Shown piece by piece: positions 1 through 64,000 of a DNA stretch of 64,000 nt. This DNA is from Methanosarcina acetivorans C2A (GTDB lineage: Archaea; Halobacteriota; Methanosarcinia; Methanosarcinales; Methanosarcinaceae). Every line of letters begins with the position of its first letter. Positions within the stretch are counted from its first letter, which is position 1. The translations under genes were made by a program, and so were the position numbers. Below the pieces are notes generated by a model, which saw nothing but the letters and a program-made list of their open reading frames with translations, made no database searches and was not told the origin of the DNA. Location: positions 1,488,001 to 1,552,000 of the forward strand of contig NC_003552.1 of assembly GCF_000007345.1 (NCBI RefSeq). Reading direction: 5' to 3'.

Positions 1-505
1 ACATGATAGTGTCCGTGAACATGAGAATCGTTGGCGCGTATGGTTCATTTGTTTCCAAAACGATTGCGTAGTCATCGGTTTTGTAGATGTTTTTGATAAA
101 AGAGTATTCCGATGACCTGCTGTTTGAAGGAGCAAGAACTCTGTTGATGGAATATATCACGGTATCTGCGTCCATTACGGTCCCATCATGGAAGCTTACA
201 TTCCTGCGGAGCTGAATTTTCCATGCTGTCTCATTTAGCTGCTTATAGTCTGTTGCAAGTTCAGGCTGGAGCGTCATGTTTTCGTCGTAAGAAAAGAGTG
301 TCTCATAGATTCCGGTTCTTCGCATGGGCCAGCCTTCCCATGAAATGGAAGGATCAAGGCTTCCTCCTGTATCAGGGCCGGTCGTGAGAGCTACGTGAAG
401 AATTTTTTCTTCAGAACCCTCTGTCTGAACACAACCCGAACAGATGATTATTGCAACAAAAATAATTGCAGTACAGGCAAACGATAACTCCATCCTCAAA
501 GCCAT
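1..505 (-). CDS. Family-5 peptide/nickel ABC transporter solute-binding lipoprotein (N-terminal part, cut by window edge)
   Basis: The minus strand from the ATG at 505 is open to the window edge and encodes about 168 residues of an extracytoplasmic solute-binding protein. It starts with a hydrophobic signal and a lipobox (CSGC), so it should be lipid-anchored outside the membrane and deliver a peptide, nickel-chelate or similar ligand to an ABC importer. The segments TGPDTGGSLDP, GIYETLF and SFHDGT match the neighbouring gene at 722-2296 residue for residue or nearly so, so the two are tandem paralogues. GAGGT lies six bases before the ATG. The C-terminus and any permease or ATPase genes lie outside the window. 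The ligand cannot be read from sequence. Confidence 0.85.
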   Translation of the reverse strand, partial: MALRMELSFACTAIIFVAIIICSGCVQTEGSEEKILHVALTTGPDTGGSLDPSISWEGWPMRRTGIYETLFSYDENMTLQPELATDYKQLNETAWKIQLRRNVSFHDGTVMDADTVIYSINRVLAPSNSRSSEYSFIKNIYKTDDYAIVLETNEPYAPTILMFTDTIM

Positions 506-576
506 GTCAATACCTCTTACAGTCAAAAAATTACTATCCAACCTGGATGAAACAAGCTCAAAATCAACTTTTTACC

Positions 577-729
577 TCACAGATTTTTTTCCATGAGATT
601 AAGTTTCCGCAGATACCTGTTTCCAGAAATCTTCTCGTTATTTCGGAGCTTGTTCCGGGCATGTTTTTGAATGGGATAGGCCAGAACTTCGCTGTAGAAG
701 TCCCTGGCCTCCTCAAGAAATTTATACAA
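577..729 (-). CDS. Possible 50-residue charged peptide between the two solute-binding genes
   Basis: After the stop of the gene at 722-2296, an overlapping frame stays open from a possible TTG start at 729 to a TGA at 579-577. The 50-residue product is rich in Lys, Arg, Asn and Glu (it begins LYKFLEEARDFYSEVL) and has a protein-like, helix-forming composition. There is no ATG or GTG and only a weak purine stretch upstream. It could be a translationally coupled small protein, or the 3' remnant of a gene deleted between the two paralogues. I do not recognise it. Confidence 0.3.
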   Translation of the reverse strand: MYKFLEEARDFYSEVLAYPIQKHARNKLRNNEKISGNRYLRKLNLMEKNL

Positions 730-2296
730 ATCCGATATCTTTGGTGATGATTGTGTACTCGTTTGGATACATTACAAAACCTTCAACATCTGATGACAGT
801 GCATAGATTTCGTTGGCATAGAAGACGGGCAGTATTGCTGCATCTTCCTGAATCTGTATCTGGATTTCGTCATATAGCTCCGCGCGTCTCTCTTCGTCCG
901 TCTCTTTCCTTGCTTCAAGAATCAATTCATCGACCTGAGGGTTAGAATAGCGAAGCCAGTTGGCTGCGTAATTCCCGGTTGAGAGATAATGAAGCGAGAG
1001 GAAGTAATCAGGATCACCTGTCGGTGCCGTACTCCACGCAGCAAGTGAAAAGTCATACGTTCCTGCAACAGCGTTTGCTGTAAGGGCAGAACTATCCAGA
1101 ATTGTCACAGTCGAGATAATGCCTATATCTTCCAGCTGTGAGGCGAGGATTTCCGCACTCGGCTGAAGAGCTGCACGTTTTGTGTAGGTCTGGATTTCAA
1201 TGGTAAACGGCTCCCCGTTGTAGTAGAGTTTGCCATCTGTGCCTTTCGTGATTCCCGCTTCTTCGAAGAGTTCCAGAGCTTTTTCAGGGTTATATTCATA
1301 GGCTTCGATCTGGTCTTTTGCGTTCCAGGGCATGGTATTTGTGAATATGCCGGTTGCCGGAATGCCGGAAACCCCTTCAAGTGCCGTATCCACGATTTCC
1401 TGGCGGTTGATTGCATAGGAGAGGGCCTGGCGGACTCTGACATCGTCAAATGGGGCTTTGCCACCATTTACAAACAGGAAGTACGTACGCAGGGTTTCTC
1501 TGGAAATGACGTTTATATCAGGATTGGCCTGAAGTGCCGAATAGTCGCTCTGGAGAGGATCTCTGGCAATGTCGACATCTCCTGATTTTATCATCAGGGT
1601 TCTGGCAGTGCTGTCTTTGTTGTACTGAATAAGTATACGGTCAACTTTGACATCACCGCCCCAGTAATCAGGGTTCTTTTCTATTTCAAGGCTTGTACTT
1701 GGTTCAAAGGAAACAAACTTGAAGGGACCGGTCCCGATCGGCTCTTTGTCTGCGTCAACAATGCTGGGGCTAACGATCGACATTATCGGGTCTACAAGGG
1801 ACGCTATCAATGGAGCATAAACGTCATTAGTTTCGATGACAATGGTGTACTCGCCGTTTTTTCGTACTTCTTTGATGAAGGAGTACTCGGATGATCTGCT
1901 GTTTGTCGGGTCAAGTACTCTGTTCAGCGAAAAGAGAACTGCATCCGCATTCATCTTTGTTCCGTCATGGAAGCTTACATCCTCACGGAGCTGGATTTCC
2001 CATTCTGTATCATTTAACTGTTTGTAGCCGGTTGCAAGTTTGGGCATGAGATTCATGTCCGCATCATAATAGAACAGTGTTTCATAGATGCCTGCCTGAT
2101 GGACATACCACCCTGTCCAGCCGTTGGCAGGATCAAGACTGCCTCCGGTATCGGGACCTTCATTAAAAACTACGCGGAGAACTTTTTCTTCAGTCCCCTC
2201 AGTCTCAGCACATCCTGAACAGAGCAACGCCACAATCAAAATTACTGCAACTGCCGGGAAAGAGATTTTTGTTTTTTGTACGTTGAATTTCATCAT
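722..2296 (-). CDS. Family-5 peptide/nickel ABC transporter solute-binding lipoprotein
   Basis: A full-length (about 524 residues) extracytoplasmic solute-binding protein of the SBP_bac_5 family, which includes DppA, OppA and NikA. The N-terminus has a hydrophobic signal ending in a lipobox (LLCSGC), so the mature protein should be anchored by lipid. The family signature around YETLFYYDADM...LATGYKQLND...FHDGTKMNADAV is clear, as is the C-terminal DPDYFLSLHY region. GGTG sits just before two consecutive ATGs at 2296 and 2293, and either could be the start. An upstream in-frame TTG at 2305 is less likely. It is a tandem paralogue of the truncated gene at 1-505. No permease or ATPase gene is visible in the window. 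Substrate is unknown. Confidence 0.9.
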   Translation of the reverse strand: MMKFNVQKTKISFPAVAVILIVALLCSGCAETEGTEEKVLRVVFNEGPDTGGSLDPANGWTGWYVHQAGIYETLFYYDADMNLMPKLATGYKQLNDTEWEIQLREDVSFHDGTKMNADAVLFSLNRVLDPTNSRSSEYSFIKEVRKNGEYTIVIETNDVYAPLIASLVDPIMSIVSPSIVDADKEPIGTGPFKFVSFEPSTSLEIEKNPDYWGGDVKVDRILIQYNKDSTARTLMIKSGDVDIARDPLQSDYSALQANPDINVISRETLRTYFLFVNGGKAPFDDVRVRQALSYAINRQEIVDTALEGVSGIPATGIFTNTMPWNAKDQIEAYEYNPEKALELFEEAGITKGTDGKLYYNGEPFTIEIQTYTKRAALQPSAEILASQLEDIGIISTVTILDSSALTANAVAGTYDFSLAAWSTAPTGDPDYFLSLHYLSTGNYAANWLRYSNPQVDELILEARKETDEERRAELYDEIQIQIQEDAAILPVFYANEIYALSSDVEGFVMYPNEYTIITKDIGFV

Positions 2297-3007
2297 TAGC
2301 ACCAATGTGTATAAATATTTATGATATTATTAATACTATTTTTAACTAAGTTATATGGAATGTATATTTAAATCGTGTGATTTTATCCGATATTCATATG
2401 GTTGGTGTAATGAGATGTTTATTTTTTTGAATCAGGAGCTGTCCAGTAAGCTGTATCGGGGATTGGACCGATATTTTGTTCCCGAATTTAATCAGCCTGT
2501 TATTCCGGTTGAATACCCCGCAATCTTGCTGTGGGTGCGCCAGCGAAACTTTGATTTTGAAAAGTACTGATTGTAATAAAAGTACTGATTGTAATTCATG
2601 AGATGCAGAGACTAAGCATCAATTTTTGGCTAAAAGAACAAAAAAATAAGGCGGGTTTTAATTGCTTTTCATTCTAGAAATTATGTATCGTCAGTTGACG
2701 GGCTGTTCTTCCGGTACGTTTTCATTTCATGGTTTACGTGATAGTCGTAATTTCAGGCTCCATCAGCTCAGTAATTTCTGATCTCTTTTTGTTAACCCGA
2801 CATCCTTCATCTAAGTTGTTTTATTCATTTTTACTCTTTTGGATACTCTGGAGAGTGTCTGTAAATTCATTGTTATATGTTCAATTATAAATATGAAATA
2901 AAATGCATAAATATTAATATCTTGTTACTTATGATGATATCCACATAATACCCTTATAAATAATAATACTGCCTAACGTTGTAATCATACTATACGGATG
3001 CAATTTT
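2297..3007. other. AT-rich spacer with short direct repeat and TATA-like boxes
   Basis: No convincing gene is seen. AT-rich sequence just 5' of the solute-binding gene can serve as its promoter. A short direct repeat (AAAGTACTGATTGTAAT, twice) lies around 2560-2597. The element TTATAAATAATAATA near 2954-2968 is a good archaeal TATA box and precedes the decayed gene that starts at 3008. A 71-codon frame at 2355-2570 has no ribosome-binding site and no recognisable motif. Confidence 0.5.
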
Positions 3008-3326
3008 ATGGAGAAAGATTCCATAATTACAAATTGTCATCCCGGCGCTCACAGTATTAATTGTTGTGCTCGCGGTAATTTTACGTGTCGGTCGCATACA
3101 AAGGGAAAATTTGGAAGAAAAGTTTCTCGGTATAGTCTCATATGTTGGCCTGTATTTTTACTCCGATAACAATGTAACTTGATCTGTGATTTATCCAGAT
3201 GAGCTGGCAGTAATTACATCAAAATTTGAGCTTGAATTATCTGAGACAGATAGAAATAAAGTGCATGAAAATGTATCAACTGTTTCGGGTAGAGACTTTT
3301 TTATGTCAATTTTTGAGGGACTGAAA
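3008..3326 (+). pseudogene. Decayed 5' part of a small membrane-protein gene, in frame with the methyltransferase
   Basis: An ATG at 3008 begins MEKDSII and then needs a frame change to enter a frame encoding a clear transmembrane helix (IVIPALTVLIVVLAVILRV) followed by a charged segment. That frame hits TGA at 3180-3182. It then stays open, without another stop, through 3183-3326 and directly into the methyltransferase coding frame. A TATA-like box at about 2954 precedes it. The simplest reading is a gene remnant joined to the methyltransferase by a deletion. A functional short membrane protein ending at 3182 is less likely because of the frameshift. Confidence 0.45.
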
Positions 3327-4046
3327 ATGAAAGATAAAATATTAGAATACTGGGACTTCAGAAGTTCTGATTATCACACAGAATATGCTCACTGTATGGA
3401 TGAGGAAATGGATGTCTGGAAATCCGTTTTTTCTGAAATTCTGCTAACGGATAAAAAAGTCCGTGCAGTGGAAGTTGGAACAGGTCCCGGGATTCTTGCC
3501 ATCTCCCTTGCTGCCATGGGACACGATGTAACAGGTGTTGATTTGTCCGAAAATATGCTTGAAAAAGCAGCTGCAAATGCCCGAGAAAAAGGAGTAAATG
3601 TTTTGTTAATGCGGGGAGATGCAGAAGATATTCCTCTAAAAGATGGGGAGTATGATTTCGTTTTGAGCAAGTATCTTCTCTGGACTCTGCCCCAGCCGGA
3701 TAAATTTCTGGGTGAGTGTTGCCGGCTTTTAAAAGACGGAGGCATTATGATGATAATTGATGGTTTGTGGTTCCATAATCCGGATGGAACAGAGAAAAAA
3801 AGTAGTCGTTACGAACGATTTGATGAGCTGTATGGTGATGTTAAACCTAATCTGCCCTTTGCGAAAGAAAATACTCCCGAGAGGATAGCTGACCTCGCAG
3901 AATCTCACGGATTTGAGGATTTAACATGGAGGTTTTTGGACGATTATGATGCGTTTTTGGAACGAAACGATCCTTCCGGTCATGCAGCTGCGTATATCAA
4001 GCCTCCGCATATGATTCTTGCAAAGAAAAAAGTTAGAAATAGCTGA
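3327..4046 (+). CDS. Class I SAM-dependent methyltransferase
   Basis: A cytoplasmic methyltransferase of about 239 residues with the Methyltransf_11/25 type Rossmann core. Motif I is VEVGTGPGILAISLA, the acidic ribose-binding residue lies in GVDLSENML, and motif II/III are RGDAEDIPL and YDFVLSKYLLWTLPQP. I chose the ATG at 3327 because GAGGG lies eight bases upstream and because the characteristic N-terminal segment KDKILEYWDFRSSDYH begins there. The open frame extends upstream to 3186, but that part looks like remnant sequence. Substrate is unknown; similar stand-alone enzymes act on small molecules or metalloids. Confidence 0.8.
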   Translation: MKDKILEYWDFRSSDYHTEYAHCMDEEMDVWKSVFSEILLTDKKVRAVEVGTGPGILAISLAAMGHDVTGVDLSENMLEKAAANAREKGVNVLLMRGDAEDIPLKDGEYDFVLSKYLLWTLPQPDKFLGECCRLLKDGGIMMIIDGLWFHNPDGTEKKSSRYERFDELYGDVKPNLPFAKENTPERIADLAESHGFEDLTWRFLDDYDAFLERNDPSGHAAAYIKPPHMILAKKKVRNS

Positions 4047-4299
4047 ATTAGATCTGGTTAAATCTTTTTTCTGGCCTTTGTAGTTTCGTGTGGGTAAGTT
4101 TTTAGCGTGCAGCAGTAGACGCCTGCAACGGGCTTATTACTCCCTCTCTTTTATTCTGGAGATCTACTTATCTACATAATATCTCGGAGGTCTGAAGTCA
4201 ATAAATAACACAGTGCTGTACCATTGCTATGCACTGTTCATTCAGCATGAAAATGAACTGTCGTGCAGCGCACAGAGCACTGTTGAGAGGTCAGTAAAA

Positions 4300-4629
4300 A
4301 TGAAAGACGATAACTTATTTTTTTCGATTCTGAAAAGAGCATCGAATATGTAATATTGAGTCTTTATGCAGAGGGCGGTGATCATGTTCTTCAAAAAAAT
4401 AATCTTCCTGCCTGTGTGCTGTCCGTGATGACATTCAGGTTGAATTCAGGGACGGAGAAATTGAAGCTAAAAACATTTGTAAAATTGAAAATGCCCTTTA
4501 GGTGATTAAAGTTCCCAGAGGCTTAGGCAGCCTCTTATAAAACTTGAAGGAAAATTAAAGCCTGTTGTGGCAGGAATGGTTCCGTATAGTGAATACTATT
4601 GTACGAGCAGGAAAATATCTGTGATTTAG
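4300..4629 (+). pseudogene. Frameshifted gene of about 108 codons, unknown family
   Basis: GAGG then an ATG at 4300 start a coding-like sequence that can be followed only by changing frame. MKDDNLFF runs into a T-run, then SEKSIEYVILSLYAEGGDHV continues in a second frame. DDIQVEFRDGEIEAKNICKI follows in a third, reaching an in-frame TAG. The 3' part LEGKLKPVVAGMVPYSEYY ends at a TAG at 4627-4629. At least three frameshifts make this a pseudogene. I do not recognise the family. The spacer before it (4047-4299) shows nothing else. Confidence 0.6.
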
Positions 4630-4896
4630 TTCTCTTACATATTATGGGTTATATTCCACCTTAAAGGGGGTTTTAAGCGATAATGGACAAAAATATGAAA
4701 ATAATAATCTACTTGGTATGAGAATAATAGTAGTTTAATCCTAGATTAGTTTTAATTTTAGCTAATATTATTGCATCAGCCAGTTTGTATAAACATTGAA
4801 AAAAAAGGAAAGTAAGAGTACGTGAGGAAGAGATCCTCAAGTAATTTTTTGGTTCAATACGCATACTGCCATACTATTTGAATCTGAGGTAAGAAC

Positions 4897-5604
4897 ATGA
4901 TGGTTTTTTTTGACATAGACGGTACCCTATTGGATCATAAAAGTGCGGAATTTTCTGGAGTTGAATTATTTTACCAGAATTATCATAGTTTTTTCGAAAT
5001 AGATTTTAATGAATTTTATTCTATTTGGTGTGAATTAGCAGAAAAACACTTTCAAAGATATTTAGCCAAAAAATGTTCTTTTGAAGAGCAGCGCATTGAA
5101 CGAATTAAAGAACTTTATTTAATACGAAATATTAACCTCTCAAATGAAGAGGCACTTAAAGTATTTGATTACTATTTATTCAATTATGAATCAAGCTGGA
5201 AACCCTATGATGATGTGATTCCCTGCTTGAAAAAACTTTCAAATTTAAAAAAGGGTATTATAAGTAATGGTGATCTAGGGCAACAAAAGCTAAAGCTGAG
5301 TAAAATGGGAATTTCCCGTTACTTTGTTGATATCATAGTAGCAGGAGAATTTCATGTTGCAAAACCCTGTACGGAAATATTTGAAATTGCATGTAAAAGG
5401 AATGGTGAAGAACCAGAAAAGTGCTTTTATGTTGGAGATGCTATTGAAACTGACATTATACCATGTGAGAAAATTGGAATGAAAGGCATATGGATTAACA
5501 GAGGCAATAAAACTTTCCCAAATAAGAACATTAAAAGTATCCTCTCATTAGAAGAACTTGTCAATGTATTGTACGAGGATATGCCGCAGCTATTGGACTA
5601 TTGA
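4897..5604 (+). CDS. HAD-superfamily hydrolase (subfamily IA phosphatase-like)
   Basis: A 235-residue cytoplasmic haloacid dehalogenase-type hydrolase, probably a small-molecule phosphatase. Motif I is FFDIDGTLLDH with both aspartates at the N-terminus. A helical cap follows, then motif II (GIISNGD), the motif III lysine (VAKPCTEIF) and motif IV (YVGDAIETDI). GAGGTAAGAAC precedes the ATG. Codon use is markedly AT-rich compared with the ribosomal block, and the gene stands alone among decayed genes, so it may have been acquired. It resembles YjjG/Gph-type enzymes, but the substrate cannot be inferred. Confidence 0.85.
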   Translation: MMVFFDIDGTLLDHKSAEFSGVELFYQNYHSFFEIDFNEFYSIWCELAEKHFQRYLAKKCSFEEQRIERIKELYLIRNINLSNEEALKVFDYYLFNYESSWKPYDDVIPCLKKLSNLKKGIISNGDLGQQKLKLSKMGISRYFVDIIVAGEFHVAKPCTEIFEIACKRNGEEPEKCFYVGDAIETDIIPCEKIGMKGIWINRGNKTFPNKNIKSILSLEELVNVLYEDMPQLLDY

Positions 5605-5879
5605 GCCCTATTAAAAGGACAAAATTCTGAAAATTCGATACATTCCAATGAATACAAATTAGTTAAGTTGGTCCTGTCAAATCTTCGGAGAATGAACATT
5701 TTTAAAGGTTTTGGCTAACTAGAGTAGTCCTTGAAAAGAAGGACAAAAGGGATCAAAAACGCACTGTTTTCATTTTAGTTTTTTATATCTCGCTGTTTTT
5801 TCTCTCCTGATGTTCTATTTTTTTCTTTTTGGGACTGACCACTCTCCTACATCTAGCGGGATCAGATTGACCCGGTAAA

Positions 5880-6053
5880 ACTAGTACATCGATTCCATAT
5901 ATCCTCAATAAACCATGAATAAAAACAAGTGAACACAAATATTTTCAATTCGTGTTTATTCTTGTCCGCTTGTGGTTTTCTCATAGAAAAAACATTGACC
6001 AGTGCTGATTTCAAAGTCCAATTCTTCCCATAATTTGGAATCGATGTACTAGT
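5880..6053. repeat. 174-bp element with perfect 18-bp terminal inverted repeats (MITE-like)
   Basis: ACTAGTACATCGATTCCA at 5880-5897 is repeated exactly as its reverse complement at 6036-6053. The interior contains further imperfect self-complementarity around AACACAAAT and ATTCGTGTT. No transposase is encoded. A second imperfect inverted pair (CTAGTGTC near 6049 and GACACTAG near 6130) partly overlaps the right end. I could not see a clear target-site duplication. It could be a miniature transposable element or a large hairpin downstream of the HAD gene. Confidence 0.6.
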
Positions 6054-6214
6054 GTCATGCCAATATCCAAGATTGGACAATTCTAAATGTTGTAACCGAT
6101 TTTATACGAGATTTTATCATTGATACGACACTAGTAACATTGAGTGGTTCAGCTATTTTGCATTTTCTATTAAACTATGTCTATCTAAATACGAGCTCCA
6201 TTAATTATGCTACG

Positions 6215-7300
6215 GGAGGAAAGAAATACTTTTTAGGGATTATTTCGGTGTTTGTCGGGATTTTTTTCCTTTTTTCAGCTGATGTGCCTCCGAACCTATG
6301 TGCCTCCGAAACCTGAAGGCATTGCTCAGGCAAATGTATCCGGCATTGAAATGAATCAAACCGGATCAAACTCGGGAATTTCTGGTGAAAACTCAACCGC
6401 AAATCCTCTGGAAATTATGGCAGCTGGAGTCGTTGAAGTCGGAGGGGAGCTGGAACTTACCATTTATAACAGGGGTTTGCCCTTGTAAATGAAAGACGAG
6501 AGGTCGAGCTTGAAAACGGGACCAACTTGGTGGAATATATGGCATTGCTTTCGGGATTATCCCTTCCTCGGTTCTGGTCGAAACTTCAGATGGTGGGGAG
6601 GTAACTGTGCTTGAACAGAAATATGAGTATAACCTTGCAAGCAGTTCCAGTTTGCTTGAAAGTTACCTCGGCAGGAAGATTACGGTAACGGGTATAAACG
6701 GGAAGGCGTACACAGGCAGTTTGCTCCAGTTCCTCGAGAAAATAGTATAGGGCAGACACTGCCCGGGTGAAAAAATGAAAACCGTTGGTTCGGCTTTCGA
6801 CCTTGAAGTCACGCGGACAAGGACTGATTTCCAGCGTGTAAGTGATAATGTGGAAAGGGTAAGCCTCAAGATCGAAATTAACAACAGCAAGTCCGAAGCT
6901 CAGGATCTGACTGTTGTGTAGCATCTCTACGGAGATTGGGAAATCCTGGAAAGTTAGGATAAGCCTACTTTCGGCAGGTAACTTGATTTTTTCCAAGTAT
7001 TTTTACTGATAGCGTTTTTGTGGGAAAACACATTTTCTTCCACATTAAACATTACTGCAAAAATGGTTCGTTACTTATATAGGGCGTAAGATTTGAGTCA
7101 TATGTTAACCAGCTTCAAGTATATTACAAATTTGCAGAATGTTTAAAAAACAATATCAGCAAAAATATTTAATTCATAATGTCGACCTGCCGAATATAAG
7201 ATAAGTACAGAAGATTGATGCTTTTACAATTGAAATTAGAGTGACAGTTCCTGCAAAAGGCACTATAACAATTACCTATACTGCAGAAAACAGGTTTTAA
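6215..7300 (+). pseudogene. Decayed DUF4139-like secreted protein gene
   Basis: Coding-like pieces of one protein occur in order but in different frames. A signal-peptide-like segment (KKYFLGIISVFVGIFFLFSA) follows GGGAGG at about 6213. Next come VVEVGGELELTIYNRG, then ERREVELENGTNLVEYMA, SSVLVETSDGGEVTVLEQKY and ITVTGINGKAYTGSLLQFL, ending at TAG. After a gap come FDLEVTRTRTDFQRV, KIEINNSKSEAQDLTVV, a TAG, HLYGDWEI, and finally IRVTVPAKGTITITYTAENRF with a TAA at about 7300. The order fits the DUF4139 (COG5316) family with central deletions. A short duplication of TGCCTCCGAA near 6284-6310 causes the first frameshift. Family assignment is from memory of such motifs and is moderate. Confidence 0.6.
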
Positions 7301-7376
7301 TGGCAGTCAGGTAGGAGAAAATGACATCTAAATGCTGGAGTAAATCTGAAATAAAGTTCGAATTGAAATCGAAGTA

Positions 7377-7512
7377 AAACCCGAAAGTAAGTAAAAATAC
7401 AGTGAAAATACGAAGAGAAATATTTGAAGAACCACAGAAAGAGAAATTTGCAGAATATCCGGTGGCTGTAGAAGTTCTCACAGGGGCAGCCGCCGGCAAA
7501 ATTCTCTAAAGT
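7377..7512 (+). pseudogene. 3' remnant of an unidentified gene
   Basis: A plus-strand frame reads KIRREIFEEPQKEKFAEYPV and continues AVEVLTGAAAGKIL before a TAA at about 7512. The composition is protein-like, but there is no start codon with a ribosome-binding site, and the upstream sequence is out of frame. It looks like the C-terminal end of a lost gene next to the decayed DUF4139-like gene. I do not recognise it. Confidence 0.35.
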
Positions 7513-7563
7513 GTTAAAGTAAATATTCAGAAATAAAGAAGTGAAAAGGAATTTGCAAGACCT

Positions 7564-7585
7564 GGTACAGAGTTTTTCTGTAACC
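7564..7585 (-). terminator. Hairpin 3' of rpsJ
   Basis: On the minus strand GGTTACAGA-AAAAC-TCTGTACC can fold with one bulge about 16 bases past the rpsJ stop. It is placed where the long transcription/translation operon should end. There is no strong T-run, so its role as terminator is uncertain. Confidence 0.35.
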
Positions 7586-7600
7586 TGGCATTTTTTGCAT

Positions 7601-9216
<1,616 letters not shown>

Positions 9217-9266
9217 TTATAATTCTCCTTTATAAATTATGGATGAGTTTCAATGCTATATCAGAT

Positions 9267-9284
9267 TATAGTATATTAATATTA
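9267..9284 (-). promoter_or_regulatory. Probable tuf promoter (TATA box)
   Basis: Minus-strand TAATATTAATATACTATA lies about 55-65 bases before the tuf ATG in a 327-base spacer after fusA. That would give a transcript start near 9242 and a short leader with the AAAGGAG site. The rest of the spacer shows no gene. Confidence 0.5.
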
Positions 9285-9526
9285 GGGCAGATCTCATAAT
9301 GGTCAGACCTTCTCCGGTCTTCTTTCAACCATTACTTACATTTCCCGTTTTGAACATTTATCGGGTCGACGTATTTTGAATTTCCAGAGGCCTGGACTGT
9401 TTTCCCCATTATAGGCATACCTTGTTTTAAATCTTTCCCATTGACTAATCTCTCAGAAGATTTCCTGACTTTTCTCCTTCGAATCCGAGGGAGTTTTGTG
9501 AGGTATCTGCCTTACAGAGGGGAGAG

Positions 9527-9545
9527 AAGCGGAAAAATTCCGCTT
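9527..9545 (-). terminator. Hairpin overlapping the fusA stop
   Basis: AAGCGGAA and TTCCGCTT (8 bp, 3-base loop) form a perfect stem that spans the fusA stop codon. It may attenuate or process the transcript between fusA and tuf. There is no following T-run. Confidence 0.35.
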
Positions 9546-11736
9546 ACATTGAAAGGAAGTCAGAAGCTTTTGGCAGTTCCTTCTTCAGGCCCTTCCTTTC
9601 TCTTATCTGGCCAACGATGTCGTTCAGGATGCTTGACGGCACAACGTCAAAGCCTCCGAACTCCGTGCTCCACATGGCACGCCCTTCGGTTGCGGATCTG
9701 ATCTCTCCGGCAAATCCGAACATCTCGGCCACAGGTACCCTGGCCTCGATAATTGCCAGGTCCCCTTCCGTAGTCATGTTAAGGATAATTCCACGGCGGC
9801 CCTGAAGTTCCTTTGTTGCACCACCCATTAAGAGCTGAGGTACCTGGACAAAGACCTTCTGGTAAGGCTCAAGCAGACTGTCTTCTGCCATAAGCATTCC
9901 TGCCTGGATTGCCTGCCTTGCTGCAGGAATTATCTGAGCCGGACCTCTGTGGATTGCGTCTTCGTGGAGTTTTGCGTCTACGAGCACGCACTTCACGTTT
10001 GCTACAGGTTCTCTGGTAAGCGGACCTGCACGCATGACTTCTTCAAACCCATCGAGCACAAGTTCCATTGTCTCATTGAGGTACTGGATACCTTTGGTCA
10101 TGTCGATGAAGATATTGGAGTTGAAGATGCCAACAATGCCTTTTGCCTCTTCTTTTTCCATGCCGAGATCTATGAGCTTCTGCCTCCTCTCAAGTTCAGG
10201 CAGGTTCATGCTGACTTCCCCTTCCTTGATCGCACTAACAATCTCGGTGTCAAGGGGCTCAGCGTAGATATAGAATCTGTTGTGCCTGTTCGGGGACTTC
10301 CCTTCAATGGGTTCGGTTTTCTTCTTAATCGTTTCCCTGTAAACGACAATCGGCTTGCTCGTGGTGATCTCCACGTTCTTGTCCCTTTCTATCCTGTGAG
10401 CGATAACTTCGAGGTGAAGTTCTCCCATACCTGCCATCAGGTGTTCCCCGGTTTCCTCGTCCAGGGTAATCTGGAGGGTCGGGTCTTCCTTTGCGACCTG
10501 CCTTAGAACCTCAATAAGTTTGGGAAGGTCTTTGGTGTGCTTTGCTTCCACAGCCACAGTCACCACAGGTTCGCTTACGTGCCTGATGCTTTCGAAAGGA
10601 GTCATGCCATCAAGAGTGGTTACGGTGGACCCGACGATTGCTTCCTTTAAACCGGTAACTGCGGCAATGTTTCCTGCAGGGATCTTGTCCACTTCAAGCC
10701 TTTCCGGACCCATGAAGATCCCGACCTGCTGGACCCTGCTCTTCCTTGCACTTCCTGAGGTGAAAACTTCCATACCGCGGGTAAGAGAACCGCTGAACAG
10801 TCTGCCTGTTGCAACTTCTCCTGCGTGGGGATCAACGGAGATGTCCGTTACCATGAATGCAAGGTCTCCCTCTGCATTTGCGTGGGTCATGGCCTTTCCG
10901 ATTTCGGTGTTTTCATCGCCGTGCCAGATGACCTTTACCCTGCCTTTCTGAGCTTCGATCGGGTTTGGCAGGAAGTGAATAACCATGTCAAGAACAGCTT
11001 CGTGCAGAGGGCACTTTTCTGCCAGGGACTTCATGTCACCGGCTTTACAGTAATCGTATACGTCCTTAAATGAAACCCCGGTCTTCTTCATCATAGGCAC
11101 ACTGATTGCCCAGTTGTAAAGAGCTGACCCGAATGCTACGGTTCCGGCTGCTGCATCGACTTTCCAGCCTGCTTTGAACTTCTCCGGGTTCATGTTCTTG
11201 ATGAGCTTGTTCACGTGGTCGATGACCTTTCCCAGGCGGATCTGCATTTCCTGAGAATCGACCTGTAGCTCATTGATAAGCCTGTCTACCTTGTTAACGA
11301 AAAGTACGGGTCTGACATGTTCCCTGAGAGCCTGCCTCAGCACAGTCTCGGTCTGGGGCATTGTGCCTTCTACTGCGTCAACTACTACTACCGCACCGTC
11401 TACTGCTCTCATGGCACGGGTAACGTCTCCACCGAAATCAACGTGTCCGGGGGTGTCGATAAGGTTGATCAGGTAGTCTTCATTGTCAAATGTGTGAACC
11501 ATGGAAACGTTGGAGGAATCAATTGTAATACCTCTTGCCTGTTCCTCTTCATCGGAGTCCATGAAAAGCTGTTTTCCGGCAAGTTCCTTGGAAATCATGC
11601 CTGCGCCTGCTAACAGGTTGTCCGATAATGTGGTCTTCCCGTGGTCAATGTGTGCAACAATTCCGATATTTCTGATCCTTTGCGGATCATTCATGAGCGT
11701 TGTCACACGCTCGACCATTTTCTTTCTTCGTCCCAT
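9544..11736 (-). CDS. fusA: Translation elongation factor EF-2
   Basis: A 730-residue translocase GTPase of the archaeal/eukaryotic EF-2 type. The G-domain shows AHIDHGKTT, switch [17 protein letters not shown] and NKVD. Domains II-V follow at normal length. The tip of domain IV carries [10 protein letters not shown], whose histidine is the expected site of diphthamide modification. The start at [11 protein letters not shown] is preceded by AAAGGT. It lies 72 bases after rpsG in the same operon and before tuf. Confidence 0.98.
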
Positions 11737-11808
11737 GCTAATACCTTTTAAGCAAAATATGAATGGTTATATGTTTATTTTCAAAAGTGGGCAAGCCCGC
11801 ATAACTTA

Positions 11809-12818
<1,010 letters not shown>

Positions 12819-12906
12819 TTAAAATTGATCACAGTTTCCTATTGTGGCATTAAATGCCAGAATTGTCCTTCAACGCCGGATTAATGGATCAACGTAAAGT
12901 AGGATA

Positions 12907-13332
12907 TTACTGCAGGATCACGTCTTCTATAGTGTGGTGACGACGGGCAAGCATCTTCACTTTCTCTATGTTCTTGCCGTTACGACCGATGGCAAGCCCC
13001 TTCTCTTTATTGGGCACCTCTACATAAGCCAATCGCTTGCCATTTTTGGTTGTGAGGTTTACTGAACTTACTGATACCGGTCCGAAGGCATTCTTTATAA
13101 AGGTAACAGGATCCTCTGAGTACTCCACAAGCTCAATGGGTTTGTCCAGGGCTTTTTTAACACGGTTTATGTTCTCTCCGTTTTTGCCTATTGCAAGCCC
13201 CATATCGCCCTGCTTTACAACATACACGAGCCTTTCTTCTTCCGGAATACAGTCAAGTATTTTGGCCCGGGTCATGTTCTCAAACAATGCGATGTACTGG
13301 ATGCTTTCTGCAGTAAGTCTTATTTCACCCAA
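12907..13332 (-). CDS. nusA: NusA-like KH-domain transcription factor
   Basis: A 141-residue archaeal NusA homologue made only of two KH RNA-binding domains, without the bacterial N-terminal and S1 domains. The two KH signatures are GLAIGKNGENINRVKKAL and GLAIGRNGKNIEKVKML. I chose the TTG at 13332 because GGAG lies ten bases upstream and the product begins MGEIRLTAESIQYI. The longer frame to 13431 only reads back into rpl30e. It is co-directional with rpl30e (20-base gap) and rpsL, the usual archaeal order. Confidence 0.93.
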   Translation of the reverse strand: MGEIRLTAESIQYIALFENMTRAKILDCIPEEERLVYVVKQGDMGLAIGKNGENINRVKKALDKPIELVEYSEDPVTFIKNAFGPVSVSSVNLTTKNGKRLAYVEVPNKEKGLAIGRNGKNIEKVKMLARRHHTIEDVILQ

Positions 13333-13352
13333 GACGTTGCAACTCCTTTTTA

Positions 13353-13664
<312 letters not shown>

Positions 13665-13819
13665 TTAGCTCGTCTACTCTGTCTCTTTCTCAATAAAGAT
13701 TCCAAGCTCGGTGAGTATATGGTACTCTAAATACCTGATGCCTTATATCAATTTTCTGGTTATGAGCCTCGCGGACTCAAGTTTCTGCAGCAGGATTCGA
13801 TGAAATTCATAAAGGTGAT

Positions 13820-13872
13820 GTATACCTGATCCGAACTGCTTTTCTATCAGGGTATATACTTAAATAATTATA
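13820..13872 (-). promoter_or_regulatory. TATA box and hairpin between rpoA'' and rpl30e
   Basis: The minus strand has TATAATTATTTAAGTATATAC at 13852-13872, a good archaeal TATA box. Just 3' of it, TATACCCTGAT at 13846-13856 can pair with the near-complement at 13820-13830 in a stem with one bulge. This gives the ribosomal half of the cluster a possible separate promoter, with a leader hairpin or upstream terminator. Confidence 0.4.
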
Positions 13873-13904
13873 GGTTAAAACCCGGAGTTTTTTCCTTCAT
13901 GCCT

Positions 13905-15107
13905 TTATTCTTCTTCTGCTTCAAGCTCTTTAGCTTCAACTTTTTCAACTCTTCTGCTGATCAGGTGCACATCACCCGTACCCATGCGAATAGGCTGACC
14001 GACAATGATATTTTCCGTGACACCCTGCAGCTGGTCCACATCTCCGCGCATACCTGCATCCAGGAGGTGGTTGACAGTAACTTCGAAAGCTGCACGGGCA
14101 AATACACTGGCCTTTTCACCTGAAATCCCATGCCTACCGATCTGCTTTACTTCCCCGTCGCAGGTCATGAGGTCTGCCACAAGCATGATGTGCCTGATAT
14201 CCACAGTCAGACCCTGTTCACGCAGGGTATCCGTGGCTTCCTTGATAATGGCGTTTCTTGCAGCTTCGATTCCAAGTACTTCGTAGATTTCATTGATGTT
14301 GTTTGTGCTGGTTCTGGTCTTGTCCACACCCTCGAACTGCAAAACGTCTCGCAGAGCTGAACCTTCAGTATAGAGAGTATACTCTTCACCCTCCTTTCTG
14401 ACCACCACTCTCTTGATCCCTTCTATGCCTTTAAGGGTTACATTGTGGATGCTTTTTGCAAGCTGGAGCAGCTCTCTGTAAGAAGGTTCTCCAGGGGTGA
14501 TGACGATCTGGTTATCGATATCCGGTGAAATGCTGACCAGTACGTTCAGTTCTTCGTTGAACTTTTCCTTCACCTGGTCTATAGTAATATTCCTGCCTTC
14601 CATTGCCTTTTCGTGCAGGTCTATTATAAGCTTCATCTGGGAGAGGTCAGTGGTCACGTCGGCGATATGGTCGATCTTTGTTGCCTCAATCTCCCAGGCC
14701 AGGGCTCTTGTCTTTTCCCTGTCGTAAGCGTAATCTTCAGGGTGCTCTTTGGAGAGGGCAATTGTCATCATAGGAGTGCTCGGAATCTTCCTTGCATCCA
14801 CGATTTCGATAAGGCGGGGAAGACCGAGAGTAACGTTAATCTCGGCCACACCGGCATAGTGGAAGGTACGCATCGTCATCTGGGTACCCGGTTCTCCTAT
14901 GGACTGGGCTGCAACAACCCCCGCAGCATCACAGGGCTCTATGCATGAGGTAGCATATTCTTCCATCATTTTTTCTATGATCTCTTCCATTTCCTTCTTG
15001 CTCACCCCGGCTTTGAGAACATCTTCCCTCAGTGTATTCAATATGTTAGAAGGAAACGGCAGGTCCTTTAACATGCTGTCTATTGTAGCTTCACTGATAC
15101 TCATCAT
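13905..15107 (-). CDS. rpoA2: DNA-directed RNA polymerase subunit A''
   Basis: A 400-residue C-terminal half of the archaeal largest RNA polymerase subunit. The bridge-helix/trigger-loop region EPCDAAGVVAAQSIGEPGTQMTMRTFH is clear, followed by the jaw and the C-terminal clamp part. The first ATG (15107) overlaps the rpoA' stop as ATGA, and a second ATG at 15104 is better spaced from GGAGGTG. Splitting of the largest subunit into A' and A'' is normal for archaea. Confidence 0.98.
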   Translation of the reverse strand: MMSISEATIDSMLKDLPFPSNILNTLREDVLKAGVSKKEMEEIIEKMMEEYATSCIEPCDAAGVVAAQSIGEPGTQMTMRTFHYAGVAEINVTLGLPRLIEIVDARKIPSTPMMTIALSKEHPEDYAYDREKTRALAWEIEATKIDHIADVTTDLSQMKLIIDLHEKAMEGRNITIDQVKEKFNEELNVLVSISPDIDNQIVITPGEPSYRELLQLAKSIHNVTLKGIEGIKRVVVRKEGEEYTLYTEGSALRDVLQFEGVDKTRTSTNNINEIYEVLGIEAARNAIIKEATDTLREQGLTVDIRHIMLVADLMTCDGEVKQIGRHGISGEKASVFARAAFEVTVNHLLDAGMRGDVDQLQGVTENIIVGQPIRMGTGDVHLISRRVEKVEAKELEAEEE

Positions 15108-17746
15108 GCCACCTCCCTGTTTACCACGGAACGGACAATCCTGTGGATTGTTTCGGGCTTGCTGAAGTCGCTCTTTGTCGGGTTGATCCCGTCTTCTCCG
15201 TACTTAAACTGGACAAGCACACCCCGGGTGTCCCTGACAGTAAGGTCGTACTGGACTTCAAGGTCCTGAAGGGCGTTGACAAGCCTTCTCTGCAGGTACC
15301 CTGACTGGGATGTCCTGACCGCAGTGTCCACAAGACCTTCTCGACCACCTATTGCATGGAAGAAATATTCTGTTGGGTTTAACCCGCTCTTGTAACTTGC
15401 CTTAACGAACCCGTGGGCGTCCGAGCCCAGGTCTCCTTCCTGGAAGTGTGGGAGAGTCCTGCCTGCGTAACCTCTGCGGATACGTTCACCACGCACTGCC
15501 TGTTGCCCTACGCAGGCTGCCATCTGGGTAAGGTTCAGGATGGAACCTCTGGCTCCTGAGCGGGCCATAATAACTGCCGAGTTTTCAAGTCCCATGTGGC
15601 TATCTGCAATTCCACCTGTCTCGTCTCTGGCTTTTCCGAGCTTCTGCATGATGCTCATCTCGATTGTTTCATCGAGGGTTCTGCCCGGGAGAGGTTCGAG
15701 TTCTTTGTTCTGGTATGACTTGATAAGGTTCTGCACGGCGTCTTCAGCTTTACCGAGAACCTCATTAATCTGGATCCTGGCTTCTTTCGGAATGTCTTCG
15801 TCAGCTATTCCGAAACTCAGGCCCGTACGCATGATTGACCTGATCGCAAGCTTTGTCATGTCGTCAACAAAGCGAGCTCCTGCTTCGGGTCCGACCTCCT
15901 TGATAATGCGGTCCTGGATCTTTCCTTTAAAAGCCCCGATTGCAGCTTCGTCGATTGTGCCGAGAATCAGCTCTCCATTGCGGATTACGACATAGGCATC
16001 ATTTGGGCATTCTTCTTTCTTGCAGGTATCACAGTGGGAGCAGACCTGGGCTGCGAACTCCATATTAAGGGTTTCAGGCAGGATCTGACTGAAAATCTGC
16101 TTTCCTGTCCAGAAAGGTTTCCCATCTTCGTCGTGGCCTGCTGGTTCGGGCAGGTTCCGTGCCCGGCTCTTTCTAAGGATGTCGTAAGCCTCGTGGCTGG
16201 AAATATGGTTTTCAAAACGGGTCAGCAGGAAAAGCCCTGAGATGTGGTCGTGAATTCCGCCGATAATGGGCCCTCCGAAACGCGGGGAGAGGATGTTTTC
16301 CTGAACCTGCATGAGGATCTTTGCCTCGGCTCTTGACTCTTCGGTCTGGAGAGCATGCATGTTCATTTCGTCCCCGTCAAAGTCGGCGTTGTAAGGAGGA
16401 CAGACCGCCGGGTTCAGCCTGAAGGTTTTATTGGGCAGAACCTTTACGGAGTGGGCCATGATACTCATCTTGTGCAGAGACGGCTGCCTGTTGAAAAGTA
16501 CGGTGTCACCGTCTTTTAACTGTCGTTCCACAGTCCAGCCGAACTCAAGTTTCTCGGCAAGGTCGTCCTTATTCATATTGGTGACCTTTATGCGCCTGCC
16601 GTCAGACCTGAACACATAGTTTGCTCCGGGGTGGATGTCTTCGCCGTTCCTTACATAGACCTTGAGCTGTTCGATGTTTCTCGGGGTTACCACTGCAGGA
16701 ATTGTAAGAGTTCTTGCAATGGGCATGGGGACCCCGACTTCATTAATGCTCAGGTTCGGGTCGGGAGAGATAACGGTACGGGCTGAGAAGTTAACACGTT
16801 TACCTGAAAGGCTTCCTCTGAACCTTCCTTCTTTACCCTTCAAACGCTGGGAAAGGGTCTTGAGAGGTCTGCCTGACCTGTGTCTTGCAGGCGGAATTCC
16901 TGAAACCGAGTTATCAAAGAATGTAGTAACGTGATACTGAAGTAGCTCCCAGAGGTCCTCAATGATAAGCTGTGGAGCTCCAGCTTCCCTGTTTTCCTGG
17001 AATCTCTGGTTGATCCTGATAATGTCTACCAGTTTGTGGGTCAGGTCGTCTTCACTGCGCTGCCCGGATTCAAGGGTGATTGAAGGGCGCACCGTAACAG
17101 GAGGCACAGGCAGGACGGTAAGGATCATCCATTCCGGCCTTGCGTTTTTCGGGTCCATCCCGATAACCCTGATGTCCTCGTCCGGGACGTTTTCAAAGCG
17201 GTCCCTTATCTCGGTAGGGGTCAGCTTCTCACCGTTTTCCAGATACTCGCTGGGTTTTTCGAATTTGATTTCGAGCTGTTCCTCGTTACAGTAAGGGCAG
17301 GTCTTTACCTTGCTGGCTTCTTTGTATACCTCATTAATGAGGTCGTCAGGCATATGCCCGATTTCTTCGACTGCAAGGAGCTGGTCCAGAAACTGCTGTT
17401 TCTGGGCTGGTTCCAGCAGGAGTCTGCTGCATTTTCTGCAGGTTGCCCTGAGAAGTTTTCGGATTACTTTGTTAAAACCTACGTGGACAACAGGGGCAAC
17501 AAGTTCGATATGCCCGAAGTGTCCGGGACACTCGCCCGCCCTGCCGGAACAGGTCTTGCAGCGAAGCCCGGGGTCGATTACCCCGAGTTTTGTGTCCATA
17601 AGCCCCATGTCAATCGGAAATCCGTCGTCATCGTAAGTGTCAGCCGTGATAATGGGTGTTGCACTCATCTTACGGATTTCTTTTGGGGACATTAAACCGA
17701 ATTTGATAGAAGCAATTCTCTTTGGAATTGGAGGTACGTTTGCCAT
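15104..17746 (-). CDS. rpoA1: DNA-directed RNA polymerase subunit A'
   Basis: An 880-residue N-terminal part of the largest subunit with the catalytic centre. NADFDGDEMNMH holds the three aspartates that bind catalytic magnesium. Zinc sites appear as CKTCSGRAGECPGHFGH near the N-terminus and CRKC/CPYC further on. An additional cysteine cluster (CSHCDTCKKEEC) lies in the middle. GGTGG precedes the ATG. It follows rpoB' by 14 bases. Confidence 0.98.
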   Translation of the reverse strand: MANVPPIPKRIASIKFGLMSPKEIRKMSATPIITADTYDDDGFPIDMGLMDTKLGVIDPGLRCKTCSGRAGECPGHFGHIELVAPVVHVGFNKVIRKLLRATCRKCSRLLLEPAQKQQFLDQLLAVEEIGHMPDDLINEVYKEASKVKTCPYCNEEQLEIKFEKPSEYLENGEKLTPTEIRDRFENVPDEDIRVIGMDPKNARPEWMILTVLPVPPVTVRPSITLESGQRSEDDLTHKLVDIIRINQRFQENREAGAPQLIIEDLWELLQYHVTTFFDNSVSGIPPARHRSGRPLKTLSQRLKGKEGRFRGSLSGKRVNFSARTVISPDPNLSINEVGVPMPIARTLTIPAVVTPRNIEQLKVYVRNGEDIHPGANYVFRSDGRRIKVTNMNKDDLAEKLEFGWTVERQLKDGDTVLFNRQPSLHKMSIMAHSVKVLPNKTFRLNPAVCPPYNADFDGDEMNMHALQTEESRAEAKILMQVQENILSPRFGGPIIGGIHDHISGLFLLTRFENHISSHEAYDILRKSRARNLPEPAGHDEDGKPFWTGKQIFSQILPETLNMEFAAQVCSHCDTCKKEECPNDAYVVIRNGELILGTIDEAAIGAFKGKIQDRIIKEVGPEAGARFVDDMTKLAIRSIMRTGLSFGIADEDIPKEARIQINEVLGKAEDAVQNLIKSYQNKELEPLPGRTLDETIEMSIMQKLGKARDETGGIADSHMGLENSAVIMARSGARGSILNLTQMAACVGQQAVRGERIRRGYAGRTLPHFQEGDLGSDAHGFVKASYKSGLNPTEYFFHAIGGREGLVDTAVRTSQSGYLQRRLVNALQDLEVQYDLTVRDTRGVLVQFKYGEDGINPTKSDFSKPETIHRIVRSVVNREVA

Positions 17747-17760
17747 ATGTCCACCTCACC

Positions 17761-19575
17761 TTATACCGCATCTTCCAGATTAAGCCTGGGAGCAACCCCA
17801 AGGGACTTAATCTCATCCAGTAACAGCTTGAACGCGTAGCTCATCTCAACGGGGTATATATCCGTGTCCGCCCCGCAGGCTGAACAAAAAGCGACGTTCC
17901 GTTGTTTGTCGTACGTTGCAATCATTCCGCAGTGCGAGCAGACGAGTTCCACCACCTTGTCCGACTCGTCCAGCAACCTTTCTTTTAAGGACATGGCAGC
18001 TCCGTGCCCCACCAGCACGTCACGCTCCATTTCCCCGAACCTGAGACCGCCTTCCCTTGCTCGACCTTCAGTCGGCTGGCGGGTGAGCACCTGTACAGGC
18101 CCGCGGGACCTGGCATGCATCTTGGAGGTGACCATGTGGTGCAGTTTCTGGTAAAGGATCACACCAACGAAAACATCTGCAGGGATCATCCTGCCTGTTG
18201 CCCCGTCATAGAAAATCTCTTTTCCTGTGTGGGCAAAGCCGTGCTTTTTCAGGGCTTCTCGAAGGTCGTCTTCGTTTTCTCCGGAAAAGGCTGTTGCATT
18301 AACTCTCCTGCCTTCCATGGAACCTACTTTTCCGCCGATCATTTCCAGGACGTGTCCCACGGTCATACGGGAAGGAATTGCGTGAGGGTTAATCATCAGA
18401 TCCGGAGTCAGGCCTGATTCCGTAAACGGCATGTCAGCAATAGGCACTTTTAAGCCGATAACCCCTTTTTGCCCGTGTCTGGAAGCGAACTTGTCTCCAA
18501 TGTCCGGAATCCTTTCGTCCCTTACCTTTACTTTTGCAAGGCGGGTTCCGTTAATGGATTCCGTAAGAATGACGGTGTCTACAATTCCTGTTTCGTTGGA
18601 ACGCATGGTAACAGAGCTTTCTCTCCTCTGTTCGACTGCAATCCCGAAGTCGGAAGGTTCTTCTAAGAATCTCGGGGGGCTAGTTTTTCCTATAAGCACA
18701 TCATTGGGACCTACAGGGGTTTCAGGGTTTACAAGCCCGTCTACGTCGAGGTTTGCATATGCTTCTGCGCTGCGGGCTCCGCGGTATTCGGAGTCGGGAA
18801 TCTCGAACTTGTCTTCCTGCCCGCCGGGATACCTTCTTTCTTCTCCTTCAAAGGTCCTGAGGAAGTGGCTTCTCCCAAGCCCTCTTTCAATTGAACCCTT
18901 ATTGAAAATCAGCGCGTCTTCAATGTTATATCCTTCATAAGACAGAATTGCGACCACAAAGTTCTGGCCTGCAGGTCTGTCATCAAAACCGATTGCTTCG
19001 GAAGTCCTTGTCCTTGTAAGTGCCCTCTGCGGGTAGTGAAGGACGTGAGCACGGGTATCGGGCCTTAACTTCTGGTTTGCCGTGGAAACTCCGATGCACT
19101 GCTTAATCATGGCTGCGCCCATGGTGTTACGCGGAGATGCGTTATGTTCCGGATAGGGAACCATTCCGGTACATATGCCGAGCATAAGTTCGGGATCTAT
19201 CTCCATGTGGGTATGCCTGGAAGTAATGTCCGACTCATAGAGTGCGATGTACGCGTTTTCTTCCTCTTCTGCGTCCAGGTACTCCACACAGCCTTCTTTG
19301 ACGAGGTCATCAAAGGTGATCTCTTTGCTCTTCAGTTTCTGTACGTGCTCTTCAGTTGCCCTGAGAACGCCGTTTTCCACAACCACGAGAGGTCTTCTTG
19401 CCCTGCCCATATCGGAGTTTATAATTACTTCCCTTGTATTGTCGTTAAGAGCTATGTTGACCTGCTTGGATATGAACCCCTGCCGCCTCATTTTTCGGAG
19501 TTCTTCTGCGAGTTCCGCAGGGTTGTCATGGGTTCCGACGAGCTCACCGTTTATGAATACTTTTGCTTTAGTCAT
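17761..19575 (-). CDS. rpoB1: DNA-directed RNA polymerase subunit B'
   Basis: The 604-residue C-terminal half of the second-largest subunit. Motifs include [35 protein letters not shown] and the C-terminal zinc site [13 protein letters not shown]...CSACG. In methanogens the B subunit is split into B'' and B', as here. It follows rpoB'' by 13 bases in the operon. Confidence 0.98.
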
Positions 19576-19588
19576 CTGACATCAACCC

Positions 19589-21184
19589 TCAGTCCCCGAA
19601 CATTGATCCGGAGTCGTCCACATCTGAATAATCGTAGAAGTCCTCTTCTTTGTATTTGGTTTCGATTTCCGGAGTTTCTTCAAACTCTTCAATAATCTCT
19701 TCCCCAAACTCGTCGAGCAGGATTTCCTTTATCCTTGCCGGAATTTCGGGTACCTTCACAACTACCTTTTCTACATTGAGGTCGTAGAGTATCTTTTTAA
19801 TGCTCTCGATCTCCTCTATTCCCGTGGAGAGTTCGACCATCTGGGCAAAGTTTTTCACGAGACCACAATTAGGACCTTCAGGAGTCTCGGAAGGACAGAG
19901 CCGTCCCCATTGAGTTGCGTGCAGGTCACGAGCTTCAAAGTGAGGCTGGGCCCTGGAAAGCGGGGAAATTACACGGCGCAGGTGGGAAAGGGTAGAAATA
20001 TAATCGTTCCGGTCAAGAAGCTGGGAAACACCCGTCCTTCCTCCTACCCAGTTCCCTGTTGCCAGGGGGTGTTGCAGGCGGTCGGTCAGGACGTCTGCCC
20101 TTACGATTGTAGCGACGTTAAGTTCCCTGTTCCTCATGTTTGCACGTTCGAGCTGGTACTTTATGTCCCTTGCGAGTCTGTTAAAGGATACTCTGAAAAG
20201 ATCTTCCATCAGGTCGCCTGCGAGTTTCAGCCTCTTGTTTGCGTAGTGGTCTTTGTCGTCTTCGGTACGCTTTCCAAGTGCGAGCTCGAAGCAGGACTCA
20301 GCCATTCTTGCCAGGAAATGAGCTTTTGAGATCCTGTCTCTCATATCGTTCCCGAGGTGGGGGAAAAGATACCGGTCAATTACGTAGTTTGCTCTTTTTA
20401 TCTGGTATTCCTTGGCCTGCCCGGCAGCAACCCTCGCCCCTATCTTCTCAATGGCTTCTTCCTGGGTCTCGACTTCGGCTTCTTCAAGGTTCTCCAGCAT
20501 GAACTTGATGATTTCGGGATCACTTGAAACTGCATTTACTATATCTTCGTCAGTTACTATCCCGAGAGCCCTCATGAGTGTAATAAAGTATACTCTGCCG
20601 GATATGGAAGGGAAAGATACTTCAAGCAGGGACTTTCTCCCTCTTTCTACAATTACGAGTGCCCTGTATCCTCTTTTCTGGGAGAAGACCTTTGCAACCT
20701 CTATGGAGTCGCCGTAACGTTCTCCGTACTCAACAAGGATTTTGTTGGGGGCAAGGTCTTCAAGGGTCATAACTACCCTTTCCGTACCGCCGATAATGAA
20801 ATATCCTCCGGGATCAAGGGGATCTTCTCCATAGCGAACTTTCTCAGGCTCACTAAGGCCGAGAAGGTTGCAGATCTTGGATTTGACCATGATGGGAAGC
20901 TGCCCGATCTTTGCTTCCATTACTTCGGATTCGATCCCTTCTTTTACGACACTCATCTCCAGGTAGAGAGGGCCTGAGTACGAAAGGTTCCTGAGCCTTG
21001 CTTCATTGGGGTAAAGCTTTTCGATTGCCCCGTCCGCCTCCTTTACCACCGGGTGCTCTACCCTGATCTTGCCGAGTTTGAGATATGTGTCTTCAATGTC
21101 GGTTTCTATAATCTTCTGTTCATCAATGATCTTTTGCAGCCCGTAATCTATAAACTTGTTAAATGAGTCTATATGGTGCTGCAC
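19589..21184 (-). CDS. rpoB2: DNA-directed RNA polymerase subunit B'' (start codon uncertain)
   Basis: The N-terminal half (531 residues from GTG at 21184) of the second-largest subunit. Motifs include GGTERVVMTLEDL and the C-terminal GRLCPSETPEGPNCGLVKN. The GTG would omit an in-frame segment read LESSILSQAYFTRDKI, which resembles the conserved start of archaeal B subunits. Between the GTG and the upstream in-frame TAA at 21259-21257 there is no ATG, GTG or TTG. GAGGGTG near 21250 would serve an unusual start (ATC at 21241 or 21238, or TTA at 21232). Confidence 0.95.
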   Translation of the reverse strand: MQHHIDSFNKFIDYGLQKIIDEQKIIETDIEDTYLKLGKIRVEHPVVKEADGAIEKLYPNEARLRNLSYSGPLYLEMSVVKEGIESEVMEAKIGQLPIMVKSKICNLLGLSEPEKVRYGEDPLDPGGYFIIGGTERVVMTLEDLAPNKILVEYGERYGDSIEVAKVFSQKRGYRALVIVERGRKSLLEVSFPSISGRVYFITLMRALGIVTDEDIVNAVSSDPEIIKFMLENLEEAEVETQEEAIEKIGARVAAGQAKEYQIKRANYVIDRYLFPHLGNDMRDRISKAHFLARMAESCFELALGKRTEDDKDHYANKRLKLAGDLMEDLFRVSFNRLARDIKYQLERANMRNRELNVATIVRADVLTDRLQHPLATGNWVGGRTGVSQLLDRNDYISTLSHLRRVISPLSRAQPHFEARDLHATQWGRLCPSETPEGPNCGLVKNFAQMVELSTGIEEIESIKKILYDLNVEKVVVKVPEIPARIKEILLDEFGEEIIEEFEETPEIETKYKEEDFYDYSDVDDSGSMFGD

Positions 21185-21397
21185 TATCTTGTCCCGTGTA
21201 AAATAAGCCTGCGACAGTATACTGCTTTCTAACGCGATGATAGCACCCTCTTTGCTTTATTAATATGAAAATCAATAAACGATGATCCTCAGATCTTTAT
21301 GCAGTCGTTGAATCTTTCCGTACGGTGGTGCATGGGATTCAAAAAGATGTTCAGTGAAAAAAATGCGGTCATGCAAGCGGTTAAAACTCCCCCCAGC

Positions 21398-21634
21398 TTA
21401 CTCGATCACAAGTCTGTAATAATCTGCCTCCCCTGCAGTTTGACTTTTCCTTGTGATTCTCACAACATCTCCGACGACAGCTCCTATTTCTTTACTAACA
21501 GGATCCTGAACTTTAATTTTCGGAAGCTGTTCCTTTTCAATTAAATATTTGCTTAAAACAGACTTTAATTCGCCCTCTGAAATAATTTCATGTTTAGGGA
21601 CTGACTCATGGTCGAGCAGGCTGAATTTTGTCAA
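21398..21634 (-). CDS. rpoH: DNA-directed RNA polymerase subunit H
   Basis: A 78-residue archaeal subunit H, homologous to the C-terminal domain of eukaryotic Rpb5. FSLLDHESVPKHEIIS and the ending DPVSKEIGAVVGDVVRITRKS...YYRLVIE are diagnostic. The start is TTG at 21634, fixed by GGAGG seven bases upstream. It heads the polymerase operon, as in other archaea. Confidence 0.96.
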   Translation of the reverse strand: MTKFSLLDHESVPKHEIISEGELKSVLSKYLIEKEQLPKIKVQDPVSKEIGAVVGDVVRITRKSQTAGEADYYRLVIE

Positions 21635-21723
21635 ATCCTTTCCTCCAAAAATAAAGCATCATAAAAAGACTTGCTAGACATTTCCTGCGGATGGCCTCTC
21701 CGCCGGTTGTAATAAGAACATGG

Positions 21724-21797
21724 CGGGCCCGTAGGGATTTGAACCCTAGGCCGACTGGTTAAAAGCCAGTCGCTCTGCCTGACTGAGCTACGGGCCC
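21724..21797 (-). tRNA. tRNA-Lys (UUU)
   Basis: The minus strand folds as a full cloverleaf. The acceptor stem is GGGCCCG with CGGGCCC, the D arm starts at GCUCAGU, and the anticodon stem ACUGG/CCAGU holds loop CUUUUAA with anticodon UUU. The T arm is UAGGG-UUCAAAU-CCCUA and the discriminator is G. CCA is encoded immediately after (21723-21721). It lies about 90 bases upstream of rpoH on the same strand. Confidence 0.97.
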
Positions 21798-21920
21798 GGT
21801 TTGTTTATCTCTCCACCTCTGCACTTTGCACCATTGAAGACTAATTTCTTAGCATGCAACCCTGCTGCCCCGCTGCATCAGGGAGCACCTCTTACACCGG
21901 TGCAACCCTCTAATTATAGC

Positions 21921-21935
21921 TATACTATTTATAGT
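21921..21935 (-). promoter_or_regulatory. TATA box upstream of tRNA-Lys and the polymerase operon
   Basis: Minus-strand ACTATAAATAGTATA is a near-ideal archaeal TATA box. The predicted start near 21895 would give about 100 bases of leader before the tRNA. The tRNA, and possibly rpoH and the polymerase genes, could be transcribed from it. Confidence 0.5.
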
Positions 21936-22313
21936 TAATGCTCGGTTTGCTTTTTTTCTTCAAATTTCTGAAAATCTTGGCTAAATTTTTTTGATATGTG
22001 TATGATTTATACAAATATTTTTCCTCCTCTCCTGGAAAGCTATATGTACGAGAATTTTCACTTTTTAAAAAGTAAAATTAAATTCAATTTGTTTCTCCAC
22101 ATATTCTGGTTAAACGGTAATTTTTGTCCCGATTTTGAATTACCCGCCGCTTTCCCCGCCGCACCCTCCAAAAAGAAGCATCAATTGATTTCATGTCTCA
22201 GTATGAAATACAAGTCTCAGTATTAAATCAATCATTTAACTTGATTTCACGCCCCAGTATTTAGGGTTAAAATTCCTGATACTTTTGTAATTGTTGGACA
22301 TTACATATCGGGA

Positions 22314-22368
22314 TATCCAAAAGAAATAAGATTAAGGTACGTATCCAAAAGAAATAAGATTAAGGTAC
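22314..22368. repeat. 28-bp tandem duplication 3' of the receiver-kinase gene
   Basis: The 27-base block beginning TATCCAAAAGAAATAAGATT occurs at 22314-22340 and again, identically, at 22342-22368. It sits in the convergence-free spacer after the kinase gene. The rest of 21936-22391 is AT-rich with no gene seen. Confidence 0.85.
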
Positions 22369-22391
22369 ATTAATTTCTCTAAGACAGATTC

Positions 22392-24242
22392 TTACTGCTT
22401 TTGTTTTACTGCAATTTTGATGATAAATTCAGTTCCGGAATCCCTTTTCAATTCAATTTCGCCATCTAACTGATCTACCAGAATGGTAACCAGCTGCAGC
22501 CCAAGAGTACAGGGACTTTCCATATCGACAGTTTCAGGCATACCCACTCCGTTATCCGAAATTGTCAAAATAAGATTGATGCTCTTATTATCTCCTCTTG
22601 TATTATCCCTTCCGGGGTTTTCTACTCCGGTATTTTCTACGCTGTTACTCTTGCATTCCCAGTTTTCTTCCCTGCAAAGTCTTATTTTAACTATCCCCTC
22701 ATCTCTCTCCGGGAATGCGTGCTTGAGGGAATTTGAAAAGAGTTCGTTAACAATTATTCCTAACGGGACAGCGGTATCCATGTCAAGGAAAGTTTTTTCT
22801 TCTATTTCCAGATGCAAATGGGCTTTATGATCTCCAATATTGTAACACTCGAAGATATTCTCTACCAGCTTTTGCATGTATGCCGCAAAATTCAGAGTGC
22901 CAATTTCCCCGGATTCATATAGTTCTTCATGGATTAAAGCCATAGAGATTACCCGGTTCTGGCTTTCCCTGAAGGCCTGTCTGATAGTGGGGTCTTCAAA
23001 CTTTTCAGCCTGTAGGTCCAGTAATGAAGAAATTACCTGCAGGTTATTTTTGATCCTGTGATGGATTTCTTTTATGCGGGATTCTTTCATCGCAACAAGG
23101 GCTTCTTCTGCTTTTTTTCTCTCGGTTATGTCATAAACAAAGCCCTGATAAAGCTCTTTATTCTCTTCTGAAATGTTCTGGATAATTTCATGTATCCAGC
23201 GAATTTCTCCGTCTTTTTTCCTGATCCTGTACTCGTGCTTGACAAATGCGTTTGGAGTGGCTTTCATTTTTTGTACTTTTTTCAGAAGCTCTGTAAGGTC
23301 TTCAGGTTCCACAATTTCCCGCCAGTGAAGTTTTCCGGAAAGGAAAACTTCTTTTGTATATCCCGTGAGTTCTGCAACAGCTCCATGTAAAAAAATAGGA
23401 ATAAAGTTTTCATCCAGCTGAGTGCCTATCCCCCTGAAGTTCTGCAGATATGACTGGACGCGCTCTTCACTTTTTAGAAGTTCTTCTTCTGCTTTTTTTC
23501 TCTTGGTTATATCCCTGGCAATAATTGAGATAGCAGTCAGGTTTTCAGAGCCGCCAAAAACCGGAGAAAGAGTTATTGAGACCTTTATTTCCATGCCGTC
23601 CTTTCTTAACATTGAAGTCTCATAATGATAGATTTTCTCTCCTTTTTTAATCCTCTCAACTAATTCTTTGGTCTCTCCGACCAGAAGGGGAGGGGTCAGG
23701 ATGGACATGTGCTTTCCGAGAATTTCTTCAGCCGAATAACCATAAATTTGTTCCGCACCTTTGTTCCAGCTGACAATAATGCCATCAAGGGATTCTGTCA
23801 CAATACCATCATTTGATGATTCCACAATATTTGCTAAGCTTTGAACCTTCTCTTCCGCCTTTTTGCGTTCAATGGAATACCGGATAGAACGTTTTAATAA
23901 CCTGCCGTCTGCTTGCCCTTTGACTAAATAGTCCTGAGCACCTTTTTTTACAGCCTCGATTCCGATTTTTTCATCATTCATGCCAGTTAATATTATTATG
24001 GGAGTTCGCGAATTTCTTTTATTAATCTCAAGAAAGGTGTCGATGCCATCACTATCTGGCAATCTCAGATCTGACAATATAACATCAAATTGATGCTCTT
24101 TGAGAAGAACTAAACCCTCGTTAAGGGTTTCGACGCTTTTAAGTTCAAATGGGAAGTCGGCGAAATCCTCTAGTAATTCTTCAATTAGATTCGCATCCCC
24201 GGGGTTATCCTCAAAAAGCAATATTTGAACATTTTTCTCCAT
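22392..24242 (-). CDS. Receiver-PAS-PAS histidine kinase (HisKA_2 type)
   Basis: A 616-residue soluble sensor kinase with no membrane segment. Residues about 1-125 are a receiver domain with the acidic pair ED, phospho-acceptor D58 (DVILSDLRLP) and conserved K108. Two PAS domains follow (about 135-255 and 262-380), each ending in DIT(K/E)RKKAEE. The kinase core starts with EIHHRIKNNLQVISSLLDLQ, the HisKA_2 histidine box, then NELFSNSLKHAF and SDNGVGMP for ATP binding. It is the last gene of a four-gene co-directional set, 31 bases after a receiver gene, so phosphate could flow through the upstream receivers to this protein. Signal is unknown. Confidence 0.9.
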   Translation of the reverse strand: MEKNVQILLFEDNPGDANLIEELLEDFADFPFELKSVETLNEGLVLLKEHQFDVILSDLRLPDSDGIDTFLEINKRNSRTPIIILTGMNDEKIGIEAVKKGAQDYLVKGQADGRLLKRSIRYSIERKKAEEKVQSLANIVESSNDGIVTESLDGIIVSWNKGAEQIYGYSAEEILGKHMSILTPPLLVGETKELVERIKKGEKIYHYETSMLRKDGMEIKVSITLSPVFGGSENLTAISIIARDITKRKKAEEELLKSEERVQSYLQNFRGIGTQLDENFIPIFLHGAVAELTGYTKEVFLSGKLHWREIVEPEDLTELLKKVQKMKATPNAFVKHEYRIRKKDGEIRWIHEIIQNISEENKELYQGFVYDITERKKAEEALVAMKESRIKEIHHRIKNNLQVISSLLDLQAEKFEDPTIRQAFRESQNRVISMALIHEELYESGEIGTLNFAAYMQKLVENIFECYNIGDHKAHLHLEIEEKTFLDMDTAVPLGIIVNELFSNSLKHAFPERDEGIVKIRLCREENWECKSNSVENTGVENPGRDNTRGDNKSINLILTISDNGVGMPETVDMESPCTLGLQLVTILVDQLDGEIELKRDSGTEFIIKIAVKQKQ

Positions 24243-24273
24243 GCTGAACAGTCCTGTCCGGGTTACTCTGAGT

Positions 24274-24720
24274 TTATTTTGACGGTAGTTTCACAACTTC
24301 GAGCCAGAAATCTTCTATGGATTTAATTACCCTTATGAATTGATCAAAGTCGACAGGTTTAGTAACATATGCGTTGGCGTGAAGATTATAGGATTTAAGT
24401 ACGTCTTCTTCAGCCTTGGAAGTGGTTAGAACTACCACAGGTATATTCTTCAGGTCATCATCTTCCTTTATTTCTTCAAGGACCTCTCGTCCGTCTTTTT
24501 TCGGCAAATTCAGATCCAGAAGGATTATATCCGGGCGTGAAATGCCAGAAAACTGCTTTTCCCCGCGTAAAAAGAGTATTGCTTCTTCTCCGTCCTCTAC
24601 GATGTGAAGATTGTTCCTGATTTTTGCCTCTTCGAAAACCTCTTCAATTAACCCGACGTCTCCTTCACTATCCTCTACTAAAAGAATTTCTATAGGTTTG
24701 GCAGCTACCTTTGTTTTCAT
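24274..24720 (-). CDS. Single-domain response regulator (Rcp1/CheY-like)
   Basis: A 148-residue stand-alone receiver domain with no output domain. The acidic residues lie in LVEDSEGD, the phospho-acceptor aspartate in IILLDLNLPKKDG, the switch Thr in VVLTTSKAEED and the conserved Lys in YVTKPVDF. The long beta3-alpha3 loop and the C-terminal FDQFIRVIKSIEDFW are typical of Rcp-type regulators paired with PAS/GAF kinases. It is nearly identical along much of its length to the adjacent receiver, so the two arose by tandem duplication. Confidence 0.92.
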   Translation of the reverse strand: MKTKVAAKPIEILLVEDSEGDVGLIEEVFEEAKIRNNLHIVEDGEEAILFLRGEKQFSGISRPDIILLDLNLPKKDGREVLEEIKEDDDLKNIPVVVLTTSKAEEDVLKSYNLHANAYVTKPVDFDQFIRVIKSIEDFWLEVVKLPSK

Positions 24721-24778
24721 TTATACAGACCTTCTTAGCTGGTTAAGCAAAATAGAAATTTTGAATATTCTTATCCTG

Positions 24779-25219
24779 TTAAGTAAGATTTACGACTTCA
24801 AGCCAGAAGTTTTCTATGGATTTAATTACCTTTATGAATTGGTCAAAGTCTACAGGCTTGGTGACATATGCATTGGCATGAAGCTTATAAGACTCAAGTA
24901 TGTCTTCTTCAGCTCTGGAAGTGGTTAGAACTACCACAGGTATATTCTTCAGGTCATCATCTTCCTTTATTTCTTCAAGGACCTCACGTCCGTCTTTTTT
25001 CGGTAAATTCAAATCGAGGAGAATTATTCCCGGGCGTGGGACATCTGAAAATTTTCCCTCTCTAAGTAAGAAATGTACCGCCTCTTCTCCGTCTTCTACA
25101 ACATAAAGTTTATTCCGGACTTTTGAGCTTTCGAAGACTTCTTCGATTAACCCAACATCTCCTTTGTTATCTTCCACCAAAAGAATATCTACCGGTTTAA
25201 ATGCCGTCCATGTTTCCAT
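24779..25219 (-). CDS. Single-domain response regulator (Rcp1/CheY-like), tandem paralogue
   Basis: A 146-residue stand-alone receiver, paralogous to the neighbouring gene. It has LVEDNKGD, IILLDLNLPKKDG, VVLTTSRAEED and YVTKPVDF. The central and 3' portions are almost identical in DNA to the copy at 24274-24720, while the segment around the second helix differs, so the copies are diverging there. It is 97 bases after the giant kinase, its likely phosphodonor. Confidence 0.92.
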   Translation of the reverse strand: METWTAFKPVDILLVEDNKGDVGLIEEVFESSKVRNKLYVVEDGEEAVHFLLREGKFSDVPRPGIILLDLNLPKKDGREVLEEIKEDDDLKNIPVVVLTTSRAEEDILESYKLHANAYVTKPVDFDQFIKVIKSIENFWLEVVNLT

Positions 25220-25316
25220 TTACAAGCCCTTCTTAATTACAAGGTAAGATCTTAAATTTTTTTTATCTCGGACAAAAAGCTTATCGGGGTTTAGCCGGGT
25301 CCTGACGATCAAATTT

Positions 25317-28300
25317 TCACTCCTTAATTTTGTTTAATGCAATTTTTTCAAAGCTGGCCGGTAAAGTGAAATAAAAAGTTGAACCTCTTCCCGGCTCAGA
25401 CTTTACCCATATGTCTCCTCCATGCCTTTCTATTATTTTTTTACAAATTGAAAGCCCGATTCCCGTTCCCGGATATTCTTCCCTTTTATGCAGTCTTTTA
25501 AATACTTCAAAGATCTTCTCCGAATATTTAGGATTGATTCCAATTCCATTGTCCTGTACCGAAAAACGCCACTTATCATCTTCTTTTTCCGCGGAAACAT
25601 GAATTTTTGGGGCTTCTTTACTGCGGAATTTTATTGCATTGCTGATCAGGTTCTGAAATACCTGAGTCAGCTGAGTGCCATCTGCCATTATCTCAGGCAA
25701 AGAATCGTATGATACGGTAGCTTCATTTTCTTTTATGGAAACCTCCAGATCAGATAACACGTAGTTCAAAATGGATTCGCAATCAGTAGGTTCGAATTCT
25801 CTGGCCTTGGTGGTTACCCGGGAAAATTCCAGGAGATCATTTATCAGGCTCTGCATACGAGAGGCTCCGTCCACGGCAAAATAGATGTATTTATCAGCCC
25901 TTTCGTCAAGTTCGCCCTGATATCTCCTTTGTAAAAGCTGCAAATAACTTGCTATCATCCTTAGCGGTTCCTGTAAGTCGTGGGACGATACGTAAGCAAA
26001 CTGCTCCAGGTCCGCTTTTGAGCGAGCAAGTTCTTCCAATTTCAGTTCTAATATTTTTTCTGCCTTCTTGAGCTCGGTTACATCCCTCGCTGCAGCAAAA
26101 ACTCCAATAACCTGACCGGATTCATCCCTGTAAATCGAAGCATTATATAATACGGGAGTTACGCTTCCGTTCCTGTGCTGGATTTCAAGCGCATAATCCA
26201 GCACTGCCCCTTTTCTGAATACTTGCTGATATCCTTCTTTGGCTTTTTCAGGCTCAGTGAAATAATTCGTAAAATCAGTACCTATAAGTTCGCCCCTTGA
26301 ATAGCCGGTAATCTGTTCCGTGGCTTTATTTACATCGGTTATTTTTCCATCAGGACCTATAGTAACAAGAGGATCGAGACTGGCTTCGAGCAGGCTGCGG
26401 TTATAAATGTTTGATAGCCTCAAAGCTTCTTCTGCTTTCTTGCGTTCAGTAATATCTCTGGCAATAGCAGAAAGTGCTATAATCTTTCCAGAGTCATCAA
26501 AAACCGGAGAAAGAGCTACTGATATATCTACTAATGTACTATCCTTCTTTAACCGCACAGTTTCGTAGTGGTTGATTCCTTCTCCCTGTTTAATCCTTTC
26601 AATTAACTGTTTTATTTCCCCTTTAAGATTAGCCGGCTCAAGCACTGACATTTTTTTTCCGAGGATTTCTTCAGCCGGGTAACCATAAACCCTTTCTGCC
26701 CCTTTGTTCCAGCTGGTAATCATACCATCCAGAGACATAGTTATAACGGCGTCATCTGACGATTCCACAGCACTCACAAGTGTCTTAATTTTCTCTTCTG
26801 CTTTCTTTAGTTCAGTAATGTCCCTGGCTGCAGCAAAAACCCCGATAACTTCCCCGATCTCATCCCTATAAACTGAAGCGTTATACAGAACATGAGTTAT
26901 ATGCCGGTCTCTATGTAGAACCTCCAGCGGGTAGTCCCTTACCAGTCCTTTCTGGAACACATGCCTGTAACCTTCTTTTGCTTTCTCAGGCTCGGTAAAG
27001 TAATCTGAGAAGTCAGTGCCTATAAGCTCGTCCCGCGAATAGCCGGTAATCGTTTCCGTAGAGCTGTTGACATCGGTTATTTTTCCGTCGGCCCCGATTG
27101 TAACGAGAGGGTCCAGGCTGGCTTCGATCAGGCTGCGGTTATATTTACTTGCAAGTTCCAATGTTTTTTCAGCTAGTTTACGTTCGGTAACGTCCTGGAC
27201 TGTTCCCTTCATCTGAACAGGGACATTTTCTCTGTCAAAAACAACCTCCCCCTGTTCGTGTACGATACGCTCCTTCCCGTCAGCACGGATAATCCGATGG
27301 TCGATGCTGTAAGTTTTTCCGTTGAAAGCTTCTTTTACCGCATCATCCACAAGGACCCTGTCTTCCGGGTGCACATAACTCAAAAACGAATCGTAAGTAG
27401 CACAGAATTCCTGAGGTCTGAAGCCGAAAATCCGATAAATTTCATCAGACCAGAATAATTTATTGCTTACAATATTCCAGTTCCAGTTTCCGAGATGAGA
27501 CATTTTTTGAGCTTCAGCAAGCCCTTTTTCACTTTCTTTCAATAATTTGTAAGCTTTCCTGAGCTTAAGAGTTCTTTTTTCAACCAGCTTTTTCAGGTTG
27601 TCACGTGCTTCTTTCAACTCGATTTCTGCTTCTTTTATGTCGGTGATATCACGCGAAATGGCAAGAACGGAAGTGACCTCGCCATCAACAAACTCGGGTA
27701 CTATTCGCGTACTGAAGTAGTATTCTTTTCCCGAAGGTGATATATAGTGGAACTCCATTTTTTCGGTTTTTCCCGAGGCAAAAACTGTTTGATAGTGGCC
27801 TTCCCAGAACGTCACCAGTTCAGGGTCCATTCCCAGTTCGCTATTAGTTTTCCCGATGATTTCTTCAGGAGACCTGCCATAAGGTTCCGTAGCTGCTGGG
27901 TTAACATACAGGTGACGGTTCTGTCTGTCAAAACGGGCAATTACATCAGGAGAATTTTCTGCAAGTGTACGGAAGCGTTTTTCACTCTTACGAAGTAACT
28001 CATATGCTTCATTGAGTTCCTCGGACTGAGCCTGCAACTCCTCCGATTGCACCTGGAGATTCTCATACGCCTCACTCAAAGCCTCCTCAGCCCGCTTGCG
28101 CTCGATGGCCACCGATACCTGGTCAGCTACGGTTTTCATGAGGGCAAGCTCGTCCTCCTTAAAGTCCTTTCTGCTCTTTGTGCCAAAAGAAAGTGTGCCT
28201 ATTGTCGTCTCTCCTACATGGAGCGGATGACAGGCATACGCCTGAATCCCCATCGACCGCACGAGATCTGCCCGCTTGTCCCAATTATACTGCACATCCT

Positions 28301-29687
28301 CGGCAACTATGCGGCAGCCATCACGGGCCACACAACCGCAGATAGCCACTCCTTTATCCAGCCATTCAATTTCTTTAGCTGCCTCCGCACTTATCCCGCC
28401 GCAGGCGTTGAGATGAAGCTTTCCATTTTCCCTGTCAAAAACGTAGTTGAAGAACACGTCACATTTCAGGTATCGCATCACATTCTCGGCGATAGTCAGG
28501 ATCGTAGTCTCGGGTTCTTTGCTCGAAAGGAGGAAGGCATTTGCCTCGCTCAGGAGCTCGAAGCGCTTTTTGCTCTCGATTAACGCTTCATTCGTTTTCA
28601 TAAGTTCTTCGGCCTGAGCATGTAACTCCTCATTTTGCGCCTGTAGCTCTTCGGCCTGAGCATGTAACTCCTCCGATTGAACCTGGATATTCTCATAGGC
28701 TTCAAACAGTGTTTCCTCAGTCTGTTTACGTTCCGTTATGTCACGGGCAACATGCACACTCCCGATAAGGTTCCCTTTTGAATCATAAAGTGGTGAGACA
28801 CTTACTAAGAAACAACCACCAAGGCAATCTTCGCAAACCTCTGTTGTGTGTTCAAGCTCGTCTTTAAGCAACTGCCTGTGCGGACAAAAAGAAGGGGGCT
28901 CGTCCGTCCCATGGATGGCATGATAGCAGGTTAGCCCCACACACTCTTCCGGTGTCACTCCCAATTTTGCCGCCATTGCTCTGTTCGCACGAACAATCCG
29001 GTATTCAGTATCAAGTATGGCTATCAGGTCCGGCACGGCATCAAAGGTATATTTCCAATCTTTTGCGGCTTGAAGAGCGGTTTCTTCTGCTCTCTTGCGT
29101 TTTGAGCTCTCGATCTGCTCCCATTTTTCTTCCCTTTTAATCAGAGCAAACTGGTGGTTGATTACCACGTCAACTATTTCAGTTGAATTACACTTCTCAA
29201 GGCAATAAGTACACAGTGCTATCATACGGTAATTACCGATAACTCTGTCCACTTCTTCTTCATAATCAACAAAATCATTCCAATCCTTTTTTTCCAGCCA
29301 GAAGGTGTTCCCTGTCAATCTCAAACCGTCATAGCCATTGGCCAGGGCTTTATTGAGTTTTTCGATCCACCCGTTCAATACTCTTTCCGAATCGAAAGAA
29401 CCTTCCTGTACATACCAGTGAGTGTAGGGAATGATCTCTATCTGCCCTTTCTCAAGGTAAGTATCAAGGTCGGGAACAGCTCTTCTAAGGGCTTCTTTTG
29501 CATCTTTCACATCCAGAGGTTGCGATGTAACCCACATGCAGAACTCATTGTTTTCCAGCCCTGCTTTTAAGTAAGGGACAAGTACATCCATCAAATCTTC
29601 TTTTGTCTGGTAAAACTGGCAGAAATGCGTCCCCCAGGGAATATCCCCAATTATATCAATCCCGGACGTCCTTAGTTTTTCTTCCAT
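25317..29687 (-). CDS. Giant MEDS-PAS-GAF-PAS histidine kinase
   Basis: A 1456-residue soluble kinase. It opens with a MEDS domain (methanogen/methylotroph DcmR sensory; GDIPWGTHFCQFYQTKEDL, about 1-190). A PAS domain (205-325), a coiled coil of repeated AEELHAQ/AEELQAQ units (330-375), a GAF domain (380-545) and a second short coiled coil follow. Then come five more PAS domains (about 580-1220), two pairs of which are close duplicates. The core is a standard HisKA (YVSSHDLQEPLRMIASYLQL) and HATPase (NLISNAIKF, DNGIGI, GTGIGLSICKKI). Cys-rich spots in MEDS (CTYCLEKC) and PAS1 (CEDCLGGC) could bind a metal or sense redox. It is first of the four-gene signalling operon. Confidence 0.92.
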   Translation of the reverse strand: MEEKLRTSGIDIIGDIPWGTHFCQFYQTKEDLMDVLVPYLKAGLENNEFCMWVTSQPLDVKDAKEALRRAVPDLDTYLEKGQIEIIPYTHWYVQEGSFDSERVLNGWIEKLNKALANGYDGLRLTGNTFWLEKKDWNDFVDYEEEVDRVIGNYRMIALCTYCLEKCNSTEIVDVVINHQFALIKREEKWEQIESSKRKRAEETALQAAKDWKYTFDAVPDLIAILDTEYRIVRANRAMAAKLGVTPEECVGLTCYHAIHGTDEPPSFCPHRQLLKDELEHTTEVCEDCLGGCFLVSVSPLYDSKGNLIGSVHVARDITERKQTEETLFEAYENIQVQSEELHAQAEELQAQNEELHAQAEELMKTNEALIESKKRFELLSEANAFLLSSKEPETTILTIAENVMRYLKCDVFFNYVFDRENGKLHLNACGGISAEAAKEIEWLDKGVAICGCVARDGCRIVAEDVQYNWDKRADLVRSMGIQAYACHPLHVGETTIGTLSFGTKSRKDFKEDELALMKTVADQVSVAIERKRAEEALSEAYENLQVQSEELQAQSEELNEAYELLRKSEKRFRTLAENSPDVIARFDRQNRHLYVNPAATEPYGRSPEEIIGKTNSELGMDPELVTFWEGHYQTVFASGKTEKMEFHYISPSGKEYYFSTRIVPEFVDGEVTSVLAISRDITDIKEAEIELKEARDNLKKLVEKRTLKLRKAYKLLKESEKGLAEAQKMSHLGNWNWNIVSNKLFWSDEIYRIFGFRPQEFCATYDSFLSYVHPEDRVLVDDAVKEAFNGKTYSIDHRIIRADGKERIVHEQGEVVFDRENVPVQMKGTVQDVTERKLAEKTLELASKYNRSLIEASLDPLVTIGADGKITDVNSSTETITGYSRDELIGTDFSDYFTEPEKAKEGYRHVFQKGLVRDYPLEVLHRDRHITHVLYNASVYRDEIGEVIGVFAAARDITELKKAEEKIKTLVSAVESSDDAVITMSLDGMITSWNKGAERVYGYPAEEILGKKMSVLEPANLKGEIKQLIERIKQGEGINHYETVRLKKDSTLVDISVALSPVFDDSGKIIALSAIARDITERKKAEEALRLSNIYNRSLLEASLDPLVTIGPDGKITDVNKATEQITGYSRGELIGTDFTNYFTEPEKAKEGYQQVFRKGAVLDYALEIQHRNGSVTPVLYNASIYRDESGQVIGVFAAARDVTELKKAEKILELKLEELARSKADLEQFAYVSSHDLQEPLRMIASYLQLLQRRYQGELDERADKYIYFAVDGASRMQSLINDLLEFSRVTTKAREFEPTDCESILNYVLSDLEVSIKENEATVSYDSLPEIMADGTQLTQVFQNLISNAIKFRSKEAPKIHVSAEKEDDKWRFSVQDNGIGINPKYSEKIFEVFKRLHKREEYPGTGIGLSICKKIIERHGGDIWVKSEPGRGSTFYFTLPASFEKIALNKIKE

Positions 29688-31001
29688 TCATCACTTCTCC
29701 GTTCTTCAAAAACGATTTAAAAATTCAGTTTTACTGGATGCTGCCGATTTATTTTCTTGACTCCGGAATATTTTTAAACTCTTTGCCATGTCATAAAGGA
29801 GTTTACGTATCTTTTTCAGGATGCTGCGGTCTGCTTGACATAATATTCTTCCAGGTCAGTATCTCCCGATCATGTTTGTATATAAGGTAAGATATAAATG
29901 CGTAAGTCACGAAAATACTGAAGGTGCTGGAATCTGCATATCATTTTGCATATTTGTATCATAGATGTAGATGCAGTGAGTTAGTTTTTAGAGTACATTG
30001 AGAAGACTGGTTCAATGTAGAGCCCAAAACCTGTTATTTTCAAACAGGTTCTAAAAAATAGGTTCTACAAAACAGGTTCCACACTACATTAAGGCAGGCT
30101 TTCAAAGGTATTCTATGTTTTTCTTAGTTCTGATTTACGTAAACTTCCTTTTTATAAAATTGAGTCCTTAATGTTTTTTCAAAGTTTTCTCAAAAATAAG
30201 TAAACATATTCGTTATTTAAGCATTTTCAAATTAAATCGTATAATTGTCATGCTCTTTATTATGAACGTCCAGCTTATAAGTTGTCGCTGTCAACTGTTT
30301 AAAAAGCTTGTCTTTCATCCAAAAACGTTAAAAATGAGGCGAAGCAAATACTATTATTCTTATCAAAAATTGAAAGCTATTCATGATAGCAGCTCTTTTT
30401 TCCTGTTTCCGGTGTCTGAAAATCTGAGATGACTAAGTGAGTGGCACCTTCCCTGAAGAGGCTTCTTATTTGGCATGAAAGTTCTTTCAATTACTTCCAT
30501 GCCAAAGAAAACATTTCTTCCATGTCTATACTTAAACTGATATCGATCTTTCCAAGAGTGCAGGTCTGAAAAATGTTTTTAACAAGTCTCTGAATGTATG
30601 GTGAAAAATTCAAGGTACGGTTCCTCTGCCTTCGTGTAATTTTTTAATATATCAATTGATGTTGCTCTCGAATTTGTAAAATGGTGTCAAAAATTCAAAT
30701 TCATTTGCAATTACGGGTGAGGTAAGTGTTTATCAAATTCGAATGGAAGAAATGAAGAGCTAATTTGGCATCTCTATAGGAATAGTATTTCCTATGTGCA
30801 AATATTTATATGTTTGTATCTTTATTGAAATTACTGACATCCTACAAAACAGAACAAAAAAAGGGTTGGTGTAAATGTTGAATTCATAAAATTTGATAAC
30901 GCAAGTTTTTTCTTTGATGGAAATGCCATCATTAAAACTTTTAATTTGAACGTCATGAAGGGAGATTAAATACCGATCAAAGGCATATCAGGCGGAATGA
31001 T
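29688..31001. other. 1.3-kb spacer with hairpin-forming repeat and kinase remnant
   Basis: No intact gene is seen. The motif AACCTGT / ACAGGTT forms a 7-bp stem at 30028-30050, and AACAGGTT-like words recur nearby to about 30095. A decayed kinase fragment lies at 30490-30640. AAATATTTATATG near 30803 is a plausible TATA box for the plus-strand genes that start at 31002. A 60-codon frame at 30250-30432 has no ribosome-binding site or recognisable motif. Confidence 0.5.
30490..30640 (-). pseudogene. Fragment of a HisKA_2 histidine kinase gene
   Basis: The minus strand reads TLNFSPYIQRLVKNIFQ, then LGKIDISLSIDMEE, ending in WK and a stop. The kinase at 34072-38139 reads TLNFSPYLQRLVKNLFQ and LGNVDISLSMDIEE at the same point. 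DNA similarity is roughly four bases in five over 145 bases. Both ends are lost, so this is the relic of a third kinase of this kind. Confidence 0.8.
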
Positions 31002-32234
31002 ATGAAAGTAATAGATGAAACAATGAGCATATACCAGATCTTAAGCGAATATCCTTTTTTGCTTAAAATATTCAAACAGCATGGAATGGAGAAATTTGAA
31101 AACAGGGAAGTTCTCGAAAAACTTGGTCCTTTACTGAAATTGAAAACAGCCCTATCAATGGTATCGGTGAATGAAGACTCCTTTATTGAGCTCCTGAACC
31201 AGGCTGTTTCGGACAGTGAAGCAAAAGGAGATTTTACCCTTGCAGATTCCCCGGAACGACAAAAAGAGCTGACCCTTCTTGCCCTTTTGCCTTGCGGCAT
31301 GAAGATGCCTTTTTCCCGTGCATTTGATGACTTTTCAGCTGAATACAGCAGGCAAATGAATAATGTACTCCATTCTCTTGTCGAAGGCAATGTCAACCAT
31401 GAGCTTTCCTATTATGCCTATATCGATCTGGTTACATCGATTGACGAACTCCCGGACATAATTATCAGTTCTGATATTAACAGTTTCTACCATAAATCCT
31501 TCCAGGAGAATTTCCTTAATAAAGAATATTTCGTAAATCTTAATTCATCCCCCATGAACATTGATTTTGAATCTATCGGTTTTGCAGATCCTCGCGCCCA
31601 GTTTACCATGATCTCTGCAAACCTTCTTGTTCTGGTTACAATAGATGAACTCATACAGGGTAATACCAGACCGGAGTCCTGGGAAGATCTCTTAAAAGCT
31701 GGGTACCGGAACAGGGTTGTTATGCGGGGACAGGATGGCTTTTTCTGTAATGGAGTACTGCTCCCGTTCTACCGGTTATACGGGATGGAGGGAATTAAAA
31801 AACTTGCTTCGTCAGTATATACGGGACTCCATCCGTCCGAGATGGTCAAAATGATAGACAGCAAAAAAGATGATGTACCACCCATGTATATCATGCCTCT
31901 CTTCTTTGCTAAGAAAATTCAGGACAAATCCCGGATAACAATCAATATACCTTCGGAAGGAGCTATTGTAAGCCCTGTGCAGATGCTGGTCAAAAAAAGT
32001 GCAGTAGAAAGGGTTAAGGAGATCACGGATTTTCTCTGTGGAAAAGGGTTTGGGAAAATCTCTGCCCGGGCTTTTTTCCCGACAACAAACCCTGAAGTTG
32101 AGAATAATCTTGAAGGAATCAAACTCTATTGGCTGGGCTGGGACTTCCTGATGAATACCGACATAGGAGAACTTAAAAAAGAAGTTGAAGAGGTTTTCAA
32201 TGCCCAGTTCAGAGAGACCGGAGGCTTTGTGTGA
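31002..32234 (+). CDS. Signal-less solute-binding-like protein with DUF1858-like N-terminal domain
   Basis: A 410-residue protein with two parts. Residues 1-65 resemble the DUF1858 helical domain (MSIYQILSEYPFLLKIFKQHGM), but without the cysteines often present in that domain. The remainder looks like a periplasmic-binding-protein type II fold of the iron/2-aminoethylphosphonate kind (ELPDIIISSDINSFYH, GFADPRAQFTMISANLLVLV, SWEDLLKAGYRNRVVM, and the C-terminal ISARAFFPTTNPEVEN). There is no signal peptide, lipobox or membrane segment, so it should be cytoplasmic. GGCGG precedes the ATG. Its stop overlaps the next start (GTGA), indicating coupling with the GTPase and, one base further on, the ABC ATPase. 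Function is not known to me. Confidence 0.75.
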   Translation: MKVIDETMSIYQILSEYPFLLKIFKQHGMEKFENREVLEKLGPLLKLKTALSMVSVNEDSFIELLNQAVSDSEAKGDFTLADSPERQKELTLLALLPCGMKMPFSRAFDDFSAEYSRQMNNVLHSLVEGNVNHELSYYAYIDLVTSIDELPDIIISSDINSFYHKSFQENFLNKEYFVNLNSSPMNIDFESIGFADPRAQFTMISANLLVLVTIDELIQGNTRPESWEDLLKAGYRNRVVMRGQDGFFCNGVLLPFYRLYGMEGIKKLASSVYTGLHPSEMVKMIDSKKDDVPPMYIMPLFFAKKIQDKSRITINIPSEGAIVSPVQMLVKKSAVERVKEITDFLCGKGFGKISARAFFPTTNPEVENNLEGIKLYWLGWDFLMNTDIGELKKEVEEVFNAQFRETGGFV

Positions 32235-32926
32235 GGCTTGTTACGGTAGCAGGTCCTCCATCCTCAGGAAAAACCAGTATCATTGTCAAGACCATCGAAG
32301 AGCTCAGGCAAAAAGGTTTTACAATCGGTGTGGTAAAATTTGACTGTCTTTCGGCTCAGGATGAAGAACTCTATTCCGCTCACACTATTCCGGTCAGGAC
32401 CGGGCTCTCCAGAGGGCTCTGTCCTGACCACTTTTTCGTAAGCAATATAGAAGAAGCTCTCAGGTGGGCAAGAGAGAGGAAGTTTGATTTTCTGATTACC
32501 GAGAGTGCCGGGCTCTGTAACCGTTGCTCTCCCCATATTAAGGATGTCCTGGCAATTTGTGTTATTGATAATCTGAGCGGAGTCAACACGCCTAAAAAAA
32601 TCGGCCCCATGTTAAAACTTGCCGACATTGTTGTTATTACAAAAGGGGATATTGTTTCCCAGGCAGAGCGTGAGGTCTTTGCATACAGGGTCAGACAGGT
32701 TAACCCCAGGGGAATGATAGTCCAGGTTAATGGAGTTACAGGCCAGGGTAGTTTCTATCTTGCAAAACTTGTGGAAAAAACTTCTACAATTGAAACCCTT
32801 CAGGGAGCCACACTCCGATTTACTATGCCCGGAGCCCTATGTTCATATTGTCTCGGAGAGAGAAAAATCGGGGATGACAGGCAGATTGGTGTTTCAAAGC
32901 TGGTTAATTTCAGAGGAGAAGAATAG
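32231..32926 (+). CDS. P-loop GTPase with cysteine motifs (HypB/CobW-like)
   Basis: A 231-residue SIMIBI-type nucleotide-binding protein beginning at an overlapping GTG. Walker A is GPPSSGKTS, and guanine specificity is suggested by VITKGD. It has three cysteine sites: GLSRGLCPDH, ESAGLCNRCSPH and the C-terminal ALCSYCLGERKIG. This looks like the metal-handling GTPases HypB, UreG and CobW rather than a signalling GTPase. It is sandwiched, with overlap or a one-base gap, between the solute-binding-like protein and an ABC ATPase. Inference: a nucleotide-driven step in metal or metallocofactor delivery. The stop is TAG; read-through as pyrrolysine would add only 12 residues. Confidence 0.75.
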   Translation: MRLVTVAGPPSSGKTSIIVKTIEELRQKGFTIGVVKFDCLSAQDEELYSAHTIPVRTGLSRGLCPDHFFVSNIEEALRWARERKFDFLITESAGLCNRCSPHIKDVLAICVIDNLSGVNTPKKIGPMLKLADIVVITKGDIVSQAEREVFAYRVRQVNPRGMIVQVNGVTGQGSFYLAKLVEKTSTIETLQGATLRFTMPGALCSYCLGERKIGDDRQIGVSKLVNFRGEE

Positions 32927-32927
32927 C

Positions 32928-33941
32928 TTGCGTACAGATTTGCTTCACATGACAATAAATGAACTCAGGGAGATGATGCCCTGGATAGAGGATTACTTCT
33001 CTGCATTTGCAATTGATCCTGTGCAGTTCGGGAACAGGAACCTGGAAGAGCTGGGTTCGATACTTGGTGAAGATTATTTTATTGAGATGGGAAGCAGTTC
33101 TCTCGCCTTTATTGATGGTTTCTTTCTATTTATTGAGCAGGCCAGGGCTCTTCAACAGGGAAATGGGCCTACAATTGAGTCCCTGACCGTGCTCCCGGGA
33201 CGTAACAAGAATGGGGAAAAAGAAGCCTTTGCGGTAAAACTGAAAAAGGGTGAGGTGACAGCAATTGTAGGTCCGACAGGCTCGGGCAAGTCACGTCTTC
33301 TGGCCGATATCGAATCTCTGGCTCAGGAGGATACTCCCACCGGCCGCAAAATCCTGGTTAACGGCCGAGCTCCCGTGGATGAGGAGCGTTTCTCAACTGA
33401 GGGGCGTTTTATTGCGCAGCTTTCTCAGAACATGAACTTTGTTATGGATCTCAGTGTCGAGGAGTTTCTGACCCTGCATGCCGAGAGCCGTATGGTCGAT
33501 GAGGTCTCCCTTATTGTTCAGAAAATATATGATACCGCAAACATTCTGGCGGGAGAACCTTTCAGCAGGAAAACTCCCGTTACGGAACTTTCAGGGGGCC
33601 AGTCCCGCGCCCTGATGATTGCAGATACCGCACTGCTCAGTCCGGCGGCTGTCGTCCTGATCGATGAGATTGAGAATGCCGGAGTCGACAAGGTTAGATC
33701 TCTGGAGCTTCTGGTAAGTAATAACAAGATCGTTTTAATCAGTACTCATGATCCTCTTCTGGCTCTCTCGGCAGATCAGCGCCTGGTCATTCAATATGGT
33801 GGGATTTCAAAACTTTTAAAAACCACAGAGGATGAGAAAAAGTACCTGGAGAGCCTTGAAAAAGTAGACCGCAAACTTACTCATCTTAGAAATCAGTTGA
33901 GAAGAGGGGAAGAAATCGACCTCAGCGATTTTCTGGTGTAA
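32928..33941 (+). CDS. ABC-type ATPase without a permease, with N-terminal helical domain
   Basis: A 337-residue soluble ABC ATPase. All nucleotide motifs are present: Walker A GPTGSGKS, Q-loop IAQLSQNM, signature LSGGQSRA, Walker B VVLIDEIENAG and the switch histidine STHDP. About 80 residues precede the ATPase core (IEDYFSAFAIDPVQFGNRNLEEL), and I find them reminiscent of the DUF1858/DUF542 (ScdA-N) helical domain, again without cysteines. I chose the TTG at 32928 because GGAG lies nine bases upstream; an ATG at 32949 is possible. No transmembrane partner is encoded nearby, so a transport role is doubtful. Confidence 0.8.
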   Translation: MRTDLLHMTINELREMMPWIEDYFSAFAIDPVQFGNRNLEELGSILGEDYFIEMGSSSLAFIDGFFLFIEQARALQQGNGPTIESLTVLPGRNKNGEKEAFAVKLKKGEVTAIVGPTGSGKSRLLADIESLAQEDTPTGRKILVNGRAPVDEERFSTEGRFIAQLSQNMNFVMDLSVEEFLTLHAESRMVDEVSLIVQKIYDTANILAGEPFSRKTPVTELSGGQSRALMIADTALLSPAAVVLIDEIENAGVDKVRSLELLVSNNKIVLISTHDPLLALSADQRLVIQYGGISKLLKTTEDEKKYLESLEKVDRKLTHLRNQLRRGEEIDLSDFLV

Positions 33942-34071
33942 CTTAATTTCTTAGGGATAATGAATAGTACAAAAATTCCACGTGACTTTAAGAATTTTGA
34001 AACGGCTGAAATCGTTCCCTTCCGGCTTTTTTTCTATTATGTCCCGTACTCCTTGCCGCTCAAGTAGCATC

Positions 34072-37000
34072 CTATTTCTCTGTGATTGGGAATCTTACGA
34101 TAAATTCGATCCCCGAGCCCCTTTTCATTTCAAGTCTGCCATCAAGCTGGTCTACAAGGGTAGTCACCAGCTGGATGCCAAGCGTATCGGAGTTTTCCAG
34201 ATTAAAGTCTTCAGGTATACTCACCCCATTGTCCGAAACCGTTAAAACAAAATTGGTATCCTCATGCCCCTCTTTTTTGCTCTCTTCCCTGTTGCTCATA
34301 ATTTCCCCGTTTCCTTCCCTGCTCAGTTTAATTCGAATAACTCCTTTATCCCTGCCCTTAAATGCGTACTTGAGGGAGTTTGAAACAAGTTCGTTCACAA
34401 TCAATCCCAGAGGGACGGCAGTATCCATATCAAAGAAAACGTTTTCTTCTATGTCCATACTTAAACTGATGTCAACATTCCCAAGATTGTAGATCTGAAA
34501 GAGGTTTTTAACTAGTCTCTGAAGGTATGGTGAAAAATTCAAGGTATCGGTTCCCTTGCCTTCGTGCAGCTCTTCATGGATCAGGGCAATGGATATTACT
34601 CTTTCCTGGCTTTCCTTAAAAGCATTAAGGACTTCCGAATCCTCAACATGTTCTCTGCTTCTGAATTTCTCAGCCTGGAGGTCAAGCAGGGAAGATATTA
34701 CCTGCAGGTTATTCTTAATCCTGTGATGAATCTCCTTCTTGCGGGCGATTTCGATATTCGCGAGGGTCTTTTCTGCCTGCTTTCTTTCCGTAATATCTTT
34801 AATTACTCCAAGAGTTCTGTTCATATTTGTTTTTTCATCTCTGAGGAATGTCCAGTTATCTTCAAGATAGATATATTCTTCATTCTTTTTTCTAAAACGG
34901 TATTCTATTCTGTAAGCGCCTCTCTCAGACCCGAAATGTTTTTTATGATTTTCCAGGAACTTATTCAGATCTTCCGGATGAATGCGGGAAATCCAGAAAT
35001 TCAGATTAATGTTTTTCAATTCATCGGGAGTAAAGCCTGTAAGTTCTTCAGTACTGCCTGTCAGATCAACGGTATCTTTCTTTACGTCATAATCGTATAC
35101 AAGTTGCCCTGTCTGTTCCGTCACTATCCGGTACCTTTCTTCGGTTCTCTGAAGTTCTTCTTTTGCTTTTTTGCTTTCGGTGATATCCCTGGTGGTAATA
35201 GCTACCTGTCCATCGGAAAAAGGCAGCACAGTTGCACTCACGTCCGTCCAGATAGTACTGCCATCCTCTTTAACTACACCGATTTCGGAAATTTGAATTG
35301 ACCCTGGTTCTTCTAAAGCCTTTGCACTTGGAAACTCCTCAGCAGGCATTTCTGTGCCGTTTGACCTGAGATACTTCCTGGCTTTATACTTTCCTTTGAA
35401 CAGCTCCGATCTTGACAGGCCCAGGATTCTTTCAAGGGCAAGGTTTACATCGATGTTTTTTCCGTCTTTGTCAATGATTGAAACCCCAACGGGAAGCAAT
35501 TCAAAGAGAGTTTTCAATTTGCTTTCACTCTCTTTTAGCATCTCTTCAGCCTTTTTCTGCTCAGTAATATCCTGAACTGTCCCTTTCATCCGAACGGGGG
35601 TGTTTCTTTCATCTAAAATAACTTTTCCCTGTGCATGAATTACGCTTTCTTCTCCGTCAGCCCGGAAAATCCTATAATCAATACTATACGGCTTTCCGCC
35701 TAAAGCCTCTGTGATCGCATTATTCACATATTCCCGGTCATCCGGATGTATGTAACTTACAAATGTATCGTAAGTCGGGATGAATTCCTGAGGGCCGTGC
35801 CCGAAAATCCGATATTTTTCATCGGACCAGTGCAGTTCGCCGCTTGCAATGTTCCATTCCCAGCTTCCGAGACGAGCCATTTTTTGAGCTTCGGCAAGCC
35901 CTCTTTCGCTCTCTTTCAGTAACTTATAAGCCTTTTCAAGCTCTGATGTGCGTTTTTTTACCATATTTTCCAGGTTGTCAAGTGTGTCTTTCAATTTAGC
36001 TTCCGTTTTTTTCCGTTCGGTAATATCGGTAAGCATACTCATAGAGCCAGTAAACCTGCCGTCCTTGCCAAAAAGGGCTTTAGAATTCACAAGAGCCCAT
36101 AAAGGGGAGCCATCTATACGCAGCAGTCTGAATTCATGGCTTTCACTGATACCCTGCCGCCTTTTTTTCATCCTCATCTCGAAAATAGCTTTACCCTCTT
36201 CATCGGTAAAATCCCTTACAGATTTGCCGATAATCTCTTCCCGGCTGTATCCTAACATCTCTGCCATTTTCTTATTTACGTAAGTGGTCCTTGCTTCCGA
36301 GTCATGGACCCATTCAAGTATCCATATACCTTCGTTTGCTGTCTCAATGAGATTGCGGTACTTTTCCTCGCTTTCACGCAGTGCAGCTTCTGCTTTCTTG
36401 CGTTCAGTTATATCGATAAAGGTGCCGATGCTGCCGCGCACACGCCCTTCAAAGTCGTGCAGGGGGCTGGCTGACCCTAAAAGTCCCCGCAATTCCCCAC
36501 TGGGCAACAGTACGTCTATTTCCGCGTTGAGCACGTCGATATCCTTTATGGAGGCTTGCAGCATGGGCAATTCGTCCGCGGCTAATTCGCGGCCCTGGCA
36601 GAAGAAGCGTCGCGTAGATGTGACTTTTGGCGAGATATTTTCCCCTACTTCTACCTCGTATAACTCGTTAGCCATCCGGTTGCCGGTGATGTTTTGAGCT
36701 TGCGGATCGTGGCCGGTCCAGATGGCAACAGGCGCAACTTCCATTATTGTTTCCATTTCTTCGGCTCGCTGACGAGTTTGTTCTTCCAGTTGTTTGCGCT
36801 CGGTGATGTCCTGGACAATGCCTGCCATCCGGTGCACGCTTCCGGTGATATCCATCAGGTGCCGTCCGGCCGCCCAAATCCATCGGAGTTCCCCATCCAC
36901 ACGCCGGATGCGGCACTCAAAACTCCAGTCACTGCACGTGGTTATGGCCTTGCGGAACTTTTCGTCAACCATCGCACGGTCTTCAGGAAGTACGTGATCG

Positions 37001-38139
37001 AGGAACATCTCGTAGGTCCACTGCGGGAGCAGTTGTTCGTAGCCGAAGATGCGGTCGTGCTCAAGCGACCGATAAGCGGTATGATCTACAAGATCGAGGT
37101 CCCACGCGCCGGTGCGGCTGGTTTCGAGCGCGAAGCGCAACCGTTCCTCACCCTCGCGAACTGCCTCTTCCGCCCTCTTCCGTTCGGTGATATCGCGGGC
37201 AAAGTGGATGCACCCGGTAAGTTTTCCTTCCGAATCATGCAGTGGAGAGACACTAAGTATGAAATCTCCTCCCAGAGAATCTTCACGAACTTCTTCGGTG
37301 TGCTCAACCCCGTCCATAAGTAACTGCCTGTAAGGGCAAAAAGAAGGAGGCTTGTCCCTCCCATGGATGGCACGGTAACAGATTAAACCTGCACACCCTT
37401 CCGGTGTTCTGCCAAGTCTTGCTGCCATTGCTCTGTTCGCACGAACAATCCGGTATTCAGTATCAAGTATGGCTATAAGGTCCGGCACGGCATCAAAGGT
37501 AAATTCCCAGTTCTTTGTGGCTTGAAGAGCTGTTTCTTCTGCCCTCTTGCGTCTGGGACTTTCTATCGGATCCCATTTTCCTTCTCTTTTAATCAGAGCA
37601 AATTGATGGTTGGCAACAACGTCGATTATTTCGCCTGCATTGCATCTATCGAGAGAGTAAGTACATAGGGACAATACCGGGCAGTTGCTGACGACTCCGT
37701 CTCCCTGTTCTTCATAATCAACGAAATCGTTCCAGTCTTTTTTTTCCAGCCAGGAAATGTTCGTTGCCGTTCTCAATCCTTCATAGCCATTCTTCAGGGC
37801 CTGACCGATTTTTTCGACCCATCTGTTCAATAAGCTCTCCTTATCGAAAACCCCATTTTTTAAACACCAATGAGTGCAGGAAATAATTTCGATCTGCCCC
37901 TTCTCCAGGTAAACATCAATATCAGGAACAGCTTTTCTGAGGGCTTCTTTTGCTTCTCCCGTTTCCAGGGGTTCTGAGGTGATCCATACAGAATATTCGC
38001 TATTTTCCAGTCCTGCTCTGAAATAAGGGACAAGTATCTCTATCAAATCTTCTTTTGTCTGGTAGAACTGGCAGAAGTGAGTCCCCCACGGCACATCCCC
38101 AACAACATCAATACCGGACTTTCTCAGCTGTCCTTTCAT
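34072..38139 (-). CDS. Giant MEDS-PAS histidine kinase (HisKA_2 type)
   Basis: A 1355-residue soluble sensor kinase. It has an N-terminal MEDS domain (GDVPWGTHFCQFYQTKEDL, about 1-190), then about seven PAS domains, most ending in DITERK. The core has KEIHHRIKNNLQVISSLLDLQ and an HATPase (NELVSNSLKYAF, SDNGVSIPED). The MEDS-PAS1 part is a paralogue of the kinase at 25317-29687, whereas the kinase core matches the one at 22392-24242, so the gene is a mosaic. DNA coding for residues about 330-580 (36400-37150) is visibly richer in G and C, with a different codon style. The ATP-binding motif has SIPED in place of the usual GMPE. Confidence 0.9.
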   Translation of the reverse strand: MKGQLRKSGIDVVGDVPWGTHFCQFYQTKEDLIEILVPYFRAGLENSEYSVWITSEPLETGEAKEALRKAVPDIDVYLEKGQIEIISCTHWCLKNGVFDKESLLNRWVEKIGQALKNGYEGLRTATNISWLEKKDWNDFVDYEEQGDGVVSNCPVLSLCTYSLDRCNAGEIIDVVANHQFALIKREGKWDPIESPRRKRAEETALQATKNWEFTFDAVPDLIAILDTEYRIVRANRAMAARLGRTPEGCAGLICYRAIHGRDKPPSFCPYRQLLMDGVEHTEEVREDSLGGDFILSVSPLHDSEGKLTGCIHFARDITERKRAEEAVREGEERLRFALETSRTGAWDLDLVDHTAYRSLEHDRIFGYEQLLPQWTYEMFLDHVLPEDRAMVDEKFRKAITTCSDWSFECRIRRVDGELRWIWAAGRHLMDITGSVHRMAGIVQDITERKQLEEQTRQRAEEMETIMEVAPVAIWTGHDPQAQNITGNRMANELYEVEVGENISPKVTSTRRFFCQGRELAADELPMLQASIKDIDVLNAEIDVLLPSGELRGLLGSASPLHDFEGRVRGSIGTFIDITERKKAEAALRESEEKYRNLIETANEGIWILEWVHDSEARTTYVNKKMAEMLGYSREEIIGKSVRDFTDEEGKAIFEMRMKKRRQGISESHEFRLLRIDGSPLWALVNSKALFGKDGRFTGSMSMLTDITERKKTEAKLKDTLDNLENMVKKRTSELEKAYKLLKESERGLAEAQKMARLGSWEWNIASGELHWSDEKYRIFGHGPQEFIPTYDTFVSYIHPDDREYVNNAITEALGGKPYSIDYRIFRADGEESVIHAQGKVILDERNTPVRMKGTVQDITEQKKAEEMLKESESKLKTLFELLPVGVSIIDKDGKNIDVNLALERILGLSRSELFKGKYKARKYLRSNGTEMPAEEFPSAKALEEPGSIQISEIGVVKEDGSTIWTDVSATVLPFSDGQVAITTRDITESKKAKEELQRTEERYRIVTEQTGQLVYDYDVKKDTVDLTGSTEELTGFTPDELKNINLNFWISRIHPEDLNKFLENHKKHFGSERGAYRIEYRFRKKNEEYIYLEDNWTFLRDEKTNMNRTLGVIKDITERKQAEKTLANIEIARKKEIHHRIKNNLQVISSLLDLQAEKFRSREHVEDSEVLNAFKESQERVISIALIHEELHEGKGTDTLNFSPYLQRLVKNLFQIYNLGNVDISLSMDIEENVFFDMDTAVPLGLIVNELVSNSLKYAFKGRDKGVIRIKLSREGNGEIMSNREESKKEGHEDTNFVLTVSDNGVSIPEDFNLENSDTLGIQLVTTLVDQLDGRLEMKRGSGIEFIVRFPITEK

Positions 38140-38587
38140 CCCTATCCCTTCTGGCTTATTTCAATAGTACCCTGCTTACGGACGATATTCTTCAATAATT
38201 TATGGCTGGATCGGAAATGAATGTAAGGTTCTTCTGTTTATGATTTCACGTAAATTGTTTGATTTAACGTAAACTTTCCACTTGTCATATTGAAATAATT
38301 ATATATGTTTTTGGAGGAATAATGACAACTCCATTTTCGATTTGAATATTTATTCAAAAATTAGATTCCGGGTGTTCTCTTAGCAGTTATTTCCTTTACA
38401 GGAATGGCTGGCTTAAAAAACGTATTGTAAGTATTAGTAATTAGTTATTTTTTTATCTTACTTTATAATTCAAGTGCAGTAAATATTCTTCCATTCCAAT
38501 ATATGGAAATGGCGTTATATTTACCGCTTTAAAGACTTTAGGAAATTTAAAAATGGGTGAAATTATTCCCTTCTGCTTCTTTTCTGC
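38140..38587. other. Spacer, AT-rich, no gene seen
   Basis: About 450 bases between the kinase start and the 3' end of the SAH hydrolase gene. It holds AT-rich promoter-like sequence (for example ATAATTATATATG near 38295) that may serve the kinase. I see no coding sequence or repeat. Confidence 0.4.
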
Positions 38588-39823
38588 TTACGTCCCGCAC
38601 TCCCAGCCGGTCATATAGCATTCCTGCTTGGAAGTAAGTTCGTCAATGCTTATGCCCATGGATTCAAGCTTCAGTTTTGCCACGTAGGTATCAATTCCTC
38701 TGGGGACGCCGTGGACTCCGTTCAGAAGCGTATTTTCGGCAATGTAGCGCACGCAGAGGGCCTGGTTTGCAAAACTCATGTCCATGACTTCGGCAGGGTG
38801 TCCGTCGCCTGCAGCCAGGTTTACGAGCCTGCCTTCGGCTATGACATTAATGCGCCTGTCGCCTATATCATATTCTTTTATATTGTGCCTGACAGTTTTA
38901 ACGGATTTTGCAAGGGAGGTAAGGGCTTCCATATCGATTTCCACGTTGAAATGTCCTGAGTTTGCAAGGACTGCCCCGTCCGGCATGACCTTGAAGTGCT
39001 CGGCTGTAAGGATATCGCGGTTTCCGGTGGTCGTAACAAAGATCTCTCCCAGCCTTGCAGCGTCTGCCATTCTCATGACTCTGTACCCGTCCATCCTGGC
39101 TTCAAGAGCCCTTATCGGGTCTACTTCTGTGACGATCACATTTGCGCCCAGGCCTGCAGCCCGCATTGCAACCCCACGCCCGCACCAGCCGTAGCCTCCA
39201 ACAACAACGTTTTTGCCTGCCACAAGAAGGTTTGTAGTCCGGTTAATCCCGTCCCAGGCTGACTGCCCGGTCCCGTAGCGGTTGTCAAAGAGATATTTGG
39301 TCATGGCATCGTTTACCGCAATTACCGGCATCTTGAGAGCGCCTTCCTTTTCCATGGCATGAAGCCTGTGAACTCCTGTGGTTGTTTCCTCGCAGCCTCC
39401 GAGGATCTTCGGGAGCAGATCTGTCCTTTCTTTGTGGAGTTTGAATATAAGGTCTGCTCCGTCATCGATTGTGATGTCAGGTTCTATGTCAAGGACTTTA
39501 TCTATTGCTTCATAGTACTCGCTGGTACAGCACCCGTATCTTGCGAAACAGCTAATATTTTTTCGCGTGTCAAGAGCCCTTGCCACGTCGTCCTGTGTGC
39601 TCAGAGGGTTGCAGCCCGAAATAGCTACCTGTGCGCCGCCTGCAGCCAGCGTCTCGACAAGGACCGCGGTCTTTGCTTCTACATGAAGGGCCATTCCTAC
39701 TTTAAGCCCTTTCAGGGGTTTTTCTTTCTCGAACTTCTCCCTGATTATCGCAATTACCGGCATGTGGTTTCTTGCCCATTCCATTTTCATGTTTCCGGAT
39801 TCTACAAGTTCTTGTTCGGTCAT
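38588..39823 (-). CDS. ahcY: S-adenosylhomocysteine (or S-inosylhomocysteine) hydrolase
   Basis: A 411-residue NAD-dependent hydrolase that cleaves the product of SAM-dependent methylation to homocysteine and a nucleoside. The substrate domain shows MALHVEAKTAVL, CNPLSTQDDVA and GGCEETTTGVHRL. The NAD-binding Rossmann motif is VVVGYGWCGRG preceded by KNV, and the C-terminal part has DGHPAEVMDMSFANQAL. In Methanocaldococcus the homologue prefers S-inosylhomocysteine, formed by a deaminase related to the next gene upstream. That pairing here makes the inosyl route plausible. A 42-bp tandem array lies just 5' of the start. Confidence 0.95.
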   Translation of the reverse strand: MTEQELVESGNMKMEWARNHMPVIAIIREKFEKEKPLKGLKVGMALHVEAKTAVLVETLAAGGAQVAISGCNPLSTQDDVARALDTRKNISCFARYGCCTSEYYEAIDKVLDIEPDITIDDGADLIFKLHKERTDLLPKILGGCEETTTGVHRLHAMEKEGALKMPVIAVNDAMTKYLFDNRYGTGQSAWDGINRTTNLLVAGKNVVVGGYGWCGRGVAMRAAGLGANVIVTEVDPIRALEARMDGYRVMRMADAARLGEIFVTTTGNRDILTAEHFKVMPDGAVLANSGHFNVEIDMEALTSLAKSVKTVRHNIKEYDIGDRRINVIAEGRLVNLAAGDGHPAEVMDMSFANQALCVRYIAENTLLNGVHGVPRGIDTYVAKLKLESMGISIDELTSKQECYMTGWECGT

Positions 39824-39877
39824 GATTATCCCGTCAATCAGATAATGCTTTAATTAAATGGCTAATACGCTTGAATT

Positions 39878-40020
39878 CTCAGATTAATGCTTGAATTAAA
39901 AAACTTAATACATTTGAATCCTCAGATAAATGCTTGAATTACGTGATTCATACGGTTTAGTTCTCAGATAAATGCTTGAATTACGTGATTCATACGGTTT
40001 AGTTCTCAGATAAATGCTTG
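39878..40020. repeat. 42-bp tandem repeat array 5' of ahcY
   Basis: Units beginning CTCAGATAAATGCTTGAAT start at 39921, 39963 and 40005. The first two are complete and identical 42-base units, and the third is partial. A diverged copy begins at 39878. The array ends about 55 bases from the ahcY ATG, so it lies in the promoter or leader. The remaining spacer to 40210 has no gene. Confidence 0.85.
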
Positions 40021-40210
40021 AATCAAACGACTGATTAGGCCGGTGATTAAGCCGGAACTTTGATTTCTCAACCCCTTCCGGTGAGTTTACTCAAACTGAA
40101 ACTATATTTGCCTGCAGATTGAATCAAACCCGTGCTTATGTTTGGCTTTCAGGTATTTATTGTTCCTGTATAACAATATCTAATGCGTTATATGACATTT
40201 CCCTGATTTT

Positions 40211-41509
40211 TCAGGCATTTGCCCTTGCTACGAGTTCTTCTGCAGCCGTCCTGGCTTCTTCGATGACTTTTTCCTCGTCCATTACAAGTACCCTGTAATT
40301 GTCCATAAGGACTTTTCCGTCCACGATTGTTGTCCTGACGTCGCAGCCTTTTGCAGAATAGACCAGGTGGGACGGGACATCGAAACAGGGAGTAAGGTGC
40401 GGTTTTTTCATGTCCACTACAATCATATCCGCCTTCTTTCCTACCTTCAACATTCCGGTTTCCGTGCCAAGGGCTTTTGCCCCGTTAACGGTTGCCATCT
40501 CAAGGACCTGGCGGGCCGGAAGAGCGGTCGGGTTGCCCGTGCTTACCTTGTGCAGGAGGGCAGCAGTTTTTATTTCTTCAAACAGGTCAAGGTTGTTGTT
40601 TGAGGCGCAGCCGTCAGTGCCAAGAGTGACATTTACCCCCTTTTCCAGCATCTTGTATACCGGGGCAATTCCGGATGCCAGTTTCATATTACTTATGGGG
40701 TTGTGGGATACGTTTACTTCTCTCTGCCTTAAAATCTCTATATCTCCGTCCGAAAGCCATACACAGTGGGCAGCAAGCACATCAGGGCCGAAAAATCCTA
40801 TGTCTTCAAGCAGGTGTACGGAACATTTTCCGTACCTTTCTTTCATCGCGTTCAGTTCGGCTTCGGTTTCCAGGACGTGAATATGTAGGCCTGCTCCGTC
40901 CCTGTGGGCTTCTTCTTTTACCTTTGTAAGGAATTCCTCCGAGCAGGTGTTAGGGGCATGGGGGCCGTACATGGTTTTTATCCTGCCGTCTGCTGCTCCC
41001 TGCCAGGCCCTGACAAAGCGTTTTCCTTCCTTAAGGTCAGCTTCTCCTTTTTCTTCGTTCCAGAGTTCAATTAAGCCGTGGGAAAGGGAGGCCCGAAGTC
41101 CCGATGCCTCTACAGCCTTTGCCGTTTCGTCCATATAGAAATACATGTCTGCAAAGGATGTTGTTCCGGATTTGATCATTTCCAGGCATGCGAGCAGGCT
41201 GCCTTTATATACATCTTCGGCCTTCAACTGGGCTTCGGCAGGCCAGATATGTTTTTCAAGCCATTCCGCAAGCTGGAGGTCGTCGGCATAACCCCGGAAA
41301 AGGGTCATTGCTGCATGGGTGTGCGTGTTTGCAAGCCCCGGCATTACTACCGAACCCTTTGCATCGATTACTGTGTCGGCATTTTCTTTTGTATTCTCCC
41401 CGATCTCCGTGATCTTTCCGTCTTCGATAACAACGGTCCCGTTTTTAAGGTCTCCGGCATCGGGGTCCATCGTTAAAACGTAGGCATTTTTTATGATTAT
41501 GTCAGCCAT
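40211..41509 (-). CDS. dadD: Amidohydrolase: 5'-deoxyadenosine / SAH / methylthioadenosine deaminase family
   Basis: A 432-residue metal-dependent amidohydrolase (TIM barrel) of the ATZ/TRZ deaminase group. Metal ligands appear in MPGLANTHTHAAM, in HIHVLETEAE, in AAHCVWL and in LGTDGCASNNNLDLF. The family includes archaeal DadD, which deaminates 5'-deoxyadenosine and also SAH and methylthioadenosine. Its position upstream of ahcY supports a role in recycling SAM products. I chose the ATG at 41509 (MADIIIKNAYVL); a TTG at 41539 is in frame but lies in repeat sequence. Confidence 0.88.
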   Translation of the reverse strand: MADIIIKNAYVLTMDPDAGDLKNGTVVIEDGKITEIGENTKENADTVIDAKGSVVMPGLANTHTHAAMTLFRGYADDLQLAEWLEKHIWPAEAQLKAEDVYKGSLLACLEMIKSGTTSFADMYFYMDETAKAVEASGLRASLSHGLIELWNEEKGEADLKEGKRFVRAWQGAADGRIKTMYGPHAPNTCSEEFLTKVKEEAHRDGAGLHIHVLETEAELNAMKERYGKCSVHLLEDIGFFGPDVLAAHCVWLSDGDIEILRQREVNVSHNPISNMKLASGIAPVYKMLEKGVNVTLGTDGCASNNNLDLFEEIKTAALLHKVSTGNPTALPARQVLEMATVNGAKALGTETGMLKVGKKADMIVVDMKKPHLTPCFDVPSHLVYSAKGCDVRTTIVDGKVLMDNYRVLVMDEEKVIEEARTAAEELVARANA

Positions 41510-41534
41510 ATGATCATATCCGTCAGATTTGAAT

Positions 41535-41700
41535 TTCAACTTTATTTGACTGCAATTTTATTGGACTTCAACTTTATTTGACTGCAATTTTATTGGACTT
41601 CAACTTTATTTAACTGCAACTTGTCAGGTGCAACTTGTTAGGTGCAACTTGTTAAATGCAGCTTTATTTGACGGCAACTTTATTGAACTGTAACCTTTCA
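41535..41700. repeat. 32-bp tandem repeat array 5' of the deaminase gene
   Basis: TTCAACTTTATTTGACTGCA begins at 41535 and recurs at 41567 and, with one change, at 41599: period 32. Shortened variants (GGTGCAACTTGTTA, twice or more) continue to about 41700. The array starts 26 bases from the chosen ATG. From 41700 to 42029 the spacer has short CCTGAATTC-type repeats and T-rich sequence but no gene. Confidence 0.85.
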
Positions 41701-42029
41701 GGTGATGAACTCAAGTTTAAGATGTTATCCTAAAAAAAGTTGTCCTGAGAATTCTCCTGAATTCCCCTGAATTCTTCTAAATTTCCCTGAGTTTTCCTGT
41801 ACTTTGCATAAAACACGAGTCTTTATACAGTGTGAATCCTCATGAAATATTGCCGGATGATCAGGTCCGGAGTTTTCAGGACCTCGGTTTCAGGAGCTCA
41901 GAAGGAAAACCTGCTTCTGGGGCATTGTAAGGAACGTCGGGATTTTTCGGCCTCAAATTCCGGCCAGGATTTTTTTTGTCCTTTATTCTTAAAATTAGCT
42001 AACTGACAGTTTTTTCACTGCCAGGATTT

Positions 42030-42674
42030 TTATTTGTCGGTCCCGGTTTCCAGGTTCAGAGCTTCAAGGTAGAGGCGCATTATCTTCAGCCTTTCTTCTG
42101 CAATCCTCTTTGCCGCAGCGGTATTCAACTTATCGGGGATCGTGAAAGGCTTGTAGTGCATATATTCGTTAAAGCCTTCGACAGGGTCCCTGACATAGAC
42201 AGTCTTTTTTGAGCTTCCCTTATCCAGGCCTGTTGTGTGCTTCAGCATCCTGAGAGCTCCCATTGAAAGGATGGACCGGAATATTCCTATTGCACCCAGG
42301 GCATCGAGCCTGTCGGCGTCCTGGAGGATTTTTGCTTCTATTGTTTCCGGGCTTTTTCCTCCGCTGAACCTGTGCGTCAGGATGCAGTATGCCACAGCTT
42401 CAACAGTCTTTTTTTCAACGCCTGCCTTTCCCAGGAATTCGGTAGCTATCTCTGCACTGTAGAGGGCATGGTCTCCACCCTCCGCGTGTTCTTTGATAAC
42501 TCCCACGTCATGCAGAAGAGCGGCAAGCTGGAGAATGAAAAGGTCTCCTCCTTCTTCTTTCTGGATCTCCCGGCAGAGGGCTTCCACGCGGGTTATGTGG
42601 GACATATCGTGGGAACTGGGCTCCCCTTCGTGAAAAGTAGCCGCAAATTCCCTCGTTTTTCCTATAAGGTCCAT
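42030..42674 (-). CDS. HD-domain phosphohydrolase
   Basis: A 214-residue HD-superfamily protein. The metal ligands are in HDMSHITRV, LLHDVGVIKEH and QDADRLDALGAIGI. Proteins of this type (YedJ/YpgQ-like) hydrolyse nucleotides or other phosphate esters. It starts two bases after the stop of the phosphopantothenate synthetase gene, so the two are translated together, although a link to CoA synthesis is only contextual. Confidence 0.88.
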   Translation of the reverse strand: MDLIGKTREFAATFHEGEPSSHDMSHITRVEALCREIQKEEGGDLFILQLAALLHDVGVIKEHAEGGDHALYSAEIATEFLGKAGVEKKTVEAVAYCILTHRFSGGKSPETIEAKILQDADRLDALGAIGIFRSILSMGALRMLKHTTGLDKGSSKKTVYVRDPVEGFNEYMHYKPFTIPDKLNTAAAKRIAEERLKIMRLYLEALNLETGTDK

Positions 42675-42676
42675 AT

Positions 42677-43438
42677 TCAGTATTCCATTTCTGCAGCCAT
42701 GGTTTTAAGGTGTTCCTGGATTTCAGAAATCGCCTCGGAAAGGACTTCTTTATTATCATAGGTCGTGATTAATTTCACAAGTTCTTCTCTCCTCTCCTTC
42801 TTCATTTCCACCCCGAACTTGATCATGTTTTGGAGCGCCCGGGTAAGGTTGTCAACTATCGAGATCGTAGCTGTCCCGGAGGTCCGCGAAAGAGGGTTCA
42901 GGTCAATGGTTATAACAGTCTTTCCCATTTCTACAAGTTTCTCACAGCGGTCTCCATCTTCCAGAGGGACAAGCACCACGTCTGCGGAATATATCCCCCG
43001 GCTTTCTACCAGCCGCCTGGCGTGAGAGAGTTCAAGGCTCGCATCCGGATTTTTCCCGAGCACCTCGGAAGCCCCATTGGCTTTGAGTTGTTCTATTATA
43101 AGGTGTACTCTTGTCTCGGTCCTGTGGAAGAGGTTTACTTCAATCTTGGCTCCGGTAATATCTGCCAGGGAAACGACTTTTTCGGGAGCCAGGGCTGCGA
43201 CGTTCCCATTTACGGAAATAACCGGGTTTTTTGCCAGAAGCAGTGCGGCAACTGCCGCCCTTTCAGCATACAGGGCAGACTCCGTGCTGCGCTCGCCTAT
43301 AAGATAGTCAAAGCTCTCACCTCTCCCCTGGGCAATAAGCCCCTGGATACTCGTAATTCCCATTTTAACCCCGGCTGCAACCTTTTCACGGGCCAGCAGG
43401 GATTCGTACCTCGGATGGTCTTGGGGTATATCGGTCAT
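42677..43438 (-). CDS. 4-phosphopantoate--beta-alanine ligase (archaeal phosphopantothenate synthetase)
   Basis: A 253-residue protein of the archaeal phosphopantothenate synthetase family (DUF137). It joins 4-phosphopantoate and beta-alanine with ATP, replacing bacterial PanC and PanK together with pantoate kinase. Diagnostic stretches are HPRYESLLAREKVAAGV, GLIAQGRGESFDYLIGE, PVISVNGNVAAL and ITIDLNPLSRTSGTATI. It lies between pantoate kinase and the HD protein, in the same direction. A 14-bp repeat array is immediately 5'. Confidence 0.94.
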   Translation of the reverse strand: MTDIPQDHPRYESLLAREKVAAGVKMGITSIQGLIAQGRGESFDYLIGERSTESALYAERAAVAALLLAKNPVISVNGNVAALAPEKVVSLADITGAKIEVNLFHRTETRVHLIIEQLKANGASEVLGKNPDASLELSHARRLVESRGIYSADVVLVPLEDGDRCEKLVEMGKTVITIDLNPLSRTSGTATISIVDNLTRALQNMIKFGVEMKKERREELVKLITTYDNKEVLSEAISEIQEHLKTMAAEMEY

Positions 43439-43460
43439 ATCTGTCGCTTACCTTTTTTTG

Positions 43461-43610
43461 GTCTGATAATTGTTATCTGGTAATTGTTATCTGGTAATTG
43501 TTATCTGGTAATTGTTATCTGGTAATGTAATCTGGTAATGTTATCTGGTAATGTTATCTGGTAATTGTTATCTGGTAATTGTTATCTGGTAATTGTTATC
43601 TGGTAGTGTT
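43461..43610. repeat. 13-14-bp tandem array TCTGGTAATTGTTA, about eleven units
   Basis: The word TATCTGGTAATTGT recurs head to tail from about 43461 to 43610, with a few shortened units (TCTGGTAATG). It occupies most of the spacer between pantoate kinase and the phosphopantothenate synthetase start. The short period and absence of spacers rule out a CRISPR array. Confidence 0.9.
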
Positions 43611-43673
43611 ATCCGATACTTTTTATCCGATACGGCTGCAAAATCTTCCGAAATAAAGAGCTCTGTCTGAAGC

Positions 43674-44600
43674 TCAGTCATAAAGTAATCTCGGTACACA
43701 GGTGCTGATCCCGTATTCCAGGACCTGCCCGAATTCCTGGAGGGCTACCTGCCCGAATTCCTGGAGGGCTTCGAAGAGCGGGAATTCCTGGGCGTAGGGG
43801 GCGATTGCAAAAACCGTATCTCCAAGCATTGCCTGGGAAGCCAGTCCTCCGTTTGCATGTGCAGCCTCAATTACATCCTTTGCCGTACTGCTCATGAGGC
43901 CCGTATTGCTGGCAAAGTCTTTCGCCTGATGCATAAAGTTTTCGAGAGTGGGTTTTTTAAGTAGTTCGGACATCGCGACTTTTCCTGCAGCATTAATCTT
44001 TCCTGCTGTAACCTCGTCTGTCAGGATAGAATCCGTAGAAATCTCTCCGAGCGCAATGCCGAAAACTCTGGCTTCGGGAGCCGGAATCCTGTCTATTCTC
44101 CCGAATTCGGGTCCTCCGGGATGCAGCCGGATTACCACTCCGCCATTGGACTGGGCAGCAATGTCCCCAAGCCCGCTGCGGTTAACAACTTCAGCTACAT
44201 GGGCGTATTCGGTCAGGCTTTTTACAGTCTGGTTTAAGGAAAGCACCCTGTTCAGGGCATAAGCAGCCCCGAGCGCTCCTGCTCCCGAGGCTCCGAACCC
44301 GCAACCAACCGGGATTTCCGCCCAGCTCTTTACTTTTACAGGCACATCGGTTAGCATCTCTACCACTGTGCGGGTAGTCCTGCCTTCAACCTTCTTGCCA
44401 TTGAGGAAGATCTCGGTCTTTTCGACGGATTTTCCAGCCTTTACCTCGGTCGTCACTCCTCCATTCAGAACAATTCCACAGCCGGTGGATCCTTTGCGGT
44501 GAGGGTCGTTATGCTCATGAATCTGAAAAAACCCTGTGATATGTCCTGGAGCATATGCTTTTGCTATAAAGTCTGCCCCTTCACTCTCGTATGTATACAT
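43674..44600 (-). CDS. Pantoate kinase (GHMP family)
   Basis: A GHMP-superfamily kinase of about 308 residues from the ATG at 44600, phosphorylating pantoate in archaeal CoA synthesis. The start segment AKAYAPGHITGFFQIHEH, the phosphate-binding loop PVGCGFGASGAGALG and RSGLGDIAAQSNGG are characteristic. The frame extends upstream to 44705, but the residues there do not look conserved. Near the C-terminus an exact 24-bp tandem duplication (43723-43770) gives a repeated LQEFGQVA. It lies between coaBC and the phosphopantothenate synthetase. Confidence 0.92.
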   Translation of the reverse strand: MYTYESEGADFIAKAYAPGHITGFFQIHEHNDPHRKGSTGCGIVLNGGVTTEVKAGKSVEKTEIFLNGKKVEGRTTRTVVEMLTDVPVKVKSWAEIPVGCGFGASGAGALGAAYALNRVLSLNQTVKSLTEYAHVAEVVNRSGLGDIAAQSNGGVVIRLHPGGPEFGRIDRIPAPEARVFGIALGEISTDSILTDEVTAGKINAAGKVAMSELLKKPTLENFMHQAKDFASNTGLMSSTAKDVIEAAHANGGLASQAMLGDTVFAIAPYAQEFPLFEALQEFGQVALQEFGQVLEYGISTCVPRLLYD

Positions 44601-44749
44601 ATAAAACGCCTTTTTGTTGTTCAAGCTATTTTCAAAGTTCATTTCTGTTTTGTAGATATTGTGCAGGACAATTTGCAGGATCAGCCGGTATGGCAGATCA
44701 GGCACTGTAGGGCTCCTGGTTGGTTTTTCTTCCCAAACCTATCAGGTGC

Positions 44750-46015
44750 TCAGAGCCCCTCTCGTGAGTTTAAAATTCCGGTAAGCTCTTCAAGGATACA
44801 GGCTGCAAGTTTGCGCTTGTTTCCGCTTACATGCCTGGGTTCGCCTTTTCCAAGCAGGTAAAGCTCATTTTCTTCCGTACCCATTCCACCTTTTCCTACA
44901 TCGTTTGCTGCAATCAGATCGAGTTTTGTTCCTTTTAGGGTTGCAGCTGCCCTTTTAAGGAGTTCGTCTCTCCCGACTCCTGTTTCGGCCTTAAAACCTA
45001 TGATCACCAGGTCAGGGTATTTTTCCCTGCACTCCTTTATCAGTTTTCGAGTGGGTTTCAGTTTGAGCACAAATTCTCCTCCCGATTTGATCTTCTCAGG
45101 AGAAGGCTCGGCCGTATAATCCGCAATTGCCGCAGAACTGATCAGGGCATCATATCCTTTTTCCAGTTCCGAGAGCACGGCTTCGGTCATTTCCGCAGCG
45201 CTTTCGGCAAAGACCTCTTTAATCCCTGCAAGCCCGAGCCTGTCCCTGTGCACAAGGGTTACATCAGCTCCGCTGCGGTAAGCTTCAAGGGCAAGTTCCC
45301 TGCCGGTCTTTCCGGAAGCCCGGTTGGTGAGGATACGGATGGGGTCAAGGTTTTCGGCAGTGGAGCCACTCGTTATGAGCACCTTCCGTTTTTCCAGGCT
45401 CCGGTTCCCAAGAGCCCTTTCCACCTCAAGCACGATTTCTTCGTTTGAGGCGATCTTTGCAATGCCTTCTGCGAACTTCGGGCCCACCATGGAAATTCCC
45501 CAGCCTTTCAACTTTGCCACATTTTCAACCACAGCCGGGTGCCTGTACATGGACTCATGCATTGCGGGGACAACCATGAGAGGAACGCCGGAGCCAAGGG
45601 CTGTTGTTGCAAAAGAGGTAACCGTGGTATCGTCTATTCCGCATGCTATTTTTCCAATGGTGTTCGCCGTTGCCGGGGCTATCAGGAGAAGGTCTGCCCT
45701 GCCTTTGAACCCGCAGAACTCCACGTGCTCCACCCTGCCGCCGAGTTCCGTAATCACAGGGTTTCCGGTGGCGTATTGCAGAGCATCGGGGTGCAGGATA
45801 CGCTTTGCAGCCCCGGTCATGACTGCATGGACTTCCGCCCCGTTCCGGATCAGTTCCCTTGCAAGTTCAACTACCCTGACCGCTCCTATACTCCCGGTAA
45901 CGCCCAGGACAATCGTTTTTCCGGAAAGGGAAGAACTCTTCTGTCCCTGGATCCAGAGGGTAGGGTGAGTTTTTTCAGCTTTCGTCCGGGAAGGATTTTT
46001 CTGGTCAGGCTTCAT
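44750..46015 (-). CDS. coaBC: Bifunctional phosphopantothenoylcysteine decarboxylase / phosphopantothenate--cysteine ligase
   Basis: A 421-residue CoaBC (Dfp) protein. The N-terminal flavoprotein CoaC part has VLGVTGSIGAVRV, the active-site histidine region GRVEHVEFCGF, and PAMHESMY. The CoaB part begins ITSGSTAENLDPIRILTNRASGKTG, with a Lys-rich LKLKPTRKLI and AANDVGKGGMG. I chose the ATG at 46015 because AGGAGG lies five bases upstream; an in-frame TTG at 46045 is less likely. It heads the minus-strand CoA cluster followed by pantoate kinase and phosphopantothenate synthetase. Confidence 0.95.
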   Translation of the reverse strand: MKPDQKNPSRTKAEKTHPTLWIQGQKSSSLSGKTIVLGVTGSIGAVRVVELARELIRNGAEVHAVMTGAAKRILHPDALQYATGNPVITELGGRVEHVEFCGFKGRADLLLIAPATANTIGKIACGIDDTTVTSFATTALGSGVPLMVVPAMHESMYRHPAVVENVAKLKGWGISMVGPKFAEGIAKIASNEEIVLEVERALGNRSLEKRKVLITSGSTAENLDPIRILTNRASGKTGRELALEAYRSGADVTLVHRDRLGLAGIKEVFAESAAEMTEAVLSELEKGYDALISSAAIADYTAEPSPEKIKSGGEFVLKLKPTRKLIKECREKYPDLVIIGFKAETGVGRDELLKRAAATLKGTKLDLIAANDVGKGGMGTEENELYLLGKGEPRHVSGNKRKLAACILEELTGILNSREGL

Positions 46016-46324
46016 CCGATCCTCCTGCTTCTGAGACTCTTTCAATGGTTTTTTTCATTCAGGCACCGAAATAATCGATAAGAATTATGTATGGAAATGA
46101 GCTCTCTTTTTTTAAAAAAAATCCTGAAATCACAGTGACATTAAATACGATATTCTTAAAACTTTCGAAATATAGGGACCGGTTGAATCCTATAGAGGCT
46201 CCATTTTGTTAGTAAGTGTAGTCGGAAATACGGTTTCTATTATCAGGCAGAGCCGAGTTTTAATCCTCGTTTTACGTCATTGATTCCGTATTAATCTCAT
46301 AAGTTCCGTATTAATCGTATGATA

Positions 46325-46460
46325 TTTTAACTACTGTTTTAATCGTTTCACTAATATTTTCATCGTTTTATTACTGTTTTCAACGTTTCACTACCGTTTT
46401 ATCGTTTTACTACCGTTTTTATTGTTTTACGACTATTTTTATCATTTTACTACTGTTTAG
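46325..46460. repeat. Degenerate ~20-bp tandem array upstream of the Vms1-like gene
   Basis: Variants of CGTTTTACTACCGTTTTTAT run head to tail from about 46325 to 46460. They are T-rich on the plus strand and more diverged than the other arrays. The 530-base spacer 46046-46611 shows no gene. The array ends about 150 bases before the ATG at 46612. Confidence 0.7.
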
Positions 46461-46611
46461 CCTGTATACTCATGGTTGGCTTAATTGCCGGTACTGTAAT
46501 TCGCATACTTAATAAGGTATTGCCAATATTATACAGTCGGTTGCTTTTGGGAATTTCTTTGATTGTACGAAACATTCTGGTTGCAACAAACATGAGAGGG
46601 CAGGAAAGCAT

Positions 46612-47655
46612 ATGACCGATAAGAAAGCTGCAAAAAGAGAAGTTGCCGCAGACGGAAAAAAGGGTTTTGGCACCATTATAGGGAAGCTCTCCGGAAAAGA
46701 GCGGCTGGAACTTGAGGTTGATAGGCTGAATTCCAGAATAGCCGAACTCGAACATGCCCTCCGGGGTACAAGAAACCAGCTTGAGAAGAAAGAAACCCTT
46801 GCAAGGCAGGCAGTTGCGGACAGGCAGGAAGCCGAATCGCGCTTGAACCAGGAACTTGTTCGGACCCAGACCCTTTCCCACGAACTTGAGACCCTGAGGA
46901 AGGAATCTCAGGGAAAACCGGAGTTCCGCGGGACTGAAACTCTGAGCCCTGCCGCAATCAAAGCTTATCTGTCAAAACTAAACTCTTTTCACTCCCCTGC
47001 AAATGACCTTTTAACCGTTTATCTGCCCTACGGAACTCGCCTTTCAGCCGTGATTCCAGAAAAGACCTTCGATCTCCTGGAAGAAGAAACCCGTTCCCTG
47101 CTTGACAGGCTTGACCCTGAGACCGGCATGGTCTTTTTCTACGACCTGCACCGCATGATTTCCGAAGCCATTGTTCCCTCTATCCCTGTTTCCCTTCCGG
47201 CCTGGCATCTTAAAGACAGTTTTGAAACCGCCCCTCTTGAGGAGAGCCTGAATACCGACTTCCGCATGCTCGTCCTTGTCCTGCACGCAGGCGAATCCTT
47301 CATAGGTTTTGCTCCGGATGCCCGGGCATTTGATCAAAAAGAGTTAATCAAAAGCAGCGTTAAAGAAAAACACAGCAAAGGAGGCTTTTCCCAGCGCCGC
47401 TTCGAACGCCTCCGAGAAGAAGATATTGCCCACCACATGGACAAATTCTTTGAAACCCTGGATAAAGTCCTTGAGGAAAACTCTCCAATCGACTGCGTTA
47501 TTATGAGCGGGGATGCCCAACTCATAAAGGAAGTCCAGAGGCGTTTGCCTCTCAACCTTGAAATTATTGAAAAACCTACTGATATCAAGGTTGAGAAAAC
47601 GGGCGGGGAGGAGGTCCTCCGAACGGTTTTAAGTTCAAGAAGGTATCTGCTTTGA
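46612..47655 (+). CDS. Vms1/eRF1-like (VLRF1) protein, probable peptidyl-tRNA hydrolase
   Basis: A 347-residue soluble protein. Residues about 25-100 form a coiled coil (LEVDRLNSRIAELEHALRG). The rest resembles the release-factor fold of Vms1/VLRF1 proteins, which free peptides from stalled ribosomal complexes. The key segment KHSKGGFSQRRFERLREED corresponds to the catalytic loop; here the usual GGQ reads GGFSQ. The C-terminal DCVIMSGDAQLIKEV suits the eRF1 domain-2/3 type fold. It is monocistronic, and AGGAAAGCAT precedes the ATG. Family assignment is by motif; function in rescue of stalled ribosomes is inferred. Confidence 0.72.
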   Translation: MTDKKAAKREVAADGKKGFGTIIGKLSGKERLELEVDRLNSRIAELEHALRGTRNQLEKKETLARQAVADRQEAESRLNQELVRTQTLSHELETLRKESQGKPEFRGTETLSPAAIKAYLSKLNSFHSPANDLLTVYLPYGTRLSAVIPEKTFDLLEEETRSLLDRLDPETGMVFFYDLHRMISEAIVPSIPVSLPAWHLKDSFETAPLEESLNTDFRMLVLVLHAGESFIGFAPDARAFDQKELIKSSVKEKHSKGGFSQRRFERLREEDIAHHMDKFFETLDKVLEENSPIDCVIMSGDAQLIKEVQRRLPLNLEIIEKPTDIKVEKTGGEEVLRTVLSSRRYLL

Positions 47656-47854
47656 CGTTATAATCAAGGATAACCGGAATTATTCATTTTTCTCTTCCAG
47701 TTTTGTATTGATCTTTTCGGTCTTTGGCCTGTATTTTCAAATTCTTCAGTTTTTCCTATCTCATCAATAAATTTTGAATAATTTCCAAATGCGGATGTAG
47801 CCTGTTCTTAATTGTCAATAGTTCAATAATCTTCGATAAATCATCATATAAGTT

Positions 47855-48577
47855 TTATACTACAGTATCAGCATACTTATTCTTACGTTCGTCTATACTA
47901 AACAAAATTACAGATCCAATTAATATAATTACAGCTACCCATACTGCTTTGGCCCCGATAATTGATGTCAATAACCCTCCCGAAATAGCTCCTGCTAAAA
48001 AGGCAGTGATGATTATAGAGTATCGGACCGCTCGCAGAGCTGATTTCCAGTCTCTTTTTGTAAAAGCAATATAAGCCTCCTGCGTTGCTGAGCGTAAATT
48101 CCCAGTGATCATTGTTGTGCTATATGGGGAACCTACCAATTTGCGAAATGAAGAGATTTGGACCGAAGAGACAAACGAAACTGCAACAGTTACAATAATA
48201 TCCGGGCTTTTGTAGGGTATAAAGCCTATGACAAAAAGGACCGCAATTTCAAGGATTAAGACTGCTCTCTCGGCATCCGGAATGAACAGGCGTATTGAAG
48301 GTTTTTTTATCATCTCGGCGACTACTACTCCGACTATAAACGCTAAAATGGGGACTGCGTGAAACACTGCCTGTTCCCACTCTCCTGCTGCAGCCTCTAT
48401 ACCAACGAGGACAACATTTCCGGTCTGTGCATTGGCAAAAACACCGCCTCGCCCTATGAATGTATAAGTGTCCAGAAATCCTCCTACAATTGCAAGAAGT
48501 ATGCCAAGTTTCACCGATTCGGAGGTAAGATTATATGAAATTGTTTCTCGTTCGTTTTTTGACAGTTGCATTTTCAT
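47855..48577 (-). CDS. YoaK / DUF1275 family membrane protein
   Basis: A 240-residue integral membrane protein with about six helices. GGFLDTYTFIGRGGVFANAQTGN near the N-terminus is the hallmark of DUF1275, and SSFRKLVGSPYSTTMITGNLR is the repeated counterpart in the second half. Function of the family is not established. It is convergent with the Vms1-like gene. Confidence 0.9.
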   Translation of the reverse strand: MKMQLSKNERETISYNLTSESVKLGILLAIVGGFLDTYTFIGRGGVFANAQTGNVVLVGIEAAAGEWEQAVFHAVPILAFIVGVVVAEMIKKPSIRLFIPDAERAVLILEIAVLFVIGFIPYKSPDIIVTVAVSFVSSVQISSFRKLVGSPYSTTMITGNLRSATQEAYIAFTKRDWKSALRAVRYSIIITAFLAGAISGGLLTSIIGAKAVWVAVIILIGSVILFSIDERKNKYADTVV

Positions 48578-48616
48578 CTTTCTGAATTCTAGAAGGCATA
48601 TTTAATTGTAACGAGC

Positions 48617-48668
48617 CTGTCTCCATATAATCTAATAGTTATCTGTCTCCATATAATCTAATAGTTAT
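48617..48668. repeat. 26-bp exact tandem duplication
   Basis: CTGTCTCCATATAATCTAAT plus six more bases occurs at 48617 and again at 48643. It lies 40 bases 5' of the YoaK-family gene, in its likely promoter. Confidence 0.85.
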
Positions 48669-48697
48669 ATTCGATTTTCAGGCTCGGATATAAAACA

Positions 48698-48892
48698 CTG
48701 GCTGCAAATATGATCTTATAATTTTCTGACCATAGTCTCAAACAATTAAAGATCAGGAAATATTGCTTACTTGAAAAGAGTATGAAAATAGTCAGTTTGA
48801 TGATCTGGACAGAAAACTTATGAAGAGTCAATAAAAATGAATGTATGGAGTTCAAATGTGCTTTCCAGATTCTTGAACTCAAAAAAGTCTTC
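48698..48892 (+). repeat. Double-hairpin dispersed repeat, copy 1
   Basis: This segment is similar along about 190 bases to 49918-50106. The first part carries TTTTCTGACCATAGTC and, 65 bases on, GATCTGGACAGAAAACTT, which are largely complementary. The second part has GAGTTCAA and TTGAACTC around a 28-base loop. The shared core ATAGTCAGTTTGATGATCTG is identical in both copies. It ends about 75 bases before the membrane-protein gene at 48969. Confidence 0.75.
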
Positions 48893-48968
48893 ACCGTATA
48901 TTAGCTACTATTGTAGAATATTACTGCCTTAGACAGTAATATTTTCCTATTTCAAAGAGTTGGGACAA

Positions 48969-49439
48969 ATGAGAAAATTTTACGGAAAATTCTCACTTTT
49001 ACTTTTAATAATTGCTCTCTTATTCCTTCTTTATATTATAACTCCCGTATATGTGGAAGGCACTGTTGAATCAAAAGCAATAAATGGCAGGATGAGCGGG
49101 AATATTGTAAAGGGAATTTTATCTAACATGCCATACCCGGGTGAACCCTGGATACTTGTAGAGGACAAAGACTTTGAGCAATTTTTCTCTCCAGAGGATA
49201 GAAATGTCTTTATTAACGATTCGCTGCATGAACTGATGGACAGGAAATATGTAAGCATTGACTACATTGTTGCCATAGAGGTGAGTTCTGAAGATCCTCT
49301 AAATGACGTTGGAGAACGGGAAACCTGTGCTTACTTAACCGATCTGGAAGACTTCAACAGGGCAAAAATTGGAGATAAAGTGTTATGCAAAGTCTCGAGA
49401 TTTGACATTGCCAGAATTGAAGAAATTACTGTCCTGTAA
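48969..49439 (+). CDS. Small membrane-anchored exported protein of unknown function
   Basis: A 156-residue protein with one N-terminal transmembrane helix (FSLLLLIIALLFLLYIITPVYV) and a soluble acidic domain that should face outside. There is no lipobox and no obvious cleavage site, so it probably remains anchored. The domain has short strands (EGTVESKAING; GDKVLCKVSRFDIARIEEI) that could form an OB-like barrel, but I do not recognise a family. I chose the ATG at 48969; an in-frame TTG at 48960 is possible. Confidence 0.65.
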   Translation: MRKFYGKFSLLLLIIALLFLLYIITPVYVEGTVESKAINGRMSGNIVKGILSNMPYPGEPWILVEDKDFEQFFSPEDRNVFINDSLHELMDRKYVSIDYIVAIEVSSEDPLNDVGERETCAYLTDLEDFNRAKIGDKVLCKVSRFDIARIEEITVL

Positions 49440-49917
49440 AAAAATACCAGTTGCCCATTTCAGCCGGACAATCGTACAACGCCATATTTTGAATTTTCTT
49501 TTGAGAGGAGAAAAAATGAAAGAGGCGGACTGGCTACAGAGCAACAGTTTTGGATCCATCAGCAACAGCACTTACCATACATTCCTGCTTTTACACCAGC
49601 AGCTACTTTTCTCGTAATTGTATTCAAGTTTTTTACTCCAATCTTTTCCAGATTCTTTAAATAGTTTTGGAGAGGATCTTCGAGAGTAGATTTAGCATGA
49701 GACCTGACTATGAACATTTATATTCGTGAGTAAGTATAAAAATGCACAAGAAAACTTGATTTCATTCTTTAACCGATGGCCAGTGAGATCTTATTATAAA
49801 AAACATGCACAAGAGAGAATTTCATGCTTAACCGAGAACGAGTGAATAGTATTTTAGTGTAATTTGCAGGAAAATGATCAGCTGCGCAAGTTCTAAATTT
49901 TTTTATTCCAAAATACA
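49440..49917. other. Spacer with degenerate direct repeat
   Basis: A segment beginning ATGCACAAGA at about 49742 recurs in diverged form at about 49804 (both contain TTTCAT, TTTAACCGA or CTTAACCGA, and GTGA). No gene is supported here. Confidence 0.4.
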
Positions 49918-50106
49918 CTAGCTGCAACTATAATTCATATAAGTTTTCTGTCCATGGTCTTTAACAATCGAAGCTAAGGGAATAATTGCGTACTTGAAAC
50001 GAGTATAAAAATAGTCAGTTTGATGATCTGGCCAGAAAACTTATGACATATCAACAAAAAGGAATGTATGGAGTTCAAATATGCTTTCCCGGTTATCTGA
50101 ACTCCA
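49918..50106 (+). repeat. Double-hairpin dispersed repeat, copy 2
   Basis: Here the first hairpin arms are AAGTTTTCTGTCCATGGTC and GATCTGGCCAGAAAACTT. The second hairpin is exact: GGAGTTCA at 50070-50077 with TGAACTCC at 50098-50105. Sequence changes relative to copy 1 keep both stems, as expected for a structured RNA or a foldback element. It ends about 90 bases before the peptidase-like gene at 50199. Confidence 0.75.
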
Positions 50107-50198
50107 CGACACATGCCCAAAGGCAAGGGTTTGTTTAGCTTTGATAATGTTTAAGCTTTGCGTAATCTTGCCTCTTGGGACAAAAACAGGTGAAATAA

Positions 50199-51218
50199 GT
50201 GAAAACTAGTATCAAATATGGAATAGGTACACTGTTCGTGGCAATGTTGCTGATGAACATGGTACTTGTACCTGCTGTGAGTGCTCAAACAAACGAAAAT
50301 ATAGGAATAAATGCTGAATGTGATGATTTCAGTATAGAAAAAGAATATGGTACGTTGTTCTTAGAAAAAATGGGCTATTCTGTAGAATTGACTTCTCCAA
50401 TTCCATTGAATAATCTGGAAGGTAACGTTGAAGCTGTTGCTTTTTCGATCAGCAATGGAGGATATATCATTATTAATGTGAATGACTTGTCTGTGCCTGA
50501 ATTTTCAACGACAAACAAAAGTCCGTTTATCGACGGGAATAAAAGTTACTACTACAATGGTCCTCTTGCTTATGTTGAAGCAGAAGAACTAAAAAATAGG
50601 GAAATCAAAACCACGTACATTTACAAAAAAGAAAAAGTGAGTAAATCTAAAAAACTTATGGAACTGCAAGAAGCAGCCACAGAAGCACAAAAGATACAGA
50701 CACTATCGTCTACAAGCGGCATTTTGAGTCATTCATTAAGGACTTGGGAAGATGACGATATTTATTGTGGTCCAATTGCAGCTGGTATAACTCTCATATA
50801 TTTCGATGATTACCATGATGACGATTTCGTAGCTACTGGTTATGAGAATCAGAATGATCTGCTAGATCTTATAATCGATAATTATATTGATAATTCTGGT
50901 GCGTATTCATGGGAATTAAGGGATGGACTGAACAGTTACATCGCAGATAGAAATCTTGCTAATGAGTACAGTGCTTACTCAACTTCTTTTGATTACAATA
51001 AACTGATGTCTCTAATAAATGCCGATAAACCTATAGATGTCTTGACTAATAATCACCCAACTTTTGACGATCATTGGGTAATAGCTCATGGATACTATAT
51101 ACTCACAGTTCCATATGTTGACCCACAATATTATATTATAGTCAATAATGGATGGGGCGCCAATGGCGTCAATGTGCTTATGGATGATTATCTTGTCAGC
51201 CAAGTGTGGATCGAATAA
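50199..51218 (+). CDS. Secreted papain-fold (C39-like) cysteine peptidase
   Basis: A 339-residue exported protein with a signal peptide cleaved near AVSA-QT (about residue 29). Residues 30-170 look like a propeptide. The catalytic part has Cys in DDDIYCGPIAAGITLIYF, His in DDHWVIAHGYY and Asn/Trp in IIVNNGWGANG, the order expected of C39/C10/C47-type papain-fold peptidases. GTG start, with GGTGA five bases upstream. A truncated duplicate of its N-terminal half lies at 51737-52165. AT-rich codon use differs from the housekeeping genes. Substrate unknown. Confidence 0.75.
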   Translation: MKTSIKYGIGTLFVAMLLMNMVLVPAVSAQTNENIGINAECDDFSIEKEYGTLFLEKMGYSVELTSPIPLNNLEGNVEAVAFSISNGGYIIINVNDLSVPEFSTTNKSPFIDGNKSYYYNGPLAYVEAEELKNREIKTTYIYKKEKVSKSKKLMELQEAATEAQKIQTLSSTSGILSHSLRTWEDDDIYCGPIAAGITLIYFDDYHDDDFVATGYENQNDLLDLIIDNYIDNSGAYSWELRDGLNSYIADRNLANEYSAYSTSFDYNKLMSLINADKPIDVLTNNHPTFDDHWVIAHGYYILTVPYVDPQYYIIVNNGWGANGVNVLMDDYLVSQVWIE

Positions 51219-51279
51219 TTTTTTTCTGGAAATATTCTACTAGAATATTTCCTTCTTATTAATCAAAGAGAAGATTGAA

Positions 51280-51702
51280 ATGAACAAAATGATGAACAAT
51301 TTAATTTTATGCTTAATCCTGTGTAGCACAGTCATTTATTCTGGTTGCGCGTCAAACCGAACTGAAGGGAAAAGGGTTACTGAACTGACAGATATAGATC
51401 GACACATGATCTCAAAAGTTTCAGTCAGGAATGGACTAAGTGGAGAACTGAGTACAACGGATGACACAGTCAAAATAACAGGATTAATAAATCATCTTGA
51501 TAGGTATTCATTGGAAAAAATGGATAATCAAGAGACTTTGGGTGGGTATCGTTATACAATAGATTTTTACAGCGGTTCCAATAAAATTTCGAGAATAGTT
51601 ATTGTAGACTCTAAAATTATGCGAGTTGATGAAGTTTACTATGATGTCATTGATTTTCCTATTGAACTGGAAACAATTGACGAACATGTAGATTCACTGT
51701 GA
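51280..51702 (+). CDS. Small lipoprotein of unknown function
   Basis: A 140-residue protein with a signal peptide and lipobox (VIYSGCAS), so the mature form should be lipid-anchored outside the cell. The soluble part (SKVSVRNGLSGELSTTDDTV, then IVIVDSKIMRVDEVYYDV) has a strand-rich pattern similar to small peptidase-inhibitor-like or immunity-type lipoproteins, but I do not recognise a family. It lies 60 bases after the peptidase gene in the same direction, so it may modulate or be co-expressed with it. Confidence 0.7.
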   Translation: MNKMMNNLILCLILCSTVIYSGCASNRTEGKRVTELTDIDRHMISKVSVRNGLSGELSTTDDTVKITGLINHLDRYSLEKMDNQETLGGYRYTIDFYSGSNKISRIVIVDSKIMRVDEVYYDVIDFPIELETIDEHVDSL

Positions 51703-51736
51703 TAATTCAGTCTGCTTAGAAAATAATATAACAAAT

Positions 51737-52165
51737 ATGAAATCCAGAACCGGTACTATGTTAGCATCAATGTTACTGCTTATCATGGTATTTGTACCTG
51801 CTGCGAGTGCTCAAACAAAAGAAGATATGGAATAAATGTTGAATGTGAAGATTTCAGTATAGAAAAAGAATATGGTAAACTGTTCTTGAAAGAACTGTTT
51901 ATTCTATAAATCTAACTCCTTCAATTAGTTTGTACAGTTCCAAAGATAATGTTGAAGCTGTTGCTTTTTCGATAAGTGATGGAGGCTATATCATTATTAA
52001 TGTGAATGATTTGTCTGTGCCTGAATTTTCAACGATTTTCAACGACAAACAAAAGTCCGTTTATCGACGGGAATAAAAGTTACTACTACAATGGTCCTCT
52101 TGCTTATGTTGAAGCAGAAAAACTAAAAAAATAGGGAAATCAAAACCACGTACATTTACAAGAAT
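51737..52165 (+). pseudogene. Broken duplicate of the secreted peptidase
   Basis: An ATG at 51737 starts a signal peptide (LASMLLLIMVFVPAASAQT) and then matches the peptidase at 50199-51218. The shared parts are VECEDFSIEKEYGKLFL, VEAVAFSISDGGYIIINVND and LSVPEFST. There are frameshifts near 51830 and 51890, a short duplication of ATTTTCAACGA near 52028, and a jump from the TTYIYK region to the GLTVT region. The catalytic domain is missing. Confidence 0.88.
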
Positions 52166-52189
52166 GGACTGACAGTTACAGGTAATTTT

Positions 52190-53863
52190 ATGAAAATGAA
52201 AATCATTTTGATTACGTTGCTTCTTTTCTTTTCAATAACTCCGGTATCCGCTGAAGTGATCACGGTAGGAGTCAAAAATGCAGATTATACTTCGATTCAG
52301 GATGCTATCGATAATTCAAATGATACGGATATCATTATTGTTTACAGTGGGGTTTATTCCGAAAACCTGCTTATCAACAAATCACTTACATTAAAAACTG
52401 CAGACAATAGCTCATTTAACGTAACTGTCAAGGCTCCAAACTCTTCAAATCATATATTCCACATAAGCTCATCAAACACCAGCATAGTTGGTTTCAATTT
52501 GACAGCCGAAAATGGGAGCAAACTCAGGTCCGGGATATACCTGGACAATGCCACGTACTGTCAAATCTCAAATAATAGTATTTCAAATGTCGAAGACGGC
52601 ATTCTACTTTCCTCTTCCCGGGAAAACAAAATCGAAGGTAATTCTCTATTTTCAAACAGTTTGCATGGAATAAATGTATCCGGCTCAAATAACAACTTCA
52701 TAAATAATAATACGTTTTTCAATAATCGATATGGAATTATTGTAGAATCTTCAGACAACAATATAATTTCCAGGAACAATGCAAGCCTTAACGAGAATTA
52801 TGGGATAGCCCTGTTCAGAACAAATGACAGTATTGTAAAAGAAAACATTGCTGCTGAGAACAAACATGGTATTTGTTTAACCTCATCCTTTAATAATGAA
52901 ATAGAAAACAACAGTGCTGTCAATAATACATTAACCGGTTCTGTTGTGTGGGATTCGGGGGCTAACCGGCTGGGAAACAATAATTTCAGCTTCAATAGAG
53001 ATTCGGGCTTAACTCTCCTTCATACAAATAAAAACAACAGAATCCTGAACAACGAGCTTTCACACAACAAAAATGGAATATATTCCAGAGGTGACGGTGC
53101 TCTTATCCGGAACAATGAAATAAATTCCAACGACAAATATGGCATACTTCTCATTTACACTACAGGCAACATTGTCAAAAACAACACCTTACTAAATAAT
53201 GAAAAAGGAATTAGAACGAAAAAATTGTCCGAAAATCAGATATCTTCAAATACAATAGATGACCGATTGACCGCTAATAAACTGATACCTGCTTTTCTCA
53301 TCCTGATAATAATCGGGACGGTATTTTACCTGAAAAAAGAGTCATTGCTATTGAAAGCTTTAAAGATCCTGCTTATTGTGTTCGCATTATTGATCCTTGC
53401 AATTGTCGTGTGGTACTTCCCGTTTGAGTCAGGCCTGCCTGAGAACAATGTTGAAATTAATAATATCAACTGGATTGATAATGGGGCAATAAATGATAGT
53501 TATGTAAGAGGAAATCTCTCAATGGACTTTGTTTATCTGCACAAGAATTCACAGTCTCTAAACCTTGAAGAGGGTCCTGAAACGGACATTTTACCAGTTT
53601 ATGTTCGTATAAGTTCAATGAGTGTTGCAAGTACGTTAGGGGATTACACCCCGTTATATGAAGAACCTCTCACTTTAGAGTATTCAGAGCCATATCATTA
53701 CAGCTATCTTCTTGACTTAGAAAAAGAAAAACAACATAACGTGTTAGTTGAAATTTACGCAAACAGATACTACGAATATCCAAATCCTGTCTATGGAGAC
53801 TCTAACTGGGAATTAACCGGGGTAGCGGTAAGAGATATTAATCTAACTAATCTAACAAGCTAA
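52190..53863 (+). CDS. NosD-like right-handed beta-helix protein with C-terminal membrane segment
   Basis: A 557-residue exported protein. The signal peptide ends near TPVSA. Residues 25-355 are parallel beta-helix repeats (PbH1/NosD type), with many short Asn-rich turns such as NNTFFNNRYGI and NEINSNDKYGILL. Two hydrophobic helices follow (AFLILIIIGTVFYL and LLIVFALLILAIVVWYF), then about 140 residues outside the membrane. NosD-like helices bind sugars or organise other proteins at the surface. The helix-TM-domain order, with a further domain after the membrane hairpin, is unusual for a surface protein. It lies 25 bases after the broken peptidase copy. Confidence 0.82.
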   Translation: MKMKIILITLLLFFSITPVSAEVITVGVKNADYTSIQDAIDNSNDTDIIIVYSGVYSENLLINKSLTLKTADNSSFNVTVKAPNSSNHIFHISSSNTSIVGFNLTAENGSKLRSGIYLDNATYCQISNNSISNVEDGILLSSSRENKIEGNSLFSNSLHGINVSGSNNNFINNNTFFNNRYGIIVESSDNNIISRNNASLNENYGIALFRTNDSIVKENIAAENKHGICLTSSFNNEIENNSAVNNTLTGSVVWDSGANRLGNNNFSFNRDSGLTLLHTNKNNRILNNELSHNKNGIYSRGDGALIRNNEINSNDKYGILLIYTTGNIVKNNTLLNNEKGIRTKKLSENQISSNTIDDRLTANKLIPAFLILIIIGTVFYLKKESLLLKALKILLIVFALLILAIVVWYFPFESGLPENNVEINNINWIDNGAINDSYVRGNLSMDFVYLHKNSQSLNLEEGPETDILPVYVRISSMSVASTLGDYTPLYEEPLTLEYSEPYHYSYLLDLEKEKQHNVLVEIYANRYYEYPNPVYGDSNWELTGVAVRDINLTNLTS

Positions 53864-53866
53864 CAA

Positions 53867-54160
53867 TTATTTTCTTACGCGTCTGATCAGATGTGCTCTA
53901 ACCAGCATACTGGCGTCTGTAGGAGATATTGGAATTGGTTCGTCTCTCGTCCATAGTTTATAGGGCATTCCTCCATGGCTTTTAATACCGCTAATTGAGA
54001 TATACTCATCATCACTGATCCATCTCCCAACTATCTCCTTTTTCTCGGGTCCTCCATAAGACCTGATAACCTCTGAAGGTTCACCGGTTTCAAAATCAGC
54101 AGCTCTCATTCTCCATTCCGATTTTACACTTTTCCCAGGTTTTCTTGCATTGTATGTCAT
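53867..54160 (-). CDS. Hypothetical 97-residue protein
   Basis: A small basic protein with an ATG start and protein-like composition (WRMRAADFETGEPSEVIR, GRWISDDEYISISGIKSHGG). It has no signal peptide or membrane helix. Its 3' end lies three bases from the convergent beta-helix gene. I do not recognise the family. Confidence 0.55.
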   Translation of the reverse strand: MTYNARKPGKSVKSEWRMRAADFETGEPSEVIRSYGGPEKKEIVGRWISDDEYISISGIKSHGGMPYKLWTRDEPIPISPTDASMLVRAHLIRRVRK

Positions 54161-54667
54161 AATAACTTCATATAATTCAATGACTAAACCTGTTCATAAA
54201 TTCTGTCACTTAATTATATATGAGCAAGTTATGGGGTAAATATTTTAAACTTGTATTGGAACCGGCATAGTAAGCATTTATATCTACAGGTTAAAAATTT
54301 CTTCGAACATATGTTGGAAGATGTCAGCGATCAAATCCGATTCAGAAGCATTATCGTTTTGTCTGTTAGCCCGTAGAAAAAACTGCGAAATTAGGTAGAA
54401 TGTTTCCATCAGGTCATGGATTAAGTTTTAATTTTTTCAACATATTCTCCGTTGTTTTCTAATAACATGGTGAGCCTGTCCAGAAACTGATTAAACATGA
54501 GAAATAAACTTCTTTTATTTATAAATAACAATAATTATATATTTATTTAAATCAATTTATCTTACTTTGATTTAAATTTCCTTCTTCCTTTGAGATCGGC
54601 AAATTTAAGATCAGGAAACAAGACTTCTGCGCAAGCTATATCAGCTTTCAGTGCGGGAAGGTAAGCA
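54161..54667. other. AT-rich spacer with promoter of rlmE
   Basis: About 500 bases without a gene. TTTATAAATAACAATAATTA at 54518-54540 is a likely TATA region for rlmE. No repeat longer than about ten bases is seen. Confidence 0.4.
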
Positions 54668-55486
54668 ATGGCAAGAGATAGAAGAGATTATTATTATCAT
54701 CAGGCAAAAGAGGAAGGGTACCGGTCCAGGGCTTCCTTCAAACTCAAACAGATTAATGAGAAACATAATGTTATCAAGCGGGGAGACTCGGTTGTTGATT
54801 TAGGTGCGGCTCCGGGGGGGTGGCTTCAGGTTGCAAAACAGCTTTCCGGAGGGAAGGTTCTGGGTGTGGACCTGCAGAGGATAGCTCCTATCGAAGGAGT
54901 CGAGACTATCCAGGGCGACATAAACGCTGACTCGACAATAAAGAAGATTATCAGGGCTGTCGGGGAAAAAGGAGCGGATGTGGTGCTCTGTGATGCAGCC
55001 CCGAACCTTTCGGGAAACTGGTCTTATGACCATGCGCGGTCAATTGAACTTACGACCTCGGCCCTTGAGTGCGCAAAGAAGATCTTGAAGCCAAAAGGAA
55101 ACTTTGTTGTCAAGGTCTTTCAGGGCGACATGTTCAACGATTACCTGGAAAAAGTCAGGGATAATTTTGTCCACGTCAAAGCTTATTCCCCTCAGGCTTC
55201 AAGGTCGCAGAGTGCGGAAATCTACGTTATCGGGAAAAAATTCCTCACGGCTCCTCTCAGGAGAGGCGACAAATTCGTTGTGGACATAGAAAAGCTCGGC
55301 TCAGGTGGAGACGGGGCGGTCCTCATTGAAGGGTTCGTTGTCTTCGTAAAGGAAGTTGAAGTCGGAGAAAAGGTCCGTATTAAAATAGCAGATGTCAAAC
55401 CTAACTTTGCTTTTGCCGATGTCGAAGAAAGGCTTGAAAAGGCTGAGGATTCTGAAAACTTAGGGAATTCTGAGAAAGCCGAGTAA
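54668..55486 (+). CDS. rlmE: 23S rRNA (uridine-2'-O)-methyltransferase with TRAM domain
   Basis: A 272-residue RlmE/FtsJ-type methyltransferase. RDYYYHQAKEEGYRSRASFKL is the conserved N-terminus, with one catalytic lysine. Motif I is VVDLGAAPGGWLQVA; catalytic Asp, Lys and Glu lie in DVVLCDAAPNLSG, FVVKVFQGD and SRSQSAEIYVIG. A C-terminal TRAM RNA-binding domain (VEVGEKVRIKIADVKPNFAF), typical of archaeal members, follows. AAGGTAAGCA precedes the ATG. Confidence 0.95.
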   Translation: MARDRRDYYYHQAKEEGYRSRASFKLKQINEKHNVIKRGDSVVDLGAAPGGWLQVAKQLSGGKVLGVDLQRIAPIEGVETIQGDINADSTIKKIIRAVGEKGADVVLCDAAPNLSGNWSYDHARSIELTTSALECAKKILKPKGNFVVKVFQGDMFNDYLEKVRDNFVHVKAYSPQASRSQSAEIYVIGKKFLTAPLRRGDKFVVDIEKLGSGGDGAVLIEGFVVFVKEVEVGEKVRIKIADVKPNFAFADVEERLEKAEDSENLGNSEKAE

Positions 55487-55708
55487 ATCCCTGGAATTGT
55501 GAGAATACTTGATAAGCCCTTAATTGTGAGGATACTAACAAGTCCCTGGCATGAGAATATGAAAAAACCTTATCATTAGAATCACTAGAATCTGAATAAG
55601 CCCTTAATAAGTACTAGAAATATATCTTATGGGGAAAGTATATATCTTTAAGGGAAAGCCTATATAACAATGGGAAAAGCCTGAGTTTTTTCAAACACGG
55701 TGATCCAG

Positions 55709-56356
55709 TTGATTGATCTTCATACTCACACTATTTTCAGTGACGGGGAACTGCTCCCCAGTGAACTCGTCCGGCGGGCCGTTATTCACGGCTACGAGGC
55801 TATTGCACTTACCGATCATGCAGACTATACGAACCTCGAACAGCTTCTCGATGCTGCAAAGAAAGCAAAGTACCTGGAGGAAGAGTGGGATATCCGCGTC
55901 CTGCCCGGAGTCGAGCTGACGCACGTCCCTCCGAGAAAGATTGCTCCCATGGCAAAGAAAGCAAAAGAGCTGGGCGCAGAAATCGTGGTCGTACACGGGG
56001 AAACAATCTACGAACCGGTTGCCCCCGGGACAAATGCAGCATCAGCTGCCTGTGAATATGTTGATATCCTTGCCCACCCGGGTCTTATCTCCGAAGAAGA
56101 TGTCCGGACTGCGGCAGAGAACAATGTGTTACTCGAGCTCACTGCAAGGAACGGGCACAACAGGACTAACGGGCATGTTGCAAGACTTGCCCTCGAATTA
56201 GGAGCAAAGCTTGTCGTGAACACCGATACCCATGCCCCTGAGGACCTGATCACCGATGAAACAGCCCTTCAAATTGCAATGGGATCCGGGCTTACCGAGT
56301 CCGGGGCAAAAGACGCGTTTGAAGCGTCTAAAAAGAAGGTAGCGGAGATTGTTTAA
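55709..56356 (+). CDS. PHP-domain phosphoesterase (histidinol-phosphatase-like), copy 1
   Basis: A 215-residue PHP-fold metallo-phosphoesterase. Metal-binding motifs are DLHTHTIFSDG, LTDHAD, GVELTHV, VVVHGET, LAHPG and NTDTHA. I prefer the TTG at 55709: GGTGAT lies five bases upstream and the protein then starts MIDLHTH; a GTG at 55700 is in frame. It is the first of two tandem copies that share about 110 bases of leader. Substrate unknown. Confidence 0.88.
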   Translation: MIDLHTHTIFSDGELLPSELVRRAVIHGYEAIALTDHADYTNLEQLLDAAKKAKYLEEEWDIRVLPGVELTHVPPRKIAPMAKKAKELGAEIVVVHGETIYEPVAPGTNAASAACEYVDILAHPGLISEEDVRTAAENNVLLELTARNGHNRTNGHVARLALELGAKLVVNTDTHAPEDLITDETALQIAMGSGLTESGAKDAFEASKKKVAEIV

Positions 56357-58475
56357 AGGGTGATGTTTCTTTTCTGTTTTTGATTTTTTATCTTTCTTCG
56401 TTTTGCGTAATTTTTCCAGAGAAATAACTGTGGGGACGGAAATTGTTCTCTGCACGGGGATTATATTCAGTTATCAGGACTTAATTGGTCTGTAGTATCT
56501 GAGTATCCGTGCCGGTTGTGCATGTTGCCTTATACTTTAGTTTCAAAGAAACGCGATTTTAACCTCAATTTTCTCTAAAAAACAATATCAGCTGACCTTT
56601 TGCAAATTCTTTATTTGTAGATCCTAAATATTAAATTCACTTTAAAAAGTCTATTAATATTGTTTATTTCAAAAAGTTATTTATATAAGTAGATCATAAT
56701 TAATATTATGGTATTTTTAAGAAAGAAACTCGTCAACGGGAAACCTTACTGGTACATAGTAGAATCTGCCAGAGTTGATGGAAAGGTAAAAACCATTTTT
56801 CAGGTTTATCTGGGTAGCGCAGAAAAAATACTTGAGATGAAAAGGCAATGTGAATCATTGCCCTATGATAAACTTAGATCCTTTGATTACGGCAAGCTTG
56901 CCGCACTCCTTCATGTGAATGAAGAACTTGGATTCACTGACATAGTTAACAAGCATACTGACAAAAAATTAATAGATGGATTGAGTGTTGGAGAATACCT
57001 TTTACTTGACGTAATCGGAAAAAGTCACGGCGTTTTAAGTGAAAACGGGATTGAAGAATGGTTCAAAAAATCCCCTTTAGCTTTCATGTGGAAATTCCCG
57101 CACAAGTTAAATTGTCAGAATTTTCTGAACCAAATGAATTATGTTGACTTAGAGACGATGAAAAAGATCGAAGACGATCTTTGCAGAGTTCTTGTAGGAA
57201 AGGGATTTACTCCATCAATAATGTTTGTGGATGAATCAAACTGGTTTACATATGCTAACAATTATGATGACGAGAGCGAACTGCTTCATAAAGGATATAA
57301 TAAAAAGCATAGGAAAGACAAAAATCAAATCTGTGTTTCGCTAGCTGTAAACGAGGACAACATACCTTTTATTCATGAAACATATTCTGGAAATGTTCAT
57401 GACTCTGAAGAATTTTCAGGCATAGTAGATAAAATCATAAACAGACTGACTGAATTAAATATCTGTTCTGAAGATCTTGTTCTTGTTTTCGATAAGGGTA
57501 ACAACTCAAAGGTCAACATTGAAAAGGTAACATCAAAAATGAATTTTGTAGGATCTGTAAAAGCAAATCAGGCCGAGAAGCTTCTCGATGTTCCACTTTC
57601 CAAATATGAGTGTTTATACAAGAATTCGAAAGGTAACAAAATTTTTGGATACAGGACAAAACACCAGTTTTATGGAACAGAATATACAACCGTAATAACC
57701 TACAACGAGGGAACTTACAAGCTTCAAAAGAGCACTTATGAAACAAACAAATCAAGAATAATTGATAGTTTGGAGGATCTTCGGAGAAGATTAGAAAGCA
57801 GTAAAGGAAAAGAAAGAAACAGGAGCAGCGTAGAACGTGAGGTTGCAGGAATTATTCTGAAAAAATACAGTAGCGTTATAAAATATGAAATAATTGATGC
57901 TCTGGAAGGGAAGAAAAAACCTCAGTTAAAGTTCTGGATTGATGAAGATAACGAAAAAAAGTGCGAAAAGACGTTTGGGAAGAACATCCTATTTACGGAC
58001 AAGCATAAATGGCAAACTAAAAAGATAGTGAAAACATATAACAGTAAGAATCTTGTTGAAGATGATTTTAAACTGTTGAATGATCACTTGCTTGTTCCTG
58101 TAGGACCAGTATATCATCACAAGGATGAAAACATTAGAGTTCATGTGTTTTTGGCTATGGTTGGCCTACTTTTCTACAGATACCTGGCATGGGAGACCAA
58201 AATGTACGGTTTCTCTATGAAAAAGCTCATTGAAAAACTGTCTGAGATCAAGATTGCGGTAGTTCAGGAAAAAGAGTCCAAAAAAAGCAAAATTATTGTG
58301 GAAGAAATGGACACAAAACAAGCATCGTTATTTTCTTTTCTGAACATGGAAAAATACCTGCCATTTTAACAAAATCGTTAGTGGCAGGATTATTCTTTCG
58401 TTAGGCATACACAAACAAAGCCAGAGGATAACGGAAAATCACTCATCTTTGAAAGGTGAGTTATAGTAGTTACAG
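56357..58475 (+). mobile_element. IS1634-like insertion between the two PHP copies (ends not resolved)
   Basis: The DNA between the two PHP copies contains a full-length IS4/IS1634-type transposase gene. Homology between the two PHP loci begins again at about 58478, so the right end of the insertion must lie before that. I searched the flanks by eye and did not find convincing terminal inverted repeats or a target duplication, so the limits given are outer bounds only. Confidence 0.5.
56708..58369 (+). CDS. IS1634-family (IS4 superfamily) transposase
   Basis: A 553-residue DDE transposase, full length. The N-terminus GKPYWYIVESARVDGKVKTI is typical of the IS1634 group. Likely catalytic aspartates lie in MFVDESNWF and VLVFDKGNNS. 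A late segment RVHVFLAMVGLLFYRYLAW is the C-terminal motif of the group, close to the expected catalytic Glu. The frame is intact, so the element may still be active. It is more AT-rich than the PHP genes around it. Confidence 0.88.
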   Translation: MVFLRKKLVNGKPYWYIVESARVDGKVKTIFQVYLGSAEKILEMKRQCESLPYDKLRSFDYGKLAALLHVNEELGFTDIVNKHTDKKLIDGLSVGEYLLLDVIGKSHGVLSENGIEEWFKKSPLAFMWKFPHKLNCQNFLNQMNYVDLETMKKIEDDLCRVLVGKGFTPSIMFVDESNWFTYANNYDDESELLHKGYNKKHRKDKNQICVSLAVNEDNIPFIHETYSGNVHDSEEFSGIVDKIINRLTELNICSEDLVLVFDKGNNSKVNIEKVTSKMNFVGSVKANQAEKLLDVPLSKYECLYKNSKGNKIFGYRTKHQFYGTEYTTVITYNEGTYKLQKSTYETNKSRIIDSLEDLRRRLESSKGKERNRSSVEREVAGIILKKYSSVIKYEIIDALEGKKKPQLKFWIDEDNEKKCEKTFGKNILFTDKHKWQTKKIVKTYNSKNLVEDDFKLLNDHLLVPVGPVYHHKDENIRVHVFLAMVGLLFYRYLAWETKMYGFSMKKLIEKLSEIKIAVVQEKESKKSKIIVEEMDTKQASLFSFLNMEKYLPF

Positions 58476-58594
58476 TACTTTTCGGATAGGCTCTAAGTAC
58501 CGGAAATATATCTTATGGGGAAAGTATATCTCTGTAAGGAAAAATCTTTATAACGATAGGAAAAGCCTGAGTTTTTTCGAACAGGGTGATCCAG

Positions 58595-59242
58595 TTGATT
58601 GACCTTCACACTCACACAATTTTTAGTGATGGAGAATTCCTCCCCAGCGAACTTGTCCGGCATGCAGTTCTCCACGGCTATGAGGCTGTTGCAATTACCG
58701 ACCATGCTGATCACACAAATCTCGAATGGCTTCTGGAAGCCGCAAAGAAAGCAAAATACCTCGAAGAAGAATGGGATATCCGCGTCCTGTCCGGAGTCGA
58801 ACTGACACATGTCCCTCCGAGGAAGATTGCCCCTCTGTCAAAGAAAGCAAAAGAGCTGGGCGCAGAAATCGTGGTCGTACACGGGGAAACCATCTCAGAA
58901 CCGGTTGCCCCCGGAACAAATTCAGCCTCAGTTGCCTGTGAGTATGTTGATATCCTTGCCCACCCCGGCCTGATCTCGGAGGAAGACGTTCAGACAGCTG
59001 TAGATAACAACGTTCTCCTTGAAATTACCACCAGAAACGGGCACAACAGGACAAATGGCCATGTTGCCAGGCTTGCCCTCGAAATCGGTGCAACTCTTGT
59101 AGTGAACACCGATACCCACGGGCCTGGAAACCTGATCACCGATGAGACTGCCCTTAAAATTGCAATGGGGGCCGGGCTTACCGAATCAAGGGTAAAAGAA
59201 GCATTTGAAGCGTCTAAAAAGAAGGTAGCAGAGATAGTCTGA
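58595..59242 (+). CDS. PHP-domain phosphoesterase, copy 2
   Basis: A 215-residue PHP protein, close paralogue of the gene at 55709-56356. All metal motifs are kept: DLHTHTIFSDG, ITDHADH, GVELTHV, VVVHGET, LAHPG, NTDTHG. Differences are spread over the gene and mostly conservative, so both copies look functional. The leader (GGGAAAAGCCTGAGTTTTTT-like) and the GGTGAT/TTG start are shared. Homology ends at the stop codon. Confidence 0.88.
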   Translation: MIDLHTHTIFSDGEFLPSELVRHAVLHGYEAVAITDHADHTNLEWLLEAAKKAKYLEEEWDIRVLSGVELTHVPPRKIAPLSKKAKELGAEIVVVHGETISEPVAPGTNSASVACEYVDILAHPGLISEEDVQTAVDNNVLLEITTRNGHNRTNGHVARLALEIGATLVVNTDTHGPGNLITDETALKIAMGAGLTESRVKEAFEASKKKVAEIV

Positions 59243-59652
59243 ACTTTGAATATCTTGAAAATAAAGTTTCCGGGCGGGAATCCAGAGGAGTCTAGCCATT
59301 TTTTAATGTCTACTTTTGATGACTTCTATTTAATACAGTTCTCAAAGGGAATGATCTTTTTTCAAAAACTATCTTGTATGCGTATAAATGGTCACGCTTC
59401 ACTTTAAAAATCTCAGTTTTAAATCTAAGTTCGCAAGTAGCAAAAGTCAGAAAGAACTTTGCTTGTAGTTATATATTGGGGGGTATAGTTTAGTTATTTA
59501 TAGGATGTGTAATTAACCATAAATATAATTCACATTTAAAGAAATGTGGTATTATTGATTATAAATTATCTATTTAAGTGGGTAAGTAAAACAGATAGTA
59601 TAGGATATACTACTCTATCTTTGAGAAATAGAGTCTATGTGGGGGAAATAAA
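59243..59652. other. AT-rich spacer upstream of the surface-protein gene
   Basis: No gene is seen. AGTTATTTATAGGATG near 59492 is a plausible TATA element for the downstream gene. GGGGGAAATAAA before the GTG at 59653 provides the ribosome-binding site. Confidence 0.4.
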
Positions 59653-62526
59653 GTGAAGAGTAAAACTCTATTCATAGTTTTTACTTTGATATTCCTGATT
59701 GGGGTACCATCTACAGTATCGGCAAGAGATATTATAGTGGGCAACGGAAGTGGATCATATTCTACAATACAGGAAGCTTTAGATGGTGCAGAAGCCGGAG
59801 ATGTAATAATAATAAAACCTGGAACTTATGTTGAAAACATAAACGTTTCAAAAGCAAGGTTAACAATTAAACCGGAAACAAATAACGTGTTCATTGAACC
59901 GGCAGACAGCACAAAGGCAACTATTATTCTGAGCAACGTTGGGATAACACTAACCGGCTTTGATATAGATGGTAGTGTTTACGTTAATAACGCAATGTTA
60001 GGTAATAGTGAGTATTATCTGAACAATATGAGCCAGATAACAAACAACGTTATTGAAAATGGTGGTATTGGCGTAGGATCTGAGAGTTCCGGTATTATCA
60101 TATCCGGAAACAAAATCACCGGTGGTACTGGTATAGACGTTGCATGTTGTGGGGATTACAATGAAATAACAGATAATGATATTTTAAATTGTTCTACAGG
60201 AATTTATGTTTATGATGAAAGATATGTGCCACCTATTAGTGGTAACAAAATAAACAACTGTGATGTCGGAATACATGTTTCTGGCTTATATTATGATCTC
60301 GAAAACAACGAAATCACAAATTGTGGTGTAGGAGTAATAGCCGGAGAAACCGGTGGTGCAAGTTTAATTGGAAATAAAATAATGTACTGCTCAGACTGCG
60401 GGCTTAAAGTGCTTGGTTCTTTAGAAACTAAAGGGGCCTATAATAATTATTTTAACAACACGGTGAATGTAAAGTTTGGAGACTATGAAGACACATATAC
60501 CTGGAACACCTCCCTCACTGAGGGTACAAACATATTTGGTGGGCCATATCTTGGAGGCAATTATTGGGCAAAGCCGGATGGAACCGGGTTCTCTCAGACT
60601 GCTGTTGATGCAAATGGAGATGGTATTGCAGATTCGGCTTATGCAATATCTGAAAAGAACTATGACTATCTGCCCCTCACAGCTAAATATAATTCAGCAT
60701 CACCTGCTTCCGACTTCACAGCCAACGTGACTTCCGGAACTGCTCCTCTGGTTGTGTTGTTTACTGATACCGGCAGTGGCGTAACTCCGACTTCCTGGCT
60801 CTGGGACTTCGGGGATGGGATAACCTCAAAGCATGCCCGAACGGCTACACACACGTTTACGAATCCGGGGACTTACGATGTCAGTTTGACAGTAACCAAC
60901 GCTGCAGGCAGTAGTACGGTGAATAAATCAAATTATATTTCTGTTACTCCTCCGCAGGCCCCGGTAGCGGACTTTTTTTCTCCGGAAGTAAATGATCTCA
61001 GAGATTTTGGAGAGTCGATTCCAATAAATGAAACCGTATCGTTCATCGACAATAGCACCGGATCTCCCATGTCCTGGCTCTGGGATTTTGGAGATGGTGC
61101 CACTTCAACAGCCCGGAACCCTGAACATGCATACAGTGCCAGGGGTGGGTATACTGTCAACTTAACGGTAACTAATTCTTTTGGCAGCAATACAACAAGC
61201 AAATACGGTTACGTACTCGTCGGGGTCATAGACGCGCCTGCAATCCCTGCATATTTCTCTTCCGACGTAAGATCCGGAAATGCCCCGCTAACGGTGACAT
61301 TCGTCGACGACCTGGATGCTGAGTCACCAAATTATCCGATCTGGCGCGAATGGGATTTCGGCGACGGAGTCGTCCAAACTTATATGGTGGATGACAACGA
61401 CTCGGCGACACCATATGCAATGCATGTCTACAAAAAACCCGGTAAGTACACCGTAACACTGTACATGGATAACCGCGGCGGGAACTCTATCATAACAAAA
61501 TACCATTATATCACGGTCACAGACCCAAATGCAACGGTGGTGAATTTCTCTGCGAATGTAAGTTCCGGCCCGGCCCCTTTAGTTGTATTATTTACGGATA
61601 CCAGCACCGGTCCGGCTCCTAGTTCCTGGCTCTGGGATTTTGGTGACGGTATAAATTCAAAACACGCTATGAACGCAACACATACTTTTACGGAGCCAGG
61701 GAATTACACAGTCAGTCTAACTGTGGAAAATTCCGCAGGTAACAATACGGTTACAAAGACAGATTATATAGTTGTCACAGATCCGGTTGCTACCAGTTCC
61801 AGTGGAGGAAGCAGCCACAAGAGCAGCGGTGGAAGCAGTGGTGGCGGTGGAGGCGGCTCTCCCGAACCTGCTAAAAACGTTGAAGTAAAGGAGCTTTCCC
61901 AGGTCTTCATTACGAACGGAAATGAAGTGAAGTTTGATTTCACAAAGAATGCGACCTGTGTCGTGTATGTGGGTTTTGACGCAAAGAGGACTCTGGGTAA
62001 AACCACAACAATCGTCGAGCAGTTAAAAAACAGTTCTTCGCTTGTCTCCGAGTTGCCTGAAGGTGAAGTCTACAAGTCCTTTAATATCTGGGTCGGAAGC
62101 GGTGAAACCTCAAGCTCAAAGAATATAGAAAACCCGGTCATCGGTTTCAAGGTTGAAAAGGCCTGGATACAGGATAAAGGGATAGATCAGGCTTCAATCT
62201 CCCTGAACCGGTATAAAGATGAAAAATGGGAACAGTTTCCAGCCAGCCTTTCAGGGGAAGATGATAAATTCCTGTATTTCACGGCCGAAACTCCGGGCTT
62301 CTCTTCATTTGCTATTACAGGGGAGAGTAAGAGTACTTTGGGAGGCTCTGAAACGGGAGCAAATCTCGGATCTGAGACTAGAGCGGTTGATGAAACCGAT
62401 GAGGGTAATGAAGGACCTGAAGCTGAACAGGAAGCTGACCCGAAAGAAAGTGCAAGTTTGCCGGGCTTTGAGATGATTTATGGGATGGCCGGTTTGCTTG
62501 CAGTATTCCTGTATAGAAGGAAGTAA
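59653..62526 (+). CDS. PGF-CTERM surface protein: beta-helix, four PKD domains, PGF-pre-PGF domain
   Basis: A 957-residue cell-surface protein. Signal peptide ends near TVSA. Residues 30-345 form a right-handed beta-helix. Four PKD domains follow (about 352-708), each with WLWDFGDG or WDFGDG. A Ser/Gly linker (about 710-740) leads to a PGF-pre-PGF domain (742-895; NVEVKELSQVFITNG, GFSSFAITGES). An acidic stretch and LPGFEMIYGMAGLLAVFLYRRK complete the protein: this is the PGF-CTERM signal cut and lipidated by archaeosortase. Such proteins coat Methanosarcina cells and may mediate adhesion. GTG start. Confidence 0.93.
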   Translation: MKSKTLFIVFTLIFLIGVPSTVSARDIIVGNGSGSYSTIQEALDGAEAGDVIIIKPGTYVENINVSKARLTIKPETNNVFIEPADSTKATIILSNVGITLTGFDIDGSVYVNNAMLGNSEYYLNNMSQITNNVIENGGIGVGSESSGIIISGNKITGGTGIDVACCGDYNEITDNDILNCSTGIYVYDERYVPPISGNKINNCDVGIHVSGLYYDLENNEITNCGVGVIAGETGGASLIGNKIMYCSDCGLKVLGSLETKGAYNNYFNNTVNVKFGDYEDTYTWNTSLTEGTNIFGGPYLGGNYWAKPDGTGFSQTAVDANGDGIADSAYAISEKNYDYLPLTAKYNSASPASDFTANVTSGTAPLVVLFTDTGSGVTPTSWLWDFGDGITSKHARTATHTFTNPGTYDVSLTVTNAAGSSTVNKSNYISVTPPQAPVADFFSPEVNDLRDFGESIPINETVSFIDNSTGSPMSWLWDFGDGATSTARNPEHAYSARGGYTVNLTVTNSFGSNTTSKYGYVLVGVIDAPAIPAYFSSDVRSGNAPLTVTFVDDLDAESPNYPIWREWDFGDGVVQTYMVDDNDSATPYAMHVYKKPGKYTVTLYMDNRGGNSIITKYHYITVTDPNATVVNFSANVSSGPAPLVVLFTDTSTGPAPSSWLWDFGDGINSKHAMNATHTFTEPGNYTVSLTVENSAGNNTVTKTDYIVVTDPVATSSSGGSSHKSSGGSSGGGGGGSPEPAKNVEVKELSQVFITNGNEVKFDFTKNATCVVYVGFDAKRTLGKTTTIVEQLKNSSSLVSELPEGEVYKSFNIWVGSGETSSSKNIENPVIGFKVEKAWIQDKGIDQASISLNRYKDEKWEQFPASLSGEDDKFLYFTAETPGFSSFAITGESKSTLGGSETGANLGSETRAVDETDEGNEGPEAEQEADPKESASLPGFEMIYGMAGLLAVFLYRRK

Positions 62527-62565
62527 AAAAGGTTGAATACCTGAATTTTATGTAAAAAACAGAGA

Positions 62566-62580
62566 GGGGAATTAATCCCC
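62566..62580 (+). terminator. Hairpin terminator after the surface-protein gene
   Basis: GGGGA-ATTAA-TCCCC lies about 40 bases after the stop and is followed by a long T/C-rich tract, as in intrinsic-like archaeal terminators. Confidence 0.5.
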
Positions 62581-62910
62581 ATCTTCTTCTCCTTCTTCTT
62601 ATCTTTTTCATCTACTCTTATTTTCTGATATTTTCGGTTGCTTCCTGAATTTTCCAGTTTACAATTCTCACTTCTATGATTATGCTTTGAGTTAAGTTAA
62701 TAATGGAAAACAAAAACTAATCGATTCAGAGATTACTATTTGTTCTCTAAGTCAATCATTTATTTACTATTGTGTAAATAAATAAAAATCTATATATATT
62801 AATGAAAACAAATTAAAATCAGTAATTAATTATCATTATTCTATTAGGGTTCAAAACTGTTTGATCAACTGTTTGATCTTCATAGATGACTTACTTGGGG
62901 GGCAAAATAA
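62581..62910. other. AT-rich spacer with promoter of the last gene
   Basis: No gene is seen. TCTATATATATTAATG near 62790 is a probable TATA region. GGGGGGC at about 62897 precedes the ATG at 62911. Confidence 0.4.
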
Positions 62911-64000
62911 ATGAAAAGTAGATGTCTTTCTATTTCATTACCCTTTCTACTTTTGTTACTTGTCTCAAACACAGCATCAGCTGGACAGGAGATTCGGATT
63001 ACATCATATGACGAGAGTGGTTTCAATCCAGCTATTTATGATGATAAAGTTGTTTGGGCTACAGGCTACATATACATGCGAGATCTGTCTACAAGCAAAG
63101 AAGTACAGATTACAAATGAATCAGGTTCTTCACCCGATATCTACGGGGACAGAATTGTGTGGGTGCGTGGGGATAACATTTACATGTACAATATTTCTTC
63201 CAGCGCTGAAATTCAGATTACAAATGAAAGTTTGAATGAGGGACAAAAGGAGTTTCTAGGAATTTCTGGTGATAGAATAGTATGGGAAGATGATCGCGAC
63301 AGAAATGAAAGTAATAGAAACTGGAATATCTACGTTTACGATCTATCTACTTCCAGTGAGACCCGGATTACTTCTGTTCCGGCCACTACCGGCAGTTTTG
63401 CAACCACAGTTTCTATTTACGGGGACAGGATCGTTTGGGTGGGCCGAAACGACAGCGAAACCTGGAGAAATACTGATATCTACATGTATGATTTCTCCAG
63501 TTCTACTGAAACTCGAGTTACCACCAGTGGGTCAGCAGGCGGTCCTAAAATTTACGGTGACAGGATAGTGTATATGGACCGGCGCAGTGGAAAATCTGAG
63601 ATTTATCTGTATAATATCTCTACTTCTGCAGAAACTCAGGTTACTACCGATGGCTTATCTCATTCGATTTCCGCAATCTACGGGGACCGGATAGTTTGGG
63701 AGGATAATCGCAACGGAAACTGGGACATCTACATGTATGATCTTTCCACTTCCATGGAAACTCAGATAACAACTGATAAATCAGATCAGAGGGAGCCTGA
63801 TATCTACGGGGACAGGATAGTGTGGCAGGATTATCGTAACACTGATCCAAACGAATACTATTGCGAGATTTATATGTATGATTTTTCGGATAAATCTGTA
63901 GTCCCATTTGCTTCTTTTACTAACAATGTAACATCCGGGTCTGGAAACGTACCATTAACAGTGTTATTTACTGATACCAGCACTGGAGGAGAGCCAGCAT
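62911..64000 (+). CDS. Secreted beta-propeller (TolB-like) surface protein with PKD domain, cut by window edge
   Basis: The frame from ATG 62911 is open to the window edge (363 codons). After a signal peptide (LLLLLVSNTASA) come about seven repeats with the consensus IYGDRIVWxDxRNGNWDIYMYDLSTS followed by ETQITT. Repeats of this kind form TolB/WD-like propellers and are common in Methanosarcina surface proteins. From residue about 335 a PKD domain starts (FASFTNNVTSG, LTVLFTDTSTG). The C-terminus is missing; by analogy with the gene upstream it may end in PGF-CTERM. Confidence 0.88.
   Translation, partial: MKSRCLSISLPFLLLLLVSNTASAGQEIRITSYDESGFNPAIYDDKVVWATGYIYMRDLSTSKEVQITNESGSSPDIYGDRIVWVRGDNIYMYNISSSAEIQITNESLNEGQKEFLGISGDRIVWEDDRDRNESNRNWNIYVYDLSTSSETRITSVPATTGSFATTVSIYGDRIVWVGRNDSETWRNTDIYMYDFSSSTETRVTTSGSAGGPKIYGDRIVYMDRRSGKSEIYLYNISTSAETQVTTDGLSHSISAIYGDRIVWEDNRNGNWDIYMYDLSTSMETQITTDKSDQREPDIYGDRIVWQDYRNTDPNEYYCEIYMYDFSDKSVVPFASFTNNVTSGSGNVPLTVLFTDTSTGGEPA

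Follow-up and report, generated by a model that had tools for sequence, protein, structure and literature searches.

A cytosolic solute-binding-like protein, a HypB-like GTPase and a permease-less ABC ATPase form a probable metallocofactor helper in Methanosarcina acetivorans

What task unites a solute-binding-like protein that stays in the cytosol, a GTPase with a HypB-type cysteine site and an ABC ATPase that has no permease? Three genes for such proteins follow one another in a 64-kb stretch of the Methanosarcina acetivorans C2A genome (positions 1488001-1552000 of 5,751,492 bp). We call this whole stretch the window, and the feature coordinates below are counted within it. The trio presumably corresponds to locus tags MA1271-MA1273, which we guessed from the numbering. 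We propose that its products are probably a helper, not described before, that equips enzymes such as nitrogenase with metal or metal-sulphur cofactors.

31002..32234, + strand: gene 1, a cytosolic solute-binding-like protein of 410 aa with DUF1858 and SBP_bac_6 domains (Pfam, conservation, AlphaFold model)
32231..32926, + strand: gene 2, a HypB/UreG-like SIMIBI GTPase of 231 aa (PF02492; PDB HypB match 3.9e-12)
32928..33941, + strand: gene 3, a permease-less ABC ATPase of 337 aa (PF00005; motifs in 48 homologues)

The three genes are tightly coupled. Gene 2 starts with the GTG at 32231, where a GTGA overlaps the gene 1 stop, and gene 3 starts with the TTG at 32928, one base past the end of gene 2 (an in-frame ATG at 32949 is an alternative). 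The coordinates, the overlap and the one-base gap are as the original prediction had read them. That prediction had also named conserved three-gene synteny as a check, and 20 of the 112 Methanosarcinaceae genomes carry the full trio, with a solute-binding protein (SBP) of the gene 1 type; more distant versions are present in many anaerobic bacteria. At a loose threshold, GTPase homologues turn up in 33 of the 40 nearest genomes, and at E 1e-12 the phylum has them in 81 of its 295 genomes; no GTPase relatives were found in viral contigs. A scan of genome contigs returned at least 483 relatives, the best 80 of which come mostly from anaerobic bacteria (Clostridia, Desulfuromonadia, Halanaerobium, Spirochaetes, Fusobacteria, Deferribacterota and others). 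Among the bacterial relatives the order SBP-GTPase-ABC is the rule, and the genes usually overlap or touch. Since the trio is kept both within the family and across bacterial phyla, its conservation lies far beyond chance.

Gene 1 combines a solute-binding domain (PF13343 SBP_bac_6, 2.9e-61) with an N-terminal DUF1858 domain (PF08984). The protein has the following features.

31011..31187, + strand: DUF1858 domain, residues 4-62 (PF08984, E 8.5e-13; solved relative 2fi0)
31293..31295, + strand: codon of invariant Cys98, in the first cleft loop at the start of the binding cleft (43/43 sequences)
31746..31748, + strand: codon of Cys249 (10/43 sequences; Phe in the other 33)
31830..31844, + strand: codons of the invariant His277-Pro-x-x-Met281 (43/43)

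As a measure of export we used the largest hydrophobicity within the first 60 residues, with a cut-off of 2.0. This value is below 2.0 in 87 of 87 SBP-like homologues, whereas 27 of 28 control proteins (FecB/ModA) encoded at the same loci exceed it; the proposal that gene 1 has no signal peptide is thus upheld, with a hydrophobic N-terminus in none of the 87. The AlphaFold model (pLDDT 88) belongs to the ferric-binding-protein fold group, ferric-binding proteins being its best structural matches (Z 21-22) and FutA the top Foldseek match. Phosphosugar and other SBPs score within 2 Z of the best match, and the ligand cannot therefore be told from the fold. Four residues, Cys98, Asp152, His277 and Met281, are invariant in the 43 sequences. 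Residue 89 of the model aligns with FbpA residue 1, and from the alignment ranges Cys98 would sit at about the position of the FbpA ligand His9. Cys249 is limited to the window branch and some homologues of the metal/nif type, while sequences of the hybrid cluster protein (HCP) type have Phe. We suggest that Cys98, His277, Met281 and Cys249 may bind metal. We reject iron binding of the FbpA type on account of Phe301-Phe302, which align with the iron tyrosine pair of FbpA (1y4t) and are each Phe in 42 of 43 sequences.

Gene 2 has a P-loop and matches PF02492 (cobW) above the cut-off at 2e-13. The original prediction had noted one cysteine site and two CxxC-type sites, and all three are present and invariant in an alignment of 18 divergent GTPase sequences.

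32420..32431, + strand: CPDH motif, residues 64-67, equivalent to the Cys-His metal site of HypB (18/18)
32516..32527, + strand: CxRC motif, residues 96-99, in the region of the HypB ENVGNLxCP cysteine (18/18; 2hf8 alignment)
32840..32851, + strand: C-terminal CxxC motif, residues 204-207 (18/18)

When HypB structures are aligned, CPDH falls on the Cys-His metal pair of HypB, between the switch regions, and this HypB-type site leads us to predict that gene 2 handles metal. Gene 2 is neither HypB proper (50.6 bits against an equivalog cut-off of 121.2) nor UreG proper (37.5 bits against 204.2).

Gene 3 is an ABC ATPase (PF00005 ABC_tran, 3e-16) with all of the ABC motifs that had been attributed to it: across 48 homologues the Walker A, Q-loop, LSGGQ signature, Walker B and His motifs vary hardly or not at all.

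32949..33155, + strand: DUF1858-like helical N-terminal domain, residues about 8-76 (hhalign; helical in the model)
33270..33293, + strand: Walker A motif GPTGSGKS (nearly invariant)
33588..33602, + strand: ABC signature LSGGQ (nearly invariant)

The claim that both outer proteins begin with a DUF1858-like segment likewise stands. It is clear in the SBP; for the ATPase it comes from profile-profile comparison, hhalign pairing the two N-termini at a probability of 95% (E 3e-8), and weakly from Pfam, which detects DUF1858 in 8 of the 48 homologues. No permease is encoded in the window operon or nearby, as originally observed, and where permeases lie near the trio operons of relatives they belong to Mod or Fec systems, each of which brings its own ATPase.

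Which enzymes might such a module serve? The GTPase and SBP trees split several groups that have different neighbours. Group (a) is bacterial (45 GTPase entries) and includes all 14 bacterial loci with an HCP gene close by; its neighbours also include Crp/Fnr-type regulators (15 loci) and YgbA_NO, and 32 of its 37 genomes encode HCP, a count made within group (a) alone. Group (b) consists of GTPase and ABC pairs in coenzyme M operons, together with a COG2000 Fe-S protein and DUF39, neither of which lies beside the window trio. Group (c), the metal/nitrogenase group, has as neighbours FecBCD, ModABC, DUF364, AnfO, homocitrate synthase, NifX, nifH, a nif ferredoxin and nitro_assoc. Group (d) is the window clade, comprising Methanosarcina, Methanolobus-type genomes and one deltaproteobacterial MAG (L090).

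The SBP tree makes group (d) sister to L104 and L162 (support 100/99), groups (d) and (c) lie within a wider set (92/82), and the HCP group stands apart (99/100), with the window SBP outside it. The gene run at L104, a Pelobacter MAG, is nifD, nifK, nifX, the trio, nifB and modABC. M. acetivorans itself has a paralogue trio at genome positions of about 1459894-1462627 (GTPase identity 61%), which adjoins two homocitrate synthase genes in the vnf/anf region, about 10 kb beyond the vnf structural genes. No nif gene adjoins the window trio; its link to nitrogenase runs through its branch and through co-occurrence. The original prediction did not foresee a link to nitrogenase.

All 20 archaeal trio carriers have nifD, compared to 29 of the 92 other genomes of the family (Fisher 4e-9, entries not independent), and within Methanosarcina the same comparison gives 0.03. 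Because nifD is also found in 12 of the 23 Methanosarcina genomes that lack the trio, nitrogen fixation does not require it. The AnfG/VnfG delta subunit of the alternative nitrogenases occurs, among the 31 Methanosarcina genomes, in 7 of 8 carriers and in 1 of 23 others (2e-5, entries not independent); the carrier without AnfG is G003. The Methanosarcina carriers are probably one lineage, so counts at the level of the genus are not independent. Among the bacteria, nifH is over the cut-off in 16 of 19 genomes of the metal/nif type versus 5 of 37 of the HCP type (3e-7), where the metal/nif set was chosen after its neighbourhoods had been seen and includes GTPase and ABC pairs without a DUF1858-type SBP. 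The L104 genome, which has its nif genes at the locus, accounts for one of the three nifH misses.

The region upstream of the operon contains a conserved palindrome followed by a TATA-like element.

30779..30792, strand not assigned: palindrome GGAA-N6-TTCC upstream of the operon, half-sites conserved
30801..30812, + strand: TATA-like element AATATTTATATG just 3' of the palindrome, conserved in five aligned Methanosarcina trio promoters

The palindrome lies 223 bp upstream of the SBP start, and the eight bases of its half-sites are conserved in 5 of 5 aligned Methanosarcina loci, compared to 3 of 6 spacer columns and 12% of the columns in the preceding stretch. At 9 of 9 Methanolobus-type loci, GGAA-N6-TTC[CT] stands directly 5' of the same TATA-like element, which shows one or two changes there. 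Two such palindromes are expected per window by chance, so that the evidence for this one is its conservation and not the match, and on that evidence it is likely an operator. When the genome was searched for this palindrome close to a TATA element, three sites emerged, a number near that of the chance control, and they form no clear regulon. GGAA-N6-TTCC is the M. maripaludis NrpR operator consensus (PMC2723118). We do not claim NrpR control, since the control promoters, those of nifH in M. acetivorans and in a relative, carry ACCGGCTTCCGGT or other elements and not the trio palindrome.

Taken as a whole, we read the trio as a cytosolic, nucleotide-driven module for metallocofactor supply or maturation, with nitrogenase the likeliest client in the window branch, a reading to which we give about an even chance. 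A second reading, less probable but still a serious one, keeps the metal or cofactor module and gives it another client, such as the corrinoid protein HgcA or some other enzyme of large Methanosarcina and Methanolobus genomes; nitrogenase would then co-occur merely because these genomes are large and versatile. In 9 of 12 Methanolobus-type carriers no more than about 6 kb separates the trio from hgcA (an hgcAB neighbour), 11 of the 12 have hgcA, and the missing nif neighbour of the window copy fits this reading too. However, M. acetivorans and most Methanosarcina carriers are without hgcA, and the sister branch inside a nif cluster and the nifD of every archaeal carrier argue against this reading.

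We consider it improbable that the trio is a repair or stress system for metal clusters damaged by nitric oxide or oxygen. Such a role is suggested by the bacterial sister branch with its HCP genes, Crp/Fnr-type regulators and YgbA_NO, but the window SBP falls outside that branch and has Cys249 in place of the HCP-type residue. HCP is also the rarer among carriers within the genus (3 of 6 versus 18 of 19), and no HCP is over the cut-off in M. acetivorans or in two other carriers. HCP maturation was accordingly rejected as the role of the window copy.

That these are ordinary importer parts with a permease encoded elsewhere is very unlikely: SBP and ABC ATPase do come from importer families and some relatives adjoin FecC or ModB permeases, but the 87 SBPs lack an export signal, the nearby permeases have their own ATPase, and a HypB-like GTPase is not an importer part. 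We give hardly any credence to a sensory module under the two MEDS/PAS histidine kinases that flank the operon, as both lie on the opposite strand and, where related loci offer sufficient flanking sequence, a MEDS kinase adjoins the trio in G003 (L067) alone, the others having unrelated neighbours. The original prediction was thus right that two MEDS kinases flank the trio, but the governing role it offered them is unsupported, since they keep their place only in this one close relative.

Returning to the metallocofactor module with nitrogenase as its likeliest client, we infer cargo and client, the sequence of steps and the part that each nucleotide plays as follows. The binding protein, never exported, would hold its cargo, be it a metal, metal-ligand or metal-sulphur one, in a cleft whose walls include Cys98, His277 and Met281, plus Cys249 in the window branch. 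The GTPase would take or gate the metal in a GTP-dependent manner through its CPDH, CxRC and CxxC motifs; by analogy with HypB and UreG, GTP binding may close the metal site and hydrolysis free the metal to the client. The ABC ATPase, like SufC without a membrane partner, would open the binding protein, or else the client, at the expense of ATP, its dimer perhaps turning ATP hydrolysis into the opening of a clamped receptor, as in SufC and importers. The DUF1858-like domains of the SBP and the ATPase may be docking pieces, to each other or to the client. The original idea of a cytosolic metal or cofactor machine made from transporter parts fits the absent export signals, the HypB-type site and the neighbouring metal transporters, DUF364 heavy-metal-chelation proteins and nif genes; its MEDS control finds no support. 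None of the outcomes that it had set out as refuting turned up: homologues of gene 1 have no signal peptide, relatives have no permease dedicated to the trio, and the literature searches met no characterised system of the kind.

Sister branches appear to serve HCP and coenzyme M synthase. More tentatively, the trio may represent a new class of machine for maturation in the cytosol, in which an inward receptor, a HypB-like GTPase and a soluble ABC motor act together to deliver metal or metal-sulphur units, with versions dedicated to nitrogenase, HCP and coenzyme M synthase in anaerobic archaea as well as bacteria. To our knowledge, neither the assembly of the HCP hybrid cluster nor the supply of metal to nitrogenases in methanogens is well settled. 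A widespread three-part module with branch-specific partners provides named genes for deletion in a tractable archaeon and, if the proposal is true, importer parts have been recast as an intracellular metal relay.

How does the trio compare with systems that are already known? Literature searches found no description of it, and the original statement that no such system is described holds insofar as no characterised one was found, but a two-gene relative has been mentioned: the ATPase and Ni-binding GTPase of the coenzyme M operon, with a COG2000 Fe-S protein, were noted in 2025 with role unknown (PMC12068725). The GTPase (38-50% identity) and ABC ATPase of that pair are homologous to the window genes, whereas the pair has no SBP, a shorter ATPase, COG2000/DUF39 companions and reversed gene order, and falls on separate branches. 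Like HypB and UreG, gene 2 has the SIMIBI fold, a Cys-His site in the same place and a cysteine after the ESAG/ENVG strand; unlike them, it carries the extra CxRC and C-terminal CxxC, and its partners are an ABC ATPase and an SBP rather than HypA or UreE/F/H. Gene 1 shares the SBP fold group of FbpA and FutA but is cytosolic, has Phe301-Phe302 at the iron tyrosine pair, with Cys/His/Met instead, and is fused to DUF1858; like periplasmic solute-binding proteins it has an SBP_bac_6 domain, but it lacks their export signal. Gene 3 resembles SufC and SmsC as a soluble ABC ATPase without a membrane partner. SmsC is among its fold matches, as are LptB, CbiO and other ATPases, so the fold search does not discriminate or single out SufC. 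No scaffold of the SufB/SufD type was recognised, by eye or by searches, among the neighbours in trio operons. The trio is not an importer, nor does it belong to HypB, UreG or FbpA in the strict sense; it would instead combine their ways of working.

Among anaerobic bacteria, recurrent neighbours of the trio (solute-binding-like protein, GTPase and ABC ATPase) are hybrid cluster protein, Crp/Fnr-type regulators or YgbA_NO (loci L101, L106, L109, L113, L116, L120, L125, L131, L132, L134, L140, L149, L152, L155, L163 and L164). Given the repeated occurrence of these neighbours, the data suggest that the bacterial trio is a version dedicated to nitrosative stress, and that it is a candidate for assembling the hybrid cluster. 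At two loci from draft genomes, L006 (G019:C17:132283-132974) and L019 (genome G017), stop codons break the GTPase gene, reflecting either decay or sequencing errors.

Elsewhere in the window, positions 55700-59242 are a duplication around an insertion element, the two PHP-type genes being almost identical to each other:

55700-56356, PHP-type gene, first copy, 218 aa
56708-58369, transposase-like gene, 553 aa, between both PHP-type genes
58586-59242, PHP-type gene, second copy, 218 aa

A two-gene ABC ATPase and GTPase relative is found within coenzyme M biosynthesis operons (archaeal loci L050, L051, L052, L053 and similar), where DUF39/MMP16 and an Fe-S protein of COG2000 are encoded alongside it. 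The ABC ATPase and GTPase pair is missing from M. acetivorans, although MMP16 of this species works.

In Methanolobus-type genomes, the mercury methylation gene hgcA lies no more than a few kb from the trio, often accompanied by hgcB, also a mercury methylation gene (L069-L071, L073, L074, L086-L088). In Methanomicrobiales-type genomes, the GTPase and ABC ATPase pair is followed by a gene for a DUF4213-DUF364 protein, a putative heavy-metal chelation protein, with FecBCD or ModABC transporters nearby in places (L075, L077-L081). At loci L089 and L074, NifX-like small proteins and MinD-type ATPases adjoin the trio, and these neighbours resemble orange-protein (Mo-Cu cluster) gene sets.
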